Positions 1 to 64,000 of a DNA stretch of 64,000 nt are shown here, one piece after another; the first letter of the stretch is position 1; each line of letters opens with the position of its first letter. The notes beneath the pieces were generated by a model that did not search any database, was not told the origin of the DNA, and saw only the letters and a program-made list of their open reading frames with translations. This stretch comes from Clostridium sp. (GTDB lineage Bacteria; Bacillota; Clostridia; Lachnospirales; Lachnospiraceae). Made by a program: the position numbers and the translations under genes. The stretch is taken from assembly GCA_023664385.1 (NCBI GenBank), contig JAMPFU010000008.1, positions 1 to 64,000 of the forward strand. The letters are read 5' to 3'.

Positions 1-94
1 ACTTCACAAAAATTTTTCAAAAAAAAGCTTGACTTTTTATTAGCAGGCTTTTGTAGCTGTCAGGAAGAAAAATGGAAAATACAGTTTGCTCAGA

Positions 95-192
95 CTGTCG
101 TGTAGGAAACGGTATATGGTAATACAAGAAAAACACAGCATATAAAATAGGCATAAGCGGGTTTTTGTTATATCATGCATACTACACGACAG
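95..192. repeat. Inverted repeat, about 98 bp, downstream of the SpoIID-like gene
   Basis: Eleven-base perfect arms (CTGTCGTGTAG at 95-105 and its complement at 182-192) enclose AT-rich sequence that can pair further in part. It lies 3' of the minus-strand gene at 232-1470 and may form its transcript end, but no clear U-run follows. The arm sequence resembles the stem bases of other hairpins in this window (18777, 25064, 30928). Nothing else recognisable is seen in 1-231. Confidence 0.5.
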
Positions 193-231
193 CTTTAAGC
201 AATTTATTCTTTATCCTTTGGTCGGATTTTT

Positions 232-1470
232 CTAACTACCGATTTTTGTGACGCCTACATATATCTGTGATATTTTGTACCATGTAGAATAATCAACAAC
301 GCCTGTTTGTGCAAGGTTGAATACTCTTTGAAATTCCCTTACAGCGTTCGCAGTGGCAGGTCCGTATATTCCGTCTACAGATATGGTAGGAATTGCGCTG
401 TAAACCTGTGCGATACGGTTTAACTGCTCCTGTATTTGAATGACAGCCTCACCCGAGGAGCCGTTTGTAAGGTCATATCCCGGGTAAGAGGCAGGTATGC
501 CTGAAATAATTTCTGCGGAGTTTATATACATGTCGCTGCCGTAATAGTATCTCAAAATGTCTATTGCCGTATATCCGTCATCTCCAAGGGCCTTTGAACC
601 CCACTGTGTCATCCAGTTCGGGCAGGAAACACGTTTTCCGTCGCAATATTGGGTAAGGATAGGCTGTTTGATGTTTGGACGTGCAAGAAAATTGTTGTAA
701 AGGCTGTCAACAACACGGTCAATGCTTTCGTATATTGTTTTTCCTTTCATCCATTTGTGGTCGTAAGCTGTGGACGAGGTGATTGTAAAATTATAGCCCT
801 TGTTTCGGTACCACTCCGTATAAACCCGGTTCAGCGTAAATGACATGATGGCGAGAACATTTGCCTGTATTGTCGCTTCCGGCCATGTGGAGTATATCTC
901 ACAGCTTGCCACGTTTTTGATATAGTCAAGGTATGGCACATAATAGTCTGTGGCAGTTGAATCACTTGGCGTTCCGTTATGTACGACGATTGTTTCGGGA
1001 ACAACAACCTGCCTTAAAACAATTTCACCTGATTCATTTAAAGGCTTAATTTCCGCCTCGGCAATTTTTGGCGGGTAAAATTCCCATAAGGTATGTCCTC
1101 CGATTACGGTAGGGTCGTAAAGCTCCTGTTCACTTGGATTTGGGACAAGTCTTATATTCTGTATGCCTATCTGTGTGGAAAAAATCTGGACACCTGTTAT
1201 TAATTGCTCCGAATAGCCGGGGGCATTTATCCTTATGTTGTATTCAGAGTAGGGCTGATTGTCTGTCGGCTCCATGCTGTATTCAACAGGCGGGGCTGCA
1301 AGGTCTATCGTTTCCGTATTGCCGTTTGTATCTGTATTAATTGTTTCCAAAACCGTATTGGGAGTTCCTGTGTTTGCAATTTGAATACTCGCATTATCAA
1401 TAGGAACAATGCCCTCAGGTCCCGTAACCGTTATCCTTAATTTCCCTGTATCGATGTTATTTGAATCCAT
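232..1470 (-). CDS. SpoIID-like domain protein with C-terminal peptidoglycan-binding domain
   Basis: The 412-residue protein has three parts. Residues about 10-110 look like a beta-rich carboxypeptidase-regulatory-like fold. Residues about 155-320 resemble the SpoIID/LytB family, with the stretch around VASCEIYSTWPEA and a later QWGSKALGDDGY motif. Residues about 340-405 form a PG_binding_1 domain (DGIYGPATANAVREFQ). SpoIID is a lytic transglycosylase that acts on peptidoglycan during engulfment, but this protein shows no signal peptide or membrane anchor. Similar soluble three-part proteins are common in Clostridia and their role is not established. The start follows only a weak AGGA-like site. 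Confidence is high for the domains and low for the cellular role. Confidence 0.8.
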   Translation of the reverse strand: MDSNNIDTGKLRITVTGPEGIVPIDNASIQIANTGTPNTVLETINTDTNGNTETIDLAAPPVEYSMEPTDNQPYSEYNIRINAPGYSEQLITGVQIFSTQIGIQNIRLVPNPSEQELYDPTVIGGHTLWEFYPPKIAEAEIKPLNESGEIVLRQVVVPETIVVHNGTPSDSTATDYYVPYLDYIKNVASCEIYSTWPEATIQANVLAIMSFTLNRVYTEWYRNKGYNFTITSSTAYDHKWMKGKTIYESIDRVVDSLYNNFLARPNIKQPILTQYCDGKRVSCPNWMTQWGSKALGDDGYTAIDILRYYYGSDMYINSAEIISGIPASYPGYDLTNGSSGEAVIQIQEQLNRIAQVYSAIPTISVDGIYGPATANAVREFQRVFNLAQTGVVDYSTWYKISQIYVGVTKIGS

Positions 1471-1618
1471 AAATAAAATCCTAAAATGACGTTGTTATAT
1501 TATATGCCTGTAAAGCACAAAAATGTCAAAGAAGAATTTTGTCTGTCAAATGGCGTTTGACTATCACGTGGGAATGTGGATTGCTTGAAATGTGAAAGCA
1601 TCTAACAAGTTTACAAAC

Positions 1619-1770
1619 TAGACAATTGCGAAACTCTGCTTTATAATAATGTAGGTTGGAGAAAATATACAAGTTCATAGGCAGGGCGTTAAGCGCAAGC
1701 GTGCCCTGTCTATGAATTTGTATATTTTCGACAACATATATTAATAAAATGTTAGTTTCGCAATTACCTA
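1619..1770 (+). mobile_element. MITE-like palindromic element, copy 1
   Basis: This 152-bp element has 17-bp imperfect terminal inverted repeats (consensus TAGryAATTGCGAAACT). The interior is itself nearly palindromic, folding around a GGGCG/CGCTT centre. It is flanked by a 12-bp direct repeat, AAGTTTACAAAC (1607-1618 and 1771-1782), which looks like a target-site duplication. It carries no ORF. It is about 90% identical by eye to copy 2 at 6967-7117, which lies in the opposite orientation. The insertion sits only 32 bp upstream of the start codon at 1803, so it has probably replaced or altered that gene's leader. Confidence 0.85.
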
Positions 1771-1802
1771 AAGTTTACAAACTACAGGGAGGAGAAAACA
1801 CA

Positions 1803-2054
1803 ATGAAATCATTAAAAAATAAAACATGGCAGCACGAAGTAACCGGTGTAGAGGGGGAAGTTGTTTTATTTAATGTCAATATATTTGATTACAAATGGGA
1901 AAATACGAATGAAGCCGTGAAAGTAAAGGACCCATTATATGGGCAGGAGTTTACATTTGACATTTATACAGTTACAATCAATGGACAGGAACAGAAATTT
2001 GCGGCAGGCGAGTTTAGTAACTGTGTTTGGGGATTTTATACACTAAAGTATTAA
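1803..2054 (+). CDS. Small hypothetical protein (83 aa)
   Basis: The ATG at 1803 follows GGGAGGAG at 1787-1794 with good spacing. An in-frame upstream ATG at 1749 lies inside the MITE-like element and is not a credible start. The product is soluble, acidic to neutral and apparently beta-rich, with no signal peptide, membrane segment or recognised motif. It lies 46 bp upstream of the TIGR04076-like gene and may be co-transcribed with it. I do not recognise the family. The short upstream region is formed largely by the inserted element, so expression may depend on a promoter within it. Confidence 0.65.
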   Translation: MKSLKNKTWQHEVTGVEGEVVLFNVNIFDYKWENTNEAVKVKDPLYGQEFTFDIYTVTINGQEQKFAAGEFSNCVWGFYTLKY

Positions 2055-2100
2055 ATGATGTGGAAATAACAAACTGTAATTTGTGAAAGGAGAGTAATCA

Positions 2101-2511
2101 ATGCAGCATGAATGTAAAATAACAGTATTAGAAACAAAGGTTTTTACCGATTATCAGGAAAAGTACCTTGCCAATCCGAAGTCCGGTCCATGTCCATTTT
2201 TCAAAGCTGGAGATACATTTATTTTGAAAAGAACGCCTGAATGTGATGACTTTTATCACCTGATGAATGGAAAATTCTGCGGCGAGGCATGGGATGCAAT
2301 CAGCAGATATGTTTACACGGCATTACAGGGCGGTTCTATTATGCATAAATGGACAAATGATGAAAGAATGATGATTGCCTGTTGTAATGATGGCACAAGA
2401 CCTGTAATTTTCAAAATTGAAAGAATTGATATTCCTGAAACCGAAGAAGAACAGTTGTGGCTTGAAAAACAGAGCTTTCTCAATCATGCAAGCGATGCCT
2501 ATACGGGGTGA
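2101..2511 (+). CDS. TIGR04076-family protein
   Basis: This 136-residue protein has the layout I associate with TIGR04076: an N-terminal beta strand (CKITVLETKVF), a central CPFFKAGDTFIL segment, a conserved cysteine-containing helix region (GEAWDAISRYVYTALQGG), and a late CCNDGTRPVIFKIER strand. The ribosome site GAAAGGAGAG precedes the ATG. The family is small, soluble and cysteine-bearing, and its biochemical function is unknown to me. The C-terminal extension of about 20 residues is rich in Glu. The neighbours give no functional hint. Confidence 0.7.
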   Translation: MQHECKITVLETKVFTDYQEKYLANPKSGPCPFFKAGDTFILKRTPECDDFYHLMNGKFCGEAWDAISRYVYTALQGGSIMHKWTNDERMMIACCNDGTRPVIFKIERIDIPETEEEQLWLEKQSFLNHASDAYTG

Positions 2512-2575
2512 TAACCGATGTTTGAGGCGATATTTAAGAAAAATTGCGTGCTGGATAAATGTCAAGAAAAAATAC

Positions 2576-2604
2576 TTGACAATGTTTCGCATATCGTTTA
2601 TGAT
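2576..2604 (+). promoter_or_regulatory. Sigma-A-type promoter of the ylxM-ffh operon
   Basis: A consensus -35 TTGACA (2576-2581) is followed after exactly 17 bp by TATGAT (2599-2604). It lies 45 bp upstream of the ylxM start and just after the end of the preceding gene, so it is well placed to drive ylxM, ffh, rpsP, khpA, rimM and trmD. Confidence 0.85.
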
Positions 2605-2649
2605 ACAAAAGATTTGTAAAGCAAAATAACTTTACAGGTGGTGTGGGAT

Positions 2650-3006
2650 ATGGAAAAGATTGTCAGGCAGTCGTTACTTTACGATTTTTATGGTGAGCTG
2701 TTGACAGAGCATCAAAAAAATATATATGAGGATGTGGCAATGAATGACCTATCCTATTCCGAGATAGCACGGTTGAACGGAATATCCAGACAGGGCGTTT
2801 ACGATATGATAAAGCGCTGTGATAAGATACTTGAGGATTATGAAGCGAAGCTTAAGCTGGTTGAGCGGTTTGCGGCAGCGAGAGAAAAGGCGGAGAATAT
2901 AAAAAGCAAGGTACTTATCATTAAGGAGCAAAATACAAATCCTGGTTTAGATGAGATGATTGATTGTTTGGGTGAACTGACAGATGGATTGCTGGATGAA
3001 TTTTAA
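2650..3006 (+). CDS. ylxM: YlxM, SRP-associated helix-turn-helix protein
   Basis: This 118-residue protein has a sigma-70 region-4-like helix-turn-helix ([19 protein letters not shown], about residues 36-54) followed by a long charged helix, as in the YlxM/p13 family. YlxM is encoded directly before ffh in Firmicutes and stimulates SRP GTPase activity in streptococci. The ATG at 2650 is preferred over in-frame GTG codons at 2638 and 2641, because those overlap the AGGTGG ribosome site that serves it. It is first in the operon, behind a consensus promoter, and 126 bp upstream of ffh. Confidence 0.9.
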
Positions 3007-3132
3007 CAGGATGTAAATTCGGCAGGGTCTCATGAAAGTGTGCCTTGTGGTGATTTGCCTATATTGTACAACGGTAGTTCAAAAAAGTAATGGTTTGCCC
3101 ATGGCTAATAACGATATTAAGGGAGGTATCGC

Positions 3133-4479
3133 ATGGCTTTTGACAGTTTGACGGACAAACTTCAAAATGTGTTTAAAAAGCTTAGAAGCAAGGGTATGCT
3201 TACTGAGGCTGACGTTAAGGAAGCCATGAAGGAGGTAAAAAGGGCACTCCTTGAGGCTGACGTAAACTTTAAGGTTGTAAAGCAGTTTATTAATTCAGTA
3301 AGTGAGAGGGCTGTCGGTGAGGAGGTTCTGAAGGGACTCAATCCCGGACAGATGGTTATAAAGATAGTCAAAGAGGAAATGGATAACCTTATGGGCTCGG
3401 AAACAACAGAGCTAAAGCTGCTTCCTTCCAATGAAGTGACCGTAATTATGATGTGCGGGCTTCAGGGTGCAGGTAAGACAACGACAGTTGCCAAGCTTGC
3501 GGGACAGTATGTAAAAAAGGGAAAAAAGCCTCTGCTTGTGGCATGTGATGTTTATAGACCTGCGGCGATTAAACAGCTTGAAATAAATGGTGAAAAGGTT
3601 GGTGTTCCAGTGTTTTCCATGGGAGACGGACATAAACCTGTAAATATTGCAAAGGCAGCCATAGAGCATGCACAAAAAAATGGATTAAATCTTGTATTTT
3701 TAGATACGGCAGGACGGCTTCATGTTGATGAGGACATGATGAATGAGCTGATAGAAATAAAGGAAAATATTTCCGTGACATACACGATACTTACCGTGGA
3801 TGCCATGACAGGTCAGGATGCTGTAAATGTAGCAACCTCATTTAATGATAAAATCGGCATAGATGGTGTTATTCTCACAAAGCTTGACGGCGATACGAGA
3901 GGCGGTGCGGCGCTTTCCATAAAGGCTGTAACGGGGAAACCGATTTTATTTGCCGGTATGGGTGAAAAGCTTGAGGATTTGGAGCAGTTTTATCCTGAGC
4001 GTATGGCGAGCCGTATTCTTGGCATGGGCGACGTAGAAAGCCTGATAGAGAAGGCACAAAATGCCATTGATGAGGAAAAAGCAAGGGAGATGGAACAGAA
4101 AATCAAGAAGGCAAGCTTTGATTTTAATGACCTTCTTGACAATATGGAGCAGATGGAAAAAATGGGAGGAATGAACAGCCTTCTTGGTATGCTTCCAGGC
4201 TTTAATTCAAATAAACAGCTTAAAAATATTGAGATAGACGACAATGCCATGAGCATGCCGAGAGCAATTATTCTTTCCATGACGCCGAAGGAGAGAAGCA
4301 ATCCTGATATAATAAATCCAAGCAGGAAAAAAAGAATTGCCGATGGCGCAGGTGTTCCCATAAGTGAGGTAAACAAGCTTATCAAACAGCTTGAGCAGTC
4401 AAGAAAGATGATGAAGCAGATGTCAGGCCTTATGGGTGGAAAAAAGAAAGGCGGTTTTAAGCTGCCCTTTGGATTTTGA
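3133..4479 (+). CDS. ffh: Signal recognition particle protein Ffh (SRP54)
   Basis: This 448-residue GTPase of the signal recognition particle binds SRP RNA and signal sequences and delivers ribosomes to FtsY at the membrane. An N-terminal four-helix N domain (1-90) leads into a G domain with GLQGAGKTTTVAK (P-loop), DTAGRLH and TKLDGD motifs. A methionine-rich M domain follows from about residue 320 (MEQMEKMGGMNSLLGMLPG, then MMKQMSGLMGG). The length is typical of the family. The ribosome site GGGAGG lies 7 bp before the ATG. Its position after ylxM and before rpsP is the usual Firmicutes order. Confidence 0.98.
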   Translation: MAFDSLTDKLQNVFKKLRSKGMLTEADVKEAMKEVKRALLEADVNFKVVKQFINSVSERAVGEEVLKGLNPGQMVIKIVKEEMDNLMGSETTELKLLPSNEVTVIMMCGLQGAGKTTTVAKLAGQYVKKGKKPLLVACDVYRPAAIKQLEINGEKVGVPVFSMGDGHKPVNIAKAAIEHAQKNGLNLVFLDTAGRLHVDEDMMNELIEIKENISVTYTILTVDAMTGQDAVNVATSFNDKIGIDGVILTKLDGDTRGGAALSIKAVTGKPILFAGMGEKLEDLEQFYPERMASRILGMGDVESLIEKAQNAIDEEKAREMEQKIKKASFDFNDLLDNMEQMEKMGGMNSLLGMLPGFNSNKQLKNIEIDDNAMSMPRAIILSMTPKERSNPDIINPSRKKRIADGAGVPISEVNKLIKQLEQSRKMMKQMSGLMGGKKKGGFKLPFGF

Positions 4480-4526
4480 TAATAGATTTAACTATTATAG
4501 ATAATATTTTTTAAGGAGGTGAAAAC

Positions 4527-4772
4527 ATGGCAGTAAAAATCAGACTTAGAAGAATGGGATACAAGAAGCATCCTTATTATAGAGTAATCGTAGCAGACTC
4601 CAGGTCACCTAGAGACGGCAGATTTATCGATGAGATAGGTACTTACGACCCAAATCAGGATCCTGCGGCTATAAAGATTGATGCGGACGCAGCAAAAAAA
4701 TGGCTTGCAAATGGCGCACAGCCTACGGAGACAGTTGCTAAGCTTTTAAAACATGCAGGTATCGAAAAGTAA
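4527..4772 (+). CDS. rpsP: 30S ribosomal protein S16
   Basis: An 81-residue S16 protein, beginning [19 protein letters not shown], with the conserved [20 protein letters not shown] segment that contacts 16S rRNA in the body of the small subunit. A strong AAGGAGGTG site precedes the ATG. It lies 47 bp after ffh and 19 bp before khpA, within the ribosome-maturation operon. Confidence 0.98.
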
Positions 4773-4791
4773 TACAAGGGAGGTGCGTTTT

Positions 4792-5019
4792 TTGAAGGAA
4801 TTAGTAGAATTTATAGCAAAATCTCTTGTTGATTGCCCAGAGGAAGTTGTTGTAAATGAGACAATCAGTGAAGATACCATTACAATTGAGCTTAAGGTTG
4901 CACCAGATGATATGGGTAAGGTTATTGGAAAACAGGGAAGAATAGCTAAGTCCATTCGTACTGTTGTGAAAGCAGCAGCATCAAAGGGTGACAAGAAGGT
5001 AATTGTAGACATCAAATAA
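4792..5019 (+). CDS. khpA: KhpA, KH-domain RNA-binding protein
   Basis: A 75-residue single KH-domain protein with the signature GKVIGKQGRIAKSIRTVV, which includes the GxxG loop. KhpA pairs with KhpB (Jag/EloR) and binds many RNAs, and it affects cell elongation in streptococci. I take the TTG at 4792 as the start. It follows GGGAGGTG with 6-7 bp spacing and gives the family length, whereas the in-frame ATG at 4753 lies within rpsP. The rpsP-khpA-rimM-trmD order is classic. Confidence 0.92.
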   Translation: MKELVEFIAKSLVDCPEEVVVNETISEDTITIELKVAPDDMGKVIGKQGRIAKSIRTVVKAAASKGDKKVIVDIK

Positions 5020-5026
5020 GAATGTG

Positions 5027-5056
5027 TAAGGGCTGCTGCGACAGCCCTTAAATATT
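5027..5056 (+). terminator. Intra-operon hairpin between khpA and rimM
   Basis: The stem TAAGGGCTG/CAGCCCTTA has a short loop (CTGCGA side) and is followed by a weak T-rich run (AATATTTT). It may be a partial terminator or processing site that lowers rimM-trmD expression relative to rpsP. Confidence 0.5.
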
Positions 5057-5071
5057 TTAACGGGAGAAAAT

Positions 5072-5581
5072 ATGGAAGATTTTTTTAGAATAGGAGTTAT
5101 AACAAAACCTCACGGTTTAAAGGGAGAGGTAAAGGTTTTTCCTACCACTGATGAGGCAAAGAGATTTAAAAAGCTGAAAAAATGTGTAATAAGGACAAAA
5201 AAAGGAGATATAGAGGCAGAAAAAAAATCCTGTAAATTTTTTAAAAATTTAGTTATTTTATCATTTGTGGGATATGATGATATAAATGAGGTTGAAGCGT
5301 TCAGAAATTGTGATATATATGTTTCGAGGGAGGACGCAGTTCCACTTGAGGAGGGAGAATATTATATTTCAGATGTTATAGGCTCTGAGGTTTATGAGGA
5401 TAATGGCAGCCGTTTGGGAACGGTCGATGACGTACTTCAGACCGGAGCAAATGATGTATTTATAGTAGCCATGGAAAATGGGAAGGAGCTTCTTGTGCCT
5501 GTTATAAACGACTGTGTGATTGAAATTGATACGGAAGGCAAGAAGGTTATCGTTAAGCTTATGAAAGGAATGCTTGATTAA
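5072..5581 (+). CDS. rimM: Ribosome maturation factor RimM
   Basis: A 169-residue protein with the N-terminal RimM beta-barrel ([19 protein letters not shown]) and a C-terminal PRC-barrel ([12 protein letters not shown]...[10 protein letters not shown]). RimM binds S19 and assists maturation of the 30S head. The length matches the family. It overlaps no gene, but its stop lies 1 bp before the trmD ATG, indicating translational coupling. The N-terminal half is unusually rich in Lys from about residue 30 to 60. Confidence 0.96.
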
Positions 5582-5582
5582 A

Positions 5583-6293
5583 ATGAATTTTCACATACTG
5601 ACGCTTTTTCCGGACATGATAAAAGGCTGTCTTGGAGAAAGTATTACGGGAAGGGCTATTGAAAAAGGCTTAATCAATATAGATGTGGTAAATATAAGGG
5701 ATTTTGCAAATAATAAATCAAGACATGTGGATGATTATACCTATGGCGGCGGAGCAGGAATGCTTATGCAGGCAGAACCTGTTTATCAGTCTTATCTTCA
5801 CATTGTTGAAAAATATTGCAAAAAAGACAGACCGCGTGTCGTTTATGCGACACCACAGGGCAGGGTTTTTAATCAGGATATGGCAAAGGAATTTTCTTGT
5901 GAAGAGGATTTAATTATACTTTGCGGACATTATGAAGGCATAGATGAGAGAGTGCTTGAGCTTATTGTTACGGATCACGTGTCCATAGGCGACTTTGTGC
6001 TTACAGGAGGCGAGCTTCCTGCAATGGTGATTGTTGACGCCGTGTCAAGACTTGTTCCGGGCGTTTTGGGAAGCGATGAGAGCGCAGTATATGAATCCTT
6101 TTATGATGGGCTTTTGGAATATCCCCAGTATACAAGACCGGAGGAATTTATGGGAAAGAAGGTTCCTTCTGTTCTTCTTTCAGGACACCACAAAAATATA
6201 GAAAAGTGGAGACATGAGCAGTCGCTTATCAGAACGAAGGAAAGAAGACCTGACTTGTATGAAAAATATATGTCGGAAAAAGGAAAAGAGTAG
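5583..6293 (+). CDS. trmD: tRNA (guanine37-N1)-methyltransferase TrmD
   Basis: A 236-residue SPOUT-class methyltransferase that makes m1G37 in tRNA and prevents +1 frameshifting. It shows the TrmD signature: [11 protein letters not shown] at the start, [14 protein letters not shown], the knot segment [13 protein letters not shown], and [16 protein letters not shown] chose the ATG at 5583, which gives the family N-terminus. A TTG at 5574, overlapping the rimM end, is closer to a possible AAAGGA site and cannot be excluded. It is the last gene of the SRP/ribosome operon. Confidence 0.96.
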
Positions 6294-6314
6294 CATGTCC
6301 TGTTTACGAAATAC

Positions 6315-6343
6315 TTGTGTTTGTAAATTTTATGATGTATAAT
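6315..6343 (+). promoter_or_regulatory. Candidate promoter of the lipoprotein gene
   Basis: TTGTGT (6315-6320), a 17-bp spacer and a perfect TATAAT (6338-6343) lie 35 bp upstream of the ATG at 6378, in the first gap after trmD. Confidence 0.6.
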
Positions 6344-6377
6344 CATGTGGTATTAAAAGTTTGTGAGGAGAAAACAT

Positions 6378-6911
6378 ATGAAGAAGAAAATATATGCACT
6401 GTTTATGATGGTAATGCTTGTTTTGCTTGCAGCAGGATGCGGCAAAAAGGAAGAAACTAAAAAATCTGACGTAAAATCGGATATTCTTAATTTTGTAAAT
6501 AAGGAACTGCCTGCGATTGAGGACAAAAAAAATACGGCAATCAATATTTACAATTCCTATTTTCAAAATGAAAATGTTGATATAAGGATTTTCTTAAATG
6601 ACATGGAGACAACGGCAATTCCAAGCATGAAAGCATATATGGATGCGCTGGATGCCATTGAAACGACTACGGACGAGGTTACGGATTTAAAGGAGCTTTA
6701 TTCCCTTTCATGCCAGCTTCAATATGATGCGATGAATAAGGTGGTTCTTGCAATAAAAGAAGAAAATTCAGACTATCTGACAGATGCTTCGAACATGATT
6801 ACCCAGTCTGAAACATATCTTGCACAGTATGAACAGGAGCTGAAAGCACTTGCTGCGGACAATGATATAACGGTTTATGGTAATTTAGGTACTTCGACAG
6901 ATGCACAGTAG
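6378..6911 (+). CDS. Putative lipoprotein of unknown function
   Basis: A 177-residue protein with a lipoprotein signal peptide: MKKK, a hydrophobic core and the lipobox LLAAGC, so Cys22 would be lipidated. The mature part is helical and acidic, with no motif I recognise. The ATG at 6378 follows GAGGAG. It has its own promoter (6315-6343) and terminator (6920-6953), so it appears to be a single-gene unit. It would sit on the outer face of the membrane. It could be a small sensor or binding protein, but nothing in the sequence proves this. Confidence 0.75.
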   Translation: MKKKIYALFMMVMLVLLAAGCGKKEETKKSDVKSDILNFVNKELPAIEDKKNTAINIYNSYFQNENVDIRIFLNDMETTAIPSMKAYMDALDAIETTTDEVTDLKELYSLSCQLQYDAMNKVVLAIKEENSDYLTDASNMITQSETYLAQYEQELKALAADNDITVYGNLGTSTDAQ

Positions 6912-6919
6912 ATTACAAG

Positions 6920-6953
6920 AAAAACTGTCGTGCCATATGGCATGGCAGTTTTT
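6920..6953 (+). terminator. Rho-independent terminator after the lipoprotein gene
   Basis: AAAAACTG and CAGTTTTT outer arms with a GTGCCATATGGCATG inner stem form a strong hairpin that ends in a T-run. It begins 8 bp after the stop codon. The A/T symmetry would let it work in both directions. Confidence 0.85.
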
Positions 6954-6966
6954 GTTTACTTTATAA

Positions 6967-7117
6967 TAGGCAATTGCGAAACTAACATTTTATTAATATA
7001 CGTTGTCGAAAATATACAACTTCAATTCAGGGCACGCTTACGCTTAACGCCCTGCTTATGAACTTGTATATTTTCTCCAACTTACGTTATTATAAAGCAG
7101 AGTTTCGCAATTACTTA
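6967..7117 (-). mobile_element. MITE-like palindromic element, copy 2 (inverted relative to copy 1)
   Basis: A 151-bp element with 17-bp terminal inverted repeats matching copy 1 (TAGGCAATTGCGAAACT and the complement of TAAGTAATTGCGAAACT). Its reverse complement aligns with 1619-1770 end to end with few differences. A 9-bp direct repeat, ACTTTATAA (6958-6966 and 7118-7126), flanks it as a probable target duplication. It is inserted just after a terminator and 27 bp before the next start codon. It holds no ORF, so mobility would depend on a transposase supplied elsewhere. Confidence 0.85.
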
Positions 7118-7144
7118 ACTTTATAAAAAACATAAGGAGGAAAA

Positions 7145-7708
7145 ATGATGGATGATAAGCTCGTTGTAGATGGATTTATTTTCAGAAGTAAAAGAGAATT
7201 TGAAAAAGCAAAAAAAGAACATGAAACAATAAAAGAGCTTAGGCAGAAAATTGATTTGAATAATCAGGACAATATGATTGAGCTTTATAACAAGCTTGTT
7301 TCAAAACGATATTTTCAAACGCCGGTTGGCTTATCCTTCCTTTATGAGCTAAGGGCATTTCTCAAGGAGGGGAACGATAATGTGGGTGTGGCATATATTC
7401 CCGTTGCCTCCTCAGGCGGAGTGAAAAGCCGCAGTGAACAAAGCAGACAGTATATGGAGCTTCAAAAGCAGTATGATAAACAGAGCATGATAAAAAACAG
7501 ACTGATCCTTGCAATCGTTTCCATGGTAATCGTCATAGTGGGAATGATATTTATTATGGCGACCAATGAAAATGTGGGGTATTTTAATGCGGAGGAAAAG
7601 GTTTTGGACAAATATTCCGCATGGGAGGAAAGACTGCAAAAATGGGAGGAGGAGCTTACCATTAGGGAGGATAAGCTGCTTGAGCTTGAAAAAGAATATT
7701 ATAAGTGA
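7145..7708 (+). CDS. Single-pass membrane protein with coiled-coil tail
   Basis: This 187-residue protein has a charged N-terminal helical region (1-115), one transmembrane helix at about 117-139 (LILAIVSMVIVIVGMIFIMA), and a Glu/Lys-rich coiled-coil tail (YSAWEERLQKWEEELTIRE). I do not recognise a family. Two adjacent ATG codons (7145 and 7148) follow AAGGAGG, and the second has the better spacing, so the start is uncertain by one residue. It lies directly upstream of a two-component system and could be an accessory membrane protein, but that is inference from position only. Confidence 0.7.
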   Translation: MMDDKLVVDGFIFRSKREFEKAKKEHETIKELRQKIDLNNQDNMIELYNKLVSKRYFQTPVGLSFLYELRAFLKEGNDNVGVAYIPVASSGGVKSRSEQSRQYMELQKQYDKQSMIKNRLILAIVSMVIVIVGMIFIMATNENVGYFNAEEKVLDKYSAWEERLQKWEEELTIREDKLLELEKEYYK

Positions 7709-7783
7709 TGGAATTTCACATTTTTAACATAAAGTTGAACTATAATAATATTTATTATTTCACCTGTCAAAGGAGGAATCTTT

Positions 7784-8458
7784 ATGGAAGGGTTAAAAAT
7801 TCTTGTTGTAGATGATGAAAGCCGTATGAGAAAGCTGGTAAAGGATTTTCTCGTAAAGGAGGGCTTTGTTGTTTTGGAGGCTGCAAACGGCGAGGAGGCT
7901 GTTGATGTTTTCATGTCCACAAAGAATATCGCACTCATTATATTGGATGTTATGATGCCTAAGCTTGACGGATATGGCGTTTCACAGGAAATAAGGAAGA
8001 TTTCCATGGTGCCTATCATTATGCTTACGGCAAAAAGTGATGAAAAGGATGAGATAAAAGGCTTTGAGCTTGGCATTGACGAGTATATTACAAAGCCCTT
8101 CAGTCCCAAAATTCTTGTTGCGAGAGTGCAGGCGGTTTTGAGGAGAAGCAGCCTTGCGGCAGATGAGAAAAATATTGAGTGCGGGGGAATTAAAATGGAT
8201 ATATCCGCACACAAGGTTCTTGTGGATGGTGAGGAAATTGAGCTTAGCTTTAAGGAATTTGAGCTTTTAAATTATTTTCTTGTCAATCAGGGCGTTGCCC
8301 TCTCAAGGGAAAAGATATTAAATAATGTCTGGAATTATGATTATTTTGGAGATGCGAGAACGATAGACACCCATGTAAAAAAGCTTAGAAGCAAGCTTGG
8401 AAGCAGAGGAGATTACATTAAGACCATTTGGGGCATGGGCTACAAATTCGAGGTTTAA
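7784..8458 (+). CDS. OmpR/PhoB-family response regulator
   Basis: A 224-residue regulator with an N-terminal receiver domain (ILVVDDESRMRKL; phosphoacceptor Asp in IILDVMMPKLDG; Lys in ITKPFSP). The C-terminal winged-helix DNA-binding domain ends DARTIDTHVKKLRSKLG...IWGMGYKFEV. The histidine kinase gene starts 2 bp after its stop, so the two are coupled and form a cognate pair. The ribosome site AAAGGAGG is strong. Its targets cannot be told from the sequence. The following lipoprotein gene at 10000 is a possible one. Confidence 0.93.
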   Translation: MEGLKILVVDDESRMRKLVKDFLVKEGFVVLEAANGEEAVDVFMSTKNIALIILDVMMPKLDGYGVSQEIRKISMVPIIMLTAKSDEKDEIKGFELGIDEYITKPFSPKILVARVQAVLRRSSLAADEKNIECGGIKMDISAHKVLVDGEEIELSFKEFELLNYFLVNQGVALSREKILNNVWNYDYFGDARTIDTHVKKLRSKLGSRGDYIKTIWGMGYKFEV

Positions 8459-8460
8459 AT

Positions 8461-9939
8461 ATGAGAAGTTCAATCAGAACAAAAATTACTTTTATGGTAA
8501 TTAGTTTTTGTGTATTTATATTGATTGCATCATGGATTATATGTAATTTTTTTATTGAGGATATTTTTGTGTCCAATGTAAAGAATAATCTAAAAAGCAC
8601 ATATGAATCCTGCAACAGTTTTTTTTCCCACGATCTAGATCAAAGCAATTATGGGTCAAGCGACCTCTACGGGAATATATATAATCCGCTGGATGCAACC
8701 ATTCTTATATTTGACAGTAAAAATGTAAAAATCTATACATCCATAAATGACGAGAGCCGTATTATGGAAAGCTTAAATAATGCCATACGGTCTATGGAAA
8801 CTGCGGACGTTATTTCCAGAAACGTATACTCAAATTACGTTATCACCAAAAATCATGATGAGGTAATCAATGCCGATTATTATGATTTGGTGGGACGGCT
8901 TGACAATGGATTTAGCATCATAGTCAGAAGCCCTGTTTCAAGAATTGACAGTGTGGTATATGTTGTCAAGAACGTATTTATTAAGGTGGCAGTTGGACTG
9001 CTTATTTTTGGCTCCATGTTTATTCTTGCATTTGGCAATATTTTTGCAGCCCCTATAAAAAGCCTTTGCAATGTTGCGAAAAGAATGACACACCTTGATT
9101 TTGACGTTAAGGTTCCCGTTGCTACAAATGATGAAATTGGCGAGCTTGGCAACTGCATGAATGAAATGTCTGAAAAGCTTGAGAGCACGATTTCTGAGCT
9201 GAAATCAGCCAATGCAAAATTAAAGAAGGATATTGAGCAAAAGGAGCAGATTGACGATATGCGAAAGGACTTTCTCTCCCATGTTTCCCATGAGCTGAAA
9301 ACTCCAATTGCTTTGATTCAGGGGTATGCTGAGGGACTCAAATATAATTTATCGGATGACATGGAAAGCAGGGAGTTTTACACGGAAGTTATTATAGATG
9401 AAGCAAAGAAAATGAATGAGCTTGTGGTGAAGCTGCTCAACCTAAATGAGCTTGAATTTGGACAGTCACCCCTTAGCTTTGAACGATTTGAGCTTGTGGA
9501 TTTTATAAAAAATATTATTGATGCGTCATCCATTCTTGCGGAGGAGGCAGAAGCAAGGATTCTATTTGATGAAGCTGAGCCTGTCTATGTATGGGCGGAT
9601 GAATTTTTGATTGAGGAGGTATTTACAAATTATCTTACAAATGCAATTCATCATGTAAAGCCTGGCGGGGATATAAAAATCACGTTTGACCGTGGGGAGG
9701 ATAATGTAAGAGTTTTTGTTTTCAATCAGGGAGAAAAAATACCTGATGAGGATATTGACAGGCTGTTTGATAAATTTTACAAGGTTGACAAGGCGAGAAC
9801 AAGGGAATACGGCGGTAGTGGAATCGGTCTTTCCATTGTGGCGGCGGCAATGAAATCACATGGAAAAGCGTATGGAGTTTTCAATACAGAGGAGGGCGTT
9901 GCCTTTTATTTTGATTTAGATGCGAATATGCCTTGCTGA
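8461..9939 (+). CDS. Membrane sensor histidine kinase
   Basis: A 492-residue kinase and the partner of the preceding response regulator. Transmembrane helices lie at about 10-32 and 168-190 and enclose an extracytoplasmic sensor domain of about 135 residues. A HAMP domain follows, then a short coiled coil and a HisKA domain with the phosphoacceptor His277 in LSHVSHELKTP. The ATP-binding domain has an N box (NYLTNAIHHV) and a G2 box (GGSGIGLSIV). The ATG at 8461 follows GAGG in the end of the regulator gene. An in-frame upstream ATG at 8428 lies inside that gene and is rejected. The signal sensed is unknown. Confidence 0.93.
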   Translation: MRSSIRTKITFMVISFCVFILIASWIICNFFIEDIFVSNVKNNLKSTYESCNSFFSHDLDQSNYGSSDLYGNIYNPLDATILIFDSKNVKIYTSINDESRIMESLNNAIRSMETADVISRNVYSNYVITKNHDEVINADYYDLVGRLDNGFSIIVRSPVSRIDSVVYVVKNVFIKVAVGLLIFGSMFILAFGNIFAAPIKSLCNVAKRMTHLDFDVKVPVATNDEIGELGNCMNEMSEKLESTISELKSANAKLKKDIEQKEQIDDMRKDFLSHVSHELKTPIALIQGYAEGLKYNLSDDMESREFYTEVIIDEAKKMNELVVKLLNLNELEFGQSPLSFERFELVDFIKNIIDASSILAEEAEARILFDEAEPVYVWADEFLIEEVFTNYLTNAIHHVKPGGDIKITFDRGEDNVRVFVFNQGEKIPDEDIDRLFDKFYKVDKARTREYGGSGIGLSIVAAAMKSHGKAYGVFNTEEGVAFYFDLDANMPC

Positions 9940-9999
9940 TATGAAAAAAAAGTGATAGAATTAGGACATAGTTTATGTTTAATGATTCGGAGGAAGCAT

Positions 10000-10776
10000 A
10001 TGAAAAAGAAATTGTTTCCCTGCATTGTTCTGATTCTGTCACTTTTTCTTGTGGGATGTGAAAAGGTTATAGATTTAACGGATGAGGAAAGTAAGCAGAT
10101 TGCAGAGTATGCAGGAGGGTTATTATTAAAATACGACAGGAATATCGACTCAAAATATGAGAAAGGTCTGTTTGAGGCAGAGGTCGAAGCGCTTAATTCC
10201 ACGGAAGCTGTCATCGAGATTTCCACTGAGAATACAGCGACTGTAACGGATGCGTCTACGGAGGCAGAGATAAACAATCAGGAACACGTAGTAACGGAGG
10301 AGCCGGTTGACGCTGAGGATGTAAGCGGTGTAGTTTCCGATGTGGGTGCTGATTTTAATATAGCGGAATTTTTAGGCGAGAATAACATTAATATTAAGTA
10401 TTCATATTATATGCTGCTTGATACATATCCTTCCTATGGCAAGGATGGAGTATATATTGAGCTTGAAGCGCAAAGTGGATATAAGTTGCTTGTCTTAAAA
10501 TTTGAACTGGAAAATAAAACAAATGACAATCAGTATATTGACCTATATTCCAAGGATACAGGCTATAACATTATAATAAACGATTCAAAAATTGCAAGGC
10601 AGATGCTGACGATTTTGCTTGATGATATGTATACATACCAAAATACCCTTGAGGCGAGCAGCCGTGAGGAAATTGTACTGATATATCAGGTTTCGTCAGA
10701 GCTTACGAATGATATTGATGACTTAAAGCTTAAGATTACGTATGACGGTTTAGATAAAGTTATGCAATTACAATAA
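10000..10776 (+). CDS. Putative lipoprotein with DUF4352-like domain
   Basis: A 258-residue protein with signal peptide and lipobox LFLVGC, so the mature N-terminal Cys is probably lipidated. A low-complexity Thr/Glu/Ala linker (about 55-110) leads to a beta-rich domain. Its segment LLVLKFELENKTNDNQYIDL resembles the immunoglobulin-like DUF4352 fold found in many Gram-positive lipoproteins. The ATG at 10000 has the CGGAGG site at 9988-9993, unlike the in-frame upstream ATG at 9952. It lies 13 bp upstream of the cheV-like gene and 60 bp after the kinase, so all may share a transcript. Confidence 0.75.
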   Translation: MKKKLFPCIVLILSLFLVGCEKVIDLTDEESKQIAEYAGGLLLKYDRNIDSKYEKGLFEAEVEALNSTEAVIEISTENTATVTDASTEAEINNQEHVVTEEPVDAEDVSGVVSDVGADFNIAEFLGENNINIKYSYYMLLDTYPSYGKDGVYIELEAQSGYKLLVLKFELENKTNDNQYIDLYSKDTGYNIIINDSKIARQMLTILLDDMYTYQNTLEASSREEIVLIYQVSSELTNDIDDLKLKITYDGLDKVMQLQ

Positions 10777-10789
10777 CAGGAGGGTTGAT

Positions 10790-11701
10790 ATGGATAGTAG
10801 TATTTTTTTGGAGAGCGGAACAAATGAGTTAGAGGTGTTGGAATTTGTCATTGAGGGAAACCACTATGGCATAAATGTTGAGAAGGTAAGAGAGATATTG
10901 CAGTTCCAGAATATTACTCCCGTTCCAAATTCTCATCCGTGTATTGAGGGTATATTTATGCCCCGCGGTGATATCATTACCGTGATTGACCTTATCAAGA
11001 CATTGGGCTTTGAAAATAATGATAACAGAAACAACTTTCTTATTGTAACAAACTTCAATAATCTTAATATTGCATTTGATGTTCAGGCAGTGCTTGGCAT
11101 AAACAGGGTTTCATGGACGGATGTCGTAAAGCCGGATTCGACAGTAAGCGGTCCTGGCTCAGGCGTTGCGACAGGCATTATAAAAAATGCTGATAACCTT
11201 CTCATAATACTTGACTTTGAGCGCATTGTCGAGGAGATTTGCCCTGAGACAAGTCTTAAGGTTTCGGAGATTAAAAAGCTTGAGTCGAGGGAAAGAAATG
11301 ATATTCCTGTACTCATTGTTGAGGATTCAAGCCTGCTTTGTGCACTTATAAAGGATTCTCTTTATAGAGCGGGCTACAACAAGCTTACAGTTAAGAATAA
11401 TGGTCAGGAGGCTTGGGATTATTTGTGCGAGCTTAAGAAAAATAACGGCGTTGATTATGGCGCAAGATGTATCATAACCGATATTGAGATGCCACAGATG
11501 GACGGACACAGACTGATAAGGCTGATAAGGGATACAGAGGGATTAAAGCATATTCCAATTATTGTATTTTCATCACTGATAAATGATGACATGAAAAGAA
11601 AGGGACAGGCATTGGGTGCTGATTCACAAATTAGCAAACCTGAGATAGGACAGCTTGTAAGCATACTTGATAATTTGGTTGCAAGTCAGATATATGGATA
11701 A
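10790..11701 (+). CDS. cheV: Chemotaxis coupling protein CheV (CheW-receiver fusion)
   Basis: A 303-residue protein with an N-terminal CheW-like domain (about 12-155, including VLEFVIEGNHYGINVEKVREI). A receiver domain follows (about 175-300) with IVEDSSLLCALIKD, phosphoacceptor Asp in IITDIEMPQMDG and the SKPE lysine. CheV couples chemoreceptors to CheA and takes part in adaptation through its phosphorylation. Its presence suggests a motile organism, although no flagellar genes lie here. The AGGAGG site is 7 bp before the ATG. All key receiver residues are present. Confidence 0.93.
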   Translation: MDSSIFLESGTNELEVLEFVIEGNHYGINVEKVREILQFQNITPVPNSHPCIEGIFMPRGDIITVIDLIKTLGFENNDNRNNFLIVTNFNNLNIAFDVQAVLGINRVSWTDVVKPDSTVSGPGSGVATGIIKNADNLLIILDFERIVEEICPETSLKVSEIKKLESRERNDIPVLIVEDSSLLCALIKDSLYRAGYNKLTVKNNGQEAWDYLCELKKNNGVDYGARCIITDIEMPQMDGHRLIRLIRDTEGLKHIPIIVFSSLINDDMKRKGQALGADSQISKPEIGQLVSILDNLVASQIYG

Positions 11702-11798
11702 GAAAATATTTTGATATTTGTCTTGTATGGGGGTGCTGTTTTGTGCGGCAACCCCATAAAGATTTTATATAACTATTATGTGGATTGAGGTGTATACC

Positions 11799-13010
11799 AT
11801 GCATTTGAGTGATTTTAACATGACGAAGGAACAATTAAAGGAGCTTTATGATACATATTTTTATGAGACCTTTAAGCGCTTTGATTTTGTTGCCGACAGA
11901 GGCGAGGGCTCTTATGTATACGATGAAAATGGCAGTGAATATCTTGACTTTATGGCAGGAATAGCCGTAAACAGTGCAGGACACTGCAACAAAAATGTTG
12001 TAAGCGCCATAAAGGAACAGGCAGAAGCAATGCTGCATGCCTCTAATTATTTTTATACAATACCGCAGGCGAGGCTTGCGAAGCTGATATGTGACAGTAT
12101 AGGCATGGAAAAAATTTATTTTCAAAATTCCGGTGCCGAGGCAAATGAGGTTATGATAAAGCTTGCGAGAAAATACGGAAAGGATAATTACGGTCCCGAC
12201 AGATATAACATCGTTACCGCATATAACAGCTTTCATGGAAGAACCTTAGCGACGCTTGCCGCAACGGGACAACCCGACTCTGCCATTCAAAAAAATTATG
12301 GTCCATTTATCCCGGGATTTTCCTATGCAGATTACAATGATTTGGCGTCCTTTGAGGCTGCATGTACGGAAAATACAATAGCGGTTATGGTTGAGCCTGT
12401 ACAGGGGGAAGGGGGCGTCATACCTGCTACAAAGGAATTTCTACAGGGACTTCGTAAGCTTTGTGACGAGAAGGATATGCTGCTTTTGTTTGACGAGGTT
12501 CAAACAGGCTGGGGACGTACCGGAGCTCTTATGGCATTTATGGATTATGGCGTTAAGCCTGATGCGGTCAGTATGGCGAAGGCTATGGGAGGCGGTATGC
12601 CTATAGGCGCCATGTGTACAAGCACAAGGCTTGCCCTCACATTTGGTCCGGGGGCCCATGGCAGCACATATGCCGGAAATCCTGTATGCTGTGCTGCATC
12701 CTACGCACAGGTAAATGAGATAATAGAAGGGAAGCTCCCTGAAAACGCAAAAAGGGTTGGGTCATATTTTATGGAAAAATTAAAAGCCCTTCCTTGCGTG
12801 AAGGAGGTAAGGGGTAAGGGTCTTATGATAGGAGTGGAATTTAACCGTGATATTTCAAATGATATAAAATATAACTGTGCCGATCATGGACTTCTCATTA
12901 CTGCTGTAAGACCGTCAGTCATAAGACTTGTTCCGCCGCTTAATGTAACTGAGGCTGAATGTGATAAGGCATTTGATATTTTAAATGAGGTTGTATCAAA
13001 GCTTGTCTAA
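11799..13010 (+). CDS. argD: Acetylornithine aminotransferase
   Basis: A 403-residue class-III PLP-dependent aminotransferase that converts N-acetylglutamate semialdehyde to N-acetylornithine in arginine synthesis. Clear motifs are QNSGAEANEVMIKLARK, FHGRTLATLAATGQP, EPVQGEGGVIPA, LLLFDEVQTGWGRTG and the PLP lysine in SMAKAMGGGMPIGAM. The ATG at 11799 has GAGGTG with good spacing. An in-frame ATG at 11778 lacks a site. No other arginine genes adjoin it. An ornithine or related omega-aminotransferase is an alternative, but length and motifs favour ArgD. Confidence 0.88.
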   Translation: MHLSDFNMTKEQLKELYDTYFYETFKRFDFVADRGEGSYVYDENGSEYLDFMAGIAVNSAGHCNKNVVSAIKEQAEAMLHASNYFYTIPQARLAKLICDSIGMEKIYFQNSGAEANEVMIKLARKYGKDNYGPDRYNIVTAYNSFHGRTLATLAATGQPDSAIQKNYGPFIPGFSYADYNDLASFEAACTENTIAVMVEPVQGEGGVIPATKEFLQGLRKLCDEKDMLLLFDEVQTGWGRTGALMAFMDYGVKPDAVSMAKAMGGGMPIGAMCTSTRLALTFGPGAHGSTYAGNPVCCAASYAQVNEIIEGKLPENAKRVGSYFMEKLKALPCVKEVRGKGLMIGVEFNRDISNDIKYNCADHGLLITAVRPSVIRLVPPLNVTEAECDKAFDILNEVVSKLV

Positions 13011-13107
13011 AACCATTCCATTCAGGATTGATAAACAGATAAAATGGATATAATATGTGGCAGAAAGCGTATCTGATAGCTATAGTTATAAAGATAAGGA
13101 GAACAGT

Positions 13108-14487
13108 ATGGAAAGAAAAAATGCATGGACGACATATACAAAAAAATCAATCAATGAGCTTGAAAAGGTTTGTAAGGAATATCGTGAATTTCTTGATGCA
13201 GGCAAGACCGAGCGGGAGTGTGTAAAGCAGATTGTTAAGAAGGCTGAGGAAAACGGTTACTTGGATTTAAGTAAAATTATTAAGGAAGGGAAGAAGCTTA
13301 AGCAGGGAGATAAGGTATATGCCATATGTATGAATAAGGCTGTGGCAATGTTCAATATAGGCTCCAAGAAATTGGAGAAGGGGATGAATATACTTGGAGC
13401 ACATATAGATTCCCCACGTATGGATATAAAACAAAATCCCCTGTATGAAAATGGCGATTTTGCATATCTCGATACGCACTATTATGGCGGAATAAAGAAA
13501 TATCAATGGGTTACCCTTCCTCTTGCAATACATGGAGTTGTTGCAAAAAAGGATGGAAGCGTTATAGATATTTCCATTGGCGAGGATAAAAATGACCCTG
13601 TATTTTGTGTGACGGATTTGCTGATTCATCTTGCGGCAGAGCAGATGGAGAAAAAAGCAAATAAGGTGATTGAGGGTGAAAAGCTTGATATTTTATTTGG
13701 CAGCATGCCGTTAAAGGACAAGGATAAGGATACGGTAAAGGAAAATGTCCTTGCGCTTTTGAAGGAAAAGTATGATATTGAGGAGGAGGATTTTATATCG
13801 GCGGAGCTTGAGGTTGTACCAGCAGGCAAAGCGAGGGAGGCTGGCATTGACCGCAGCATGATTATGGCATATGGACAGGATGACAGGGTGTGCGCATATA
13901 CCTCACTGATGGCAATGCTTGCGGTTGATGGTGTTGAAAGGACAACCTGCTGTCTTCTTACTGATAAGGAGGAGATAGGCAGCGTTGGAGCTACCGGCAT
14001 GAAATCAAGATTTTTCGAGAATACGGTTGTTGAGCTTATGAATGCAATGGGGGAATACAGTGAAATAGCAGTGAGAAGGTGCCTTGCAGCGTCCTCCATG
14101 CTTTCCTCAGATGTAAATGCAGCTTATGACCCTCTTTTTGCAGACGCATTTGATAAGAATAATGCATCATATTTTGGACGTGGAATGGTATTTAATAAGT
14201 TTACCGGTTCAAGGGGAAAATCAGGCTCTAATGATGCAAATGCTGAATATATTGCAAGAATAAGAAAAATGATGGATAAAAACGATATATGCTATCAGAC
14301 CTCGGAGCTTGGTAAGGTAGATGTAGGCGGAGGCGGAACAATCGCTTATATTTTGTCATTATATGGCATGGAGGTTATTGATTGCGGCGTTGCCGTTTTA
14401 AATATGCACGCACCTTGGGAGATAACATCAAAGGCGGATATATATGAGACGCTTAAAGGCTATAAGGTGTTTTTAAGGGAAGCGTAA
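13108..14487 (+). CDS. M18-family aminopeptidase (aspartyl aminopeptidase-like)
   Basis: A 459-residue zinc metallopeptidase of family M18, cytosolic and usually dodecameric, that removes acidic N-terminal residues. Zinc-binding and active-site segments are visible: LGAHIDSPRMDIKQ, LLTDKEEIGSVGATG, a QDDRVCAYTSL segment and LNMHAPWEI near the C-terminus. The ATG at 13108 follows AAGGAGA. An in-frame ATG at 13057 has no ribosome site and is rejected. Its stop is 19 bp before the hybrid sensor gene, so the two may be co-transcribed. Confidence 0.92.
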   Translation: MERKNAWTTYTKKSINELEKVCKEYREFLDAGKTERECVKQIVKKAEENGYLDLSKIIKEGKKLKQGDKVYAICMNKAVAMFNIGSKKLEKGMNILGAHIDSPRMDIKQNPLYENGDFAYLDTHYYGGIKKYQWVTLPLAIHGVVAKKDGSVIDISIGEDKNDPVFCVTDLLIHLAAEQMEKKANKVIEGEKLDILFGSMPLKDKDKDTVKENVLALLKEKYDIEEEDFISAELEVVPAGKAREAGIDRSMIMAYGQDDRVCAYTSLMAMLAVDGVERTTCCLLTDKEEIGSVGATGMKSRFFENTVVELMNAMGEYSEIAVRRCLAASSMLSSDVNAAYDPLFADAFDKNNASYFGRGMVFNKFTGSRGKSGSNDANAEYIARIRKMMDKNDICYQTSELGKVDVGGGGTIAYILSLYGMEVIDCGVAVLNMHAPWEITSKADIYETLKGYKVFLREA

Positions 14488-14506
14488 TCTGACGAGGAAA
14501 TCGCCT

Positions 14507-17500
14507 ATGAATATTCACAAAACAATTAAAAAAATAGTAGCAGTTCAGGTACTCCTTGCGGTGTGCCTGTTTTTGCTGCAACAAGAAGATATAGCAGTGG
14601 CAAAGGATTCCTTTATAGCAGATTATATTCAGACCATATATGACTCAAAAAGCGGAATCGCCAGCAATGAGGTTAATTGTCTCTATCAGTCAAGCTCAGG
14701 GTACATATGGGTTGGAACTGACGGCGGCTTGTACCGTTCAAACGGATATGAGTTTTCGTCGGTGAATTTATGGGATATGGACAGAACGGATGTGTACTCC
14801 GTTAATTGCATCACACAGGATACAAAGGGCAGAGTGTGGGTTGGAACAGATAATTATGGACTTTTTTATATAGAGAAAGGAGAAACACATCATTTTCAGA
14901 CAGAGTATTATGATGGAATAAAAACGATATACAGAGTGTGTGAAAATGAAAACGGGAATTTATATGTGGCAACCTCAAGGGGGCTCTATATGTGTACAGG
15001 AACATTGGATGGGGAACTGTCGCTTTTTCCGATTGCAAATGAAGCAGGCTCAGGGAAGTATACAGATATGGTTACATTTGGCAATGAAATATGGGCAATA
15101 AACAATAACGGTATTTTTGTTATTGATGAGATAGGTAATCGTTCTGCGGTAGATATCGGTGAGCTTTCCTTTGATGAATTTACATGTATCAGTGTTGTTG
15201 GTAATTATATTTATGTGGGAACCTCAGGAAACGATATACTTGTATTTAAAGACAAGTCAAGCTTTGAGGTCGTAGGTACCGGTATAGATGGTATTAATAA
15301 GATTATGCAGGACAGTGAGAGACGGACATGGATATGTGCTGATAATGGAATTGGTTTTTTTAGGGCAGACGGGCAGTTTTATAAGATAAATAACAGTCAG
15401 ATAGATAATTATTTGTCGGATATTATTCAGGATTATGAAGGAAACTATTGGATTTCTTCAACACGTATGGGTGTTCTTATGCTTGCAAAAGGCAAATTTT
15501 CCGACTACAACATAAAATCAGGTATGCAGGAGGCTATGACAAACTGTGTATATATACATGGTGGAAATAAATACATTGGAACGGATGACGGACTGTTTAT
15601 TTACAATTCTGATAATGAACAGGAAAGCAACGAACTTATCGATATGCTTCAGGGCGTAAGCATAAGGCACATCATGCGGGATTCGACAGGAAGGATTTGG
15701 ATAAGCACGCACAGAAGATATGGCGTGGTTATGGTACAGAGTGATAATACGATAAGTACCTTGACAAGAGGTGCAGGACTTCCGAGCATGGCAATAAATT
15801 GTACCTATGAACTGAATGACGGAAGAATTGTGGTTGCCACTGAGGAAGGAATTGCCATAATAGGAAAAGATGGCGTGGTAGCTGATACATATGATACCTC
15901 TGTTGGAATGGATGCAAACAATGTTTTGTGCTTTTATCAGGACGGAGACGTTTTGTGGTGCGGAACAGATGGCGGTGGAATAAGCTGCATTACCCTTGCG
16001 ACAGGAAAGGTTGTAAACTACAATATGGAGGATGGGCTTAATTCTAATGTTGTTACGGCGATTAAAAAGGGAAAAGAGGGATTATGGATTGCGACGGATA
16101 ATGGACTTTGCTTTTATAATGAGTCATTTAGAACCGTCAGCAATGTAGATTTTTCAAACAGTGTATATGACCTTGTTGTGCGGGGAAATGCCGTGTGGGT
16201 TATCGGCTCTAAAGGCGTGCTCCTTACAAATGAGGAGGAGCTTTTGGGAAGTCAGGGGATAGAGGGAAGACCGTTTGATAAAAGTGATGGCCTCACCAAG
16301 GATATTAATACTCTGTGCCATAGTACCATAGATGCAAACGGAATACTTTATATTTGCTGTAATAATGGTATTTGTACATTAGACACAAGAGAAACATGGT
16401 ATAATGACGTCGCACCAAAGATAAGGGTTACGGCTATCGATGTAGACGGGACGAGGTATGAGTATGATGATTTGTCAGACGGACTTGTGGTTGACAGCAA
16501 TACGGCACGTATTACTGTGTATTTTGCAGTGTTTAGCTTCACAAACAGAAATAATATTTCCGTAGAATATTTCCTTGACGGCTTTGACGAAAATCCAATT
16601 GTAATAAGCGGAAGTAATGCCATGGAGGCAGTATACACAAATCTTGACGGCGGAGAGTATCAGTTCAGGATAAAGGCATATAACGGTGATGGTAAAATGT
16701 GCGACGAGGAGGTTGCATTTCAAATTGAAAAGCAAAGGAGCTTTTTTGAGAAAAGCGCATCACGGTATTTTATACTGATGACGATGCTGCTGGGAATTTG
16801 TCTTATCATTTATGCTGTTTTCAAAGTAAGAAAAATATTAATCTCAAACAGCGAGGAAATAGAAAAACTCTCCAAGGAGCATGAGCAGGCTGTAAAGTCA
16901 AGCAGTGTAAAAAATGATTACCTTGCAAATATGAGTAATGAGATAAAGACACCTATCAATGTGATGATGGCGAAAGCAGATGAGCTGCTTCAGCTTCACA
17001 CGGAGGATGATGAGTACAAAAAAAGCATATTAAGCATATATGAGACAGGCGGAGAAATATTAGATAAGGTTGATGATATTATTCTTCTTGCAAAGATAGA
17101 GGCAGGCAAGGTGGATGTAGTCAATGAAAAATACTCTGTGACAACAATGATTTATGAGTTGTCTGAGCTTGTAATACAGAGCATAGGCGAAAAAACCGTG
17201 AAATTTTTTGTGGAAATAGGGGATATTTTTGCTGATAATGTTGTGGGGGACCAGGAAAAAATAAAAAACATTTTAAAAAGGCTTTTGGAAAACTCCGTAA
17301 AATATACAAAGGACGGCTCAATCACACTTTCTGTAGACTGTTATGAATATACCGACAAGTCAAACAAAAATGCAGTCAACTTTGTGTTTACTGTTTCAGA
17401 TACGGGAATTGGCATTCAGGAGGAACGACTTGAAACAATATTTGAGGTATTTCAAATCGTTGATAATAAAAAGAACAATATCCATTCAGGAAACGGTGTC

Positions 17501-18772
17501 GGACTTGCTATCGCAAAGGGACTTGCTGATATATTGAATGCTGACTTAGAAGTAGAAAGCGCCTATGGTGCAGGTTCGACCTTTACCCTTTCCGTAAATC
17601 AAACCGTGGCAGACAGCGGTATGGTAAACTCCGCATCAAAGGTGGAGGAGATAGTGTCTAAGGAGGTAGCGGAAAAGCTTTGGCTTCCGGAGGTAACGGT
17701 ACTGCTTGTTGAGGATGATGAGGTAAGCAGACAGGTTGCGCAGAAGGTTCTTGGTCAGTTTGAGCTTAGGGTGGATGTTGCAACATCGGGTATTGGAGCC
17801 ATAGACATGGTCTTAAATAATGATTACGACGTGGTATTTATGGATTTGACGCTGCCTATTATGAGTGGTGTAGATGCCATGAAGGAGATAAGGGAGCTTG
17901 ATGGGAAAGAGTACAAAATGCTGCCGATTGTTTCCATGGATGCAGATGCCATAGGGGATAATAGTGACAAGCTTTTGGAGCAGGGCTTTACGGATACGCT
18001 TGTCAAGCCTATGGATATAAGGAGGGTGGCAGCCATATTTAAGGATTGTCTGCCTGAAAGCAAGCTGCAAGAAAAAACAAACGATATTGCGATATATATC
18101 CATGGTTCAAGATACAGGGAGGGCTTAGAAAAGCTTGCGGCCCATGTTGATGTGGAAAATGCGATAGAGCGTATTGGTGGAAGCATAGATGTATTTAACA
18201 GACTTGTCGTTGCATATTACAATCAGAATGAGAGTGCACCGGACGAGCTTTCAAAAAAGCTTGAGAAGGATATAAGAGGCTTTAAGGCAAAAATCCATAC
18301 ATTAAAGACAACAAGCACAAATATCGGAGCATTAAGTATTGCAAAGGAGGCGTCAAAGCTTGAGGCTGCCATCAATATAGGAAATAAGGAATATGTCAGG
18401 AGAAATTTAAGGGAATTTGTTAAAAAGCTGAGGGATATTCTGCAAATCATTCAGGAATATCTGGAATTTGTTGATACGGTGACTGGCATGACAGATGAGG
18501 AATATAATCAAAAGCTTGCTGAAAATAAGTCTTTAGACGAGGCTGACGACGGCACTGGAACTACATTAAACAAAGAAGCATTGGAAAGCATAAAGCAATA
18601 TGCAGTTGATAATGACTTTGAGCTTCTTGATGCCACAATGGAAATGATATCCACCATGGAATTTGAGGGGGAGGATAAAGACTTTTTAGATGCGCTTGCT
18701 GAGGTTGTGACCGCAAGGGATAGTGATGCAATTGTGGAGCTTGTGACAACTTATGTAAACTTGAAATTATAG
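14507..18772 (+). CDS. Giant hybrid two-component sensor with degenerate H-box (Asn for His)
   Basis: This 1421-residue membrane protein has an N-terminal signal helix (about 11-30). A large extracytoplasmic beta-propeller follows, with repeated GTDGGL/WIATDNGL motifs of the two-component-regulator propeller type (about 40-640), then a Y_Y_Y domain (about 660-745) and a transmembrane helix (about 757-778). The cytoplasmic part has HisKA, HATPase, receiver and HPt domains. The H-box reads NMSNEIKTPIN: residue 811, normally the phosphoacceptor His, is Asn (codon AAT at 16937). The ATPase boxes (NSVKY, DTGIGI, GNGVGLAIA), receiver Asp1113 and Lys1167, and HPt His1264 are intact. No DNA-binding output domain is present. 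It may act as a pseudokinase or phosphorelay scaffold. Confidence 0.9.
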   Translation: MNIHKTIKKIVAVQVLLAVCLFLLQQEDIAVAKDSFIADYIQTIYDSKSGIASNEVNCLYQSSSGYIWVGTDGGLYRSNGYEFSSVNLWDMDRTDVYSVNCITQDTKGRVWVGTDNYGLFYIEKGETHHFQTEYYDGIKTIYRVCENENGNLYVATSRGLYMCTGTLDGELSLFPIANEAGSGKYTDMVTFGNEIWAINNNGIFVIDEIGNRSAVDIGELSFDEFTCISVVGNYIYVGTSGNDILVFKDKSSFEVVGTGIDGINKIMQDSERRTWICADNGIGFFRADGQFYKINNSQIDNYLSDIIQDYEGNYWISSTRMGVLMLAKGKFSDYNIKSGMQEAMTNCVYIHGGNKYIGTDDGLFIYNSDNEQESNELIDMLQGVSIRHIMRDSTGRIWISTHRRYGVVMVQSDNTISTLTRGAGLPSMAINCTYELNDGRIVVATEEGIAIIGKDGVVADTYDTSVGMDANNVLCFYQDGDVLWCGTDGGGISCITLATGKVVNYNMEDGLNSNVVTAIKKGKEGLWIATDNGLCFYNESFRTVSNVDFSNSVYDLVVRGNAVWVIGSKGVLLTNEEELLGSQGIEGRPFDKSDGLTKDINTLCHSTIDANGILYICCNNGICTLDTRETWYNDVAPKIRVTAIDVDGTRYEYDDLSDGLVVDSNTARITVYFAVFSFTNRNNISVEYFLDGFDENPIVISGSNAMEAVYTNLDGGEYQFRIKAYNGDGKMCDEEVAFQIEKQRSFFEKSASRYFILMTMLLGICLIIYAVFKVRKILISNSEEIEKLSKEHEQAVKSSSVKNDYLANMSNEIKTPINVMMAKADELLQLHTEDDEYKKSILSIYETGGEILDKVDDIILLAKIEAGKVDVVNEKYSVTTMIYELSELVIQSIGEKTVKFFVEIGDIFADNVVGDQEKIKNILKRLLENSVKYTKDGSITLSVDCYEYTDKSNKNAVNFVFTVSDTGIGIQEERLETIFEVFQIVDNKKNNIHSGNGVGLAIAKGLADILNADLEVESAYGAGSTFTLSVNQTVADSGMVNSASKVEEIVSKEVAEKLWLPEVTVLLVEDDEVSRQVAQKVLGQFELRVDVATSGIGAIDMVLNNDYDVVFMDLTLPIMSGVDAMKEIRELDGKEYKMLPIVSMDADAIGDNSDKLLEQGFTDTLVKPMDIRRVAAIFKDCLPESKLQEKTNDIAIYIHGSRYREGLEKLAAHVDVENAIERIGGSIDVFNRLVVAYYNQNESAPDELSKKLEKDIRGFKAKIHTLKTTSTNIGALSIAKEASKLEAAINIGNKEYVRRNLREFVKKLRDILQIIQEYLEFVDTVTGMTDEEYNQKLAENKSLDEADDGTGTTLNKEALESIKQYAVDNDFELLDATMEMISTMEFEGEDKDFLDALAEVVTARDSDAIVELVTTYVNLKL

Positions 18773-18776
18773 AATG

Positions 18777-18801
18777 AGGGGCTGTCGCAGCCCCTATTTT
18801 T
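18777..18801. terminator. Bidirectional terminator between hybrid sensor and aroC
   Basis: A perfect 8-bp stem, AGGGGCTG/CAGCCCCT, with a TCG loop is followed by ATTTTT. It lies 4 bp after the sensor gene stop and directly abuts the convergent aroC stop, so it can serve both transcripts. Confidence 0.85.
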
Positions 18802-19897
18802 AATTGTAAATTTTTATGAGGTTCTCAAGCTTTGAGGTTGCATTCATCATCATTAGGTCAAGCAATGTAATTGCGCACATTGCTTCAACTACCACAACGG
18901 CACGTGGACCGATGATTGGGTCATGGCGTCCTTTTATCTCAATTTCAGTTTCCTCATGTGATGAGGTTATTGTCTGCTGCTTTTTATATATGGACGGAGT
19001 AGGTTTGAAGGAAGCCCTTACAAGGATATCGCCGCCGTCGCTTATGCCGCCCAATGTACCGCCTGAATGATTTGTAGTCTTAATTGGTTTTCCATTTTTA
19101 ATTCGGAAGGCATCGTTATTTTCAGAGCCCTTGGCACGCTGAACAAGGATGCCGTCGCCTATTTCAACTGCTTTTACGGCACCGATGGACATGACTGCTT
19201 TCCCAAGACTGGCATCCAGCTTATCAAATACAGGCTCGCCTATGCCTGCGGGAACACCACTTATGATACATTCAACTGATGAGCCGATGGAATCTTTGTC
19301 AGCCATGACTTCTTTTAGAAGCAACGTTGCAGCCTCTGCGGCAGCAGGATCAGGCATATAGTGCGGGTTGTTAAATATTTCTTCTTTTTGAAATTTGGAA
19401 TAATCAATTATAATATCACCTATAGAGCGTGTATAGGATAAGAGATGAACGCCAAGAGTATTTAAAATTTTGGTGGCAATTGCACCTGCGGCAACCCTCC
19501 CTACAGTTTCCCTGCCTGAGGAACGTCCTCCGCCTCTGTAATCCCTGAAACCAAATTTTTCATCGAATCCAAAATCTGCATGTCCAGGTCTGTAGCAGTA
19601 TGCGATATTTCCGTAATCCTTTGATTTTTGATCTTCATTGTAAATAATAAGAGAAATAGGAGTACCCGTTGTTTTTCCATCAAAAACGCCTGATAAAATC
19701 TGAACTGTGTCCGATTCGTTTCGCTTTGTTGAAAAATCACTTTGTCCTGGCTTTCTTCTATTTAAAAACACCTGAATATCCTCCTCGGAAAGAGGTACAT
19801 TTGACGGACAACCGTCAACAACTACGCCAAGTGCCCGACCATGAGATTCACCCCATGTACTTATTTTAAAAATATTGCCATATGTAGAACCAGCCAT
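18800..19897 (-). CDS. aroC: Chorismate synthase
   Basis: A 365-residue FMN-dependent enzyme that converts 5-enolpyruvylshikimate-3-phosphate to chorismate, the last shared step to aromatic amino acids. Family signatures are [18 protein letters not shown] at the N-terminus, [36 protein letters not shown] split across the FMN site, and [15 protein letters not shown]. The ATG at 19897 has AAGGGGA upstream. An in-frame ATG at 19948 lies in AT-rich leader sequence and has no site. A fused aroE-aroK lies 2.6 kb away on the other strand, so the shikimate genes are loosely clustered here. Confidence 0.97.
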
Positions 19898-20115
19898 AAT
19901 AAAATCCCCTTTATAAGATAAATTATATTTTGGAAAAAAATAATACAAAATTATCCGTTGACTTAGGCGGAAACCATATATATAATTACCTATATGTTTC
20001 GTCGTTTTACGACATTTTAAATCACAGAAAATATATCATTAATATATTATATCCACAAATAGTAATTGTCAATGACGATAATTATGTTTACAAACTTAGA
20101 AAAGGATGAGGGGTA

Positions 20116-20964
20116 ATGAGTAAGCTTGGACTTGTACTGGAAGGCGGCGCATTAAGAGGGATTTTTACTGCAGGTGTTCTTGACTTCCTTCTTGAACAAA
20201 ATGTATATTTTAAGTATGTGGTTGGCGTATCTGCCGGCTCGGGTAATGCGGTAAACTTTGTAGCACGTCAGATTGGGCGTTCAAAAAAGGTCATAACCCA
20301 TGAAGATACAAAACCGTATTATGGCATGGGGCAGCTTAAGGAGAGCAGAAAGCTGCTTAATCTTGATGTTCTTGTTGATGATTATGCACTTAATGTGTTT
20401 CCTTTGGATTTTGATGCATATTTTGCCTCCGATACATTTTGTGAGTGTGTTGTTACAAATTGTATTACAGGGGAAGCTGAATATTTATCCAGTGATGGCG
20501 ATAGGGACAGGCTTCTTCTTAACTGCAAGGCATCCTGCGCAGTGCCATTTGCATGTCAGCCTGTGCTTATAGATAATGTGCCATATTTAGATGGCAGTCT
20601 TGCTGACGGTATTCCCATAGAGCATGCCATGAAGCAGGGGTGCGACAAGCTCGTTGTTGTTCTGACAAAGCCTGAAGGAAGCTCTGCGACAGATTATTCA
20701 AAATTAAAAAGAGTAATAGGACTTAAGTATCAGAAGAAATATCCTAATTTGTGCAGTACAATGATTTCTAGAAAGGTGTCATATGATAAACAGATGGAGG
20801 CATTGCTTACACTTGAAAGAGAGGGCAAGGCATTGATTTTAAGACCACAGGATAATACGGTAGGACATTTTGAAAACGACAGCTCAAAGCTGAATGAATG
20901 TTATGAGATGGGTTATAAATACATGGAAGATCAATTTGAAAAACTGAAAGAGTTTATGATGTAA
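20116..20964 (+). CDS. Patatin-like phospholipase family protein
   Basis: A 282-residue protein with the patatin fold landmarks: the oxyanion loop GLVLEGGALRGIFTAG, the nucleophile elbow GVSAGSGN (catalytic Ser) and the catalytic Asp in YLDGSLADGIP. These bacterial members (RssA/YlbK-like) are predicted cytosolic serine acyl hydrolases acting on phospholipids or acyl esters. The next gene, only 12 bp downstream, encodes a PlsC-like acyltransferase, which supports a joint role in phospholipid acyl turnover. The ATG follows GATGAGGGG. No signal peptide is seen. Confidence 0.88.
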   Translation: MSKLGLVLEGGALRGIFTAGVLDFLLEQNVYFKYVVGVSAGSGNAVNFVARQIGRSKKVITHEDTKPYYGMGQLKESRKLLNLDVLVDDYALNVFPLDFDAYFASDTFCECVVTNCITGEAEYLSSDGDRDRLLLNCKASCAVPFACQPVLIDNVPYLDGSLADGIPIEHAMKQGCDKLVVVLTKPEGSSATDYSKLKRVIGLKYQKKYPNLCSTMISRKVSYDKQMEALLTLEREGKALILRPQDNTVGHFENDSSKLNECYEMGYKYMEDQFEKLKEFMM

Positions 20965-20976
20965 GCGGGTGTAAAA

Positions 20977-21699
20977 ATGTTAAATTTACGGTTTAAATAT
21001 GTTGTTGCTTCAAGCGGATTGTTTGTCCTTTGGGCAGTTCCAAAGGCGAATAAAATGATTAGGGAAAAGGAAAACTATAGCCCTGAGGTTCGCTATGAGC
21101 ATGCCAAATGTATCATGAATCATTTGCGGAAAAGGGCGCGTACAACAACAGTAGTTACAGGAAAAGAAAATATACCTTCTGACGGCGGATGTATTTTTTA
21201 TTCAAATCATCAGGGAAAGTATGATGCATTAGGAATTTTACTTGCACTGGATAAGCCATGCGGAATGCTTTTCGGAAAGGTACAGGCAAGCAGGCTGTTA
21301 AGCAGGCAGGTAGTAGGTCTTGTTGAGGGAGTTGTGATAGACCTTACGGATCCCAGAGATGAAGTGAAAGCCATCAGAAAAGTTACGGAGGAAGTGGGAA
21401 AAGGCCGTGATTTCCTTATTTTTCCCGAGGGCGGCTACACAGATAACAAAAATAAGCTTCAGGAATTTCACACAGGCTGTTTTAGCTGTACATTAAAGAC
21501 GAAAACACCCGTTGTGCCCGTTTGTATTTATGATTCGTATAAATCCATGAACAGTAATACCTTTGAGAAGGTTGAAACGCAGGTGCATTTTTTAAAGCCC
21601 ATATATTATGATGAATATAATGGTATGAAAAAGCCACAGCTTGCACAGCTTGTCAAGGACAGGATACAGGAAAAGCTAAATGAAATTGAGGGAGTATAA
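20977..21699 (+). CDS. 1-acyl-sn-glycerol-3-phosphate acyltransferase (PlsC-like)
   Basis: A 240-residue membrane-associated acyltransferase with an N-terminal hydrophobic segment (about 7-25). The acyltransferase motif I is NHQGKYD (NHx4D) and motif III is FPEGGYTDN. Such enzymes transfer an acyl group to lysophosphatidate to form phosphatidate. It is paired with the patatin-like gene upstream (12-bp gap). The ribosome site (AAGCGGGTG) is modest. Several PlsC paralogues are usual in Clostridia, so I leave the symbol empty. Confidence 0.85.
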   Translation: MLNLRFKYVVASSGLFVLWAVPKANKMIREKENYSPEVRYEHAKCIMNHLRKRARTTTVVTGKENIPSDGGCIFYSNHQGKYDALGILLALDKPCGMLFGKVQASRLLSRQVVGLVEGVVIDLTDPRDEVKAIRKVTEEVGKGRDFLIFPEGGYTDNKNKLQEFHTGCFSCTLKTKTPVVPVCIYDSYKSMNSNTFEKVETQVHFLKPIYYDEYNGMKKPQLAQLVKDRIQEKLNEIEGV

Positions 21700-21782
21700 G
21701 GTTACATGGTAAGTGTTATATCGTAAATGTCAAGGGAAATTTTGACATGTGGATATTTGTGTAAATGTGATATAAAAAAGTG

Positions 21783-21811
21783 TTTACAGTGAGCAGTTGT
21801 TGTGTTATTAT
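21783..21811 (+). promoter_or_regulatory. Promoter of rpsO
   Basis: TTTACA (21783-21788), a 17-bp spacer and TATTAT (21806-21811) lie about 80 bp upstream of rpsO. A TTGACA at 21742-21747, part of a TGTCAA/TTGACA palindrome, lies further upstream without a good -10. Confidence 0.7.
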
Positions 21812-21817
21812 AAGCAA

Positions 21818-21892
21818 AGCCATCACTTAGTTATTGGCTCACTCCGACCATAACCCGGTGATTGGATATTATTAATTTTAGGAGGAAACAAT
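21818..21892 (+). promoter_or_regulatory. rpsO 5' leader, possible S15 autoregulatory RNA
   Basis: The roughly 75-nt leader between promoter and ATG contains short complementary segments (AGCC/GGCT; ATCAC/GTGAT) that could fold into a hairpin or pseudoknot near the AGGAGG site. S15 commonly regulates its own mRNA through such leaders in several bacterial groups. I infer the role from position and could not match a specific published motif. Confidence 0.35.
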
Positions 21893-22159
21893 ATGATAAC
21901 GACTGAAATGAAGAAGGAAATTATTGAGAAGTACGGAAGAAGTGAGGGCGACACGGGCTCACCTGAGGTACAGGTTGCACTTCTTACCGCAAGAATCAAT
22001 GACTTAAATGAGCATTTCAAGGCTCATCCAAAGGATCATCACTCAAGGAGAGGACTTCTTAAGATGGTTGGTCAGAGAAGAAATTTACTTGCTTATCTCA
22101 AGAGCAAGGATATTGAGCGTTACAGAACGCTTATTGAGAAGCTTGGACTTAGAAAGTAA
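21893..22159 (+). CDS. rpsO: 30S ribosomal protein S15
   Basis: An 88-residue S15 protein containing the conserved [17 protein letters not shown] and [17 protein letters not shown] segments, which bind the central domain of 16S rRNA. The AGGAGG site is 7 bp upstream of the ATG. It is a single-gene unit with its own promoter and a strong terminator. In many bacteria rpsO precedes pnp. Here pnp lies 3.2 kb downstream, separated by aroE-aroK and a coiled-coil gene, so an insertion into an ancestral rpsO-pnp pair is plausible. Confidence 0.98.
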
Positions 22160-22169
22160 GGCATGTTAT

Positions 22170-22226
22170 GGCTGTTGCAGTAAGAATATTGATATCATAA
22201 TATTCTTACTGTGGCAGCCTCTTTTT
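22170..22226 (+). terminator. Terminator after rpsO
   Basis: A long stem (GGCTGTTGCAGTAAGAATAT pairing with its near-complement ending GTGGCAGCC) is followed by TCTTTTTG. It begins 10 bp after the S15 stop codon. Confidence 0.88.
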
Positions 22227-22229
22227 GAT

Positions 22230-22440
22230 TTGTAGGAAATTCCACTGGATTTCTTATAAGGCAGGATTGAAAATCCTGCTAGGATGCGAACTGCGGCGTC
22301 GAAGATGCTTTGTTCTTTTATAGGAAATTCCTCTGAATTTCCTATAGGCACGCTCCTTATGGAGCTTGCTAAGGTTCGCCCAAAGTGCCATTAAAGTTGT
22401 GGTAGCATAAAGAGTGCCGAAGGCACTTTGTTCTTTTAAC
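22230..22440 (+). repeat. Composite palindromic repeats, left cluster (units U1 and U2)
   Basis: Two successive units are built from the same modules. Module a is an imperfect palindrome (ATAGGAAATTCC...GAATTTCCTAT). Module b is a short hairpin (GGCAGGATT/AATCCTGC in U1, GCACGCTCC/GGAGCTTGC in U2). Module c is a body beginning CGCCCAAAGTGCCATTAAAG and ending in the hairpin AGTGCCGAAGGCACT then TTGTTCTTTTA. U1 (22230-22320) has a shortened body and U2 (22317-22440) a full one. Related units lie at 23948-24143 on the far side of aroE-aroK, and a body fragment lies inverted at 51067-51103. There is no ORF inside. Confidence 0.8.
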
Positions 22441-22496
22441 AGGAAATGTAGGTTTTTTCGTATGAATAGAATGTTGTAAAAACTTGGAGGCGCAAT

Positions 22497-23945
22497 ATGA
22501 AAAAATATAATGTGATGGATTATGTTTTAGACGAATATAAGAATGTGGAAGCGGAAAAGTATATAGGGATTTTCGGCAATCCCATAAAGCATACCCTTTC
22601 CCCTGTGATACACGATACAATAAGCAGTGCTTTAAATTTGAAGGAAAGATACATTCCGTTTCATATAGAAAATAATTTGAATTTGGCTGTTCAGGATGCA
22701 TTTGACAGGGGGATTTTAGGACTTAATATAACCGTTCCCCATAAGCAGAAGGTTATGGAATGTCTTGTGGAGGTAGATGAGGCGGCAAAGATGATAGGCG
22801 CAGTCAACACACTTGTTAGAACCAAGAATGGATATGCAGGGTATAACACAGATATGCCGGGACTTGCCAAGGCGATAGAGAGCGAGGGAATAAGTCTTGA
22901 AAATAAAAGCATCATAATTCTTGGTGCAGGCGGTGCGGCAAGGGCAGCCGTCTATATGTGCATAAAATATGGAGCAAAAAAGGTTTACATAATTAACAGA
23001 ACGATAGAAAATGCAAGGAAAATTGCTGATGACATGGAATCTGCTTTTTGTGTTGATGACAGCAGCGGCAAAAAATGTAAATGCCCTGTATATGTCGTTG
23101 CTGCGGACAAATATAAGGAAATACCAAATGATAAATATATTTTTATTCAATGTACATCCGTGGGGCTTCGTGAGGGCGATGGACTTCCAGTTGTAGATGA
23201 CGAAAAGTTTTATAAAATGGCTCTGTTTGGAGTGGATTTAATCTATAACCCTGCAAAAACACCGTTTATAAAGCTTTTGGGTGACCTTGGCATAAAAAAT
23301 ATGAATGGGCTTAAAATGCTTTTATATCAGGGCATTATGGCTAATGAACTGTGGAATAAAAATGCTGTTGATAAAGATACGGCAGACAAAGTGTACAGAG
23401 CACTTTGTACGGCAGCTTACGGCTTAGGGAATAATATTGTCTTAGTCGGCTATATGGGTTCGGGAAAAACAACAATAGGCAAATACATTTCACGTGAGCT
23501 GGGATATGATTTTATAGATACGGATGAATATATTGTGAAGAAAGAGGGAATGTCAATCAATGACATATTTTCTAAAAAAGGGGAGGAATACTTCAGAACG
23601 CTTGAAACCAATACTGCAAGGGAATTAGGTGCAAGCTTACGTAATGCAGTAATAGCCACAGGCGGAGGACTTCCTCTGAGAGATGAAAATAGAAAGCTGC
23701 TTAAAGACTTGGGAACGGTTTATTATCTGAAAACGGAAGCAGATACTATTTTTAGGAGAATTTCGGGAAATGAGGACAGACCGCTTCTTTTGTGTGAAAA
23801 TCCATATGAAAGAATATGCAGTATGTTAAATGAAAGAGAGCCTGATTATCAGCTTGCTGCTGATGTTCTGATTTATACTGATAATAAGAGTGTGGAGGAT
23901 GTGGCAAGGGAGATTTATAATAGCCGAAAAAAATCTGAAAAATAA
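22497..23945 (+). CDS. Fused shikimate dehydrogenase-shikimate kinase (AroE-AroK)
   Basis: A 482-residue bifunctional protein. Residues about 18-300 are shikimate dehydrogenase: GIFGNPIKHTLSPVIHD substrate site, NITVPHK with the catalytic Lys, NTDMPG, and the NADP loop ILGAGGAARA. Residues about 312-482 are shikimate kinase: P-loop GYMGSGKTTIG, DTDEYI, GGGLPLR and the lid NEDRPLL. It would carry out two consecutive steps of the shikimate pathway (dehydroshikimate to shikimate to shikimate-3-phosphate) in one polypeptide. The kinase is normally a separate protein or part of other fusions. No frame break is seen at the joint. The ribosome site (TTGGAGG) is good, and palindromic repeats flank both ends. 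Confidence 0.95.
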   Translation: MKKYNVMDYVLDEYKNVEAEKYIGIFGNPIKHTLSPVIHDTISSALNLKERYIPFHIENNLNLAVQDAFDRGILGLNITVPHKQKVMECLVEVDEAAKMIGAVNTLVRTKNGYAGYNTDMPGLAKAIESEGISLENKSIIILGAGGAARAAVYMCIKYGAKKVYIINRTIENARKIADDMESAFCVDDSSGKKCKCPVYVVAADKYKEIPNDKYIFIQCTSVGLREGDGLPVVDDEKFYKMALFGVDLIYNPAKTPFIKLLGDLGIKNMNGLKMLLYQGIMANELWNKNAVDKDTADKVYRALCTAAYGLGNNIVLVGYMGSGKTTIGKYISRELGYDFIDTDEYIVKKEGMSINDIFSKKGEEYFRTLETNTARELGASLRNAVIATGGGLPLRDENRKLLKDLGTVYYLKTEADTIFRRISGNEDRPLLLCENPYERICSMLNEREPDYQLAADVLIYTDNKSVEDVAREIYNSRKKSEK

Positions 23946-23947
23946 TT

Positions 23948-24143
23948 TGGCATCCTGCTAAGATACGCCCAAAGTGCCATTAAAGTTGTGGCAGCATAAA
24001 GAGTGCCGAAGACACTTTGTTCCTTTATAAGAAAGTTCTCCGAACTTCCTTATAAGGCAGGATTAAAAATCCTGCTAGGATACGCCCAAAGTGCCATTAA
24101 AGTTGTGATAGCATAAAGGGTGCCGAAGGCACTTTGTTCTGTA
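23948..24143 (+). repeat. Composite palindromic repeats, right cluster (units U3 and U4)
   Basis: Two more units of the family seen at 22230-22440. U3 (about 23948-24031) has a truncated module b and a full body. U4 (about 24025-24143) is complete: palindrome with TTATAAG arms, GGCAGGATT/AATCCTGC hairpin and body with the GTGCC/GGCAC hairpin. The body copies differ at only a few positions (for example GACACT for GGCACT in U3). The remainder of this gap (24144-24310) shows no gene. Confidence 0.8.
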
Positions 24144-24310
24144 AAATGTACTTGTCAATTGTTGCAGATTGTGATATTATATGACACACGCATATATCAG
24201 AAGATGCATGTATTGCCACCCATACATGATATGCGGTTGTAATTTAGATTTCATTTTATTACCACCCATAAGATGGAGCACGTTGTTAATAATCGGAAGA
24301 AGGTGAGATA

Positions 24311-25036
24311 ATGACTGACAGTGAAAAGCTTGATTTGATTTTGACGGGAGTAATTGACTTAAATACGAGAATGTACAGGGTTGAGGAAGAAGTAAGGCTT
24401 TTAAATAACAGAATGGACAATGTTGAGAAGGAGCTTAAAGAAGTCAAAGAAGAAGTATCAATCCTGAAGGAAGACCTGAAAGAGGTCAAGGAAGAAGTAG
24501 CAATCCTAAAGGAAGACTTAAAAGAGGTCAAGGAAGAAGTAGCACTACTGAAGGAAGACTTAAAAGAGGTCAAGGAAGAAGTAGCACTACTGAAGAAAGA
24601 CTTAAAAGAGGTCAAGGAAGAAGTAGCACTACTGAAGAAAGACTTAAAAGAGGTCAAAGAAGAAGTAAAGCTTTTGAAAGACAGAATGGACAATGTTGAG
24701 AAGGAGCTTAAAGAAGTCAAGGAAGAAGTAGCACTGCTAAAGGAGGAACTTAAAGAGGTCAAAGAAGAAGTAAAGCTTTTAAAAGACAGAATGGATAATG
24801 TTGAGAAGGGGCTTAAAGAAGTCAAGGAGGAAGTCACAAAAACCAGCCTCATAATTGAAAATGAACTTCGTGTCAACATTCAAAGAATAGCAGAAGGACA
24901 TCTTGATTTGTCAAGGAACATGCGTGATGTTATTAGACCAAATAATGAGATGGAAGTGCTTGTTGTAAGAGTTGGGGTTTTAGAAACAGAGGTAAACTAT
25001 ATAAAAAAGAACTTACATATAAATATTGCGAAGTGA
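24311..25036 (+). CDS. Repetitive coiled-coil protein
   Basis: A 241-residue, highly charged protein that is almost wholly heptad coiled coil. The repeats are exact in DNA: a 63-bp unit (24386-24448), five 42-bp units (24449-24658), then 63-, 42- and 63-bp units (to 24826). They encode 14- and 21-residue blocks of the LKEVKEEVALLKED type. A non-repeat C-terminal 70 residues (ENELRVNIQRIAEGH onward) is likely also helical. No signal peptide or membrane segment is seen. Small proteins of this kind are frequent near transposable or variable loci in Clostridia, but the function is unknown. The repeat number is likely to vary between strains. Confidence 0.8.
   Translation: MTDSEKLDLILTGVIDLNTRMYRVEEEVRLLNNRMDNVEKELKEVKEEVSILKEDLKEVKEEVAILKEDLKEVKEEVALLKEDLKEVKEEVALLKKDLKEVKEEVALLKKDLKEVKEEVKLLKDRMDNVEKELKEVKEEVALLKEELKEVKEEVKLLKDRMDNVEKGLKEVKEEVTKTSLIIENELRVNIQRIAEGHLDLSRNMRDVIRPNNEMEVLVVRVGVLETEVNYIKKNLHINIAK
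24386..24826 (+). repeat. In-frame tandem repeats (42-bp and 63-bp units)
   Basis: Units run without a gap in the order 63, 42 x5, 63, 42, 63. All begin GAAGAAGTA and end GTCAAG or GTCAAA. All lengths are multiples of 21 bp, one heptad, so gain or loss keeps both frame and coiled-coil register. Confidence 0.9.
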
Positions 25037-25063
25037 TTTTCGATTACATATGCACTTAAATTT

Positions 25064-25120
25064 GGGCTGTCGTACTAAAAAATAATCGCATCTTGCGGCT
25101 GTTTTTAGCATGACAGCCTT
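25064..25120 (+). terminator. Hairpin after the coiled-coil gene
   Basis: Arms GGGCTGTCGTACTAAAAA and TTTTTAGCATGACAGCC enclose an inner GC-containing loop. The position after the stop fits a transcript end, but the T-run lies within the stem rather than after it. It belongs to the CTGTCG-stem hairpin set of this window. Confidence 0.55.
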
Positions 25121-25170
25121 AACTTGTACAAACGCTTCATGCAAACGCTTCATGCAAACTTATTTTTTTC

Positions 25171-25199
25171 TTGAAGAAACAAAATATAAATGGTATACT
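25171..25199 (+). promoter_or_regulatory. Promoter of pnp
   Basis: TTGAAG (25171-25176), exactly 17 bp, then TATACT (25194-25199). Transcription would start near 25206, just before a long leader hairpin. A 13-bp tandem repeat (CAAACGCTTCATG twice) lies at about 25127-25155 upstream. Confidence 0.8.
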
Positions 25200-25212
25200 A
25201 CTATAGATTGTA

Positions 25213-25290
25213 ATTAGAATAAAACCGAGACTTCTGAAAAAAACATTTCCTTTCATATAGTGTTTTTTTCAGTTGTTTCGGGATTCTAAT
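25213..25290 (+). promoter_or_regulatory. Long 5'-leader hairpin of pnp
   Basis: ATTAGAAT (25213-25220) pairs with ATTCTAAT (25283-25290). Inner CGAGAC/GTTTCG-type and CTGAAAAAAACA/TGTTTTTTTCAG arms extend the stem to about 30 bp with small internal loops. It would form right at the 5' end of the transcript. In E. coli a pnp leader stem is cut by RNase III for autoregulation by PNPase. The parallel here is inference. Confidence 0.65.
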
Positions 25291-25317
25291 ACAAAATATG
25301 TTTTAAGGAGAGTAATT

Positions 25318-27399
25318 ATGTACAAGAAATTTGAGATGGAGCTTGCTGGTAGAACGCTTCGGGTTGATGTCGGCAGGGTTGCGAAGCAGGCAAATGGTGC
25401 AGCACTTATGCATTATGGCGATACGGTTGTTTTATCAACAGCTACGGCTTCTGAAAAACCTAGGGAGGGAATTGATTTCTTCCCGCTTTCTGTTGAGTAT
25501 GAGGAGAAGCTTTATTCAGTAGGAAAGATACCGGGAGGCTTTAACAAGAGAGAGGGTAAGGCAAGTGAGAATGCAATTCTTACCTCAAGAGTAATAGACC
25601 GTCCTATGAGACCGCTGTTTCCAAAGGATTACAGAAATGATGTTACGCTGAATAATCTGGTGCTTTCTGTTGACCCTGAGTGTTCACCTGAGCTTACGGC
25701 AATGCTTGGCTCTGCTATTGCAACCGCTATATCTGACATACCGTTTGATGGTCCATGTGCAACTACTCAGGTAGGTATGATTGACGGTACTTTGGTATTT
25801 AATCCAAATGCTGCCCAAAATCTTATTTCTGATTTAAAGCTTACCGTTGCTTCTACAAGGGATAAGGTTATCATGATAGAGGCAGGGGCAAATGAAGTTC
25901 CTGAGGATAAGATGATTGAGGCTATATATGCAGCTCATGAGTTGAATCAGAAGGTTATAGCGTTTATTGACCAGATAGTGGCAGAGTGTGGAAAGCCTAA
26001 GCATGAATATACAAGCTGTGCAGTTCCTGAGGCGCTTTTTGAGGCTATAAAGGCTATCGTAACGCCGGAACAGATGGAAGAAGCTGTATTTACAGATGAG
26101 AAGCAGGTTAGAGAGGAAAATATAAGACAGATAAAGGACAAGCTTGAGGAAGCTTTTGCAGATAATGAGGAATGGCTTGAGGTGCTGGATGAGGCTGTTT
26201 ACCAGTATCAGAAAAAGACAGTAAGAAAGATGATATTAAAGGATCATAAGCGTCCTGATGGAAGACAGATTACACAGATAAGACCACTTGCCGCTGAGGT
26301 TGATACGATTCCTAGAGTTCATGGTTCAGCCATGTTTACAAGAGGTCAGACCCAGATATGTAATATTGTTACGCTTGCGCCTTTGTCAGAGGCTCAGAAG
26401 TTAGATGGACTTGATGAGAATGTTGTATCAAAGAGATATATGCATCATTATAATTTCCCATCCTATTCAGTTGGAGAGACAAAACCTTCCAGAGGACCGG
26501 GACGTCGTGAGATTGGACATGGTGCGCTTGCAGAGAGGGCTCTTGTTCCTGTGCTTCCAAGTGAGGAGGAATTTCCATATGCCATTCGTTCCGTTTCGGA
26601 GACATTTGAGTCAAACGGTTCAACCTCCATGGCATCTACATGTTCCTCCTGTATGGCGCTTATGGCAGCAGGAGTACCGATAAAGAAAATGGTAGCAGGT
26701 ATATCATGTGGACTTGTAACCGGTGATACGGATGATGACTATGTGCTTCTCACTGATATCCAGGGACTTGAGGATTTCTTTGGAGACATGGATTTTAAGG
26801 TTACGGGTACAACGGAAGGTATTACTGCAATTCAGATGGACATTAAAATACATGGACTTACAAGACCGATTGTTGAGGGTGCCATTGCAAGGTGTCGTGA
26901 GGCAAGGCTTTTCATTATGGATACATGTATGAAGCCTGCAATCAGCCAGCCAAGACCAACCGTAGGAGCGCTTGCACCAAAGATTATTCAGACGGTTGTT
27001 GATCCTGAAAAAATCGGTGAGATTATTGGACAGAGAGGAAAAACCATCAATTCAATTATAGAAGAAACAGGTGTTAAGATTGATATTGATGATGACGGAC
27101 GTGTTTCTATCTGTGGCGTTGAGCAGGCAGGTATGGATAAGGCACTTAAAATTATACGTTCAATTGTTGATCCTATTGAGGTCGGAAAGACCTATGAGGG
27201 TAAGGTTGTAAGAATCATGAACTTTGGTGCATTTGTTGAGCTTGCTCCAAATAAGGATGGATTGATTCATATTTCTAAGCTTGCAGATCATAGGGTTGAA
27301 AAAGTTGAGGATGTTGTTAATATCGGAGATGAGGTTAAGGTTAAGGTGCTTGACATTGACAGAATGGGAAAGATAAGCTTAAGCCTCAAGGACGCATAA
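25318..27399 (+). CDS. pnp: Polyribonucleotide nucleotidyltransferase (PNPase)
   Basis: A 693-residue phosphorolytic 3'-5' exoribonuclease that degrades mRNA to nucleoside diphosphates. Two RNase PH domains flank a helical domain, followed by a KH domain (KIGEIIGQRGKTINSIIEETG) and an S1 domain (YEGKVVRIMNFGAFVELAPN) at the C-terminus. Phosphate-site residues in the second core are visible (SNGSTSMAS). The ATG at 25318 follows AAGGAGA. The in-frame ATG at 25273 lies inside the leader hairpin and is rejected. It has its own promoter and terminator. Confidence 0.98.
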   Translation: MYKKFEMELAGRTLRVDVGRVAKQANGAALMHYGDTVVLSTATASEKPREGIDFFPLSVEYEEKLYSVGKIPGGFNKREGKASENAILTSRVIDRPMRPLFPKDYRNDVTLNNLVLSVDPECSPELTAMLGSAIATAISDIPFDGPCATTQVGMIDGTLVFNPNAAQNLISDLKLTVASTRDKVIMIEAGANEVPEDKMIEAIYAAHELNQKVIAFIDQIVAECGKPKHEYTSCAVPEALFEAIKAIVTPEQMEEAVFTDEKQVREENIRQIKDKLEEAFADNEEWLEVLDEAVYQYQKKTVRKMILKDHKRPDGRQITQIRPLAAEVDTIPRVHGSAMFTRGQTQICNIVTLAPLSEAQKLDGLDENVVSKRYMHHYNFPSYSVGETKPSRGPGRREIGHGALAERALVPVLPSEEEFPYAIRSVSETFESNGSTSMASTCSSCMALMAAGVPIKKMVAGISCGLVTGDTDDDYVLLTDIQGLEDFFGDMDFKVTGTTEGITAIQMDIKIHGLTRPIVEGAIARCREARLFIMDTCMKPAISQPRPTVGALAPKIIQTVVDPEKIGEIIGQRGKTINSIIEETGVKIDIDDDGRVSICGVEQAGMDKALKIIRSIVDPIEVGKTYEGKVVRIMNFGAFVELAPNKDGLIHISKLADHRVEKVEDVVNIGDEVKVKVLDIDRMGKISLSLKDA

Positions 27400-27409
27400 A
27401 TAATTTTCA

Positions 27410-27457
27410 AGCAATATGCCCCGTTTACGCTAATGCGGGGCATATTTGCTATATTTT
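27410..27457 (+). terminator. Terminator after pnp
   Basis: AGCAATATGCCCCG pairs with CGGGGCATATTTGCT around a 12-nt loop and is followed by ATATTTT. It starts 11 bp after the pnp stop. Confidence 0.85.
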
Positions 27458-27480
27458 AAAGAAGATATGGAGGGCAAATA

Positions 27481-29883
27481 ATGAGATACGGCTATTTTGA
27501 TGATGCTGCAAGAGAATATGTGATTGACAGACCCGACACTCCGGCACCTTGGGCGAATTATTTAGGATCGCCTGAGTACGGTGCCATTATTTCAAATAAC
27601 GCTGGAGGCTATAGCTTTGTAAAGTCCGGGGCAAACGGTAGAATTTTGAGATATGTTTTTAACAGCTTCGACCAGCCGGGCAGGTATATATATTTGAGAG
27701 ATAACGACACAAAGGATTATTGGTCTGCATCATGGCAGCCTGTCGGAAAGTCACTTGATAATTATAAAAGTGAATGTCATCATGGAACAGGATATACGAA
27801 TATTAAGGCATCATACGACGGCATTGATACAGAGGCTCTTTATTTAGTCCCTCTCGATAAAACCCATGAGGTATGGAACTTAAAGGTTACAAATCATTCC
27901 GATAAGCCGCGAAATTTGTCCGCAATCGGATATTGTGAGTTTACAAATGATAACAATTATGAGCAGGATCAGGTAAACCTTCAGTATACGTTATTTATAA
28001 CGAGAACATATTTTAAGGAAAACAGAATAAAGCAGGTTATAAATGAAAATGTAAACAAGGATGCTCCTGTAGACGGAAATGTTACATTTACAAGGTTTTT
28101 CGGATTGGCAGGTGGAGAGGTTGCCAGCTATTGCGGCGATAAAGAGCAATTCCTAGGCTTATATCATTCCTATGCAAATCCAGTGGCAGTTATAAATGGT
28201 AATTGTGGAAATAAATTAAATTATAATTCAAATTCCTGTGGAGCATTGGAAACGAAGATGACCCTTGCTCCGGGAGAAACAAAATATATAGCGTTTGTCG
28301 TAGGCATGAAGAATGATGCTGAAGCAGAAGCAGTTATGAAGGCTTATGCAGACGTAAGGTCACAGGCTGAAAAGGAGCTTGCAGAGCTTAAGAAATATTG
28401 GGGTGATAAGCTTGATAATTTACAGGTTAAAACTCCGAGTCCGGAATTTAATTCAATGATAAATACATGGAATGCGTATCAGTGTTTTATGACATTTATA
28501 TGGTCAAGAGCTGCTTCGTTTTCGTATTGTGGTTTAAGAAACGGATATGGATATAGGGATACTGTTCAGGATATACAGGGCATCATACATCTTGCTCCTG
28601 AAATGGCGCTTGAAAAAATACGGTTTATGCTCTCTGCCCAGGTTGACAACGGAGGAGGACTTCCACTTGTTAAATTTAACCATAATGCGGGACATGAGGA
28701 CACGCCTGATGATGCTTCGTATGTAAAGGCAACAGGTCATCCTGCATACAGGGCAGATGATGCGCTTTGGCTTTTCCCTACAGTATACAAGTATATTGCA
28801 GAGTCGGGTAATGTGGATTTTATAGACGAGGTTATCGTATTTGCAAACGGCGGTGAGGGAACCGTATATGAGCATTTAAAGAGAGCAATTGATTTTTCCA
28901 TGAACCGTTTGGGAAATAACAACATGCCTGCGGGACTTCACGCAGATTGGAATGACTGCTTAAGGCTTGGCAAGAAGGGAGAGTCAACATTTGTAGCAAT
29001 GCAGCTTTATTATGCAATGACCGTCCTTCGTGGCTTTGCCGTAAGAAAAAATGATACGGAGTATATTGCATATCTTGATAAGATACAGAAAGAGCTTGGT
29101 GACACCATTCAGTCTAAGTGCTGGGAGGATGACAGATACATAAGAGGCTACAAGGAAGACGGCATGATTATAGGCTCAAAGCATGACCCTGAGGCTAACA
29201 TGTGGCTTAATCCACAGTCTTGGTCAGTGATAAGCGGGCTTGCAACAAAGGAACAGGCAGAAAAGGCTCTTGAGTCGGTACACAGGGAGCTTAATACGCC
29301 TTATGGCGTAAGGCTTATGGCACCTGCCTATGCAGACCATGCATTTGACGGAGCGCTTATGCTGCTGTTTAATGCTTCCACAAAGGAAAATGGAGGCATA
29401 TTTTCACAGCCTCAGGGGTGGGTTATACTTGCCGAATCACTTATGGGACATGGAAACCGGGCATTTGAATACTTTATGGAAAGCTCGCCTGCATCAATGA
29501 ATGATAAGGCGGAAATCCGTAAGCTTGAGCCATACTGCCATGGACAGTTTACAGAAAGCTCTGACAGTCCTTTTGAGGGCAGAGCCCATGTTCATTGGCT
29601 TACAGGTACCGCATCTACAGTTATGGTAGGCTGTGTCGAAGGAATTTTGGGAATAAGACCTGACTTTGAGGGTCTTAGGCTGGCACCTTCTGTTTCATCT
29701 GATTGGAAGGAATTTGAAATTACAAAAATGTACAGGGGGAAGAAGCTTAATATTAAGGTATCAAACCCGGATGGGGCACAGAGTGGATATAAGACAGTAA
29801 CATTAAATGATGAGAAGCTGTCTGATAATTATATACCTTTTGACAAGCTGAAAGAGGAAAACGACATTTTGCTTATCATGTAA
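27481..29883 (+). CDS. GH94 cellobiose/cello-oligosaccharide phosphorylase
   Basis: An 800-residue family GH94 enzyme that would phosphorolyse a beta-linked glucoside, most likely cellobiose, to glucose-1-phosphate plus glucose, saving ATP. Conserved regions are the GYGYRDTVQD substrate segment, the catalytic acid Asp489 in HADWNDCLRLG, ANMWLNPQSW, and the C-terminal EGRAHVHWLTG phosphate-site region. The length equals that of characterised cellobiose phosphorylases (about 810). No signal peptide is seen, so the substrate is imported first. No transporter or regulator adjoins the gene. Cellodextrin, laminaribiose or other GH94 specificities cannot be excluded from the sequence alone. The ribosome site is ATGGAGGG. 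Confidence 0.9.
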   Translation: MRYGYFDDAAREYVIDRPDTPAPWANYLGSPEYGAIISNNAGGYSFVKSGANGRILRYVFNSFDQPGRYIYLRDNDTKDYWSASWQPVGKSLDNYKSECHHGTGYTNIKASYDGIDTEALYLVPLDKTHEVWNLKVTNHSDKPRNLSAIGYCEFTNDNNYEQDQVNLQYTLFITRTYFKENRIKQVINENVNKDAPVDGNVTFTRFFGLAGGEVASYCGDKEQFLGLYHSYANPVAVINGNCGNKLNYNSNSCGALETKMTLAPGETKYIAFVVGMKNDAEAEAVMKAYADVRSQAEKELAELKKYWGDKLDNLQVKTPSPEFNSMINTWNAYQCFMTFIWSRAASFSYCGLRNGYGYRDTVQDIQGIIHLAPEMALEKIRFMLSAQVDNGGGLPLVKFNHNAGHEDTPDDASYVKATGHPAYRADDALWLFPTVYKYIAESGNVDFIDEVIVFANGGEGTVYEHLKRAIDFSMNRLGNNNMPAGLHADWNDCLRLGKKGESTFVAMQLYYAMTVLRGFAVRKNDTEYIAYLDKIQKELGDTIQSKCWEDDRYIRGYKEDGMIIGSKHDPEANMWLNPQSWSVISGLATKEQAEKALESVHRELNTPYGVRLMAPAYADHAFDGALMLLFNASTKENGGIFSQPQGWVILAESLMGHGNRAFEYFMESSPASMNDKAEIRKLEPYCHGQFTESSDSPFEGRAHVHWLTGTASTVMVGCVEGILGIRPDFEGLRLAPSVSSDWKEFEITKMYRGKKLNIKVSNPDGAQSGYKTVTLNDEKLSDNYIPFDKLKEENDILLIM

Positions 29884-29988
29884 AAAAGGTAACCCTTGGT
29901 AGCTAGTTGTTCATGCTTTTGCGTGATAGAATTTACCTAATGAATAATTGTTTTTTTCAATAATTCATGTGGGGTGTTTCATTATAAA

Positions 29989-30044
29989 AGAAGTTCTGAT
30001 TTTTTTCCTGATTGTTTGGGAATTAGTCAGAGCTTCTTTTTTTG
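29989..30044 (+). terminator. Terminator downstream of the GH94 gene
   Basis: AGAAGTTCTGA pairs with TCAGAGCTTCT across a 30-nt loop, and TTTTTTTG follows. It lies about 105 bp after the GH94 stop. The intervening sequence shows nothing recognisable. Confidence 0.75.
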
Positions 30045-30138
30045 CCTTACGGGAAAATAAAAACCTTACATATATACCACATAACAGCGAATAATAAAAA
30101 AAAGTGTGTGTATAATAACAAAAAAACGGAGGTTTATT

Positions 30139-30873
30139 ATGTGCAGCGAAAATAAAGATGATGACGAAAAAAGAGAGCCTGAAAAATATGAGGGAAAAAC
30201 TGAAACGTATGACAGCAAACTGATAAAAGATTTAGGACAGTATGTTCTGAGGGCTAAAACAGACGGGAAAGGTATCGTTTTACTTAATATAGCAGGTGAG
30301 ATAGAAGGGCATGAGTCTCTTGGAGGCAGCTCAAAGGTAAGTAAGTATGAGCTTATTCTTCCCCTGCTTGCACTTGTTCAAAGTGATGAGAATATAGAAG
30401 GACTGCTTGTTTTATTAAATACTGTGGGTGGTGATGTGGAGGCAGGACTTGCAATTGCTGAAATGATAGCGTCCATAGATAAGCCTAAGGTGTGCCTTGT
30501 ATTGGGCGGCGGACATTCTATAGGAGTACCGCTTGCTGTTTCAGGTGATGTAACGTATATAGTGCCTACTGCAACAATGGTTGTACATCCAATCAGGATA
30601 AACGGTACAGTGCTTGGAGTAAGGCAGAACTATGAATATATTGAAAGAATGCAGGATAGAATTATAAGCTTTACGGCAAGCCATAGCAGGATAAAGGAGG
30701 ATGAACTACGTGATATTATGTTTAACACGAGGGAGCTTACAAAGGATATCGGATCTGTGCTGATTGGGGAGCAGGCGGTAAAAAAAGGAATTATTGATAA
30801 CGTAGGCGGAATAAACTGTGCTATGAATTGCTTATATGACTTGATAAATCAAAAGAAAAATAGTACAATATGA
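30139..30873 (+). CDS. tepA: TepA/YmfB-type ClpP-like serine protease
   Basis: A 244-residue ClpP-fold protein. After a charged N-terminal tail (1-40), the core contains NTVGGDVEAGLAIAEMI, the catalytic Ser in GGGHSIGVPLAVSG and the His in MVVHPIRING. TepA (B. subtilis YmfB) is a forespore or cytosolic protease involved in degrading small acid-soluble spore proteins at germination. It sits directly upstream of ftsK/spoIIIE in Bacillus, and the same order occurs here. The ATG at 30139 follows CGGAGG. The in-frame ATG at 30106 has no site. A TATAAT at 30111-30116 lacks a good -35. Confidence 0.88.
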   Translation: MCSENKDDDEKREPEKYEGKTETYDSKLIKDLGQYVLRAKTDGKGIVLLNIAGEIEGHESLGGSSKVSKYELILPLLALVQSDENIEGLLVLLNTVGGDVEAGLAIAEMIASIDKPKVCLVLGGGHSIGVPLAVSGDVTYIVPTATMVVHPIRINGTVLGVRQNYEYIERMQDRIISFTASHSRIKEDELRDIMFNTRELTKDIGSVLIGEQAVKKGIIDNVGGINCAMNCLYDLINQKKNSTI

Positions 30874-30927
30874 GGGGTTTACTTGGAAAATTATTACTTT
30901 ATGTTGTGTTTTAGTTATATAATGGGA

Positions 30928-31059
30928 CTGTCGCAATAAGGATTTTAATTCTCTTTTATAATACATTTTAAACAAAGAACGCTCCAACGTGTTACTTAAC
31001 TTCCGCTTTTTTTGTTAAAAATGCGTCACTGCTAAGAAAACAAATCCTTGTTGCGACAG
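30928..31059. repeat. 132-bp inverted repeat between tepA and ftsK
   Basis: Eighteen-base arms (CTGTCGCAATAAGGATTT and AAATCCTTGTTGCGACAG) differ at one position, the GU-compatible A/G. They enclose an AT-rich interior without an ORF. It could be a large terminator, a processing structure or a degenerate MITE. No clear target duplication is seen. Confidence 0.6.
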
Positions 31060-31092
31060 CTCTGGATAAATGATAGATAAGGAGACATATGA

Positions 31093-33741
31093 ATGGCTGA
31101 ACAAAAAAATGCCGGACGCATTTCGCAAAAAAAAGGTTCTACAAAAGCTTCGGGCGGTACGAAAAAAAGCAATAAGACAGACAGTACATATACAAGCGAA
31201 CGTAAGCAGGCGGCGGTAAAGGCTTTAAATGAAGAAGGCGGTTCACGAAAAAATGAGATATATCTTTTTATATATCTTGCTGTTTCTGTGTTTCTCGTTT
31301 TGAGCAATTTTGGAATTGGCGGGGTAGTCGGTAATTTTATTTCAAAAATAATATTTGGTTTGGTGGGCTCTGTAGCATACATCCTTCCGTTTTATATTTT
31401 CTTTTCAGCAGCGTTTCTTCTTTCAAACGGTGCGCAGAAAAAAATTGTAAAGCGGGTTTTGTGTATCGCCATATTTATTGTTGCGCTTGCATTTATTTGT
31501 CAGCTTATAAGTGGTGTTGATGATGTATCTGTAAAAACGCTTTACGAGGAGGGTGCAAAGCATAAAAGAGGAGGCGGTGTACTTTTAGGCGGTATTCTTG
31601 CATTGCTTTATAAGCTGATAGGAATGTCGGGCTCAATTATACTTATTGTATTGCTTACGATTATCGGAATCATAATCGTTATGGATGTGTCTATTGTGCG
31701 AATGATAAAGGATGGATTTGACAAAGATGAGGATGCTTACGAGGATGATTTGGATGAGGAGACACTTGTTTCAAATCGCCGTAAAAATAAGAATATGTTA
31801 AATAATATAAAGGTTTTGGAAGCTGCTGACAGTAAAAAATCAAAGGGGAAAAATAAAAAGAAAAAGCCGAATCCTGAGGAGATACATGAGCTTAAGCCGC
31901 TTCCTCCAAAGGACTTCTTTGATGAGGAGAGCCTTGATTATTCGGGTGAAAAGGAAATTTTTAAAGCTGACAAGGAGAATAGTAATGACAGTCCAAAGGA
32001 CTTTTTTGCTGATTCTGAAGCAGAGGGTGAACAGGCTGCAGGGGTTCAGAAGGGAAGAAGAAAGAAAACAAAAGAAACCTATCATGACATGCTTGGCGAA
32101 AGAGATAATATATCCGACGAAATAAAGAAAACAACCGTTACGGCATCGGAGGCTTCCCAAAAAACAGAAAATGAAAAAAGCAATTCTGCCATATCGGATA
32201 AGGCAGGACAACATTCTGTACCGCAAAATGCCACAGGCGGCGGACAATCGGCAAGCATATCGCCGGAGGACTATAAATTTCCACCAATTAATCTTTTAAA
32301 GATGGCAAAGGGAGGAAGAAGCGCAGGCAGTGATGCACATGTCAGGGAAACTGCCATGAAGCTGAAAAGCACATTAGAGAATTTTGGCGTAAATGTAACA
32401 ATAACGGATTACAGCTGTGGACCTTCCGTCACAAGATATGAGCTTCAGCCTGAACAGGGTGTCAAGGTAAGTAAAATTGTGGGACTTGCAGACGACATTA
32501 AGCTTAACCTTGCGGCGGCGGATATAAGAATAGAAGCGCCGATACCGGGAAAGGCGGCAATCGGAATAGAGGTTCCAAATAAGGAAAGTCAGGCGGTATA
32601 TTTCAGGGATTTGCTTGAGTCGGATAATTATAAAAAATTTCCGTCAAAAATAGCCTTCGCAGTGGGAAAGGATATCAGTGGTCAGGTTGTGGTTGCCGAT
32701 ATAGCAAAAATGCCCCATCTCCTTGTGGCAGGTGCGACAGGCTCAGGAAAATCTGTGTGTATAAACACGCTTATCATGAGTATTCTCTATAAGGCAAGGC
32801 CGGATGAGGTTAAGCTTATCATGGTCGATCCGAAGCAGGTTGAGCTTAGCATTTATAATGGGATTCCCCATATGCTGATACCGGTTGTCACCGACCCTAA
32901 AAAAGCGGCGGGAGCGCTTAACTGGGCAGTAATGGAGATGACAAACAGATACCAGCTTTTTGCGCAGTACAATGTGCGTAACCTTCAGGGCTACAATGAA
33001 AAGGTAAAGGCTGTGACAGGCGAGGAGGAAGGCAATGAGGAGCTTAAGAAGCTTCCGCAGATTGTCATTATCGTAGATGAGCTGGCTGACCTTATGATGG
33101 TGGCACATGGCGAGGTTGAGGACGCCATTGTAAGACTGTCCCAGCTTGCAAGGGCGGCAGGAATCCATTTGGTAATCGCAACGCAAAGACCATCCGTAGA
33201 CGTAATTACAGGACTGATAAAGGCAAATGTTCCTTCCCGTATCGCCATGACTGTATCGTCAGGCGTTGACTCAAGGACGATTCTTGATATGAACGGAGCG
33301 GAAAAGCTGCTTGGTAAGGGAGATATGCTCTTTTATCCGACCGGCTATCCGAAGCCTGTGAGAGTACAGGGGGCATTTTTATCAGATGAAGAAATTGCAG
33401 ACGTTGTTGACTTCTTAAAACAGCAGTCGGGAGATGTTCAGTATGACAGTAAAATTACTGATGAGATAGATAAGTCAAATGTAGGAGGCTCATCCCAGGC
33501 AGGAAGCAGTGGTTCGGAATTTGATGATTATTTTGTCGATGCAGGAAAATTTATCATAGGCAAGGAAAAGGCATCTATTGGTATGCTCCAAAGAGTATAC
33601 AAGATAGGCTTTAACAGGGCTGCAAGAATCATGGACCAGCTTTCAGATGCGGGAGTTGTGGGACCTGAGGAGGGCACCAAGCCAAGAAAGGTGCTCATGA
33701 CCATGGAAGAATTTGAAAATTATGTTGAAGAAAATCTGTAA
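31093..33741 (+). CDS. ftsK: FtsK/SpoIIIE DNA translocase
   Basis: An 882-residue membrane-anchored DNA motor that pumps chromosomes through the division or sporulation septum. Four or five transmembrane helices lie between about 50 and 200, then an acidic/basic linker of about 200 residues. The alpha-beta motor follows with Walker A in LVAGATGSGKSVCIN, Walker B in IVIIVDELADLMM and the ATQRPSVDVITGLIKAN motif. A C-terminal winged-helix gamma domain (IGMLQRVYKIGFNRAARIMD) reads orienting sequences. The ATG at 31093 follows AAGGAGA, and an overlapping ATG at 31089 stops after three codons. SpoIIIE and FtsK cannot be told apart here. Confidence 0.96.
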   Translation: MAEQKNAGRISQKKGSTKASGGTKKSNKTDSTYTSERKQAAVKALNEEGGSRKNEIYLFIYLAVSVFLVLSNFGIGGVVGNFISKIIFGLVGSVAYILPFYIFFSAAFLLSNGAQKKIVKRVLCIAIFIVALAFICQLISGVDDVSVKTLYEEGAKHKRGGGVLLGGILALLYKLIGMSGSIILIVLLTIIGIIIVMDVSIVRMIKDGFDKDEDAYEDDLDEETLVSNRRKNKNMLNNIKVLEAADSKKSKGKNKKKKPNPEEIHELKPLPPKDFFDEESLDYSGEKEIFKADKENSNDSPKDFFADSEAEGEQAAGVQKGRRKKTKETYHDMLGERDNISDEIKKTTVTASEASQKTENEKSNSAISDKAGQHSVPQNATGGGQSASISPEDYKFPPINLLKMAKGGRSAGSDAHVRETAMKLKSTLENFGVNVTITDYSCGPSVTRYELQPEQGVKVSKIVGLADDIKLNLAAADIRIEAPIPGKAAIGIEVPNKESQAVYFRDLLESDNYKKFPSKIAFAVGKDISGQVVVADIAKMPHLLVAGATGSGKSVCINTLIMSILYKARPDEVKLIMVDPKQVELSIYNGIPHMLIPVVTDPKKAAGALNWAVMEMTNRYQLFAQYNVRNLQGYNEKVKAVTGEEEGNEELKKLPQIVIIVDELADLMMVAHGEVEDAIVRLSQLARAAGIHLVIATQRPSVDVITGLIKANVPSRIAMTVSSGVDSRTILDMNGAEKLLGKGDMLFYPTGYPKPVRVQGAFLSDEEIADVVDFLKQQSGDVQYDSKITDEIDKSNVGGSSQAGSSGSEFDDYFVDAGKFIIGKEKASIGMLQRVYKIGFNRAARIMDQLSDAGVVGPEEGTKPRKVLMTMEEFENYVEENL

Positions 33742-33815
33742 CTGTAATATAGTGAAATGATTAAATGTAGCTTATTTTATAAGTAATTTATATGTAAGTT
33801 GGTAAGGAGTTAAGT

Positions 33816-35483
33816 ATGACTGATATTGAAATTGCACAACAGGCTGAAATGAAAAATATAAAGGATGTAATGTCTGTGTTTGACATAACCGAGGATGATT
33901 TGGAAATGTATGGAAAGTACAAGGCGAAGCTCTCGGATGCGTTTATTGCTTCCGTCAAGGACAATAAGGATGGAAAGCTTATTCTTGTAACTGCAATAAA
34001 TCCTACGCCGGCAGGGGAAGGCAAAACTACCGTGACGGTTGGATTGGGGCAGGCGATGGGCAGGCTGGGGAAAAAGTCTGTGATTGCACTTCGTGAGCCT
34101 TCTCTTGGACCATGCTTTGGCATAAAGGGTGGTGCTGCGGGAGGCGGATATTCACAGGTTGTTCCAATGGAGGACTTAAATCTTCATTTTACGGGGGATT
34201 TTCATGCGATAACATCTGCAAATAATCTGCTTGCCGCACTTATGGACAATCACATACATCAGGGGAACGAGCTTAAGATAGATACAAAAAGGATTGTTTT
34301 TAAGCGGTGCCTTGATATGAACGACAGGGTGCTTAGAAATATTATTGTTGGAATGGGGAAGAAAACGGACGGCGTCATGCGTGAGGATGGATTTGTCATT
34401 ACTGTTGCATCAGAGATTATGGCGATACTCTGTCTTGCTTCCGACATAAATGACCTAAAAGAACGGCTTTCAAGAATAATAGTTGCCTACAATGTAGATA
34501 ATGAACCTGTTACGGCAGGCGATCTTAAGGCAGTGGGAGCGATGACGGCACTTTTAAAGGATGCAATCAAGCCAAATGTCATACAGACCCTTGAGCATAC
34601 ACCGGCAATTGTTCATGGAGGACCCTTTGCCAATATTGCACATGGCTGTAATTCAGTAAGAGCAACGAAAACAGCATTAAAAATTGCAGATTACGTTATA
34701 ACGGAGGCGGGCTTTGGCGCAGATCTTGGGGCAGAGAAGTTTTTTGACATAAAGTGCAGAATGTCGGGGCTTGTGCCTGATGCAGTTGTGCTTGTTGCCA
34801 CGGTAAGGGCATTAAAGTATAACGGTGGAGTGCCAAAGACGGAGCTTGCAAAAGAAAATGTTGAAGCTCTTAAAAAGGGCATTGTAAACCTTGAAAAGCA
34901 TATTGAAAATCTTATGATGTACGGTGTGCCTGTGGTAGTTACGCTGAACAGATTTATGTCTGATACGGAGGCAGAGCTTGATTTTGTAAGAAAATTCTGT
35001 GAGGACAAAGGCTGTGATTTTGCACCTGCAAATGTGTGGGAGAAAGGCGGCGAAGGCGGAATAGAGCTGGCAAATGCAGTGCTTCATACACTTGAAAATA
35101 AAAAGAGCAGCTTTAAGCTTTTATATGAGGATAGTCTTTCCATAAAGGAAAAAATAAGGACTGTAGCGACAAAAATATACGGGGCGGACGATGTCACCTA
35201 CAGCAAGGAGGCTGAAACTGCAATTGCAAAGATAGAGGCATTGGGATTTGCCCATATGCCTGTATGCATGGCAAAAAATCAGTATTCACTTTCAGACGAT
35301 GCTTCTAAGCTTGGCAGACCTACGGGCTTTGATATTAATATACGTGAGGTTTATGTAAGTGCAGGTGCAGGCTTTGTTGTTGCGATAACGGGACAGATTA
35401 TGACGATGCCGGGACTTCCTAAAAAGCCTGCGGCAGAGGGAATTTATGTGGATGATAACGGCGTGATTGCAGGCTTGTTTTAA
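33816..35483 (+). CDS. fhs: Formate-tetrahydrofolate ligase
   Basis: A 555-residue enzyme that makes 10-formyl-tetrahydrofolate from formate, THF and ATP. It supplies one-carbon units for purines and, in acetogens, the Wood-Ljungdahl methyl branch. The ATP loop [18 protein letters not shown] is clear, as are [22 protein letters not shown] (read in two parts), [17 protein letters not shown] and [16 protein letters not shown]. The length is standard. The ribosome site TAAGGAG is good. No other folate genes adjoin it, so an acetogenic lifestyle cannot be claimed from this gene alone. Confidence 0.97.
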
Positions 35484-35501
35484 CTTTTTCATGAAACAAC
35501 A

Positions 35502-35563
35502 AATGGCTGCCATAGGAATGATTTAAAATGCAACTATGCTAAATCATTCCTATGGCAGCCATT
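35502..35563. terminator. Strong bidirectional terminator after fhs
   Basis: A perfect 24-bp stem (starting AATGGCTGCCATAGGAATGA at 35502) has a 13-nt loop. It separates fhs from the convergent small gene at 35580-35828 and can serve both. Confidence 0.85.
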
Positions 35564-35579
35564 AAATAAAACCGTTTAT

Positions 35580-35828
35580 TTACATATATTGGGTTGTTCT
35601 TCCATATAACATATTTTTATGAAGCGCCTTGTTATATTCAGACATGTTTATTGTAGTGATTTCATTTCTGGTATCTGCGTAATTCGCCTTTTGAGTTGTT
35701 ACAGCGCCATTTCTTGCGGCACCATATTTGCCGCTGCTGTCAGCAAGATAAAGCTCTTTGCTGTTTCGTAAAATCTCATAGTCTAAAAAGTAATGCTCCA
35801 AAATTTTTTCCTTTTCCGGTTTCTTCAA
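35580..35828 (-). CDS. Small hypothetical protein (82 aa)
   Basis: An 82-residue soluble protein starting MKKPEKEKILEHYFLDYEIL from a TTG codon. AAGGAGG lies 7-8 bp upstream, which is the main support for it being real. The N-terminal 25 residues resemble short helical segments of phage-type transcription activators, but the match is too short to name. It is convergent with fhs, sharing the terminator at 35502-35563. It lies at the left edge of an AT-rich patch of small genes. Confidence 0.55.
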   Translation of the reverse strand: MKKPEKEKILEHYFLDYEILRNSKELYLADSSGKYGAARNGAVTTQKANYADTRNEITTINMSEYNKALHKNMLYGRTTQYM

Positions 35829-36085
35829 AAAAATTCCTCCTTTATTTGGCGGAAGATAGTATTATAAGGTGTAATTTACAAAAGCTGTCTTGCTGCTATT
35901 AAAACAATATCTTCTCTGCCTGTAGTATAGTGATAGTAAAGCATCGAAGAATTAAGCTTTTGAATACGAGAAACAGGTTGACCCCGTCAAAGACAAAATA
36001 GAACAATGCTTCTATAGGATATTACCATATGCGTGTGTGAAATGCAAGCATTTTTTTAATTTTCTTGTGAGGTTTTGCAGTGACA

Positions 36086-36114
36086 TTGTATAATTTTTTT
36101 GTTTATGTTATACT
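36086..36114 (+). promoter_or_regulatory. Promoter of the DUF6985-like gene
   Basis: TTGTAT (36086-36091), 17 bp, then TATACT (36109-36114) preceded by TG one base upstream (extended -10). A second overlapping candidate (TTGTGA 36065-36070, 18 bp, TATAAT 36089-36094) lies just upstream. Nothing else is recognised in 35829-36166. Confidence 0.7.
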
Positions 36115-36166
36115 TTGTTAAGCTTTGATTGATAATACACGCTGCCAAAATGAGGAGGAAGAAAAA

Positions 36167-36631
36167 ATGCCAAACAATTTGTTATTAAATCCCAAAGAAT
36201 TTGAAATTGATGAGATGGATGAAATTGGAGAAGAGGGTACCATTTACTGTAAAAGATTGATAGAGAAATGGACTCCCCAACTGGAAACCGAAATGCTGGA
36301 GGCATTTATACATCTTTATTATGATAAAATGTATGAACAATGGGGACCTGATGATGAGGAAGAAAGGAAAGAATATTGGCAGGAAATAAGCTCACCGGCA
36401 GACCTTGTAAAATACACAGGCACAGATGTTACACTTTATGCTTTAGAAGACGCAGTATATGCCAGAAGCAAAACAGGAAATCCCGCCTATGAGTCGCAAA
36501 ATGTTCCTGTATGTGTAATATTGCTGCTTGATTGTCCATGGGAAGAAGAACATGGGTGGGCCGCTGTTTTTATAGATGAAAAATTTGTTAAAGTTGGTCT
36601 TGATATTGTTGATTGTGTTTATTTGGATTGA
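36167..36631 (+). CDS. DUF6985-like, possible immunity-type protein
   Basis: A 154-residue acidic soluble protein. The C-terminal half has LLLDCPWEEEHGWAAVFID followed by a KFVKVG strand, which resembles the DUF6985 family as I remember it. That fold is often seen beside polymorphic toxin systems and isolated in genomes as a candidate immunity protein. No toxin gene adjoins it. The ATG at 36167 follows GAGGAGGA. The in-frame ATG at 36125 lacks a site. It has its own promoter. The family assignment is from pattern memory and is moderate. Confidence 0.6.
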   Translation: MPNNLLLNPKEFEIDEMDEIGEEGTIYCKRLIEKWTPQLETEMLEAFIHLYYDKMYEQWGPDDEEERKEYWQEISSPADLVKYTGTDVTLYALEDAVYARSKTGNPAYESQNVPVCVILLLDCPWEEEHGWAAVFIDEKFVKVGLDIVDCVYLD

Positions 36632-36872
36632 TTTTGATTTCTGCAATCGTATTGCTGACTTCCGGTTTGAAAGTGCGATTAAATCTTAGTTTACCTGCTT
36701 CTTTTAGTGAAAAATATGGTATTAACTTTTGTTGGTGGAGTATTATTATTTATAGTTAAAATGGATAATGCAGGGATGTCAGTATGTTGTATGACAATGC
36801 CTTTCGCATTTAGATTTTTTATATCATTCTGCGAAGAATAAGTAATGATTATAGTTAGGAGTGTGAAAGAAT

Positions 36873-37190
36873 ATGAAAAATAAAAAAATAGGAATTGGCT
36901 CATTATCATTACTACTAGTTTTAATAGCATTTGTTTGGTCATTTGAAATTTTTGGAATATGTGTTGGAGATCATATCTTAGCAACTTTTAATCTTCCGGC
37001 TTGGTCGAATATGTCAATGTCAAGTGCAAGTGGAATACATTATACAATATATTATGCGTTTCTATTTTTAATTCCGGCATCAATATTAGGATTAAAATTT
37101 AAAGATAATCTATTTTCAAAAGCAGGGACTACATTGTCAATCATATTTATTATTATTTTAATGTTAGGTTTGTTTTTTACAGCAGTTTAG
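36873..37190 (+). CDS. Small membrane protein (105 aa), unknown
   Basis: A 105-residue protein with three predicted transmembrane helices: about 7-30, 53-73 and 83-103. No family is recognised. AGGAGTG lies 9 bp upstream of the ATG. It is AT-rich compared with the flanking housekeeping genes and stands 58 bp before a second small membrane protein, with which it may form a pair. The 241-bp gap before it (36632-36872) shows no convincing gene. Confidence 0.6.
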   Translation: MKNKKIGIGSLSLLLVLIAFVWSFEIFGICVGDHILATFNLPAWSNMSMSSASGIHYTIYYAFLFLIPASILGLKFKDNLFSKAGTTLSIIFIIILMLGLFFTAV

Positions 37191-37247
37191 AAACAATAAA
37201 TTTATATTTGCCAGTGACTTTACTGGCTTAATAGGGAGGAATTATTG

Positions 37248-37511
37248 ATGATATATAAAATAAAAGATGAATTTTTTGTATTAAGCATTATTGCAGTGCT
37301 TTGTCCCATTATATCAATTATTACAGGCTTGTTTGATAAAATGGAGCCGTATTCCTTTTTGCATTTTAGGGTTGATTTGATGCTTGGCGCTATAATCGGC
37401 AGCATTTTTGGAATAATAGCAATTGCAGGGAACAGAAAGAGAAAAAAGAAAGCTACTGCTTGTCTATCGGCTGTACCGCTTGCCATAATGATATTAAGTG
37501 TGGTTCTATAA
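37248..37511 (+). CDS. Small membrane protein (87 aa), unknown
   Basis: An 87-residue protein with three hydrophobic helices: about 8-26, 43-60 and 69-86, with a basic loop RKRKKK between the last two. GGGAGGA lies 7 bp before the ATG at 37248. The in-frame TTG at 37245 is a less likely start. It follows another small membrane protein and precedes the epimerase-like gene by 47 bp. I do not recognise the family. Confidence 0.6.
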   Translation: MIYKIKDEFFVLSIIAVLCPIISIITGLFDKMEPYSFLHFRVDLMLGAIIGSIFGIIAIAGNRKRKKKATACLSAVPLAIMILSVVL

Positions 37512-37558
37512 AAGAGATGAGGATGTTTTTTGAGCAGGAAAGCAGGAGGAAAAAACGA

Positions 37559-38428
37559 ATGAATATTTTGATGCTTGGTGGTACACGTTTTTTTGGAACG
37601 TATACGGTCAATGAATTACTTGCCAAGGGGCATGAGGTTACAATTGCTACAAGAGGGCTGTCAAAGGATTCATTTGCCGACAAGGTTAAGCGGGTGAAAT
37701 ATGACCGATCCGATTGCGAGAGTGTCAAAAATATTTTATCAGGTAACTATTATGATATTATTATAGATAAAATTGCATATGCTTCCAATGACATAAAGAC
37801 CGTGCTTGATTATGCCTGTTGTGGAAGGTATGTTCAGATGTCCAGTACGGCAGTGTATACGCCGTTTCATCTGAATTTGCTTGAAACTGATTTTAATCCA
37901 TTAAAAAATGAACTTGTTTGGGGAAATAGAGATGACTTTGATTATAGTGAGGGAAAAAGACAGGCTGAATATGCAATGGCACAATGCTATGGAGATAAAA
38001 AAATGCTTTCCGTAAGATATCCGGTTGTGCTTGGAAAGGACGATTATACGAAACGATTGGAATTTTATGTGGAGCATATTTTAAAGGAAAAGCCAATGTA
38101 CATAGATAATATGGATTGCCAAATGAGCTTTATCAATTCAAGGGAAGCAGGGGAATTTATGGCATATATATCCACATCAGATATTACAGGGGCAATAAAC
38201 GGTGCATCCCGTGGCACTGTTTCGATTCGGGAAATTATTAATTATGTGGAGAAAAAATGTGGCAGGCAGGCAATTTTAAGCCATGACGGTGACGCAGCGC
38301 CATATAATGGAACACCGGAATTTAGTATAAATACGGAAAAAGCAAATAAGCTCGGCTTTACATTTTCAAATATCAATGATTGGGTGTATGAGCTGCTCGA
38401 TTATTATATTGAAGGAGAAAGCTGCTGA
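37559..38428 (+). CDS. NAD-dependent epimerase/dehydratase-like protein (extended SDR)
   Basis: A 289-residue Rossmann-fold protein with the nucleotide loop MLGGTRFFGTYTV at the N-terminus, typical of atypical extended SDRs close to UDP-glucose epimerase and chloroplast CSP41. The usual catalytic YxxxK is represented by DYSEGKRQAEYAM, so Tyr and Lys can be placed (Y-S-E-G-K). The substrate is unknown, probably a nucleotide sugar or nucleic-acid-related ligand. The ATG at 37559 follows AGGAGGA. Upstream in-frame codons overlap the preceding gene and are rejected. Confidence 0.75.
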   Translation: MNILMLGGTRFFGTYTVNELLAKGHEVTIATRGLSKDSFADKVKRVKYDRSDCESVKNILSGNYYDIIIDKIAYASNDIKTVLDYACCGRYVQMSSTAVYTPFHLNLLETDFNPLKNELVWGNRDDFDYSEGKRQAEYAMAQCYGDKKMLSVRYPVVLGKDDYTKRLEFYVEHILKEKPMYIDNMDCQMSFINSREAGEFMAYISTSDITGAINGASRGTVSIREIINYVEKKCGRQAILSHDGDAAPYNGTPEFSINTEKANKLGFTFSNINDWVYELLDYYIEGESC

Positions 38429-38510
38429 ATATGTTTGAAATAATTACTTGCAGGTTAATATCTATGGGATAAAAATATGGATAAGTAGTATAAATTGGTG
38501 GAGTATATAT

Positions 38511-39608
38511 ATGGACAAAAAACTATCAGCGGCGCTTAAAATGCTGGCACTTTCCATGGCGCTTGTTTTTTTCTATCAGCTTGGTGTTGAACATAAAAAT
38601 GACATAGCTAGGAGTGGCTCGCAGACGGAATTTGCCTATGTCAATACATCGGCAGACGGAAGGGAAAGCAGGATAGAAGATTACCGCATGGGAACGTCAG
38701 TCAGCGTTACGGTTTACGGTGCAGGAGCAAAGGAAACGGCTGCCTTGACATTTGCGTGTATAGACAGACTTGACGGACAGGTGCTTACCTTGGAAATTGA
38801 CCGGCTTGTTGCAGATTATAAGGTAGGAGAGCCTTACAGGGTAAGTGATGAGCTTTATCATGCGTTAAGCGGAGCGCTTTCTGTATGTGCCGACAGTAAC
38901 GGAGCGTTGGATATAACGATTGAGCCTTTAAATAGGCTTTGGGGCATTGAAGGAAAATATGACGGCTTTCAGGTTCCGGGTGATGATGAAATAGGTGCGG
39001 CACTTGATTTGGTGGGATATGAAAACATAAGTGCTTATAAAGATAGTAATAATGAAGCAGGGTATATTTTAATCAATAAAGAAAATATTGATTTTGCCAT
39101 AGGAGCCATAGGGAAAGGCTATGCCCTTGACGTGATAAGAGAGGAGCTTGAAAAAAGCGAAGCGCAGGGTGCATGTGTGATAATTGGCGGAAGCATTCTT
39201 GTATATGGAAGTAAGATAAATGGGGAAGGCTTTACCGTGGGAATAAGAAATCCGAGAGGTAATGAAACGGAGCTGATAGGATGTCTTACATTTGAGGCAA
39301 ATGAGACAGCTTGTATTTCAACCTCAGGCGATTATGAAAAGTACGTCATGGCAGATGGCGTGAGATACCATCATATATTTGACAGAAGTACAGGATATCC
39401 TTCAAGGAGCGGTCTTATTTCCGTTACCGTAGTGTGCGAGTCGGGACTTTACAGTGATGGGCTTTCAACTGCCTGCTTTGTGCTTGGATATGACAAATCA
39501 CTTGGGCTGCTTGAAAAATATAACGCTGAAGCTGTGTTTGTGGAGGAGGACGGAACTATAATCGTAACGGATGGACTGAAAGGAAAATTTATGCCGATAA
39601 ATGAGTAA
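38511..39608 (+). CDS. apbE: FAD:protein FMN transferase (ApbE family)
   Basis: A 365-residue protein with an N-terminal membrane anchor or signal helix (about 7-25) and an ApbE catalytic domain. Recognisable segments are MGTSVSVTVYG, IDFAIGAIGKGYALD, a VIIGGSILVYG strand and the CISTSGDYEKY...YHHIFDRSTGYP region that binds FAD and Mg. It would attach FMN covalently to Thr of extracytoplasmic flavoproteins such as Rnf or Nqr subunits, or to FMN-bind domain reductases. None of these is encoded in the window. The ATG at 38511 follows GGTGGAG. An in-frame ATG at 38448 is less likely. Confidence 0.88.
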   Translation: MDKKLSAALKMLALSMALVFFYQLGVEHKNDIARSGSQTEFAYVNTSADGRESRIEDYRMGTSVSVTVYGAGAKETAALTFACIDRLDGQVLTLEIDRLVADYKVGEPYRVSDELYHALSGALSVCADSNGALDITIEPLNRLWGIEGKYDGFQVPGDDEIGAALDLVGYENISAYKDSNNEAGYILINKENIDFAIGAIGKGYALDVIREELEKSEAQGACVIIGGSILVYGSKINGEGFTVGIRNPRGNETELIGCLTFEANETACISTSGDYEKYVMADGVRYHHIFDRSTGYPSRSGLISVTVVCESGLYSDGLSTACFVLGYDKSLGLLEKYNAEAVFVEEDGTIIVTDGLKGKFMPINE

Positions 39609-39643
39609 TGGGAAAATTTCAAAGTAAGATGGAGGAGAAAGCT

Positions 39644-40162
39644 ATGAGAAAATTATTGATTGTGGTTGACATGCAGAAGGATTTTATTGACGGAGCACTT
39701 GGCACAAAGGAGGCGTGCACCATCGTAAGGCCCGCTGCCGATTATGTAAAAAAGGCAATGGATGAGGGTGTGGAGGTTGTATTTACAAGAGATACACACC
39801 ATGAGGATTATATGAATACCCAGGAGGGCAAAAAACTTCCTGTTCCACATTGCATTGAGGGTAAGAGTGGTTGGGAGCTATGTGATGAATTAAAGCCCCT
39901 TGCAGAAGGAAAGCTTATATTTGACAAGCCAACCTTCGGAAGCATCAAGCTTCAGGAATTTGTTGCAAAAGAGGGCTTTGATGAGATAACTTTGCTTGGG
40001 CTTTGTACGGATATATGCGTGATATCAAATGCAATGCTTATTAAGGCAGCATTGCCTGAGGCATCTGTGCGTGTCGTAGGCGGCTGCTCGGCAGGTGTTA
40101 CGCCTGAGAGCCACGACAATGCATTAAAGGCTATGTCAATGTGTCAGATAGAAATTATTTAG
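39644..40162 (+). CDS. Nicotinamidase / isochorismatase-family hydrolase
   Basis: A 172-residue cysteine hydrolase with the triad visible: Asp in LIVVDMQKDF, the Lys region (KLIFDKPTFGS) and the nucleophile Cys in LLGLCTDICVISN. Metal-site residues are plausible in FTRDTHHEDY. Members deamidate nicotinamide to nicotinate for NAD salvage. PncA is the best guess, but related cysteine hydrolases share this pattern. The ATG at 39644 follows GGAGGAG. The upstream ATG at 39608 overlaps the apbE stop and lacks a site. Confidence 0.82.
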   Translation: MRKLLIVVDMQKDFIDGALGTKEACTIVRPAADYVKKAMDEGVEVVFTRDTHHEDYMNTQEGKKLPVPHCIEGKSGWELCDELKPLAEGKLIFDKPTFGSIKLQEFVAKEGFDEITLLGLCTDICVISNAMLIKAALPEASVRVVGGCSAGVTPESHDNALKAMSMCQIEII

Positions 40163-40213
40163 GAACTGTATAAAAGCGTATGTAGTTATTTTCTTTAAAG
40201 GAAAGGTGTTGCT

Positions 40214-40804
40214 ATGAAGTGGTTAGAGCATTTAAAAACCATAAACAGTCACAAATATCTGGTTATGAAGCACTGCTTTGCGGTAGGGCTTTATAAGCAA
40301 GGAGTTTTGCATGATTTGTCTAAATACTCATGGACGGAATTTTCCATGGGTGCAAAATATTATCAGGGAAACAGAAGCCCGAATGATGCGGAGCGTGAGG
40401 ATAAGGGATATACTACCTCGTGGCTGCATCACAAAGGACGCAATAAGCATCATTTGGAATATTGGCTTGACTACAGCTTAGATAAGTCAAAGGGAATTGT
40501 GGGAATGCCGATGCCCAAGGAATATATTATAGAAATGTTCTGTGACAGAATTGCGGCGTGTAAAACCTACAATAAGGACAACTACAATGAAGGACAGCCT
40601 CTTGCATATTATTTGAAGGGAAGGGCAAGTAAGCTGCTTCATCCCGATACAAGAAAAACCTTGGAAAAATATCTTTACATGCTAAAGAAAAAGGGCGAGG
40701 ATTATACGTTTCGGTATATAAAAAATAAAGAGGTAATACCGCTTAGGAAAGCAAAGCTTTCAAGATATTTTCCGTTTCTTCCGTATATTTTTAACAAAGG
40801 CTAA
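40214..40804 (+). CDS. DUF5662-family protein
   Basis: A 196-residue soluble protein with the histidine-rich signature LHDLSKYSWTEF and the following SWLHHKGRNKHHLEYW. These pairs of His and Asp suggest a metal-binding, HD-like hydrolase fold. I associate it with DUF5662, common in Lachnospiraceae. A later CDRIAACKTYNKDNY segment is also conserved-looking. The function is unknown. The gene lies 26 bp upstream of dnaE and may be co-transcribed with it. The ribosome site is AAAGGAAAGGTG. Confidence 0.72.
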   Translation: MKWLEHLKTINSHKYLVMKHCFAVGLYKQGVLHDLSKYSWTEFSMGAKYYQGNRSPNDAEREDKGYTTSWLHHKGRNKHHLEYWLDYSLDKSKGIVGMPMPKEYIIEMFCDRIAACKTYNKDNYNEGQPLAYYLKGRASKLLHPDTRKTLEKYLYMLKKKGEDYTFRYIKNKEVIPLRKAKLSRYFPFLPYIFNKG

Positions 40805-40830
40805 AGCATTAAGAAGGGTAAGGTAACTTC

Positions 40831-43800
40831 ATGGAGTTTACACATTTACATGTGCATACCGAATACAGTCTTTTGGACGGTTCGGCAAAAATAAAGGAGC
40901 TTGTCAAACGGGCAAAGGAGCTTGGAATGAAAGCGCTTGCCATTACAGACCATGGTGTTATGTACGGTGCAATTGATTTTTATAAGGCATGCAGGGCTGA
41001 GGGAATAAAGCCCATTATCGGCTGTGAGGTATATGTTGCTCCAAATTCAAGATTTGACAGGGAGCTTGTTAAGGGTGATGACAGGTATTATCACCTTGTT
41101 TTGCTTGCAAAAAATGATTTGGGGTATCACAATCTTGCCAAGATTGTATCAACCGGATTTATTGAGGGCTATTACTACAAACCCCGTGTGGACATGGAGG
41201 TGCTTGAGCGCTACAGTGAGGGCGTCATTGCGCTAAGTGCGTGTCTTGCTGGTGAGGTTGCGGTAAATCTTAGAAAAAATAATTATGAGGCTGCAAAAGA
41301 AGCGGCAGTAAGGCATCTTAAAATATTTGGCGAGGGCAATTATTATCTTGAGATGCAGGACCACGGAATCCCTGAGCAGAGGATTGTCAATACGGGAATT
41401 ATGCGCCTTTCCAAGGAGACGGGCATACCGATGGTAGTTACAAATGATTCTCACTATATAACGGCTGATGATGCCGAGGCGCACGATGTCCTTTTATGTA
41501 TACAGACGGGAAAGCTTGTAAGCGACACAGACAGAATGAGATATGAGGGAGGGCAGTATTATCTGAAATCTGCTGATGAGATGGCAGAGCTTTTTCCTTA
41601 TGCGCCCTCTGCGCTTGAAAATACGTGTAAAATTGCCGATATGTGCAATGTGGAAATTGTTTTTGGCGAGCAGAAGGTTCCAAGATTTGACGTTCCTGAA
41701 GGATATGATGCGTTTTCCTACCTGAAAATGCTGTGTGAGCAGGGACTTGAAAAAAGGTATCAGCCTGTTACAGAGGAATTGAAGGAAAGACTTTCTTATG
41801 AGCTAAACACCATAAAAGACATGGGCTTTGTGGACTATTTCCTCATTGTATCTGATTTTATCAGGTATGCAAAGGATAACGGCATAGCCGTTGGACCGGG
41901 CAGAGGCTCTGCTGCGGGCAGCCTTGTTTCCTATTCCCTTGATATTACAAATATCGACCCGATAAAATTCAATCTGCTCTTTGAGCGGTTCCTAAATCCT
42001 GAGCGTGTGACAATGCCGGATATCGATATAGATTTTTGTCCTGACAGACGGCAGGAGGTTATAGATTATGTAGTAAAAAAATATGGGAAGGAAAAGGTTG
42101 TGCAGATCGTAACCTTTGGTACAATGGCGGCAAAAATGTGCGTACGTGACGTTGGACGTGTGATGGATTTGCCATACAGCCTATGTGACAAGGTTGCAAA
42201 GGCTATCCCTGGCGATTTGGGAATGACAATACCGAAGGCGCTTCATGTGAGTAAGGAGCTGAAAGAGCTTTATGATACGGATGAAAGCGTGAAAAAGCTG
42301 ATAGATATGGCTGTGAAGCTTGAGGGGCTTCCAAGACACTGCTCCATGCATGCGGCAGGCGTTGTAATAGGCAGGGAGCCTATCATAGAATATGTACCAC
42401 TTTCAAGGGGCGGTGAGGACGCAATCACAACCCAGTATAACATGACGACCATAGAGGAGCTTGGGCTTCTGAAAATGGATTTTCTTGGACTTAGAAACCT
42501 TACCGTCATACAGGAGGCTGCGGAGCTTGTCAAGGAAAATCACGGCATAGAGTTGGACATGGATAACCTCGATTTTGATGACAAAGAGGTTTACGAAATG
42601 ATTTCCGCAGGAAAGACCGAGGGTGTTTTTCAGCTTGAAAGCTCCGGGATGAAAAACTTTATGAAGGAGCTTAAGCCTGCAAATATTGAGGATGTTATTG
42701 CAGGAATATCCCTTTACAGACCGGGTCCTATGGATTTTATTCCTTTGTATATAAAGGGAAAGGAAAATCCCGATCAGGTAACCTACGACCATCCTGCACT
42801 TGAAAAAATATTGGCGCCTACATACGGATGTATTGTGTATCAGGAGCAGGTTATGCAGATTGTTATGGAGCTTGCAGGATATACGCTTGGCAGAAGCGAC
42901 CTTGTGCGAAGGGCAATGTCCAAGAAAAAGGCTGATGTAATGGCGAAGGAACGCCAGAATTTTGTATACGGAAATGAAGCGGACGGTGTTCCGGGATGTG
43001 TAAGCAGGGGAATCAGAGAGGAAATTGCCAATAAAATATTTGACGAGATGACAGACTTTGCAAAGTATGCATTTAATAAATCCCATGCGGCGGCCTATGC
43101 AGTTGTGGCATTTCAGACCGCATATTTAAAATGTCATTATCCTGTTGAGTTTATGGCGGCGCTTATGTCCTCCGTAAAGGAAAATTCGGGAAAGGTAACT
43201 GCATATATACAGACGCTTAGAACGATGGGAATTAAGCTTCTTCCTCCTGACATCAATCTTGGCAGGGGAGACTTTTCCGTTTCAGGCAGCAGCATACGAT
43301 ACGGTCTGTCGGCGGTAAAAAGCGTTGGAGACGGAGTCACTGACGTAATCAGACATGAGGTTGAGGCGAACGGACCGTTTAAGGATTTAGAGGATTTTGT
43401 AAAAAGGCTGTCCAATAAGGAGGCAAACAAGAGGACAATTGAGAGCTTTATTTTATCGGGCGCATTTGACGGATTTGGGGCAAACAGAAGACAGATGATG
43501 CAGGTTTATGGAAAAATCCTTGAGCAGGAGACACAGGAGAAGAAAAATGCCATGAGCGGGCAGATGTCGCTGCTTGATTTTCTTGGTGAGGAGGAAAAAA
43601 GTAATTTTGCTGTTCAATATCCTGACGTGGAGGAATATAAAAAGGACGAGCTTCTTGCAAAGGAAAAGGAAATGCTTGGAGTATATTTGTCGGGACATCC
43701 TATGGACGATTACATGGATATTATTGAAAAACAGGTAAATGTAAAATCCTCTGATTTTTCTATGGAGGATGAGGACGAGGGCGTCGGCGTTTTTGACAGA

Positions 43801-44307
43801 CAGCAGTGCAGCATTGCAGGCTCCATAGAGGCAGTTGCCATAAAGACAACAAGACGTGGAGACAATATGGCTTTTATAACCCTTGAGGATTTATACGGAA
43901 CAGTTGAGGTTGTTGTATTTCCAAGGGACTATACGAGATACAGAGGCTATCTTGCAAAAGACAGCAAGGTAATGGTAACCGGAAATGCCTCTGTGTCTGA
44001 GAGTGAGGCAAAGCTTCTGCTTTCGGAGATAATGTCTCTTGATGAAGTAAGAAGTGATATTGAGGATGAAAAAAGGGATGTATGGCTTAGGTTTGATGAT
44101 GAGGCAGCGTATAATAAGGCTTCCGAAGATGTTGTTGGATATATAGAGGAAAATAAGGGAAAATCAAATGTAATTATTTTCCTTGAGGCCGAAAAAAAGA
44201 TGAAAAGCCTTGGGAATATGAAGGTGCGTTCCAATGAGGCAGGCATGGCGAAAATGAGGATGGCATTTGGTGAAGAAAATGTCCGTATTGTAAGTAAGAA
44301 TAAATAA
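40831..44307 (+). CDS. dnaE: DNA polymerase III subunit alpha (DnaE)
   Basis: A 1158-residue replicative polymerase of DnaE type. The N-terminal PHP domain begins FTHLHVHTEYSLLDGSAKI. The polymerase active site shows GPGRGSAAGSLVSY and PDIDIDFCPDRR (catalytic Asp residues), then FNKSHAAAYAVVAFQTAYLK. A helix-hairpin-helix region, an OB fold (about 985-1060) and a C-terminal tail follow. In Firmicutes DnaE acts with PolC and extends primers. The length is between DnaE1 and DnaE3 proteins. The ribosome site (AAGGTAAC) is weak. Confidence 0.96.
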   Translation: MEFTHLHVHTEYSLLDGSAKIKELVKRAKELGMKALAITDHGVMYGAIDFYKACRAEGIKPIIGCEVYVAPNSRFDRELVKGDDRYYHLVLLAKNDLGYHNLAKIVSTGFIEGYYYKPRVDMEVLERYSEGVIALSACLAGEVAVNLRKNNYEAAKEAAVRHLKIFGEGNYYLEMQDHGIPEQRIVNTGIMRLSKETGIPMVVTNDSHYITADDAEAHDVLLCIQTGKLVSDTDRMRYEGGQYYLKSADEMAELFPYAPSALENTCKIADMCNVEIVFGEQKVPRFDVPEGYDAFSYLKMLCEQGLEKRYQPVTEELKERLSYELNTIKDMGFVDYFLIVSDFIRYAKDNGIAVGPGRGSAAGSLVSYSLDITNIDPIKFNLLFERFLNPERVTMPDIDIDFCPDRRQEVIDYVVKKYGKEKVVQIVTFGTMAAKMCVRDVGRVMDLPYSLCDKVAKAIPGDLGMTIPKALHVSKELKELYDTDESVKKLIDMAVKLEGLPRHCSMHAAGVVIGREPIIEYVPLSRGGEDAITTQYNMTTIEELGLLKMDFLGLRNLTVIQEAAELVKENHGIELDMDNLDFDDKEVYEMISAGKTEGVFQLESSGMKNFMKELKPANIEDVIAGISLYRPGPMDFIPLYIKGKENPDQVTYDHPALEKILAPTYGCIVYQEQVMQIVMELAGYTLGRSDLVRRAMSKKKADVMAKERQNFVYGNEADGVPGCVSRGIREEIANKIFDEMTDFAKYAFNKSHAAAYAVVAFQTAYLKCHYPVEFMAALMSSVKENSGKVTAYIQTLRTMGIKLLPPDINLGRGDFSVSGSSIRYGLSAVKSVGDGVTDVIRHEVEANGPFKDLEDFVKRLSNKEANKRTIESFILSGAFDGFGANRRQMMQVYGKILEQETQEKKNAMSGQMSLLDFLGEEEKSNFAVQYPDVEEYKKDELLAKEKEMLGVYLSGHPMDDYMDIIEKQVNVKSSDFSMEDEDEGVGVFDRQQCSIAGSIEAVAIKTTRRGDNMAFITLEDLYGTVEVVVFPRDYTRYRGYLAKDSKVMVTGNASVSESEAKLLLSEIMSLDEVRSDIEDEKRDVWLRFDDEAAYNKASEDVVGYIEENKGKSNVIIFLEAEKKMKSLGNMKVRSNEAGMAKMRMAFGEENVRIVSKNK

Positions 44308-44363
44308 GGTTTTGTAAAATATATTTCATGGGTAATATATTTATATAAATTGTGGAGGAACTT

Positions 44364-45152
44364 ATGGTTATCAGGTCAGGCTCAAATGAGAAGGTGAAGC
44401 AGCTTAGGAAGCTTGTTAAATCATCTAAGGAAAGAATGGAAAAAGGCTTATATATTGTGGAAGGCATAAGGATGTTTAGGGAGATACCAAACGCTCAAAT
44501 TGTTGAGGCATATATCAGCGAGGGAGCGCTTGAAAAATATGAGGCTGACGTTTCCTGTTTATTATGTGATTGCCATGTTTTATCGGACAGTGTATTTCAG
44601 ACTGTGTCAGATACGAAGTCGCCGCAGGGAATCCTTGCGGTTGTAAGGATGCAGGATTATACCCTTGCGGATATTTGCGGCTGTGCAGATGCTTTTGATA
44701 ATTGTCCGTTTATTTTAGCTGCTGAAAGATTGCAGGATCCGGGAAATCTCGGCACCATTATACGGACTGCCGAGGCAGCAGGCGTTACAGGCATTATTTT
44801 AAGCAATGACTGCGCAGACATTTACAATCCGAAAACAGTAAGGTCTACAATGGGTTCCTTGTTCAGAATGCCTGTGTATGTTTCGGAAAATTTGAAGGAG
44901 GATATTAATTTACTTCATAAAAATAATATAAAGATATATGGTGCACATCTTAAGGGTGAGAGCATGTATGAAGCAGACTTCACAAAGCCTGTTGCATTTC
45001 TTATAGGAAATGAGGGGAACGGGCTTAGTGAGGATGTAGCTGCCGCAGCGGACGCACTTATTTATATTCCAATGAAAGGGGGGATTGAATCCTTAAATGC
45101 AGCGGTTTCTGCGTCCGTTATATGCTATGAGGTTTTGCGCCAAAGACTTTAA
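44364..45152 (+). CDS. TrmH/SpoU-family RNA 2'-O-methyltransferase
   Basis: A 262-residue SPOUT methyltransferase. An N-terminal substrate-binding domain (RSGSNEKVKQLRKLVKSSK) is followed by the three SpoU motifs: AERLQDPGNLGTIIRTAEAAG (read in parts), FLIGNEGNGLS and IPMKGGIESLNAAVSA. Members methylate ribose in rRNA (RlmB-like) or tRNA, and the exact target is not deducible. The ATG at 44364 is 8 bp after GTGGAGG. An in-frame GTG at 44352 is part of that site. It follows dnaE by 56 bp and ends at a terminator. Confidence 0.88.
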   Translation: MVIRSGSNEKVKQLRKLVKSSKERMEKGLYIVEGIRMFREIPNAQIVEAYISEGALEKYEADVSCLLCDCHVLSDSVFQTVSDTKSPQGILAVVRMQDYTLADICGCADAFDNCPFILAAERLQDPGNLGTIIRTAEAAGVTGIILSNDCADIYNPKTVRSTMGSLFRMPVYVSENLKEDINLLHKNNIKIYGAHLKGESMYEADFTKPVAFLIGNEGNGLSEDVAAAADALIYIPMKGGIESLNAAVSASVICYEVLRQRL

Positions 45153-45155
45153 TTG

Positions 45156-45215
45156 CTTTCGATGGTTTTCGAGTATTCTGTATGTAAAACCATGTCGAAG
45201 GGTTTATTTTTATTT
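45156..45215 (+). terminator. Terminator after the SpoU-family gene
   Basis: CTTTCGATGGTTTT pairs with AAAACCATGTCGAAGG around a 16-nt loop and is followed by GTTTATTTTTATTT. It begins 4 bp after the stop. Confidence 0.8.
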
Positions 45216-45310
45216 AAGGTCTATTTTATTATTTTTTGAATATATTTAATATGTACATGTAAACATTGTATAAAATCATTCACATTACGATTTAAAAGGG
45301 GAGGAGAAAT

Positions 45311-45943
45311 ATGACAGAGAAGATTTTAAATAACAATCAGGTAGTGGTGGCAGGAGAAATAGTATCGGACTTCAGGTTCAGCCATGAAATATTCGGGGAA
45401 GGATTTTACATGGTAGACCTTATTGTCAGCAGATTAAGTGACGCCCATGACGTTATACCGCTTATGGTATCAGACAGATTATTTGACGTGGAGGGCTCAC
45501 ATATTGGTGAGAAGGTTCTTGCAAAAGGACAGTTTCGTTCCTACAACAAGCATGAGGAAAATAAGAACAGACTTATTTTATCAGTGTTTGTAAGAGAAAT
45601 TGAACTACTTGGGGAGGATGACGACAGGGACAATAAGCCGAATCAGATTTATCTTGACGGATACATATGCAAGGAGCCTATATACAGAATGACGCCGCTT
45701 GGCAGGGAAATTGCCGACATATTGCTTGCGGTAAATCGTGCGTATGGGAAATCCGATTACATACCTTGTATTTGCTGGGGCAGGAATGCCAGATTTGCAG
45801 GAAAGCTTGCTGTGGGTGAGCATGTTGCCATATGGGGCAGAATACAGAGCAGGGAATATCAGAAAAAGGTTGGTCAGGATGAGATTGTAAATAAGGTGGC
45901 TTATGAGGTATCAGTAAGTAAAATGGAATGCCTTGAAAGCTAG
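45311..45943 (+). CDS. SSB-like protein with two OB folds
   Basis: A 210-residue protein. Residues about 8-98 form one OB-like domain (VVVAGEIVSDFRFSHEIFGEG). Residues about 108-208 form a second that more closely resembles single-stranded DNA-binding protein (NQIYLDGYICKEPIYRMTPLG, then YIPCICWGRNA). The order and the lack of an acidic SSB C-terminal tail suggest a specialised SSB paralogue rather than the replication SSB. Such tandem-OB proteins recur in Lachnospiraceae. The ribosome site GGGGAGGAG is strong. The gene is alone between a terminator and the dapA riboswitch promoter. Confidence 0.75.
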   Translation: MTEKILNNNQVVVAGEIVSDFRFSHEIFGEGFYMVDLIVSRLSDAHDVIPLMVSDRLFDVEGSHIGEKVLAKGQFRSYNKHEENKNRLILSVFVREIELLGEDDDRDNKPNQIYLDGYICKEPIYRMTPLGREIADILLAVNRAYGKSDYIPCICWGRNARFAGKLAVGEHVAIWGRIQSREYQKKVGQDEIVNKVAYEVSVSKMECLES

Positions 45944-45957
45944 CCCGCATTCTTTCA

Positions 45958-45987
45958 TTGACATATATATTATAGGTATGCTAATAT
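45958..45987 (+). promoter_or_regulatory. Promoter of the dapA-dapB operon
   Basis: TTGACA (45958-45963), an 18-bp spacer and TAATAT (45982-45987) with TG one base upstream (extended -10). It lies just before the lysine riboswitch. Confidence 0.8.
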
Positions 45988-45994
45988 ATTCGAT

Positions 45995-46311
45995 GTAGTT
46001 ACATAGTAGAGGTGCAAAATTCAAAAGTACCCTGTGTGATGTCTTAGAGCAGAGGAACACGGGCAAAAGGGGATTTTGCCGAAGAAGGATATTATCTAAG
46101 TAATATTTTTCTGGTTGTACAGTTAATAGCTGTATGACTGTCATCAGATGATGTATCAGCTTTTCAAAGGAAAGCTTGATATGCAGCGTCACTGTTTCGC
46201 CGAAGATAAATCAGGCTCGGTGACGTTCCAGATAAGATGGAGCGCTACTAGTGGAATAAATAAGCTTTTATTTTACGGTTGGCACTTTGTCTGTGCTGAC
46301 CGTATTTTTTT
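45995..46311 (+). promoter_or_regulatory. Lysine riboswitch (L box) with terminator, upstream of dapA
   Basis: The leader has the L-box landmarks in order: AGAGGTGC near 46007, AAAGTA, GCAAAAGGGGATTTTGCCGAAG (46053-46074), CTGGTTGTACAG and GACTGTCATCAGATGATG. Two further hairpins follow (AAGCTT-type near 46160 and CGTCAC/GTGACG at 46186-46225). A factor-independent terminator (stem TACGGTTGGCAC/GTGCTGACCGTA, 46274-46304, then seven T) ends 14 bp before dapA. Lysine binding should favour termination, so the diaminopimelate/lysine genes are on when lysine is scarce. The aptamer's 3' boundary is approximate. Confidence 0.9.
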
Positions 46312-46325
46312 AGGAGGATAATAAT

Positions 46326-47213
46326 ATGGCAATTTTTACAGGTGCAGGTGTTGCAATTGTGACACCATTTCATGAGGATGGTTCAGTAGATTATGATTCA
46401 TTTAGGAAGCTGATTGAGTTTCAGGTTGAAAATGGTACGGACTGTATCATTGTATGCGGAACGACAGGAGAGGCGTCAACGCTTACACATGAGGAGCATC
46501 TTGAATGTATCAGATTTTGTGTGGAGGTAGTAAACAAGCGGATTCCTGTGGTAGCAGGAACAGGCTCAAACTGTACCGAAACGGCAATCTATCTCTCCAA
46601 GGAGGCAGAAAAATATGGCGCTGACGGACTTTTGCTTGTGACCCCTTACTACAACAAAGCAACACAAAAGGGACTCATTGCCCATTTTACGGCTGTTGCA
46701 GACAGTGTTTCAATTCCTGTTATTCTGTATAATGTACCAAGCAGGACAGGGGTAAATATTTTACCTGAAACAGCAGTTGCACTAGCAAGGAATGTTAAAA
46801 ATATTGTGGCGATAAAGGAAGCGTCAGGGAACATTTCCCAGATAGCAAAGCTCGCTGCGTTGGCAGACGGATGTATCGATATTTATTCCGGAAATGACGA
46901 TCAGGTGATACCGATTCTTTCTCTTGGAGGAAAGGGCGTCATATCTGTGCTTTCAAATGTTGCGCCAAGGGAAACCCATGATATGGTTGCAAAATATCTT
47001 GCGGGCGACGTGAAGGGAGCCTTGGACATACAGCTTAAGGCAATTGACCTTTGTGATGCACTGTTTTGTGAGGTAAATCCAATTCCTGTTAAAAAGGGCG
47101 TTGCGCTTATGGGATATTGTAACGGAAAGCTCAGAATGCCGCTTACGGATATTGAGGAGGCAAATGAGGCTAAGCTTACAAAGGCAATGAAGGATTTTGG
47201 AATAAAGCTTTAG
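46326..47213 (+). CDS. dapA: 4-hydroxy-tetrahydrodipicolinate synthase
   Basis: A 295-residue (beta-alpha)8-barrel aldolase that condenses pyruvate with aspartate semialdehyde at the entry to diaminopimelate and lysine synthesis. Motifs are CGTTGEASTL (substrate Thr pair), LLVTPYYNKATQKGL (catalytic Tyr), ILYNVPSRTGVN (Tyr and Arg) and the Schiff-base Lys in IVAIKEASGNI. AGGAGG is 7 bp upstream. It is controlled by the lysine riboswitch directly upstream and is followed after 11 bp by dapB. Confidence 0.97.
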   Translation: MAIFTGAGVAIVTPFHEDGSVDYDSFRKLIEFQVENGTDCIIVCGTTGEASTLTHEEHLECIRFCVEVVNKRIPVVAGTGSNCTETAIYLSKEAEKYGADGLLLVTPYYNKATQKGLIAHFTAVADSVSIPVILYNVPSRTGVNILPETAVALARNVKNIVAIKEASGNISQIAKLAALADGCIDIYSGNDDQVIPILSLGGKGVISVLSNVAPRETHDMVAKYLAGDVKGALDIQLKAIDLCDALFCEVNPIPVKKGVALMGYCNGKLRMPLTDIEEANEAKLTKAMKDFGIKL

Positions 47214-47224
47214 GAGGAAGTACA

Positions 47225-47980
47225 ATGATAAGGATAATCATGCATGGCTGCAACGGAAAAATGGGTCAGGTTATAACCGGAATTTGCAAGGAAGACCCTG
47301 CTGTAAATATTGTTGCAGGTATCGATGTGGTAGACAACAGGGATAACGGATATCCGGTTTTTACCGATATTGAGAAGTGTAATGTCCCGGCAGATGTTAT
47401 AATAGATTTTGCTGCTGCTGTTGCGGTTGATAAGCTTCTTGACTTTGCAGTGGCAAAAGCCATACCGGTTGTTCTTTGTACAACGGGCTTAAGCCCTGAG
47501 CAGCTTAATAAGGTGAAGGTTTCCGCAGAAAAGGTTGCCGTATTAAAATCAGCCAATATGAGCCTTGGAATCAATACGCTTATAAAGATTCTTAAGGATG
47601 CGGCAAATGTTTTTGCACCTGCAGGATATGATATTGAAATCATTGAAAAGCACCACAACCAAAAGGTGGATGCACCGTCAGGAACTGCACTTGCTTTGGC
47701 TGATTCCATCAATGAAGCAAGAAACAATGAATACGAATACGTCTATGACCGTTCACAGGTAAGGCAAAAAAGAGGCACAAAGGAGCTTGGAATATCTGCC
47801 GTGAGGGGTGGAACAATCGTAGGTGAGCATGAGGTTATATTTGCAGGCATAGATGAGGTTATAGAATTTAAGCATACGGCATACTCAAAATCAGTATTTG
47901 CCAAGGGCGCTGTTGAGGCGGCAAAATTTCTTTCGGGAAAGCCTGCGGGAATGTACGATATGGCAGACGTGATAGGCTAG
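47225..47980 (+). CDS. dapB: 4-hydroxy-tetrahydrodipicolinate reductase
   Basis: A 251-residue NAD(P)H-dependent reductase acting on the DapA product. The N-terminal Rossmann loop is IIMHGCNGKMGQVI. The signature EIIEKHHNQKVDAPSGTAL holds the catalytic His and Lys, and RGGTIVGEHEVIFAG follows. The length is slightly short of the 265-270 typical of E. coli but normal for Clostridia. It forms an operon with dapA (AGGAGG in the intergenic 11 bp) under the lysine riboswitch. Confidence 0.96.
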   Translation: MIRIIMHGCNGKMGQVITGICKEDPAVNIVAGIDVVDNRDNGYPVFTDIEKCNVPADVIIDFAAAVAVDKLLDFAVAKAIPVVLCTTGLSPEQLNKVKVSAEKVAVLKSANMSLGINTLIKILKDAANVFAPAGYDIEIIEKHHNQKVDAPSGTALALADSINEARNNEYEYVYDRSQVRQKRGTKELGISAVRGGTIVGEHEVIFAGIDEVIEFKHTAYSKSVFAKGAVEAAKFLSGKPAGMYDMADVIG

Positions 47981-48021
47981 AATAATTCCGTACTGCGAAT
48001 AATAAAAACGGGAGATAAATT

Positions 48022-48336
48022 ATGTATCAGGACAACATTGTTCTTTGCAGTGCATCAAAATATACGCAGAAGTATTATCTGAATGAGGATTTTGCGGGGC
48101 TTCCTGAGGAGGTAAAAAAGGAGCTTCAGATTATGTGTGTTCTTTTTACCGAGGACGTCGGTGGAATTATTATACTTGAGTATGACGAGGAGGGAAGCCT
48201 TCAAATAAAGACGGAGGCATATGAGGAAGATATCTTGTATGATGAGATAGGCAGTGTTCTCAAGGTAAAACAGCTTCAGGAAACGAAAAAAGAGCTTTTT
48301 CATCAATTGGAGCAGTATTTTGAAGCATTCTTTTAA
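48022..48336 (+). CDS. DUF6145-like small protein
   Basis: A 104-residue acidic protein with a mixed strand/helix pattern: LCSASKYTQKYYLNEDFAGL, an EDVGGIIILEYDEEGSL hairpin and a C-terminal helix ending QLEQYFEAFF. It resembles DUF6145 proteins of Lachnospiraceae, which lie beside dapB or coaX, but I know no function. The ribosome site CGGGAG is good. It lies 42 bp after dapB and 63 bp before coaX and is probably part of the same transcript. Confidence 0.68.
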   Translation: MYQDNIVLCSASKYTQKYYLNEDFAGLPEEVKKELQIMCVLFTEDVGGIIILEYDEEGSLQIKTEAYEEDILYDEIGSVLKVKQLQETKKELFHQLEQYFEAFF

Positions 48337-48398
48337 ATAAAGCATAAGGAAATCTGTCAGGTTTCATTGAAAAATTGGCATAAAACGAGGTAAAAAAC

Positions 48399-49163
48399 AT
48401 GTTATTTGCGATAGATGTTGGAAATACAAATATAACGGTAGGTCTATTTGATAAAGCCAAGCTTATTAATACATTCAGAATGACGACGGGGATTGCCCGG
48501 ACCTCCGATGAGTACGGAATGTTTTTAGGTAATTGGTTAAGTCTCAGAAATATGAAATTAACTGACATTGATGCGGTTATCATAGCATCAGTTGTTCCAA
48601 ATGTTATGCATTCCCTTACAAGTGGAATCATAAAATATTTTCACATACAGCCGATTATAGTGGCACCCGGAATAAAAACAGGAATAAATGTGATGATACC
48701 GAATCCCAAAACGCTGGGTTCAGACCGCCTTGTAGATGCCGTGGCAGCCTATGAGCTTTATGGGGGACCTATCATTGTGGTTGATTTTGGAACTGCAACA
48801 ACACATGACCTTGTGCTTGCAGACGGAAGCTTTCATTCAGGCGTAACATCTCCAGGAATCAGGCTTGCGGCAAGTGCACTTTGGACAGGTGCGGCAAAGC
48901 TTCCCGAAATAGAAATAAAAAGACCTGACACCATACTTGCAAAGGACACGGTATCAAGCATGCAGGCAGGCGTATTTTACGGCTACATCGGTCAGACGGA
49001 ATATATTATAAGAAAAATAAAAGAGGAAGCGAAGTTGGAAAACATAAAAGTCGTTGCAACAGGCGGACTTGGCAAGCTTATATCAGAAAACACCAATGAC
49101 ATAGATATATACGACCCAAACCTGACTTTACAGGGCTTGCGTTTAATATATGAAAAACAGTAA
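48399..49163 (+). CDS. coaX: Type III pantothenate kinase
   Basis: A 254-residue ASKHA-fold kinase that phosphorylates pantothenate, the first step of coenzyme A synthesis. Motifs are [17 protein letters not shown] (phosphate loop with Asp6), [28 protein letters not shown] (catalytic Asp region) and ATGGLGKLI. CoaX is insensitive to CoA feedback and does not use acetyl-CoA as inhibitor, unlike CoaA. It lies 37 bp before the dus gene, and the two are adjacent in many Firmicutes. Confidence 0.95.
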
Positions 49164-49200
49164 AAATTGATGCGGGCTGATGTTCGCAGGGGTAAACAAT

Positions 49201-50139
49201 ATGATAGATTTTAAAGACAAACTCATACTTGCACCAATGGCAGGAATTTGTGACCTGCCATTTCGTTTGCTGTGTAAGGAGCAGGGCTGTGACATACTAT
49301 ATACGGAAATGGTAAGCGCAAAGGGAATGTACTACAACAACAAAAATACGGAACCGCTTATAATGACAAAATCTGAGGAAAAGCCCATAGGTGTCCAGAT
49401 TTTTGGCAGTGAGCCGCAGCTTATGGCACAGCAGGCAGAAATACTTTGTGACAAAGGGTTTGATTTTATAGATATAAACATGGGGTGTCCTGTACCAAAG
49501 ATAGTAAATAACGGCGAGGGCTCTGCACTTATGAAAAATCCACAGCTTATTGGTGAAATTGTTTATGCAGTCTCAAATAAAAGCAGGCTTCCCGTAACAA
49601 TAAAAATACGTGCGGGTTTTTCAAAGGATATGGTAAATGCACCTGAGGTTGCCGTAATTGCTGAAAAGGCAGGGGCGGCGGCAATAGCGGTACATGGAAG
49701 AACAAGGGAGCAGTTTTATCAGGGAAAGGCTGACTGGGAGGTTATACGCAGGGTGAAGGAAGCAGTGACAATACCGGTCATTGGAAATGGAGATATAACA
49801 AATGGCAGTGATGTGATTAAAATGAAGGAGCAGACAGGCTGCGACAGCGTAATGATAGGACGGGCGGCAAAGGGCAATCCGTGGATATTTTACGAAATAA
49901 AGGAATTTTTAAAAAACGGAACTATAATCCCCAGACCTGATATATCGAAGATACGTGACATGATACTTCAGCATGCGGCGCTTATGATTGAATATAAAGG
50001 AGAATTTACGGGAATACATGAAATGAGAAAGCATGTTGCATGGTATACGCAGGGATTAAAAAACTCTGCAAGGCTCAGGGCGAGGGTAAATGCGGTTGAA
50101 AGCTACAGGGAGCTTGAGGCGCTGATAATGGCTTTGTAA
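49201..50139 (+). CDS. dusB: tRNA-dihydrouridine synthase (DusB-like)
   Basis: A 312-residue FMN-dependent TIM-barrel enzyme that reduces uridine to dihydrouridine in tRNA. Signatures are LILAPMAGICDLPFR, DINMGCPVPKIVNNGEGSALM (read in parts, containing the catalytic Cys in GCPVP), VTIKIRAGFSKD, VHGRTREQFYQGKADW and IGNGDI. The ATG at 49201 follows AGGGG. The in-frame ATG at 49180 has a poorer site. The C-terminal helical domain is complete. It is convergent with the AP2-like gene, 40 bp away. Confidence 0.93.
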   Translation: MIDFKDKLILAPMAGICDLPFRLLCKEQGCDILYTEMVSAKGMYYNNKNTEPLIMTKSEEKPIGVQIFGSEPQLMAQQAEILCDKGFDFIDINMGCPVPKIVNNGEGSALMKNPQLIGEIVYAVSNKSRLPVTIKIRAGFSKDMVNAPEVAVIAEKAGAAAIAVHGRTREQFYQGKADWEVIRRVKEAVTIPVIGNGDITNGSDVIKMKEQTGCDSVMIGRAAKGNPWIFYEIKEFLKNGTIIPRPDISKIRDMILQHAALMIEYKGEFTGIHEMRKHVAWYTQGLKNSARLRARVNAVESYRELEALIMAL

Positions 50140-50179
50140 AATGATTAGGCTGGTATTTAATTGGCAAAAGCTTTGGATG

Positions 50180-50965
50180 TCAAAGAGGAACACCAATCTT
50201 GTAAAGCTTGTCGGAGACGGCAAGCTTTTCGTATTTATCAAGATACTCCTGTTTTTTACATGAGACAATATAATTCTTATTGTACTGTTTTTTGATTCCA
50301 TTTTTGTGTAGGATATCCACAGCCTTATTGTATGCAATCGCAGCGGACACCTCGTCATCATATCTGCCGACAAGATAGTTGCCCTTGACATGTATATAGA
50401 CCTCAAAAATGTTTTTACCCTTTACGCTTTTTTGCCTTACGCCCGTATAACCGTTTATAATTTTGATGTTTGCATAACGATAGTCGTCAGGGTCGTTATT
50501 TACCATAATATAATCCCTGCCATAAACAGCAAAGGGACGGATTCCGTATCTGGATAAAATTTTATATTGGCTGCCATAATCGCTGACAAAAAGATAACCG
50601 CCCTTTTTTTGTATTTTATGTGCCGAATAAAAAAATAAATCGTCACGGTCAAATTTAAGGATATGATTTGCGGACATATAATACTCAAAAAAACGGTTCC
50701 TTAAAAAAATGGGATTTGGAATATAAAGTCCGTTAATTACATAGTTGGAAAGCACGATAAATTTGTCGTGGGGCAATGCAAGTCCTGATGAATAATCATC
50801 AGGAGTAAGCTTACAGTCTATAATCGCTTTGCCGTCAAGGTATGCTTTTTTGGCTGTGTCCATACTGTCGTAGCTGCCAAGACTAATATGCTTGCCGTGA
50901 AATGTAATGGAAACCCTGTATGAGACGGAGCCGTCTTTTTTTTGTGTTATGTAAACACCTTTCAT
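50180..50965 (-). CDS. AP2-like domain protein, degenerate HNH-AP2 type
   Basis: A 261-residue protein with two segments resembling the AP2/ERF DNA-binding fold. One lies at the N-terminus (GVYITQKKDGSVSYRVSI, HISLGSYDSMDTAKKAY) and the other near the C-terminus (YTGVRQKSVKGKNIFEVYIH, VGRYDDEVSAAIAYNKA). Between them lies a region shaped like a worn HNH module (MVNNDPDDYRYANIKII), but the canonical metal-binding His residues are absent. Bacterial AP2 proteins are typically homing endonucleases. This copy is probably a DNA-binding protein without nuclease activity. GGAG lies about 10 bp upstream of the ATG at 50965. It is unlike its neighbours in function and may be a domesticated mobile-element gene. 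Confidence 0.7.
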   Translation of the reverse strand: MKGVYITQKKDGSVSYRVSITFHGKHISLGSYDSMDTAKKAYLDGKAIIDCKLTPDDYSSGLALPHDKFIVLSNYVINGLYIPNPIFLRNRFFEYYMSANHILKFDRDDLFFYSAHKIQKKGGYLFVSDYGSQYKILSRYGIRPFAVYGRDYIMVNNDPDDYRYANIKIINGYTGVRQKSVKGKNIFEVYIHVKGNYLVGRYDDEVSAAIAYNKAVDILHKNGIKKQYNKNYIVSCKKQEYLDKYEKLAVSDKLYKIGVPL

Positions 50966-51066
50966 GCTATGTCATTCTCCTGTAATCATTATGGATAAAA
51001 TGTGCTGTTTCTAAAATGCAATTTCCTTGTATCTAAAATTATATAGTATGAAACTATATATATGCA

Positions 51067-51103
51067 AGAACAAAGTGCCTTCGACATCCTTTATGCTGCC
51101 ACA
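51067..51103 (-). repeat. Inverted fragment of the composite repeat body
   Basis: The reverse complement of this stretch (GTGGCAGCATAAAG...GAAGGCACTTTGTTCT) matches the 3' half of the repeat bodies at 22381-22434 and 23988-24021 with about two mismatches. It is 27 kb from the other copies and lies just left of the giant palindrome. Confidence 0.75.
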
Positions 51104-51134
51104 GTAAGCAGTTAAGGCACACATGAAATTACAC

Positions 51135-51592
51135 TGACAAGCCTCTTGTATTTTGTATTTTTATGGTTACCGGCTATCTTTAGCATATTGATATTTTGTC
51201 TTTTCTATTATGTGGGGCACGGACTGCTGTCTGAGGACACAGCCTTATGCAGCCAAACGGTATGTGTATTTTGAATTGCAACCTTTTAAGACCGCAAGAA
51301 TACCTCACATTTGAAATTTGCGATGTTTGATTACATGCTGCTTAAGCGAAACTCGCTTCGCTCAAACAACGCTACGCAGCATGTTTCATCGCAAATTATC
51401 AAATGTGGGTATTCTAAACGGTCTTGTTGACAAATTCAAAATACACATACCGCTTTGCTGCATGGCTGTGTATGAGTTCAAGGGACTGCCACAAGCTATA
51501 ATAGAACGCAGTTTTCTATCAGGAAAAGCAAAATATCTTAATATGCTTAGATAGCACAGATTGTAAAAATACAAAATAAGAGGGGCTTGTCA
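51135..51592. repeat. 458-bp imperfect palindrome (giant inverted repeat)
   Basis: The left arm from 51135 (TGACAAGCC...) and the reverse complement of the right arm ending at 51592 align along their whole length of about 220 bp. Shared blocks include TATTTTGTATTTTTA, TAGCATATT/AAGCATATT, GGTATGTGTATTTTGAAT, GAATACC...CACATTTGA, AATTTGCGATG and CATGCTGC. Arms look about 70-75% alike by eye, with small indels. The centre (51342-51375) holds a further AGCGA/TCGCT hairpin. No ORF of quality lies inside. It fills most of the gene-free region 50966-51791 between the AP2-like gene and the histidine kinase. Confidence 0.85.
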
Positions 51593-51672
51593 TGGGTAAA
51601 CAACTATGTGCCTAAAAATGTTACTGCGACAGACCCGTTAATTTATACAATCATATAGCAGCCATATAACAA

Positions 51673-51785
51673 CCGCCGCCTAAATATAGCTTACAGTTTT
51701 CTTTGTTAAGTGCCAACGTGAAGAAAACTGTAAGCTATATTTAAGCGGTGGTGTCCGTATTGCGGCGATGGTGTCCGTATTGCGA
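51673..51785. repeat. Long perfect hairpin and 20-bp tandem duplication after the kinase gene
   Basis: A 23-bp perfect stem (51681-51703 with 51721-51743, starting TAAATATAGCTTACAG) has a 17-nt loop, extended by CCGCC/GGCGG-like bases. On its right lies a tandem duplication of about 20 bp containing GGTGTCCGTATTGCG (51749-51763 and 51770-51784). It lies 3' of the minus-strand kinase and may end its transcript, though no U-run follows. Confidence 0.7.
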
Positions 51786-51791
51786 CTGTAT

Positions 51792-53258
51792 TTACGGCTT
51801 ATCATAGCTTGTAAGATTTGCAGTTTCTCCCGGCTTGTAGTTTTCAGGCGATATCTTTGTAAGGGTAAATGTAAATTCGCTTCCAACGCCTTCCGTACTG
51901 ACAACATTTATATTTTCGTTGTGGGCTTTTATGATTTCGCGTGTAATGGCAAGCCCAAGTCCTGTTCCCTGCTTGTCACGCCCACGGGAGGCGTCTGCCT
52001 TGTAAAAACGAACCCAAACCTTGTTCAGCGAGTCGGCAGGAATACCACAGCCCTCATCTTTAACGGAGACAAAAATTTTGTCTCTTTTTTCTTCTAGGGT
52101 AATGTAAATATTTTTTCCCGAAGGCGTAAATTTTATGGCATTATCTACGAGGTTGTATATTACCTGCTGTATTTTTGTTTTATCTGCATTGACATAGGTA
52201 TTTTCGCAGTGATTATTCAGTATGAGCGAAATGCTCTTGTCCAAGCATTTTCCCTCAAATGTATTCATGGCGCTTTTCACTAAATCAATAACATCAAAAT
52301 CCTTGGTAATAAGCCAAAGACCGTAGGAGTCGTAATCGTTTAATTCAAGCAGGCTGCTTGTAAGCTTTGTAAGGCGCTGCGTCTCCTTTAAAACGATGTC
52401 AAGATATTTTTCCTGCTTTTCAGGTGGAATAGTACCATCCTGTATTGCTTCGATATAGCCCTTTATGGATGTAAGGGGCGACCTGAAATCATGGGATATA
52501 TTTGATATAAACTCACGTCTGTATTCGTCAAGCTTGGAAAGCTCAGACGCCATATATTCAAGCGTCGATGCAAGCTGCCCGATTTCGTCATTGGATTTTA
52601 TGTCCATTTTTGTTTCAAAGTTACCTGTGGAATATTCCTCGGCAACGGAGTTTATCTTTTTAATCGGATTTATGATTTTTCCTGATATGAGCGCAAGCAG
52701 AATAAAGGCTATTATGACGACAACAAGAAATGGGGCATAGATAGCCTGAAATAAATCTGATTGAACGCTGCTGATTTGGGCGACGCTGGAATGTATAAAT
52801 ATCATTCCGTTTGTAGTGCCCGAGGACTCTATCGGCATAGTTACCGTAATAACATCTTCATTGAACAGACCGTAAAAATCACCTGTAAATGTCTGACTGG
52901 TTGTCATGTCAAACTCCTGGTCAACAAGGAAGATATTGCCAGGGACTTCAACGTTTGTGTCTGTGCCGGCAGAGGCGACTATGATACCCTTGCTGTCTGC
53001 AATCCATATGCTTGCGTCCAGCCTGTCGCTGTAGTATTGCAGGTTCTTCTGCATCGTTTCCAATGTGTAAAGACCAAGGATATAATTTGTTACGGTTTGC
53101 TCGCCTATGAGATACGCCTCGTTTGTAAGAACCTCTGATTTTTCAGCCACCAATGCTTTCTTTGTTGTGTATGTCGAATAAAAAACAAGCAGTGTGAAGG
53201 CGGCGATAAAAATGATAAGGAAACTTAAAAAAATTCTGTCAAATAGGGAATGTTTCAT
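51792..53258 (-). CDS. Sensor histidine kinase
   Basis: A 488-residue membrane kinase partnered with the response regulator encoded just upstream (2-bp gap). Transmembrane helices are at about 9-29 and 168-190 with an extracytoplasmic sensor domain between. HAMP follows, then HisKA with the phosphoacceptor His in FISNISHDFRSPLTSIKGY. The ATPase domain has an N box (NLVDNAIKFTPSG), DEGCGIP and GTGLGLAIT. The architecture resembles WalK/PhoR-type kinases but lacks a PAS domain. Its ribosome site lies in the end of the regulator gene. The stimulus is unknown. Confidence 0.93.
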   Translation of the reverse strand: MKHSLFDRIFLSFLIIFIAAFTLLVFYSTYTTKKALVAEKSEVLTNEAYLIGEQTVTNYILGLYTLETMQKNLQYYSDRLDASIWIADSKGIIVASAGTDTNVEVPGNIFLVDQEFDMTTSQTFTGDFYGLFNEDVITVTMPIESSGTTNGMIFIHSSVAQISSVQSDLFQAIYAPFLVVVIIAFILLALISGKIINPIKKINSVAEEYSTGNFETKMDIKSNDEIGQLASTLEYMASELSKLDEYRREFISNISHDFRSPLTSIKGYIEAIQDGTIPPEKQEKYLDIVLKETQRLTKLTSSLLELNDYDSYGLWLITKDFDVIDLVKSAMNTFEGKCLDKSISLILNNHCENTYVNADKTKIQQVIYNLVDNAIKFTPSGKNIYITLEEKRDKIFVSVKDEGCGIPADSLNKVWVRFYKADASRGRDKQGTGLGLAITREIIKAHNENINVVSTEGVGSEFTFTLTKISPENYKPGETANLTSYDKP

Positions 53259-53259
53259 G

Positions 53260-53970
53260 TTATCTCACCTCAAACTTGTAACCCTTGCCCCAAACTGTAC
53301 TTATAGACCAGTTGTGGTTATCGTTTAGTTTCTCTCTCAGTCTTTTAATGTGAACGTCAACGGTACGGGAGTCGCCGATATATTCATACCCCCAAAGTCT
53401 GTCCAAAAGCTGGTCTCTTGTAAAAACCTGATTCGGCTTCTTTGCCAAAAAATATAACAGCTCTAATTCCTTCGGTGGCATTTCAATTTGCTGTCCCTCA
53501 AAAATGACGGTGTAATTTGTGATGTTTATGAGAAGCTCCTCGTATTCCACATAGTCTCCCTGATGGTCTGTCTCAATGGCGGCGTTTGTCATCTCAGGGG
53601 CAATAAGTGTACGGCGGAGCACTGCCTTTACTCTTGCGACAAGCTCATTTGAATCGAAGGGCTTAATCATGTAATCATCTGCACCGATTTTAAGCCCAAG
53701 CACCTTGTCAAAAACCTCGCCCTTTGCCGAGAGCATAATGATAGGCGTCTGCTTTGTTTTTCGTATCTCTGTGCACACCTCATAGCCGTCTATGTCAGGC
53801 AGCATAATATCTAACAGGATAAGATGAGGCTTGTAGGTTTTCTCAAGCATGAGCGCCTCCCTTCCCGTATAGGCTATCTCTGTGGAAAAACATTCCTTTA
53901 CAAGATAAAGAGAGATAAGCTCCGCAATATTTTCATCATCATCAACAATAAGTATTCTTTGTTTGTCCAT
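53260..53970 (-). CDS. OmpR/PhoB-family response regulator
   Basis: A 236-residue regulator with a receiver domain (RILIVDDDENIAELI; Asp in ILLDIMLPDIDGYE; Lys in IKPFDSNEL) and a C-terminal winged helix (LWGYEYIGDSRTVDVHIKRL...VWGKGYKFEV). The ATG at 53970 follows GGAGG. An in-frame ATG at 53997 lies inside mutS2 and is rejected. Order on the minus strand is mutS2, regulator (13-bp gap), kinase (2-bp gap), which implies one transcript. Confidence 0.93.
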   Translation of the reverse strand: MDKQRILIVDDDENIAELISLYLVKECFSTEIAYTGREALMLEKTYKPHLILLDIMLPDIDGYEVCTEIRKTKQTPIIMLSAKGEVFDKVLGLKIGADDYMIKPFDSNELVARVKAVLRRTLIAPEMTNAAIETDHQGDYVEYEELLINITNYTVIFEGQQIEMPPKELELLYFLAKKPNQVFTRDQLLDRLWGYEYIGDSRTVDVHIKRLREKLNDNHNWSISTVWGKGYKFEVR

Positions 53971-53983
53971 AAAAACCTCCGTT

Positions 53984-56473
53984 TTATAATTCCACAATGG
54001 TTACGCCGTGCTCGCCCTCCCCAAATTCGCCTGCCCGGAAGGATTTTACGAATTTGAGCCCTTTCAGATACCCATGGATGCCTGCTCTTAGGGCGCCTGT
54101 ACCTTTTCCATGTATAATGGTTACCTTGTCAATATGGGAAAGACAAGCGTCATCAAGAAATTTATCTATCTCCATAATGGCTTCATCAACCGTCATGCCC
54201 ATGACATTAAGCTCAGGTGAAAATGTCATAGCTTTGTTTATGGAGGTGCGCCCTGTGCTGTGGTTCTTGCCGCCAAGGGCAGGCTTTTTAGCCTTATACC
54301 CCGCTGCATCTGTGGTAAAGGACGGCTCGTTCACGATAAGAAGGTCACTTATGTGAATACGGGAGCTTAAAATGCCCATCTGTACGGTAACAGTTCCTTT
54401 TTGGTCAGGCAGTGTGCTAATTGTACCCTTGGCACCCATGCTTAAAACGTGAACCATATCACCGATATGAAAATCCTTCGGCTTATGTTCGCCTGTCTGC
54501 TTTGGCGCTTCGCTGTTTTTGTTATCGTAGTCCTTTAGCTTGCTGCGGAGCTTGCTCCTTTCCTGCTCCATTGATTTCATGTCCGCTTTTTCAGGATTGC
54601 TTCTCCATTTATTATAATCGCTGATTGTTTTATCTGCAATTTCCTTTGCCTCGTCAAGTATGCCTCTTGCCTCGGAACGTGCCTTCTCAAGAATTTCTGA
54701 TTTCTTTGCCTCCAGGGCTTCCTCTTTTTTCTGGAGGCTTCGCTTTAAATCCTCGATTTCCTTTTTGTACGTTTCAATTTCCTCCTTGTCACTGGAAATT
54801 GCCAGTTTGTCCTTTTCAAGCTCTGAAATTAATGTTTCCATATCAATTGCGTTATTGTCAAGCGTCATTTTTGCAGCTTCAATGATATCCTCGGAAAGTC
54901 CCAGCTTTTTTGATATTGCAAATGCGTTTGATTTGCCGGGAACGCCTATCATAAGCTTATATGTAGGCATAAGGGTTGCCACGTCAAACTCGCAGGAGGC
55001 ATTTTCCACGCCGTCGGTTGAGAGCGCAAAGGTTTTAAGCTCACTGTAATGTGTCGTCGCCATGCAGATTGCGCCCATATTTTTCAGATGATTTAAAATT
55101 GCAATTGCAAGCGCCGCACCCTCTACGGGGTCCGTTCCGCCGCCCAGCTCATCGAAAAGACAGAGGGAATCGAGCGTTGCGTGATTTACGATGTAAATAA
55201 TATTGCTCATATGTGAGGAAAATGTTGACAGGCTCTGTTCAATGCTCTGCTCATCTCCTATATCTGCAAAAACATCGTCAAATATGGCAAGTTCTGAGCC
55301 CTCCAATGCAGGTATGTGAAGCCCCGACTGTCCCATAAGCGTAAATAATCCAAGAGTTTTCAGTGATACGGTTTTTCCACCTGTGTTAGGTCCTGTCACA
55401 ATCAAAAGGGTAAAATCATCTCCCAGCCTTATATCAACTGGCACAACCGTATGCTTTTCCAAAAGGGGGTGCCTGCCGCTCTTTATGTGGATAACCTTGT
55501 CTGTGTTAAATATCGGCTCTACGGCATCCATGGACTTGGCAAGCTTCGCTCTTGCAAATATAAAGTCAAGCTCCGTAAGCACTTCTGTGTCAAAGGCAAT
55601 GTCGCCTGCGGCAGATGCTGCCATAGCACTTAGAGTTTCAAGTATCGCTTCTATTTCGGCAAGCTCTGCGCCCTCAAGCTCCTTTATTTCGTTGTTTAGA
55701 TTGACAATCGACATAGGCTCGATAAAAAGCGTAGAGCCTGTCTGGGATCTGTCGTGAATCATGCCTGGAAACTGTGCCCGGTACTCCTGCCTGACAGGAA
55801 TACAATATCTTCCGTTTCGCATTGTGATAAGGCTGTCCTGAAGCATGTCCCTTGTGGCGTCATCCTTTATAAGCTTTGAAAGCTGCTGGTGAAGCTTGTC
55901 GTTTGTAAGGCGTATGTCCCGTCTGATTTTTTTCAAGGCAGGCGATGCGTCGTCAGCAAATTCATTTTCGGAAAGGATGCATCTTTTTATCTCGGATGAT
56001 ATGTGGTTTAGTAGGACAAGCTGGTCAAATTTTTCCGTCAGACTGTCAAACAGCTTTTTTTCGCCTGTATCAGCAGGTGCAGATACATTGCCGTCATTGT
56101 CGTGGGAGGTTCCCTTGTTTTTTGCAGTGAGCACAGTGGTAAGGTCTGAGCCGTCCCCATATTTTTTTACAGTTTCTGCTGTAGTAAGAACGGAGGCAAC
56201 GTCAATCAGCTCCTTTGCCGTAAGCAAACCGTTTACCTCAAGCCGTTTTATGGAGGAGCCAATATCAGAGAGACCGGTAAATGATAGGTTGCCATGCATT
56301 TGCAGTCTGCGCAGGGCGTCCCTTGTTTCTGCCTGTAGTGCCTGTATGGTATTGATATCCTTTTTCGGCTTCATCCGGTCGCAGCGCCTTTTTGCCATCG
56401 GCGAGGCTGCGTACTCTGTGAGCATGGAAAGAATTTTGTTATATTCCAGTATTCTTAAGCTTCGTTTATTCAT
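53984..56473 (-). CDS. mutS2: MutS2 / RqcU family ATPase-endonuclease
   Basis: An 829-residue MutS2 protein. It has a MutS core and clamp region, an ABC ATPase with Walker A in VTGPNTGGKTVSLKT and LFDELGGGTDPVEGAALA, a long coiled coil (about 515-640), a KOW-like segment and a C-terminal Smr nuclease domain (LNVMGMTVDEAIMEIDKFLD, IIHGKGTGALRAGI). MutS2 suppresses recombination, and in Bacillus it splits collided ribosomes for quality control. The length is slightly above the usual 780-790, owing to an insertion at about residues 115-140 rich in Gly/Asp. It is the first gene of a minus-strand operon with a two-component system. Confidence 0.96.
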   Translation of the reverse strand: MNKRSLRILEYNKILSMLTEYAASPMAKRRCDRMKPKKDINTIQALQAETRDALRRLQMHGNLSFTGLSDIGSSIKRLEVNGLLTAKELIDVASVLTTAETVKKYGDGSDLTTVLTAKNKGTSHDNDGNVSAPADTGEKKLFDSLTEKFDQLVLLNHISSEIKRCILSENEFADDASPALKKIRRDIRLTNDKLHQQLSKLIKDDATRDMLQDSLITMRNGRYCIPVRQEYRAQFPGMIHDRSQTGSTLFIEPMSIVNLNNEIKELEGAELAEIEAILETLSAMAASAAGDIAFDTEVLTELDFIFARAKLAKSMDAVEPIFNTDKVIHIKSGRHPLLEKHTVVPVDIRLGDDFTLLIVTGPNTGGKTVSLKTLGLFTLMGQSGLHIPALEGSELAIFDDVFADIGDEQSIEQSLSTFSSHMSNIIYIVNHATLDSLCLFDELGGGTDPVEGAALAIAILNHLKNMGAICMATTHYSELKTFALSTDGVENASCEFDVATLMPTYKLMIGVPGKSNAFAISKKLGLSEDIIEAAKMTLDNNAIDMETLISELEKDKLAISSDKEEIETYKKEIEDLKRSLQKKEEALEAKKSEILEKARSEARGILDEAKEIADKTISDYNKWRSNPEKADMKSMEQERSKLRSKLKDYDNKNSEAPKQTGEHKPKDFHIGDMVHVLSMGAKGTISTLPDQKGTVTVQMGILSSRIHISDLLIVNEPSFTTDAAGYKAKKPALGGKNHSTGRTSINKAMTFSPELNVMGMTVDEAIMEIDKFLDDACLSHIDKVTIIHGKGTGALRAGIHGYLKGLKFVKSFRAGEFGEGEHGVTIVEL

Positions 56474-56715
56474 GGTATGATTTCCTTTTCTATCTTAACT
56501 AGGACGCTTCGTTTTCTATTGGCGGTGTCCTGCCAAGCTTCAAATTACAGTGCTAGGGGCACATTGTTTTCTACATACATTTTATAGTATATCAATGAAA
56601 ATATAAAGTAAAAGTTTATCAGAGGGTTTCCGTATAAATCTTAATTTCACTTGCGTTAATGGAAATATAATGGTATTTTGTTTTATATAAAGTTTTAAAG
56701 GGTTGGAGAGAAGAA

Positions 56716-57657
56716 ATGAATTATATTAATGAGCTTCGTGATGGAGATATGATTTCTGAGGTATATCTTTGCAAATCAAAACAGGATTTAAAAACTAAGG
56801 CTGGGAAAAGCTATTATTCCCTGAAATTACAGGATCAGACGGGGATGATTGACGCAAAAATATGGGAGCTGAATAATGGCATATCCCATTTTGAGGCAAT
56901 GGACTACATAAAGGTTGAGGCGCAGGTTACAACCTTTAATAATGCATTGCAATTAAATGTAAAGCGGGTGCGTGTGGCTGACGAGGGCGAATATGACCCT
57001 TCCGATTATATGCCGTGTACAAGTAAGAACATTGAGGAAATGTACAAGGAGCTGCTTCATATTGTTGACAGTATAACGGAGCCGCATCTCAAAAAGCTGC
57101 TCTACATGTTTTTTGTGGAGGATAAGGAGCTTGCTGAAAAATTTAAAAAACATTCTGCGGCAAAAACAATTCATCACGGCTTTGTGGGAGGCCTTTTGGA
57201 GCATTCATTATCTGTTGCAAAAATATGTGTTTTTTTGTCCGAGCATTATACGGTCTTGAACAGAGATTTGCTTGTGACGGCAGCACTTCTTCATGATATA
57301 GGAAAGCTTGAGGAAATTTCGCCGTTTCCTGAAAATGATTATACGGACGAGGGACAGCTTATCGGTCATATTGTGCTAGGCGCAATTATGGCGGGCAATA
57401 AAATCAAGGAGATACCGGGATTTCCCGAAACTCTTGCGGGTGAGCTGAAACACTGTATACTTGCACATCAGGGCGAGCTTGAATATGGTTCACCGAAAAA
57501 GCCTGAGATTATTGAGGCACTTGCCCTTTCCTTTGTTGATAATATGGACGCTAAGATAGAGTCATTTATTGAGGTGCTTCAGGCAAACAAGGATAAGAGT
57601 GGCTGGCTTGGATATAATAAGCTATTTGAAGCAAACGTGAGAGTGACGGACGAGTAA
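56716..57657 (+). CDS. yhaM: 3'-5' exoribonuclease YhaM
   Basis: A 313-residue protein with an N-terminal OB fold (residues about 12-95, LKTKAGKSYYSLKLQDQTG) and an HD domain. Metal-binding HHGFVGGLLEHSLSV and LLHDIGKLEEI motifs are visible. YhaM trims RNA 3' ends by a few nucleotides in Firmicutes and can act on single-stranded DNA. The length and order match B. subtilis YhaM. The ribosome site GGAGAG is adequate. The divergent mutS2 start lies 242 bp away across an AT-rich gap with no clear consensus promoter. Confidence 0.94.
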   Translation: MNYINELRDGDMISEVYLCKSKQDLKTKAGKSYYSLKLQDQTGMIDAKIWELNNGISHFEAMDYIKVEAQVTTFNNALQLNVKRVRVADEGEYDPSDYMPCTSKNIEEMYKELLHIVDSITEPHLKKLLYMFFVEDKELAEKFKKHSAAKTIHHGFVGGLLEHSLSVAKICVFLSEHYTVLNRDLLVTAALLHDIGKLEEISPFPENDYTDEGQLIGHIVLGAIMAGNKIKEIPGFPETLAGELKHCILAHQGELEYGSPKKPEIIEALALSFVDNMDAKIESFIEVLQANKDKSGWLGYNKLFEANVRVTDE

Positions 57658-57662
57658 AAGTA

Positions 57663-59447
57663 ATGATAAAAAATGATATTTATGAAATAACAATTGATGA
57701 TATTGGAAATGACGGCGAGGGAATCGGGCATGTGCTTGACCGCCAAAACGGACATAGCTTTGCAGTTTTTGTGAAGGATACCGTGATAGGGGATCAGGCA
57801 CGCATCCGTATTGTAAAGGCGAAAAAGACATATGCCTACGGAAGACTTGAGGAGCTCATTCTGCCGTCCCACTATAGAACGGAAGCTGTCTGTGACAAGG
57901 CAAGGCGCTGTGGTGGGTGTAGTCTTATGCATATGTCCTACGAAAAGCAGCTTGAATACAAATGGAATAAGGTTAAGTCCTGCCTTGAAAGAATAGGGGG
58001 CATCAGCAATGCTGAAACGATTATGGAGCCTGTCTGTGGGATGGATGCTCCATATTTTTACAGAAATAAAATGCAGCTTCCCGTAGGGAGGGACAAGGAC
58101 GGAAATATTGTCATAGGCTTTTATGCAGGCAGAACCCATGCCATCATCAATCTTGAAAAATGCTATATCGGACATGAGGTGAATGATTATATTATCAGGC
58201 ATGTAAGAAACTGGCTGGAGAATGTGGACGGAAGGACTGAGATAGTATACAACGAGGAAAATCATACAGGGCTTGTGCGCCATATCATGACGCGGGTCGG
58301 CTTTGCAACAGGCGAGCTTATGGTTTGCCTTGTGATAAATGCGGATCGTATGCCAAAGGAATATGAGGAGTCATTTGTAGATGCTGTTTGTGCAGCCGTC
58401 AAGGAGTATAATGGTATGCAAAGCGGGCAGGTTGAGTCTGCGGGTAAAGGAATAGATTGTGACGAAGTGACAGAGGGTGATGCACAGGGGAAACAGGTTG
58501 ACTCTGCAAGTAAGGAAATGATAGATTGTGGCGAAGTGACAGAATGTGATATGCAGGGGAAACAGGTTGAGCCTGCGAGTAAAGGGATAGATTGTGACGA
58601 AGTGGCAGAGCGTGATACGAAAGGAAAATGGGTTGACTCTGCGGGTAAAGGAATAGATTGTGACGAAGTGACAGAGGGTGGTACGCAGGGGAAACAGGTT
58701 GACTCTGCAAGTAAAGGAATGATAGATTGTGACGAAGCGACAGAGCGTGATATGTCAGGAAAACAGATTAGGCTGGCGAGCATATGCATAAATGTAAACA
58801 AAGAAAAGACGAATAAAATTTTAGGAGATAAATGTGTAACCCTTTATGGAAGGGATTATATTGAGGATTATATCGGCGACATTTTATTCAGAATTTCGCC
58901 CCTTTCCTTTTATCAGGTAAATCCTGTTCAGACAAAGGCAATCTATGATAAGGCAATAGAGTACGCTGGGCTTAAAGGCGATGAAACCGTGTGGGATATG
59001 TACTGTGGAATTGGGACCATATCACTTTCTCTTGCAAATAAGGCAAAGAAGGTCTATGGTGTGGAAATTATCCCTGCGGCTATTTGTGATGCGAAAGAAA
59101 ACGCAAGGATAAATCATATAAATAATGTTGAATTTTTCTGTGGAAAAGCTGAGACGGTTGTGCCTGAATTTTATCAGAGGGCAGGCGGCAGTGATGGAAA
59201 GCATCCTGACGTTATCGTTGTTGACCCGCCAAGAAAGGGTTGTGACGCCGTTCTTTTAGATACGATAGTGTCCATGGCGCCTGACCGTCTTGTATATGTA
59301 AGCTGCGACCCTGCAACTCTTGCAAGGGATGTGAAAGTGCTTTCGGAGAAGGGGTATGGGCTGAGGAAGGCGGCAGTATTTGATGCCTTTTGTCAGAGCG
59401 GACACGTGGAGGCAGTTTGCCTTTTATCACAAAAGGTCCCTGCTTAA
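57663..59447 (+). CDS. 23S rRNA (uracil-5-)-methyltransferase RlmD/RumA-like, with tandem-repeat insert
   Basis: This 594-residue SAM-dependent methyltransferase has a TRAM domain (ITIDDIGNDGEGIGHV), Fe-S cysteines in CDKARRCGGC and the later EKCYIG, the SAM site DMYCGIGTISLSLA, DPPRKGCD, and the nucleophile Cys548 in YVSCDPATLARDV. Family members are about 450 residues. The excess is an insert at about residues 256-372 made of five imperfect 22-23-residue repeats (each around SAGKGIDCDEVTEG), between the central domain and the methyltransferase domain. All catalytic parts are intact, so the enzyme is probably active with a flexible, acidic, Cys-bearing loop. It lies 5 bp after yhaM. Confidence 0.92.
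   Translation: MIKNDIYEITIDDIGNDGEGIGHVLDRQNGHSFAVFVKDTVIGDQARIRIVKAKKTYAYGRLEELILPSHYRTEAVCDKARRCGGCSLMHMSYEKQLEYKWNKVKSCLERIGGISNAETIMEPVCGMDAPYFYRNKMQLPVGRDKDGNIVIGFYAGRTHAIINLEKCYIGHEVNDYIIRHVRNWLENVDGRTEIVYNEENHTGLVRHIMTRVGFATGELMVCLVINADRMPKEYEESFVDAVCAAVKEYNGMQSGQVESAGKGIDCDEVTEGDAQGKQVDSASKEMIDCGEVTECDMQGKQVEPASKGIDCDEVAERDTKGKWVDSAGKGIDCDEVTEGGTQGKQVDSASKGMIDCDEATERDMSGKQIRLASICINVNKEKTNKILGDKCVTLYGRDYIEDYIGDILFRISPLSFYQVNPVQTKAIYDKAIEYAGLKGDETVWDMYCGIGTISLSLANKAKKVYGVEIIPAAICDAKENARINHINNVEFFCGKAETVVPEFYQRAGGSDGKHPDVIVVDPPRKGCDAVLLDTIVSMAPDRLVYVSCDPATLARDVKVLSEKGYGLRKAAVFDAFCQSGHVEAVCLLSQKVPA
58430..58780 (+). repeat. In-frame 66/69-bp tandem repeats inside the methyltransferase gene
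   Basis: Five units of 66 or 69 bp, each containing AATAGATTGTGACGAAGTGA or a close variant and ending near AGGGGAAACAGGTTGA, followed by a partial sixth. Unit differences are whole codons, so the reading frame is kept. Confidence 0.9.
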
Positions 59448-59498
59448 GCCGCTTTCAGGGCGCTTTTGATTAAAATCAGACAAGGAGAAAGAATAGAA

Positions 59499-60326
59499 AT
59501 GGAAGACATTAAAACCCCATCAAAAGAATTACTTGAGAAATATGAGAAACTGAAGGAGTATCTAAAATCATTGGAAAGTATTGCAGTCGCCTTTTCCAGT
59601 GGTGTGGATTCGACCTTTTTATTATTTGCAGCAAAGGAAGCCTTAGGAGATAATGTAATAGCAGTAACAGCAAGCTCATGTTCTTTTCCTAAAAGAGAAC
59701 TGAATGAAGCAACAAAATACTGCGAAGAAAATGGAATCAGACATGAGGTCTGTCAGTCAGAGGAACTTGAAATAGAAGGGTTTTCCCATAATCCGAAAAA
59801 CAGATGCTATCTTTGTAAGCATGAGCTGTTTGAAAAAATATTAAAAATTGCAGAACAAGAAGGCATCAAAGCTGTTGTAGAAGGCTCTAATCTTGATGAT
59901 AATGGTGATTACAGACCGGGACTTCAGGCGGTAGCAGAGCTTGATATAAAGAGTCCACTTAGGCATATAGGTTTTACAAAAGATGAAATAAGAGTATTGT
60001 CAAAATACCTGAATATTCCTACATGGAACAAACAGTCATTTGCCTGCCTTGCATCAAGATTTGTATATGGTGAAACAATATCAGAAGATAAGCTTTCTAT
60101 GGTAGATAAGGCAGAACAGCTATTGCTTGATTTGGGATTTCATCAGGTAAGAGTAAGGATTCATAATACGATTGCAAGAATAGAGATTATGCCCGAGGAG
60201 TTTGAGAAGCTGATTTCAGAAGAGATAAGGAATCAGATTATAAAAAGCTTTAAGGAATACGGTTTTAGCTATGTGACTATGGATATGATCGGATATAGAA
60301 CCGGCAGCATGAATGAAGTTTTGTAA
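59499..60326 (+). CDS. larE: LarE-type ATP-dependent sulfur transferase
   Basis: A 275-residue PP-loop pyrophosphatase that would adenylate and insert sulfur into the pyridinium precursor of the nickel-pincer nucleotide cofactor of lactate racemase. The PP-loop reads SSGVDST near residue 34. Cys103 and Cys106 (RCYLCK) plus Cys183 (FACLASR) are present. The C-x-x-C pair with the third Cys is the pattern of the [4Fe-4S]-dependent, catalytic LarE type rather than the single-Cys sacrificial type of L. plantarum. The ATG at 59499 follows AAGGAGA. larB, larC and larA are not in the window, so other sulfur-transfer roles are possible. Confidence 0.88.
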   Translation: MEDIKTPSKELLEKYEKLKEYLKSLESIAVAFSSGVDSTFLLFAAKEALGDNVIAVTASSCSFPKRELNEATKYCEENGIRHEVCQSEELEIEGFSHNPKNRCYLCKHELFEKILKIAEQEGIKAVVEGSNLDDNGDYRPGLQAVAELDIKSPLRHIGFTKDEIRVLSKYLNIPTWNKQSFACLASRFVYGETISEDKLSMVDKAEQLLLDLGFHQVRVRIHNTIARIEIMPEEFEKLISEEIRNQIIKSFKEYGFSYVTMDMIGYRTGSMNEVL

Positions 60327-60347
60327 TAGAAAGAAGTGACTAATAGT

Positions 60348-61376
60348 ATGGATGCTATTGATTATTTGGTGGCTAATAAAAATCTTCCGGACGAAGGTCT
60401 GTTGGAGGTATTGCAAACTGAACAATATGACGAGAAGCTATGTTATCATGCTGACAAGCTGAGAAGAATGATATACGGTGACGAGGTCTATCTACGAGGT
60501 CTGATTGAATTTACGAACTATTGTAAGAACAATTGTTATTATTGTGGGATTAGATGTGGAAATTCTAATATTTCAAGATATCGTATGACACAAGAAGAAA
60601 TTATGTCAGCATGTGAAAACGGGTACAGAATGGGCTTTCGCACTTTTGTACTTCAAGGTGGAGAGGATCCATATTTTACAGATGATAAAATATGTCAAAT
60701 TGTGTCGGGGATTAGAAATAAGTTCCCGGATTGTGCAATTACGCTTTCCATAGGAGAAAAAAATAAGGAGAGCTATCAGGCATATTATGATTCCGGGGCA
60801 AATCGTTATTTGTTGCGCCAAGAAAGTGCATCAGAACTGCTATATAGCAAATTGCATCCAAATGATATGAAAATAGAGAACAGGAAAAGATGTCTCTTTG
60901 AACTCAAGGATATAGGATATCAGGTAGGTGCCGGTTTTATGGTTGGAGCTCCGTTTCAAACAGTAGCGGATATCTTGATGGATTTACGTTTCCTGCAAGA
61001 GCTGGATCCTGATATGATAGGAATCGGACCGTTTATCTCACATAAAGATACTATTTTTTGTGAATACGAAAACGGCAGCTTGTCATTAACATTAAGATTA
61101 ATAGCAATACTGAGGCTGTTATTTCCACATGCACTGATTCCGGCAACTACTGCGCTTGGAACGATTCATCCCTTGGGAAGAGAATATGGACTTAAAGCTG
61201 GGGCTAATGTAGTTATGCCGAATTTGTCTCCGAAGGAGGTCCGGGAAAAGTATATGTTGTACGATAATAAGATTTGCATTCATGAAGATTCATCAGAGTG
61301 TGGAGATTGCACACAGAGAAGGGTAAGCAGTGTGGGGTATAAGGTTGTTACGGATATTGGAAATGTTAAGCGATAG
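60348..61376 (+). CDS. hydE: [FeFe]-hydrogenase maturase radical SAM protein HydE
   Basis: A 342-residue radical SAM enzyme. Cys59, Cys63 and Cys66 form the Cx3Cx2C cluster motif in NYCKNNCYYCGIRCGN. A C-terminal Cx7Cx2C motif (Cys310, Cys318, Cys321) matches the second cluster of HydE-type proteins. HydE acts on the complex-B precursor in building the H-cluster of [FeFe]-hydrogenase, together with HydF and HydG, none of which is here. The ATG at 60348 has only a weak upstream purine run, and a GTG at 60336 is an alternative start. The stop abuts a truncated SDR gene. Confidence 0.9.
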   Translation: MDAIDYLVANKNLPDEGLLEVLQTEQYDEKLCYHADKLRRMIYGDEVYLRGLIEFTNYCKNNCYYCGIRCGNSNISRYRMTQEEIMSACENGYRMGFRTFVLQGGEDPYFTDDKICQIVSGIRNKFPDCAITLSIGEKNKESYQAYYDSGANRYLLRQESASELLYSKLHPNDMKIENRKRCLFELKDIGYQVGAGFMVGAPFQTVADILMDLRFLQELDPDMIGIGPFISHKDTIFCEYENGSLSLTLRLIAILRLLFPHALIPATTALGTIHPLGREYGLKAGANVVMPNLSPKEVREKYMLYDNKICIHEDSSECGDCTQRRVSSVGYKVVTDIGNVKR

Positions 61377-61378
61377 AT

Positions 61379-61672
61379 ACTGCGTCCAAGCATGGAGTGA
61401 TTGGGCTTACTGAGCATACAGCTTTTATGTATTTGCATAAGGGGATTCGTGTAAATGCAATCTGTCCGGGAGCTATTAAAACGGATATGTCTGCAAACCA
61501 TGAGCAGGAAAGCGAGTTTGGCTTTAAGCGAGTTAAGGCGGGTATGGATTCAATTGTACCTTATGGAACTCCAAAGAATATTGCGGATGCAGTTATGTTT
61601 ATTACAAGTGATGATGCATCATTCATTACAGGAGCTTCTCTTGTAGTAGATGGAGGAATTTCATGTAATTAA
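61379..61672 (+). pseudogene. C-terminal remnant of a short-chain dehydrogenase/reductase
   Basis: The frame reads TASKHGVIGLTEHTA, then GIRVNAICPGAIKTDM and ends ITGASLVVDGGISCN, the standard C-terminal 98 residues of a classical SDR. The N-terminal part of about 150 residues, including the NAD-binding GxxxGxG and the catalytic Tyr, is missing. The remnant starts directly after where Tyr of YxxxK should be, at the HydE stop codon (61374-61376). It has no start codon with a ribosome site. It marks a deletion or insertion junction that joined hydE to the tail of the SDR gene. Confidence 0.85.
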
Positions 61673-61758
61673 GCAAGCTGACAGATGGTGAGAGAATTGA
61701 GCTGCATTCGTTTTAGTGCTATAAACAGAAGTTATAACTGATAAGAAGATATAGTGAT

Positions 61759-61787
61759 TAGACAGAATAAGTGTGGAATGATACTAT
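61759..61787 (+). promoter_or_regulatory. Candidate promoter of the LanC-like gene
   Basis: TAGACA (61759-61764), 17 bp, TACTAT (61782-61787). It is a weak match, but it is the only candidate in the 164-bp gap. A small CCTAC/GTAGG hairpin follows before the AGGAGG site. Confidence 0.4.
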
Positions 61788-61836
61788 TATTGCATAGAAA
61801 GCCTACTGAAAAAGTAGGAGAGCAGGAGGCGCATAG

Positions 61837-63195
61837 ATGAGTAAAGAGATAAATGGTTATCCCCAAATTAGCATATTTAAAAACTATGATAAGGATAGTT
61901 ATTTAAATACAGCATTGGATGTTTCAAAATGGCTGGACGCAAATACAGTTGAAAAGGAATATGGAAAAGCATGGAAAATTAGTAGTGGTGCAGGTAATAG
62001 TGGCGGCGATGATTTGGCAGAAAAAATGACAGACCGTAGTATTTATTCAGGAGCTGCCGGGGTTGGATACTTTTACATACAGTTGTATGAGGCAACAGGA
62101 AATAAAGGATTTCTTGAACAGGCAATTGCTGCAGGCGAGTATCTCCTAAACACATTTACCGAAGAGCTTGGAAAGAAGCCTGGAATACATGGCGGTCTTG
62201 CAGGTGAGGGATTATTTGCAGAGCTTTTATATGAAAAGACCAAAGATATCAAATATCGTGAGTATGCCATAAAGGCAGGAGATACGATATTTGAACAGGC
62301 GACTAGGAAAGATGACCATTTTGAGTGGGGTGGAATTCCTGATTATATGGGGGATGGAAGCATCGTAGCCTATTGGCTATATCTATATAAGCTTACGAAG
62401 GAAGAAAAATATGTGGAATTTGCGAAAGAATATCTGGACTATATCATTTCTTTTCATACAAAGAAAGAAGATGGAACTGTATTTTGGCGATTCTTTGATA
62501 TACATGATTATTTTCCAGAGCTTCCGTCAGGTGGCATTTTGCCGAATTTTGCACATGGAACAGCTGGCATTGTGTATTTACTTACAAAATATTATGAAGC
62601 GACAGAAGATAGGGAATATCTGGAGTTAGCAGAGAATGGTTTTGCCTTTCTTAAAAATATAGCGATTAACAACGGAGATTCTTCTATAGTTCCATATCTC
62701 TATTTGGAAAATGCAAAAGAACCCTTTGATGTATTTTATCTTAGCTTGTGTCATGGTCCGGTAGGAGATGGCATCGTTGCAAAGGAGCTTTATAAGGCGA
62801 CAGGAAATGAAGAATATTTGAAGTTTTATAAACGACTAACAAATGCATTGGAGGACGCAGGCGTAACCTACAAGCGGTCGAAGGGACTTTGGAATGATTG
62901 TATATGCTGTGGCAGTTCCGGAATATTCTTACATTTTATCGATGGATATAAGCTTACCAAAGAAGCTAGGTATCGGGAATTGGCTACACAGATTGCAGAT
63001 AAATTAATTGGCGATGCATATAAGAATGATGAGGGAACACGTTGGTATAATGCTTGGACAAGAGTTATGCCTTGGAATGTGGATGCACATATTGGTCTTT
63101 ATATGGGAAGCGCAGGTGCGGCAAGTGCATTGATTTCGTTGTATGGAGTCTTAGAAGGAAAAGAAATCACACAAATATTTGAATTTTTAGATTAA
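61837..63195 (+). CDS. Stand-alone LanC-like protein
   Basis: A 452-residue alpha/alpha-barrel protein with repeated GxxG loops of the LanC family: SGAAGVGYFYI (71), GGLAGEGLFAEL (119), HGTAGIVYLL (240), CHGPVGDGIV (305), CCGSSGIFLH (357) and GSAGAASALI (424). His240 fits the LanC active-site His. Cys305 and Cys357/358 fit the zinc-ligand cysteines, but the usual Cys-His pair of the last site reads Cys-Cys here. LanC enzymes add Cys thiols to dehydroamino acids. No LanB or precursor peptide is seen. The strong AGGAGG site and the next gene (a cysteine-synthase-like protein, 33 bp downstream) suggest a two-gene operon in thiol metabolism. The reaction is unknown. Confidence 0.85.
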   Translation: MSKEINGYPQISIFKNYDKDSYLNTALDVSKWLDANTVEKEYGKAWKISSGAGNSGGDDLAEKMTDRSIYSGAAGVGYFYIQLYEATGNKGFLEQAIAAGEYLLNTFTEELGKKPGIHGGLAGEGLFAELLYEKTKDIKYREYAIKAGDTIFEQATRKDDHFEWGGIPDYMGDGSIVAYWLYLYKLTKEEKYVEFAKEYLDYIISFHTKKEDGTVFWRFFDIHDYFPELPSGGILPNFAHGTAGIVYLLTKYYEATEDREYLELAENGFAFLKNIAINNGDSSIVPYLYLENAKEPFDVFYLSLCHGPVGDGIVAKELYKATGNEEYLKFYKRLTNALEDAGVTYKRSKGLWNDCICCGSSGIFLHFIDGYKLTKEARYRELATQIADKLIGDAYKNDEGTRWYNAWTRVMPWNVDAHIGLYMGSAGAASALISLYGVLEGKEITQIFEFLD

Positions 63196-63228
63196 TAGAA
63201 ATAAGTACATATTTAGGAGGAAACAAAA

Positions 63229-64000
63229 ATGGCAAATATTTATAAAAGTATTACAGAGCTGGTAGGACATACACCTCTTTTAGAGTTTGTCAACTTAGAA
63301 AAGAAGAATAATTTGAAAGCACATATTTTAGGTAAGCTTGAGTATTTTAATCCATCAGGCAGTGTAAAGGATAGAGCTGCATTATTAATGTTACAGGCGG
63401 CGGAGGAATCTGGAGAATTAAAGCCGGGACAGACCGTTGTTGAAACAACAAGTGGAAATACAGGAATTGCGCTTGCGGCTTTTTGTGCTGCAACAGGTCA
63501 TCCGCTTATTATCTATATGGAGCCTGGTTGTACACCAGAGAGAATTCAGATCATGAAGGCATATGGAACTGATGTGAAGGAGTGTTTTGATGTTCCTGGT
63601 GCAAAGGAGGTTGTGGCTGAGTTTGGATTTCACCCGGTTAAGATTATGGAGTGTGTCGCAAAATATGCTAAGGAAAAGGATTATTACTATGTACAGCAGT
63701 TATTTAATGAAAATAATCCACTTGCACATTATAAAACTACAGGTCCGGAGCTTGTAGAGGATACAGATGGAAAAATTGACATCGCAGTAATGCTTGTGGG
63801 TACAGCGGGAACCTTGGCTGGTGTTGGAAGCTACCTCCAGGAACATATACATGGAGTTAAGATAGTTGGAGTTCAGCCTACCCCGGATTCACTTTCGTTT
63901 GTGCCGGATGCGAAAGCCAAAATTGATGGCGTAGTCATATTTGATAAGCCTGAAGGATGTACACATCCATTTGTTGTCAGAAGAAATTTCAAGTATGATG
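63229..64000 (+). CDS. Divergent cysteine-synthase-like PLP enzyme (partial, runs off window)
   Basis: An open frame of 257 codons to the window end. It starts MANIYKSITELVGHTPLLEF after AGGAGG. The PLP Lys is in NPSGSVKDRAA and the substrate loop is TTSGNTGIALA, as in CysK/CysM. The phosphate loop reads GTAGTLAGVG rather than GTGGT. The region after it (TPDSLSFVPDAK) differs from the conserved GIGAGFIP segment of O-acetylserine sulfhydrylase. It is therefore a beta-replacing PLP enzyme with probably changed substrate use. It lies 33 bp after the LanC-like gene. The 3' end is not in the window. Confidence 0.85.
   Translation, partial: MANIYKSITELVGHTPLLEFVNLEKKNNLKAHILGKLEYFNPSGSVKDRAALLMLQAAEESGELKPGQTVVETTSGNTGIALAAFCAATGHPLIIYMEPGCTPERIQIMKAYGTDVKECFDVPGAKEVVAEFGFHPVKIMECVAKYAKEKDYYYVQQLFNENNPLAHYKTTGPELVEDTDGKIDIAVMLVGTAGTLAGVGSYLQEHIHGVKIVGVQPTPDSLSFVPDAKAKIDGVVIFDKPEGCTHPFVVRRNFKYD

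Follow-up and report, generated by a model that had tools for sequence, protein, structure and literature searches.

A multicopy hairpin element, polymorphic between species, in one genus of Lachnospiraceae

Palindromes of half a kilobase are expected to be unstable in bacteria. An imperfect one of about that size lies some 51 kb into the window, by which we mean the whole stretch of 64,000 nucleotides analysed here (Clostridium sp. assembly GCA_023664385.1, contig JAMPFU010000008.1, positions 1 to 64,000), and it raises the question of what it is and how it comes to persist there. A sequence-only reading had offered a structured RNA, a protein-bound cruciform or an ancient non-autonomous element. 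The answer reached here lies closest to the last of these: what lies here is a single copy of a MITE-like element that is non-coding, forms hairpins, has inverted ends, occurs in many copies and is polymorphic between species. Within this one genus, half-kilobase palindromes multiply and swap at gene ends despite the instability expected of them.

The window copy and its relatives

The palindrome first placed at 51135-51592 is real, with inverted-repeat blocks (51135-51163/51564-51592, 51247-51277/51433-51463 and 51297-51325/51387-51415) that are 72-94% complementary, but those limits are too narrow, as homologous copies align from ~51092-51096 to ~51632-51636. Folded as RNA, 51100-51640 reaches -232.7 kcal/mol, whereas 100 dinucleotide shuffles average -126 (sd 5.4), which gives z = -19.7. 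The parts of the window copy are listed below, where family 1 is the family to which it belongs, family 2 a related one, G numbers denote genomes (G000 being the window's own assembly), C numbers contigs (C79 being the window's) and L numbers individual loci. The division into inner and outer units follows the nested plan considered further on.

51092..51636, plus strand: whole family-1 hairpin element, full length with both ends degenerate; span taken from alignment of homologous copies
51096..51121, plus strand: left terminal inverted repeat, 26 bp, from a pattern search of own-genome ends
51607..51632, minus strand: right terminal inverted repeat, 26 bp, identified by its pairing with the left end and its alignment to other copies
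51172..51244, plus strand: putative outer unit, 5' half, including the GTCTGAG loop strand (family-1 consensus half against the L062 outer half, z = 3.1)
51464..51555, plus strand: putative outer unit, 3' half, including the GAGTTC loop strand (family-1 consensus half against the L062 outer half, z = 3.6)
~51503-51521: remnant insertion in the 3' half of the outer unit, a part-match to a larger insertion in G000:C12
51273..51355, plus strand: putative inner unit, 5' half (family-1 consensus half against the L062 inner half, z = 9.8)
51361..51437, plus strand: putative inner unit, 3' half (family-1 consensus half against the L062 inner half, z = 6.7)
51313..51399, plus strand: apical module M of the inner unit (covariance model R1, 77.5 bits, E 1.5e-15, the window sequence being one of the 19 from which the model was built)

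The right terminal repeat of this copy is degenerate, with more than 3 mismatches from the consensus. A coding origin for the element was considered and rejected, since at a 60-aa limit the window copy holds only two ORFs, of 78 and 62 aa, which overlap on opposite strands. Rfam gives nine matches over 50500-52200, all to miRNA models and all sub-threshold, one in the element (29.8 bits against a cut-off of 140) and eight in a neighbouring hairpin; such models tend to match any long hairpin, and a miRNA identity was rejected.

That neighbouring hairpin, at 51655-51769, is separate from the element, so the intergenic region is not otherwise empty as had been supposed. It has 49-nt arms, follows a histidine kinase gene and is also found at the matching place in G001:C5; no second whole copy of it appears among the matches listed for its own genome. 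The gene on the other side (50180-50965, minus strand), described from sequence as AP2-like, has no Pfam match at E 0.001. In the close relative G001 the two flanks of the window copy sit on separate contigs, the left on C11 and the right on C5, which could reflect either a rearrangement or a join made at the repeat during assembly.

Searched against its own assembly, the 458-bp palindrome gives 98 matches that represent at least 40 distinct places (the best 40 of 81 candidates), matches outnumbering places because a palindrome matches on both strands. Thirty of the 40 listed places lie at, or within ~90 bp of, a contig end; the true lengths of these are hidden because the copies stop there, and the element may itself explain the breaks in assembly. 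Full-length copies number six in this genome (C79, C21, C48, C12, C5 and C10), the other five being 86-92% identical to the window copy. The terminal repeat pattern, at up to 3 mismatches, marks 60 ends in the genome, and a reversed control pattern none. Copies range from hairpins of ~45-70 bp (judged by eye) up to 594 bp, while the 13 full-length family-1 copies that we aligned span 524-594 bp.

Seven of 61 genomes, the window's own included, have a match (best 10 or fewer candidates each), and all belong to one genus. Family 1 is carried by G000, G001, G028 and G036, whereas G033, G010 and G005 match more weakly, in the central part of the element. Full-length copies in the three congeneric species G001, G028 and G036 are 87-90% identical. 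The end pattern occurs in 5 of the 61 genomes (outside the window's own, 31 times in G001, 33 in G028, 8 in G036 and once in G034). A covariance model search finds module M in 7 of 117 genomes, again all of one genus (best 40 candidates per genome, stricter filters). A scan of a genome collection for the centre motif yields 16 stretches, spread over four metagenome assemblies whose labels read Lachnospiraceae, Clostridium sp. or Bacteroides sp.; the Clostridium sp. and Bacteroides sp. labels carried by two of the four look doubtful, and these look to be of the same genus as here. Viral contigs contain neither the exact centre motif nor the exact end motif (0 and 0), and a distant blastn search of plasmids and phages gives no match.

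The suggestion of a non-autonomous element is borne out by the 40 or more places in the genome, the inverted ends and the presence or absence of copies at orthologous sites described below. The word "ancient" holds for one part of the history: the spread is fairly recent, with full-length G000 copies 86-92% identical, while the divergence between the arms is older than that spread, because it is common to the copies. The arm mismatches, for the same reason, are features of the element and not decay of the window copy, being largely common to all (97.7% of cells, one consensus structure).

Conserved pairing and the nested plan of family 2

Pairing is conserved between copies. In an alignment (A1) of the 13 full-length family-1 copies, with a consensus structure of 205 pairs, 97.7% of cells are paired against 96.6% in shuffles. 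Double changes occur in 21 of the 205 pairs, where shuffles give 6.9 (sd 2.0) and slid structures 2-5. Further pair types number 51 against 47.2, a value matched or passed in 13 of 500 shuffles. The check for compensatory changes that the sequence-only reading had suggested therefore comes out in favour of pairing, which is kept more often than in shuffled or slid structures.

A further test was made on module M, at the apex of the inner unit, whose layout is a stem, a TTTGATTA loop, a covarying stem, an AACTC/TCARACA loop and a short apex. Its test set comprises 19 of 29 sequences (ten, mostly near-duplicates, were dropped), with the apex removed and N-padded. Over 24 pairs in alignment A4, which was anchored by hand and to that extent leans towards structure, 92.3% of cells are paired against 77.2% in shuffles, double-change cells number 80 against 27.2 (sd 4.0), with only 2 one-sided cells, and the covariation score is 0.468 against 0.200, with slid controls at or below 0.122. 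Automatic alignments of the module (A2 and A3) misplaced the loops and were left out. Further pair types show no excess here (22, shuffles giving 24.6), and pairing in the third helix is limited to 70.5% of cells. Hardly any variation is seen in the loops TTTGATTA, AACTC, TCARACA and TT, in part through selection of the rows, because these were chosen by searches that required most of the loop motifs with 1-3 substitutions allowed.

Family 2 shows how such hairpins can be put together. It consists of related palindromes of ~480-600 bp, of which ten copies in G033 were examined (further G033 copies stand among the matches listed), with relatives in G010 and G005; homology to family 1 can be followed, in the same order, across the inner part. 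Family-2 copies contain two occurrences of module M that face opposite ways, one at the tip and the other further out, where the inner unit lies between its halves. The module apex varies in size: 5 nt in family 1, 15 nt in family-2 inner units and in the single un-nested unit L198 (G010), 90-95 nt where it holds a further hairpin (L063 and L147), and 224-303 nt in outer units. Nesting was tested in full on L062 alone (the other copies were assessed by motif): its inner halves match the inverted outer halves at z = 10.4 and 4.2, while a same-orientation control gives -0.3 and -0.3. The long hairpin of family 2 is a composite, with a structured hairpin unit U situated in inverted orientation inside the apex of another U.

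For family 1, and the window copy with it, the same plan is supported by comparison with family 2, family-1 outer halves matching inverted family-2 inner halves at z = 3.4 and 2.8. Compared inside family 1 only, inner and outer units show no clear likeness (z = 0.2 and 2.3), and neither do those of the window copy itself (z = -0.2 and 1.2); because this family-1-only test is weak the probable nesting of the window copy rests on family 2. A hairpin built inside a hairpin would appear to be an unusual architecture for bacterial DNA.

The outer arms of family 2 present a complication. The cores of the ten G033 copies are 82-92% identical to that of L062; the arms outside them are mutually unrelated, except for short stretches rich in AT and a single weak match (L141/L142). 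In five copies each arm nonetheless pairs with its partner at 47/51, 76/80, 76/83, 68/72 and 68/71 positions (92-96%); in the other five, where the alignment extends into flanking terminators, the figures run from 83/95 to 116/137. When twelve arms were searched against seven genomes (best ~40 candidates per genome), ten gave no match beyond their own locus at E below 0.001; for the L141 arm there are two further weak partial matches, and the arm of the G010 copy is common to four other G010 places. What relatives have at orthologous sites is either a simple terminator or a long hairpin of another kind (by eye and fold). The G010 counterpart of the L142 site has two terminators around a core-free hairpin that by eye resembles the G033 arm, which fits either a hairpin that was there before the insertion or one that has lost its core. 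An inverted duplication of the target may be the source of such arms, yet no arm was seen in single copy at orthologous sites (by eye and fold, the intergenic DNA there being diverged) or elsewhere. The arms may have been there already, may have been brought by the element or may be products of template switching.

Gene ends and differences between relatives

Gene context was called with a simple ORF script (at least 70 aa) at 48 fetched sites, of which 24 lie in tandem gaps, 16 in convergent and 5 in divergent ones, 2 fall inside a small ORF and 1 is undetermined. The 13 full-length copies are found between convergent genes in 8 cases and tandem genes in 5. Most sites (33 of 48, and 11 of 13 full-length copies) lie no more than 30 nt past the 3' end of an ORF; the window copy is not among these. 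AAAA stands directly outside the terminal GGG(G) at 73 of 130 distinct ends, against 11 of 130 in an interval further out, and TTTT at 1 of 130. At the level of the family, the element's ends thus carry the A-run/GGGG...CCCC/T-run signature of a predicted bidirectional terminator. The window copy is degenerate at its ends and has lost most of this signature, and a simple terminator scanner, whose rule covers loops of 3-8 nt only, finds none inside it.

Comparison of flanks with congeners shows that the copies come and go. In all nine analysable sites, six with full-length copies (G000 C10, C21, C48 and C5; G001 C24 and C6) and three with shorter ones (G000 C24, C39 and C9), at least one relative lacks the copy in question. 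(Eight of 13 joined family-1 sites were analysed; at the remaining five the flanks in relatives are missing, not adjacent or weak.) At the C10 site, for example, there is a short gap in G001 and a hairpin of ~53 bp in G028, and G036 has neither. The lengths at the C48 site are 531 bp for G000 and ~154 bp for G001; in G028 it is occupied by a short hairpin, and G036 lacks the element there. Different hairpins occupy the C5, C39 and C9 sites in a relative, and at the G001:C24 site G036 has 479 bp of other DNA. Copies in common are seen as well, with G000 contigs ending at the G001:C24 and C6 sites and G001 having an element at the C5 site. Empty sites in relatives thus contain a small palindrome, another hairpin or none, and because they vary in this way they leave the targeting of hairpin tips unproven.

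Explanations and related hairpins

We consider it probable that this is a mobile, non-autonomous hairpin element with a nested plan, tolerated at gene ends as a terminator and mobilised in trans through its folded strand. A putative enzyme supplied in trans would recognise that strand by the conserved mismatched loops, and the element would settle in or beside hairpins at gene ends, for which it would have a preference. Insertions there would be tolerated because the GGGG...CCCC base with its T-run could act as a bidirectional terminator, and repeated insertion at hairpin tips would give rise to nested giant hairpins. Pairing would be kept by selection on the module together with template switching at replication, and the shorter copies would be internal deletions that retain a terminator hairpin. 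The copy-specific arms of family 2 count against this account in that insertion of U alone does not explain them. A whole class of transposing hairpins, each with the tip of another hairpin as its target, with the folded strand, picked out by its conserved internal loops, as the form that moves and with a near-perfect palindromic arm left by each insertion, is conceivable, though we hold it doubtful. No report of nested bacterial hairpins or of a hairpin-into-hairpin target rule was found in searches of the open-licence full-text literature; if hairpins do insert into hairpins, the rule would be without a precedent found there, and the element would provide a naturally occurring model for single-strand transposition, the stability of palindromes and terminator turnover.

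Some of the evidence can also be read as the work of replication itself. According to PMC8794818, template switching can create perfect stems in one event, and mends as well as makes them; the long hairpins described there resemble ours in their near-perfect stems, paired changes and few intermediates. A palindromic terminator could have been enlarged in this way, with local inverted copying to homogenise its stems and recombination to spread the copies. The copy-specific outer arms, paired at 92-96% in five of ten family-2 copies and with ten of twelve confined to their own locus in seven genomes (best ~40 candidates per genome), speak for such a process, as do the long hairpins of other kinds that relatives have at these gene ends and the 2 one-sided cells beside 80 double changes in module M. 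It nevertheless fails to explain one 0.5-kb sequence at 40 or more places, and common mismatched loops would be erased by copying from the opposite arm; the element, unlike the hairpins treated in PMC8794818, is a dispersed family with unpaired loops in common. We judge this explanation unlikely. An ordinary MITE moved by the DDE transposase of an insertion sequence that is absent from the genome or unassembled seems to us no better a prospect. The 26-bp inverted ends, shortened derivatives and intergenic placement all suit it; palindromy along the entire length does not, the longest flush direct repeat at 19 copies averages 1.5 nt against 1.9 in mismatched pairs, so that target-site duplication is not in evidence, and no inward-facing ends more than ~0.6 kb apart occur among the fetched loci, the assembly being broken at most copies.

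Least probable of all, in our estimation, is a family of structured non-coding RNA genes dispersed by transposition and retained for the function of the RNA. Covarying stems with conserved loops are what it would lead one to expect, and paired columns do diverge less than unpaired ones (0.061 against 0.133, the unpaired set including gappy columns). Against it stand the reduction of many copies to their ends, the lone Rfam match to a miRNA model (29.8 bits, cut-off 140) and promoter-like sites that are not in excess (5 against 3.8 in shuffles). One-sided changes comprise 62 G-T against 29 A-C cells, or 30 against 24 column types, from which a bias towards RNA of one strand is not clear.

Set beside known systems under the preferred reading of a mobile hairpin, the element has partial likenesses to several. 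Bacterial MITEs such as Correia, RUP and Nezha have inverted ends and shortened derivatives and vary in presence between relatives. Measured against MITEs as generally known, the element is alike in its terminal inverted repeats, lack of coding capacity, multiple and shortened copies and presence or absence between relatives, and unlike them in having no target duplication, palindromy from end to end and structured internal loops. With intrinsic bidirectional terminators it has in common a GC-rich stem base, a T-run on both strands and a position close after ORF ends, but it is multicopy and polymorphic between species and has a stem of ~200 bp. REPs, the elements that go with RAYT transposases, are, as set out in PMC3733652 and PMC3686654, extragenic palindromes of 20-40 bp in many copies, with a proposed role in termination; the element resembles them in being a non-coding, extragenic, multicopy palindrome, but its full copies of ~0.5-0.6 kb and even its shortest hairpins (~45-70 bp by eye) exceed that size. 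The GTAG or CGTC tags that PMC3733652 ascribes to REPs occur in the interval outside 4 and 0, respectively, of 130 element ends.

Several other repeats were noticed in passing. A third repeat, GTGCCTTCG...CTTTATGC, is found at 22405-22426, 24111-24132 and 51075-51096; the first two copies fold with a downstream GGCACTTTG, and the last adjoins the palindrome on its left side. Sequence from this left flank also has matches in G021 and in G000:C48. A different hairpin element, ~145 bp long and bounded by TTGCGAAACT...AGTTTCGCAA, is present in two copies of opposite orientation at 1620-1770 and 6965-7115, and at 35502-35563 a spacer of 14 nt separates the arms of a perfect 24-bp inverted repeat. 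Beyond the window, L218, L221, L239, L240, L243 and L244 form one more family of long hairpins, again located at gene ends (in G003, G009, G013 and G018), with a GCGCGRCAGGG-like loop and GACCGTC near the tip. L237 and L242 belong to another hairpin family, CAAACCGTTTG...GAGCGAGAGCGTGTTTG, and L237 seems to consist of two nested copies.
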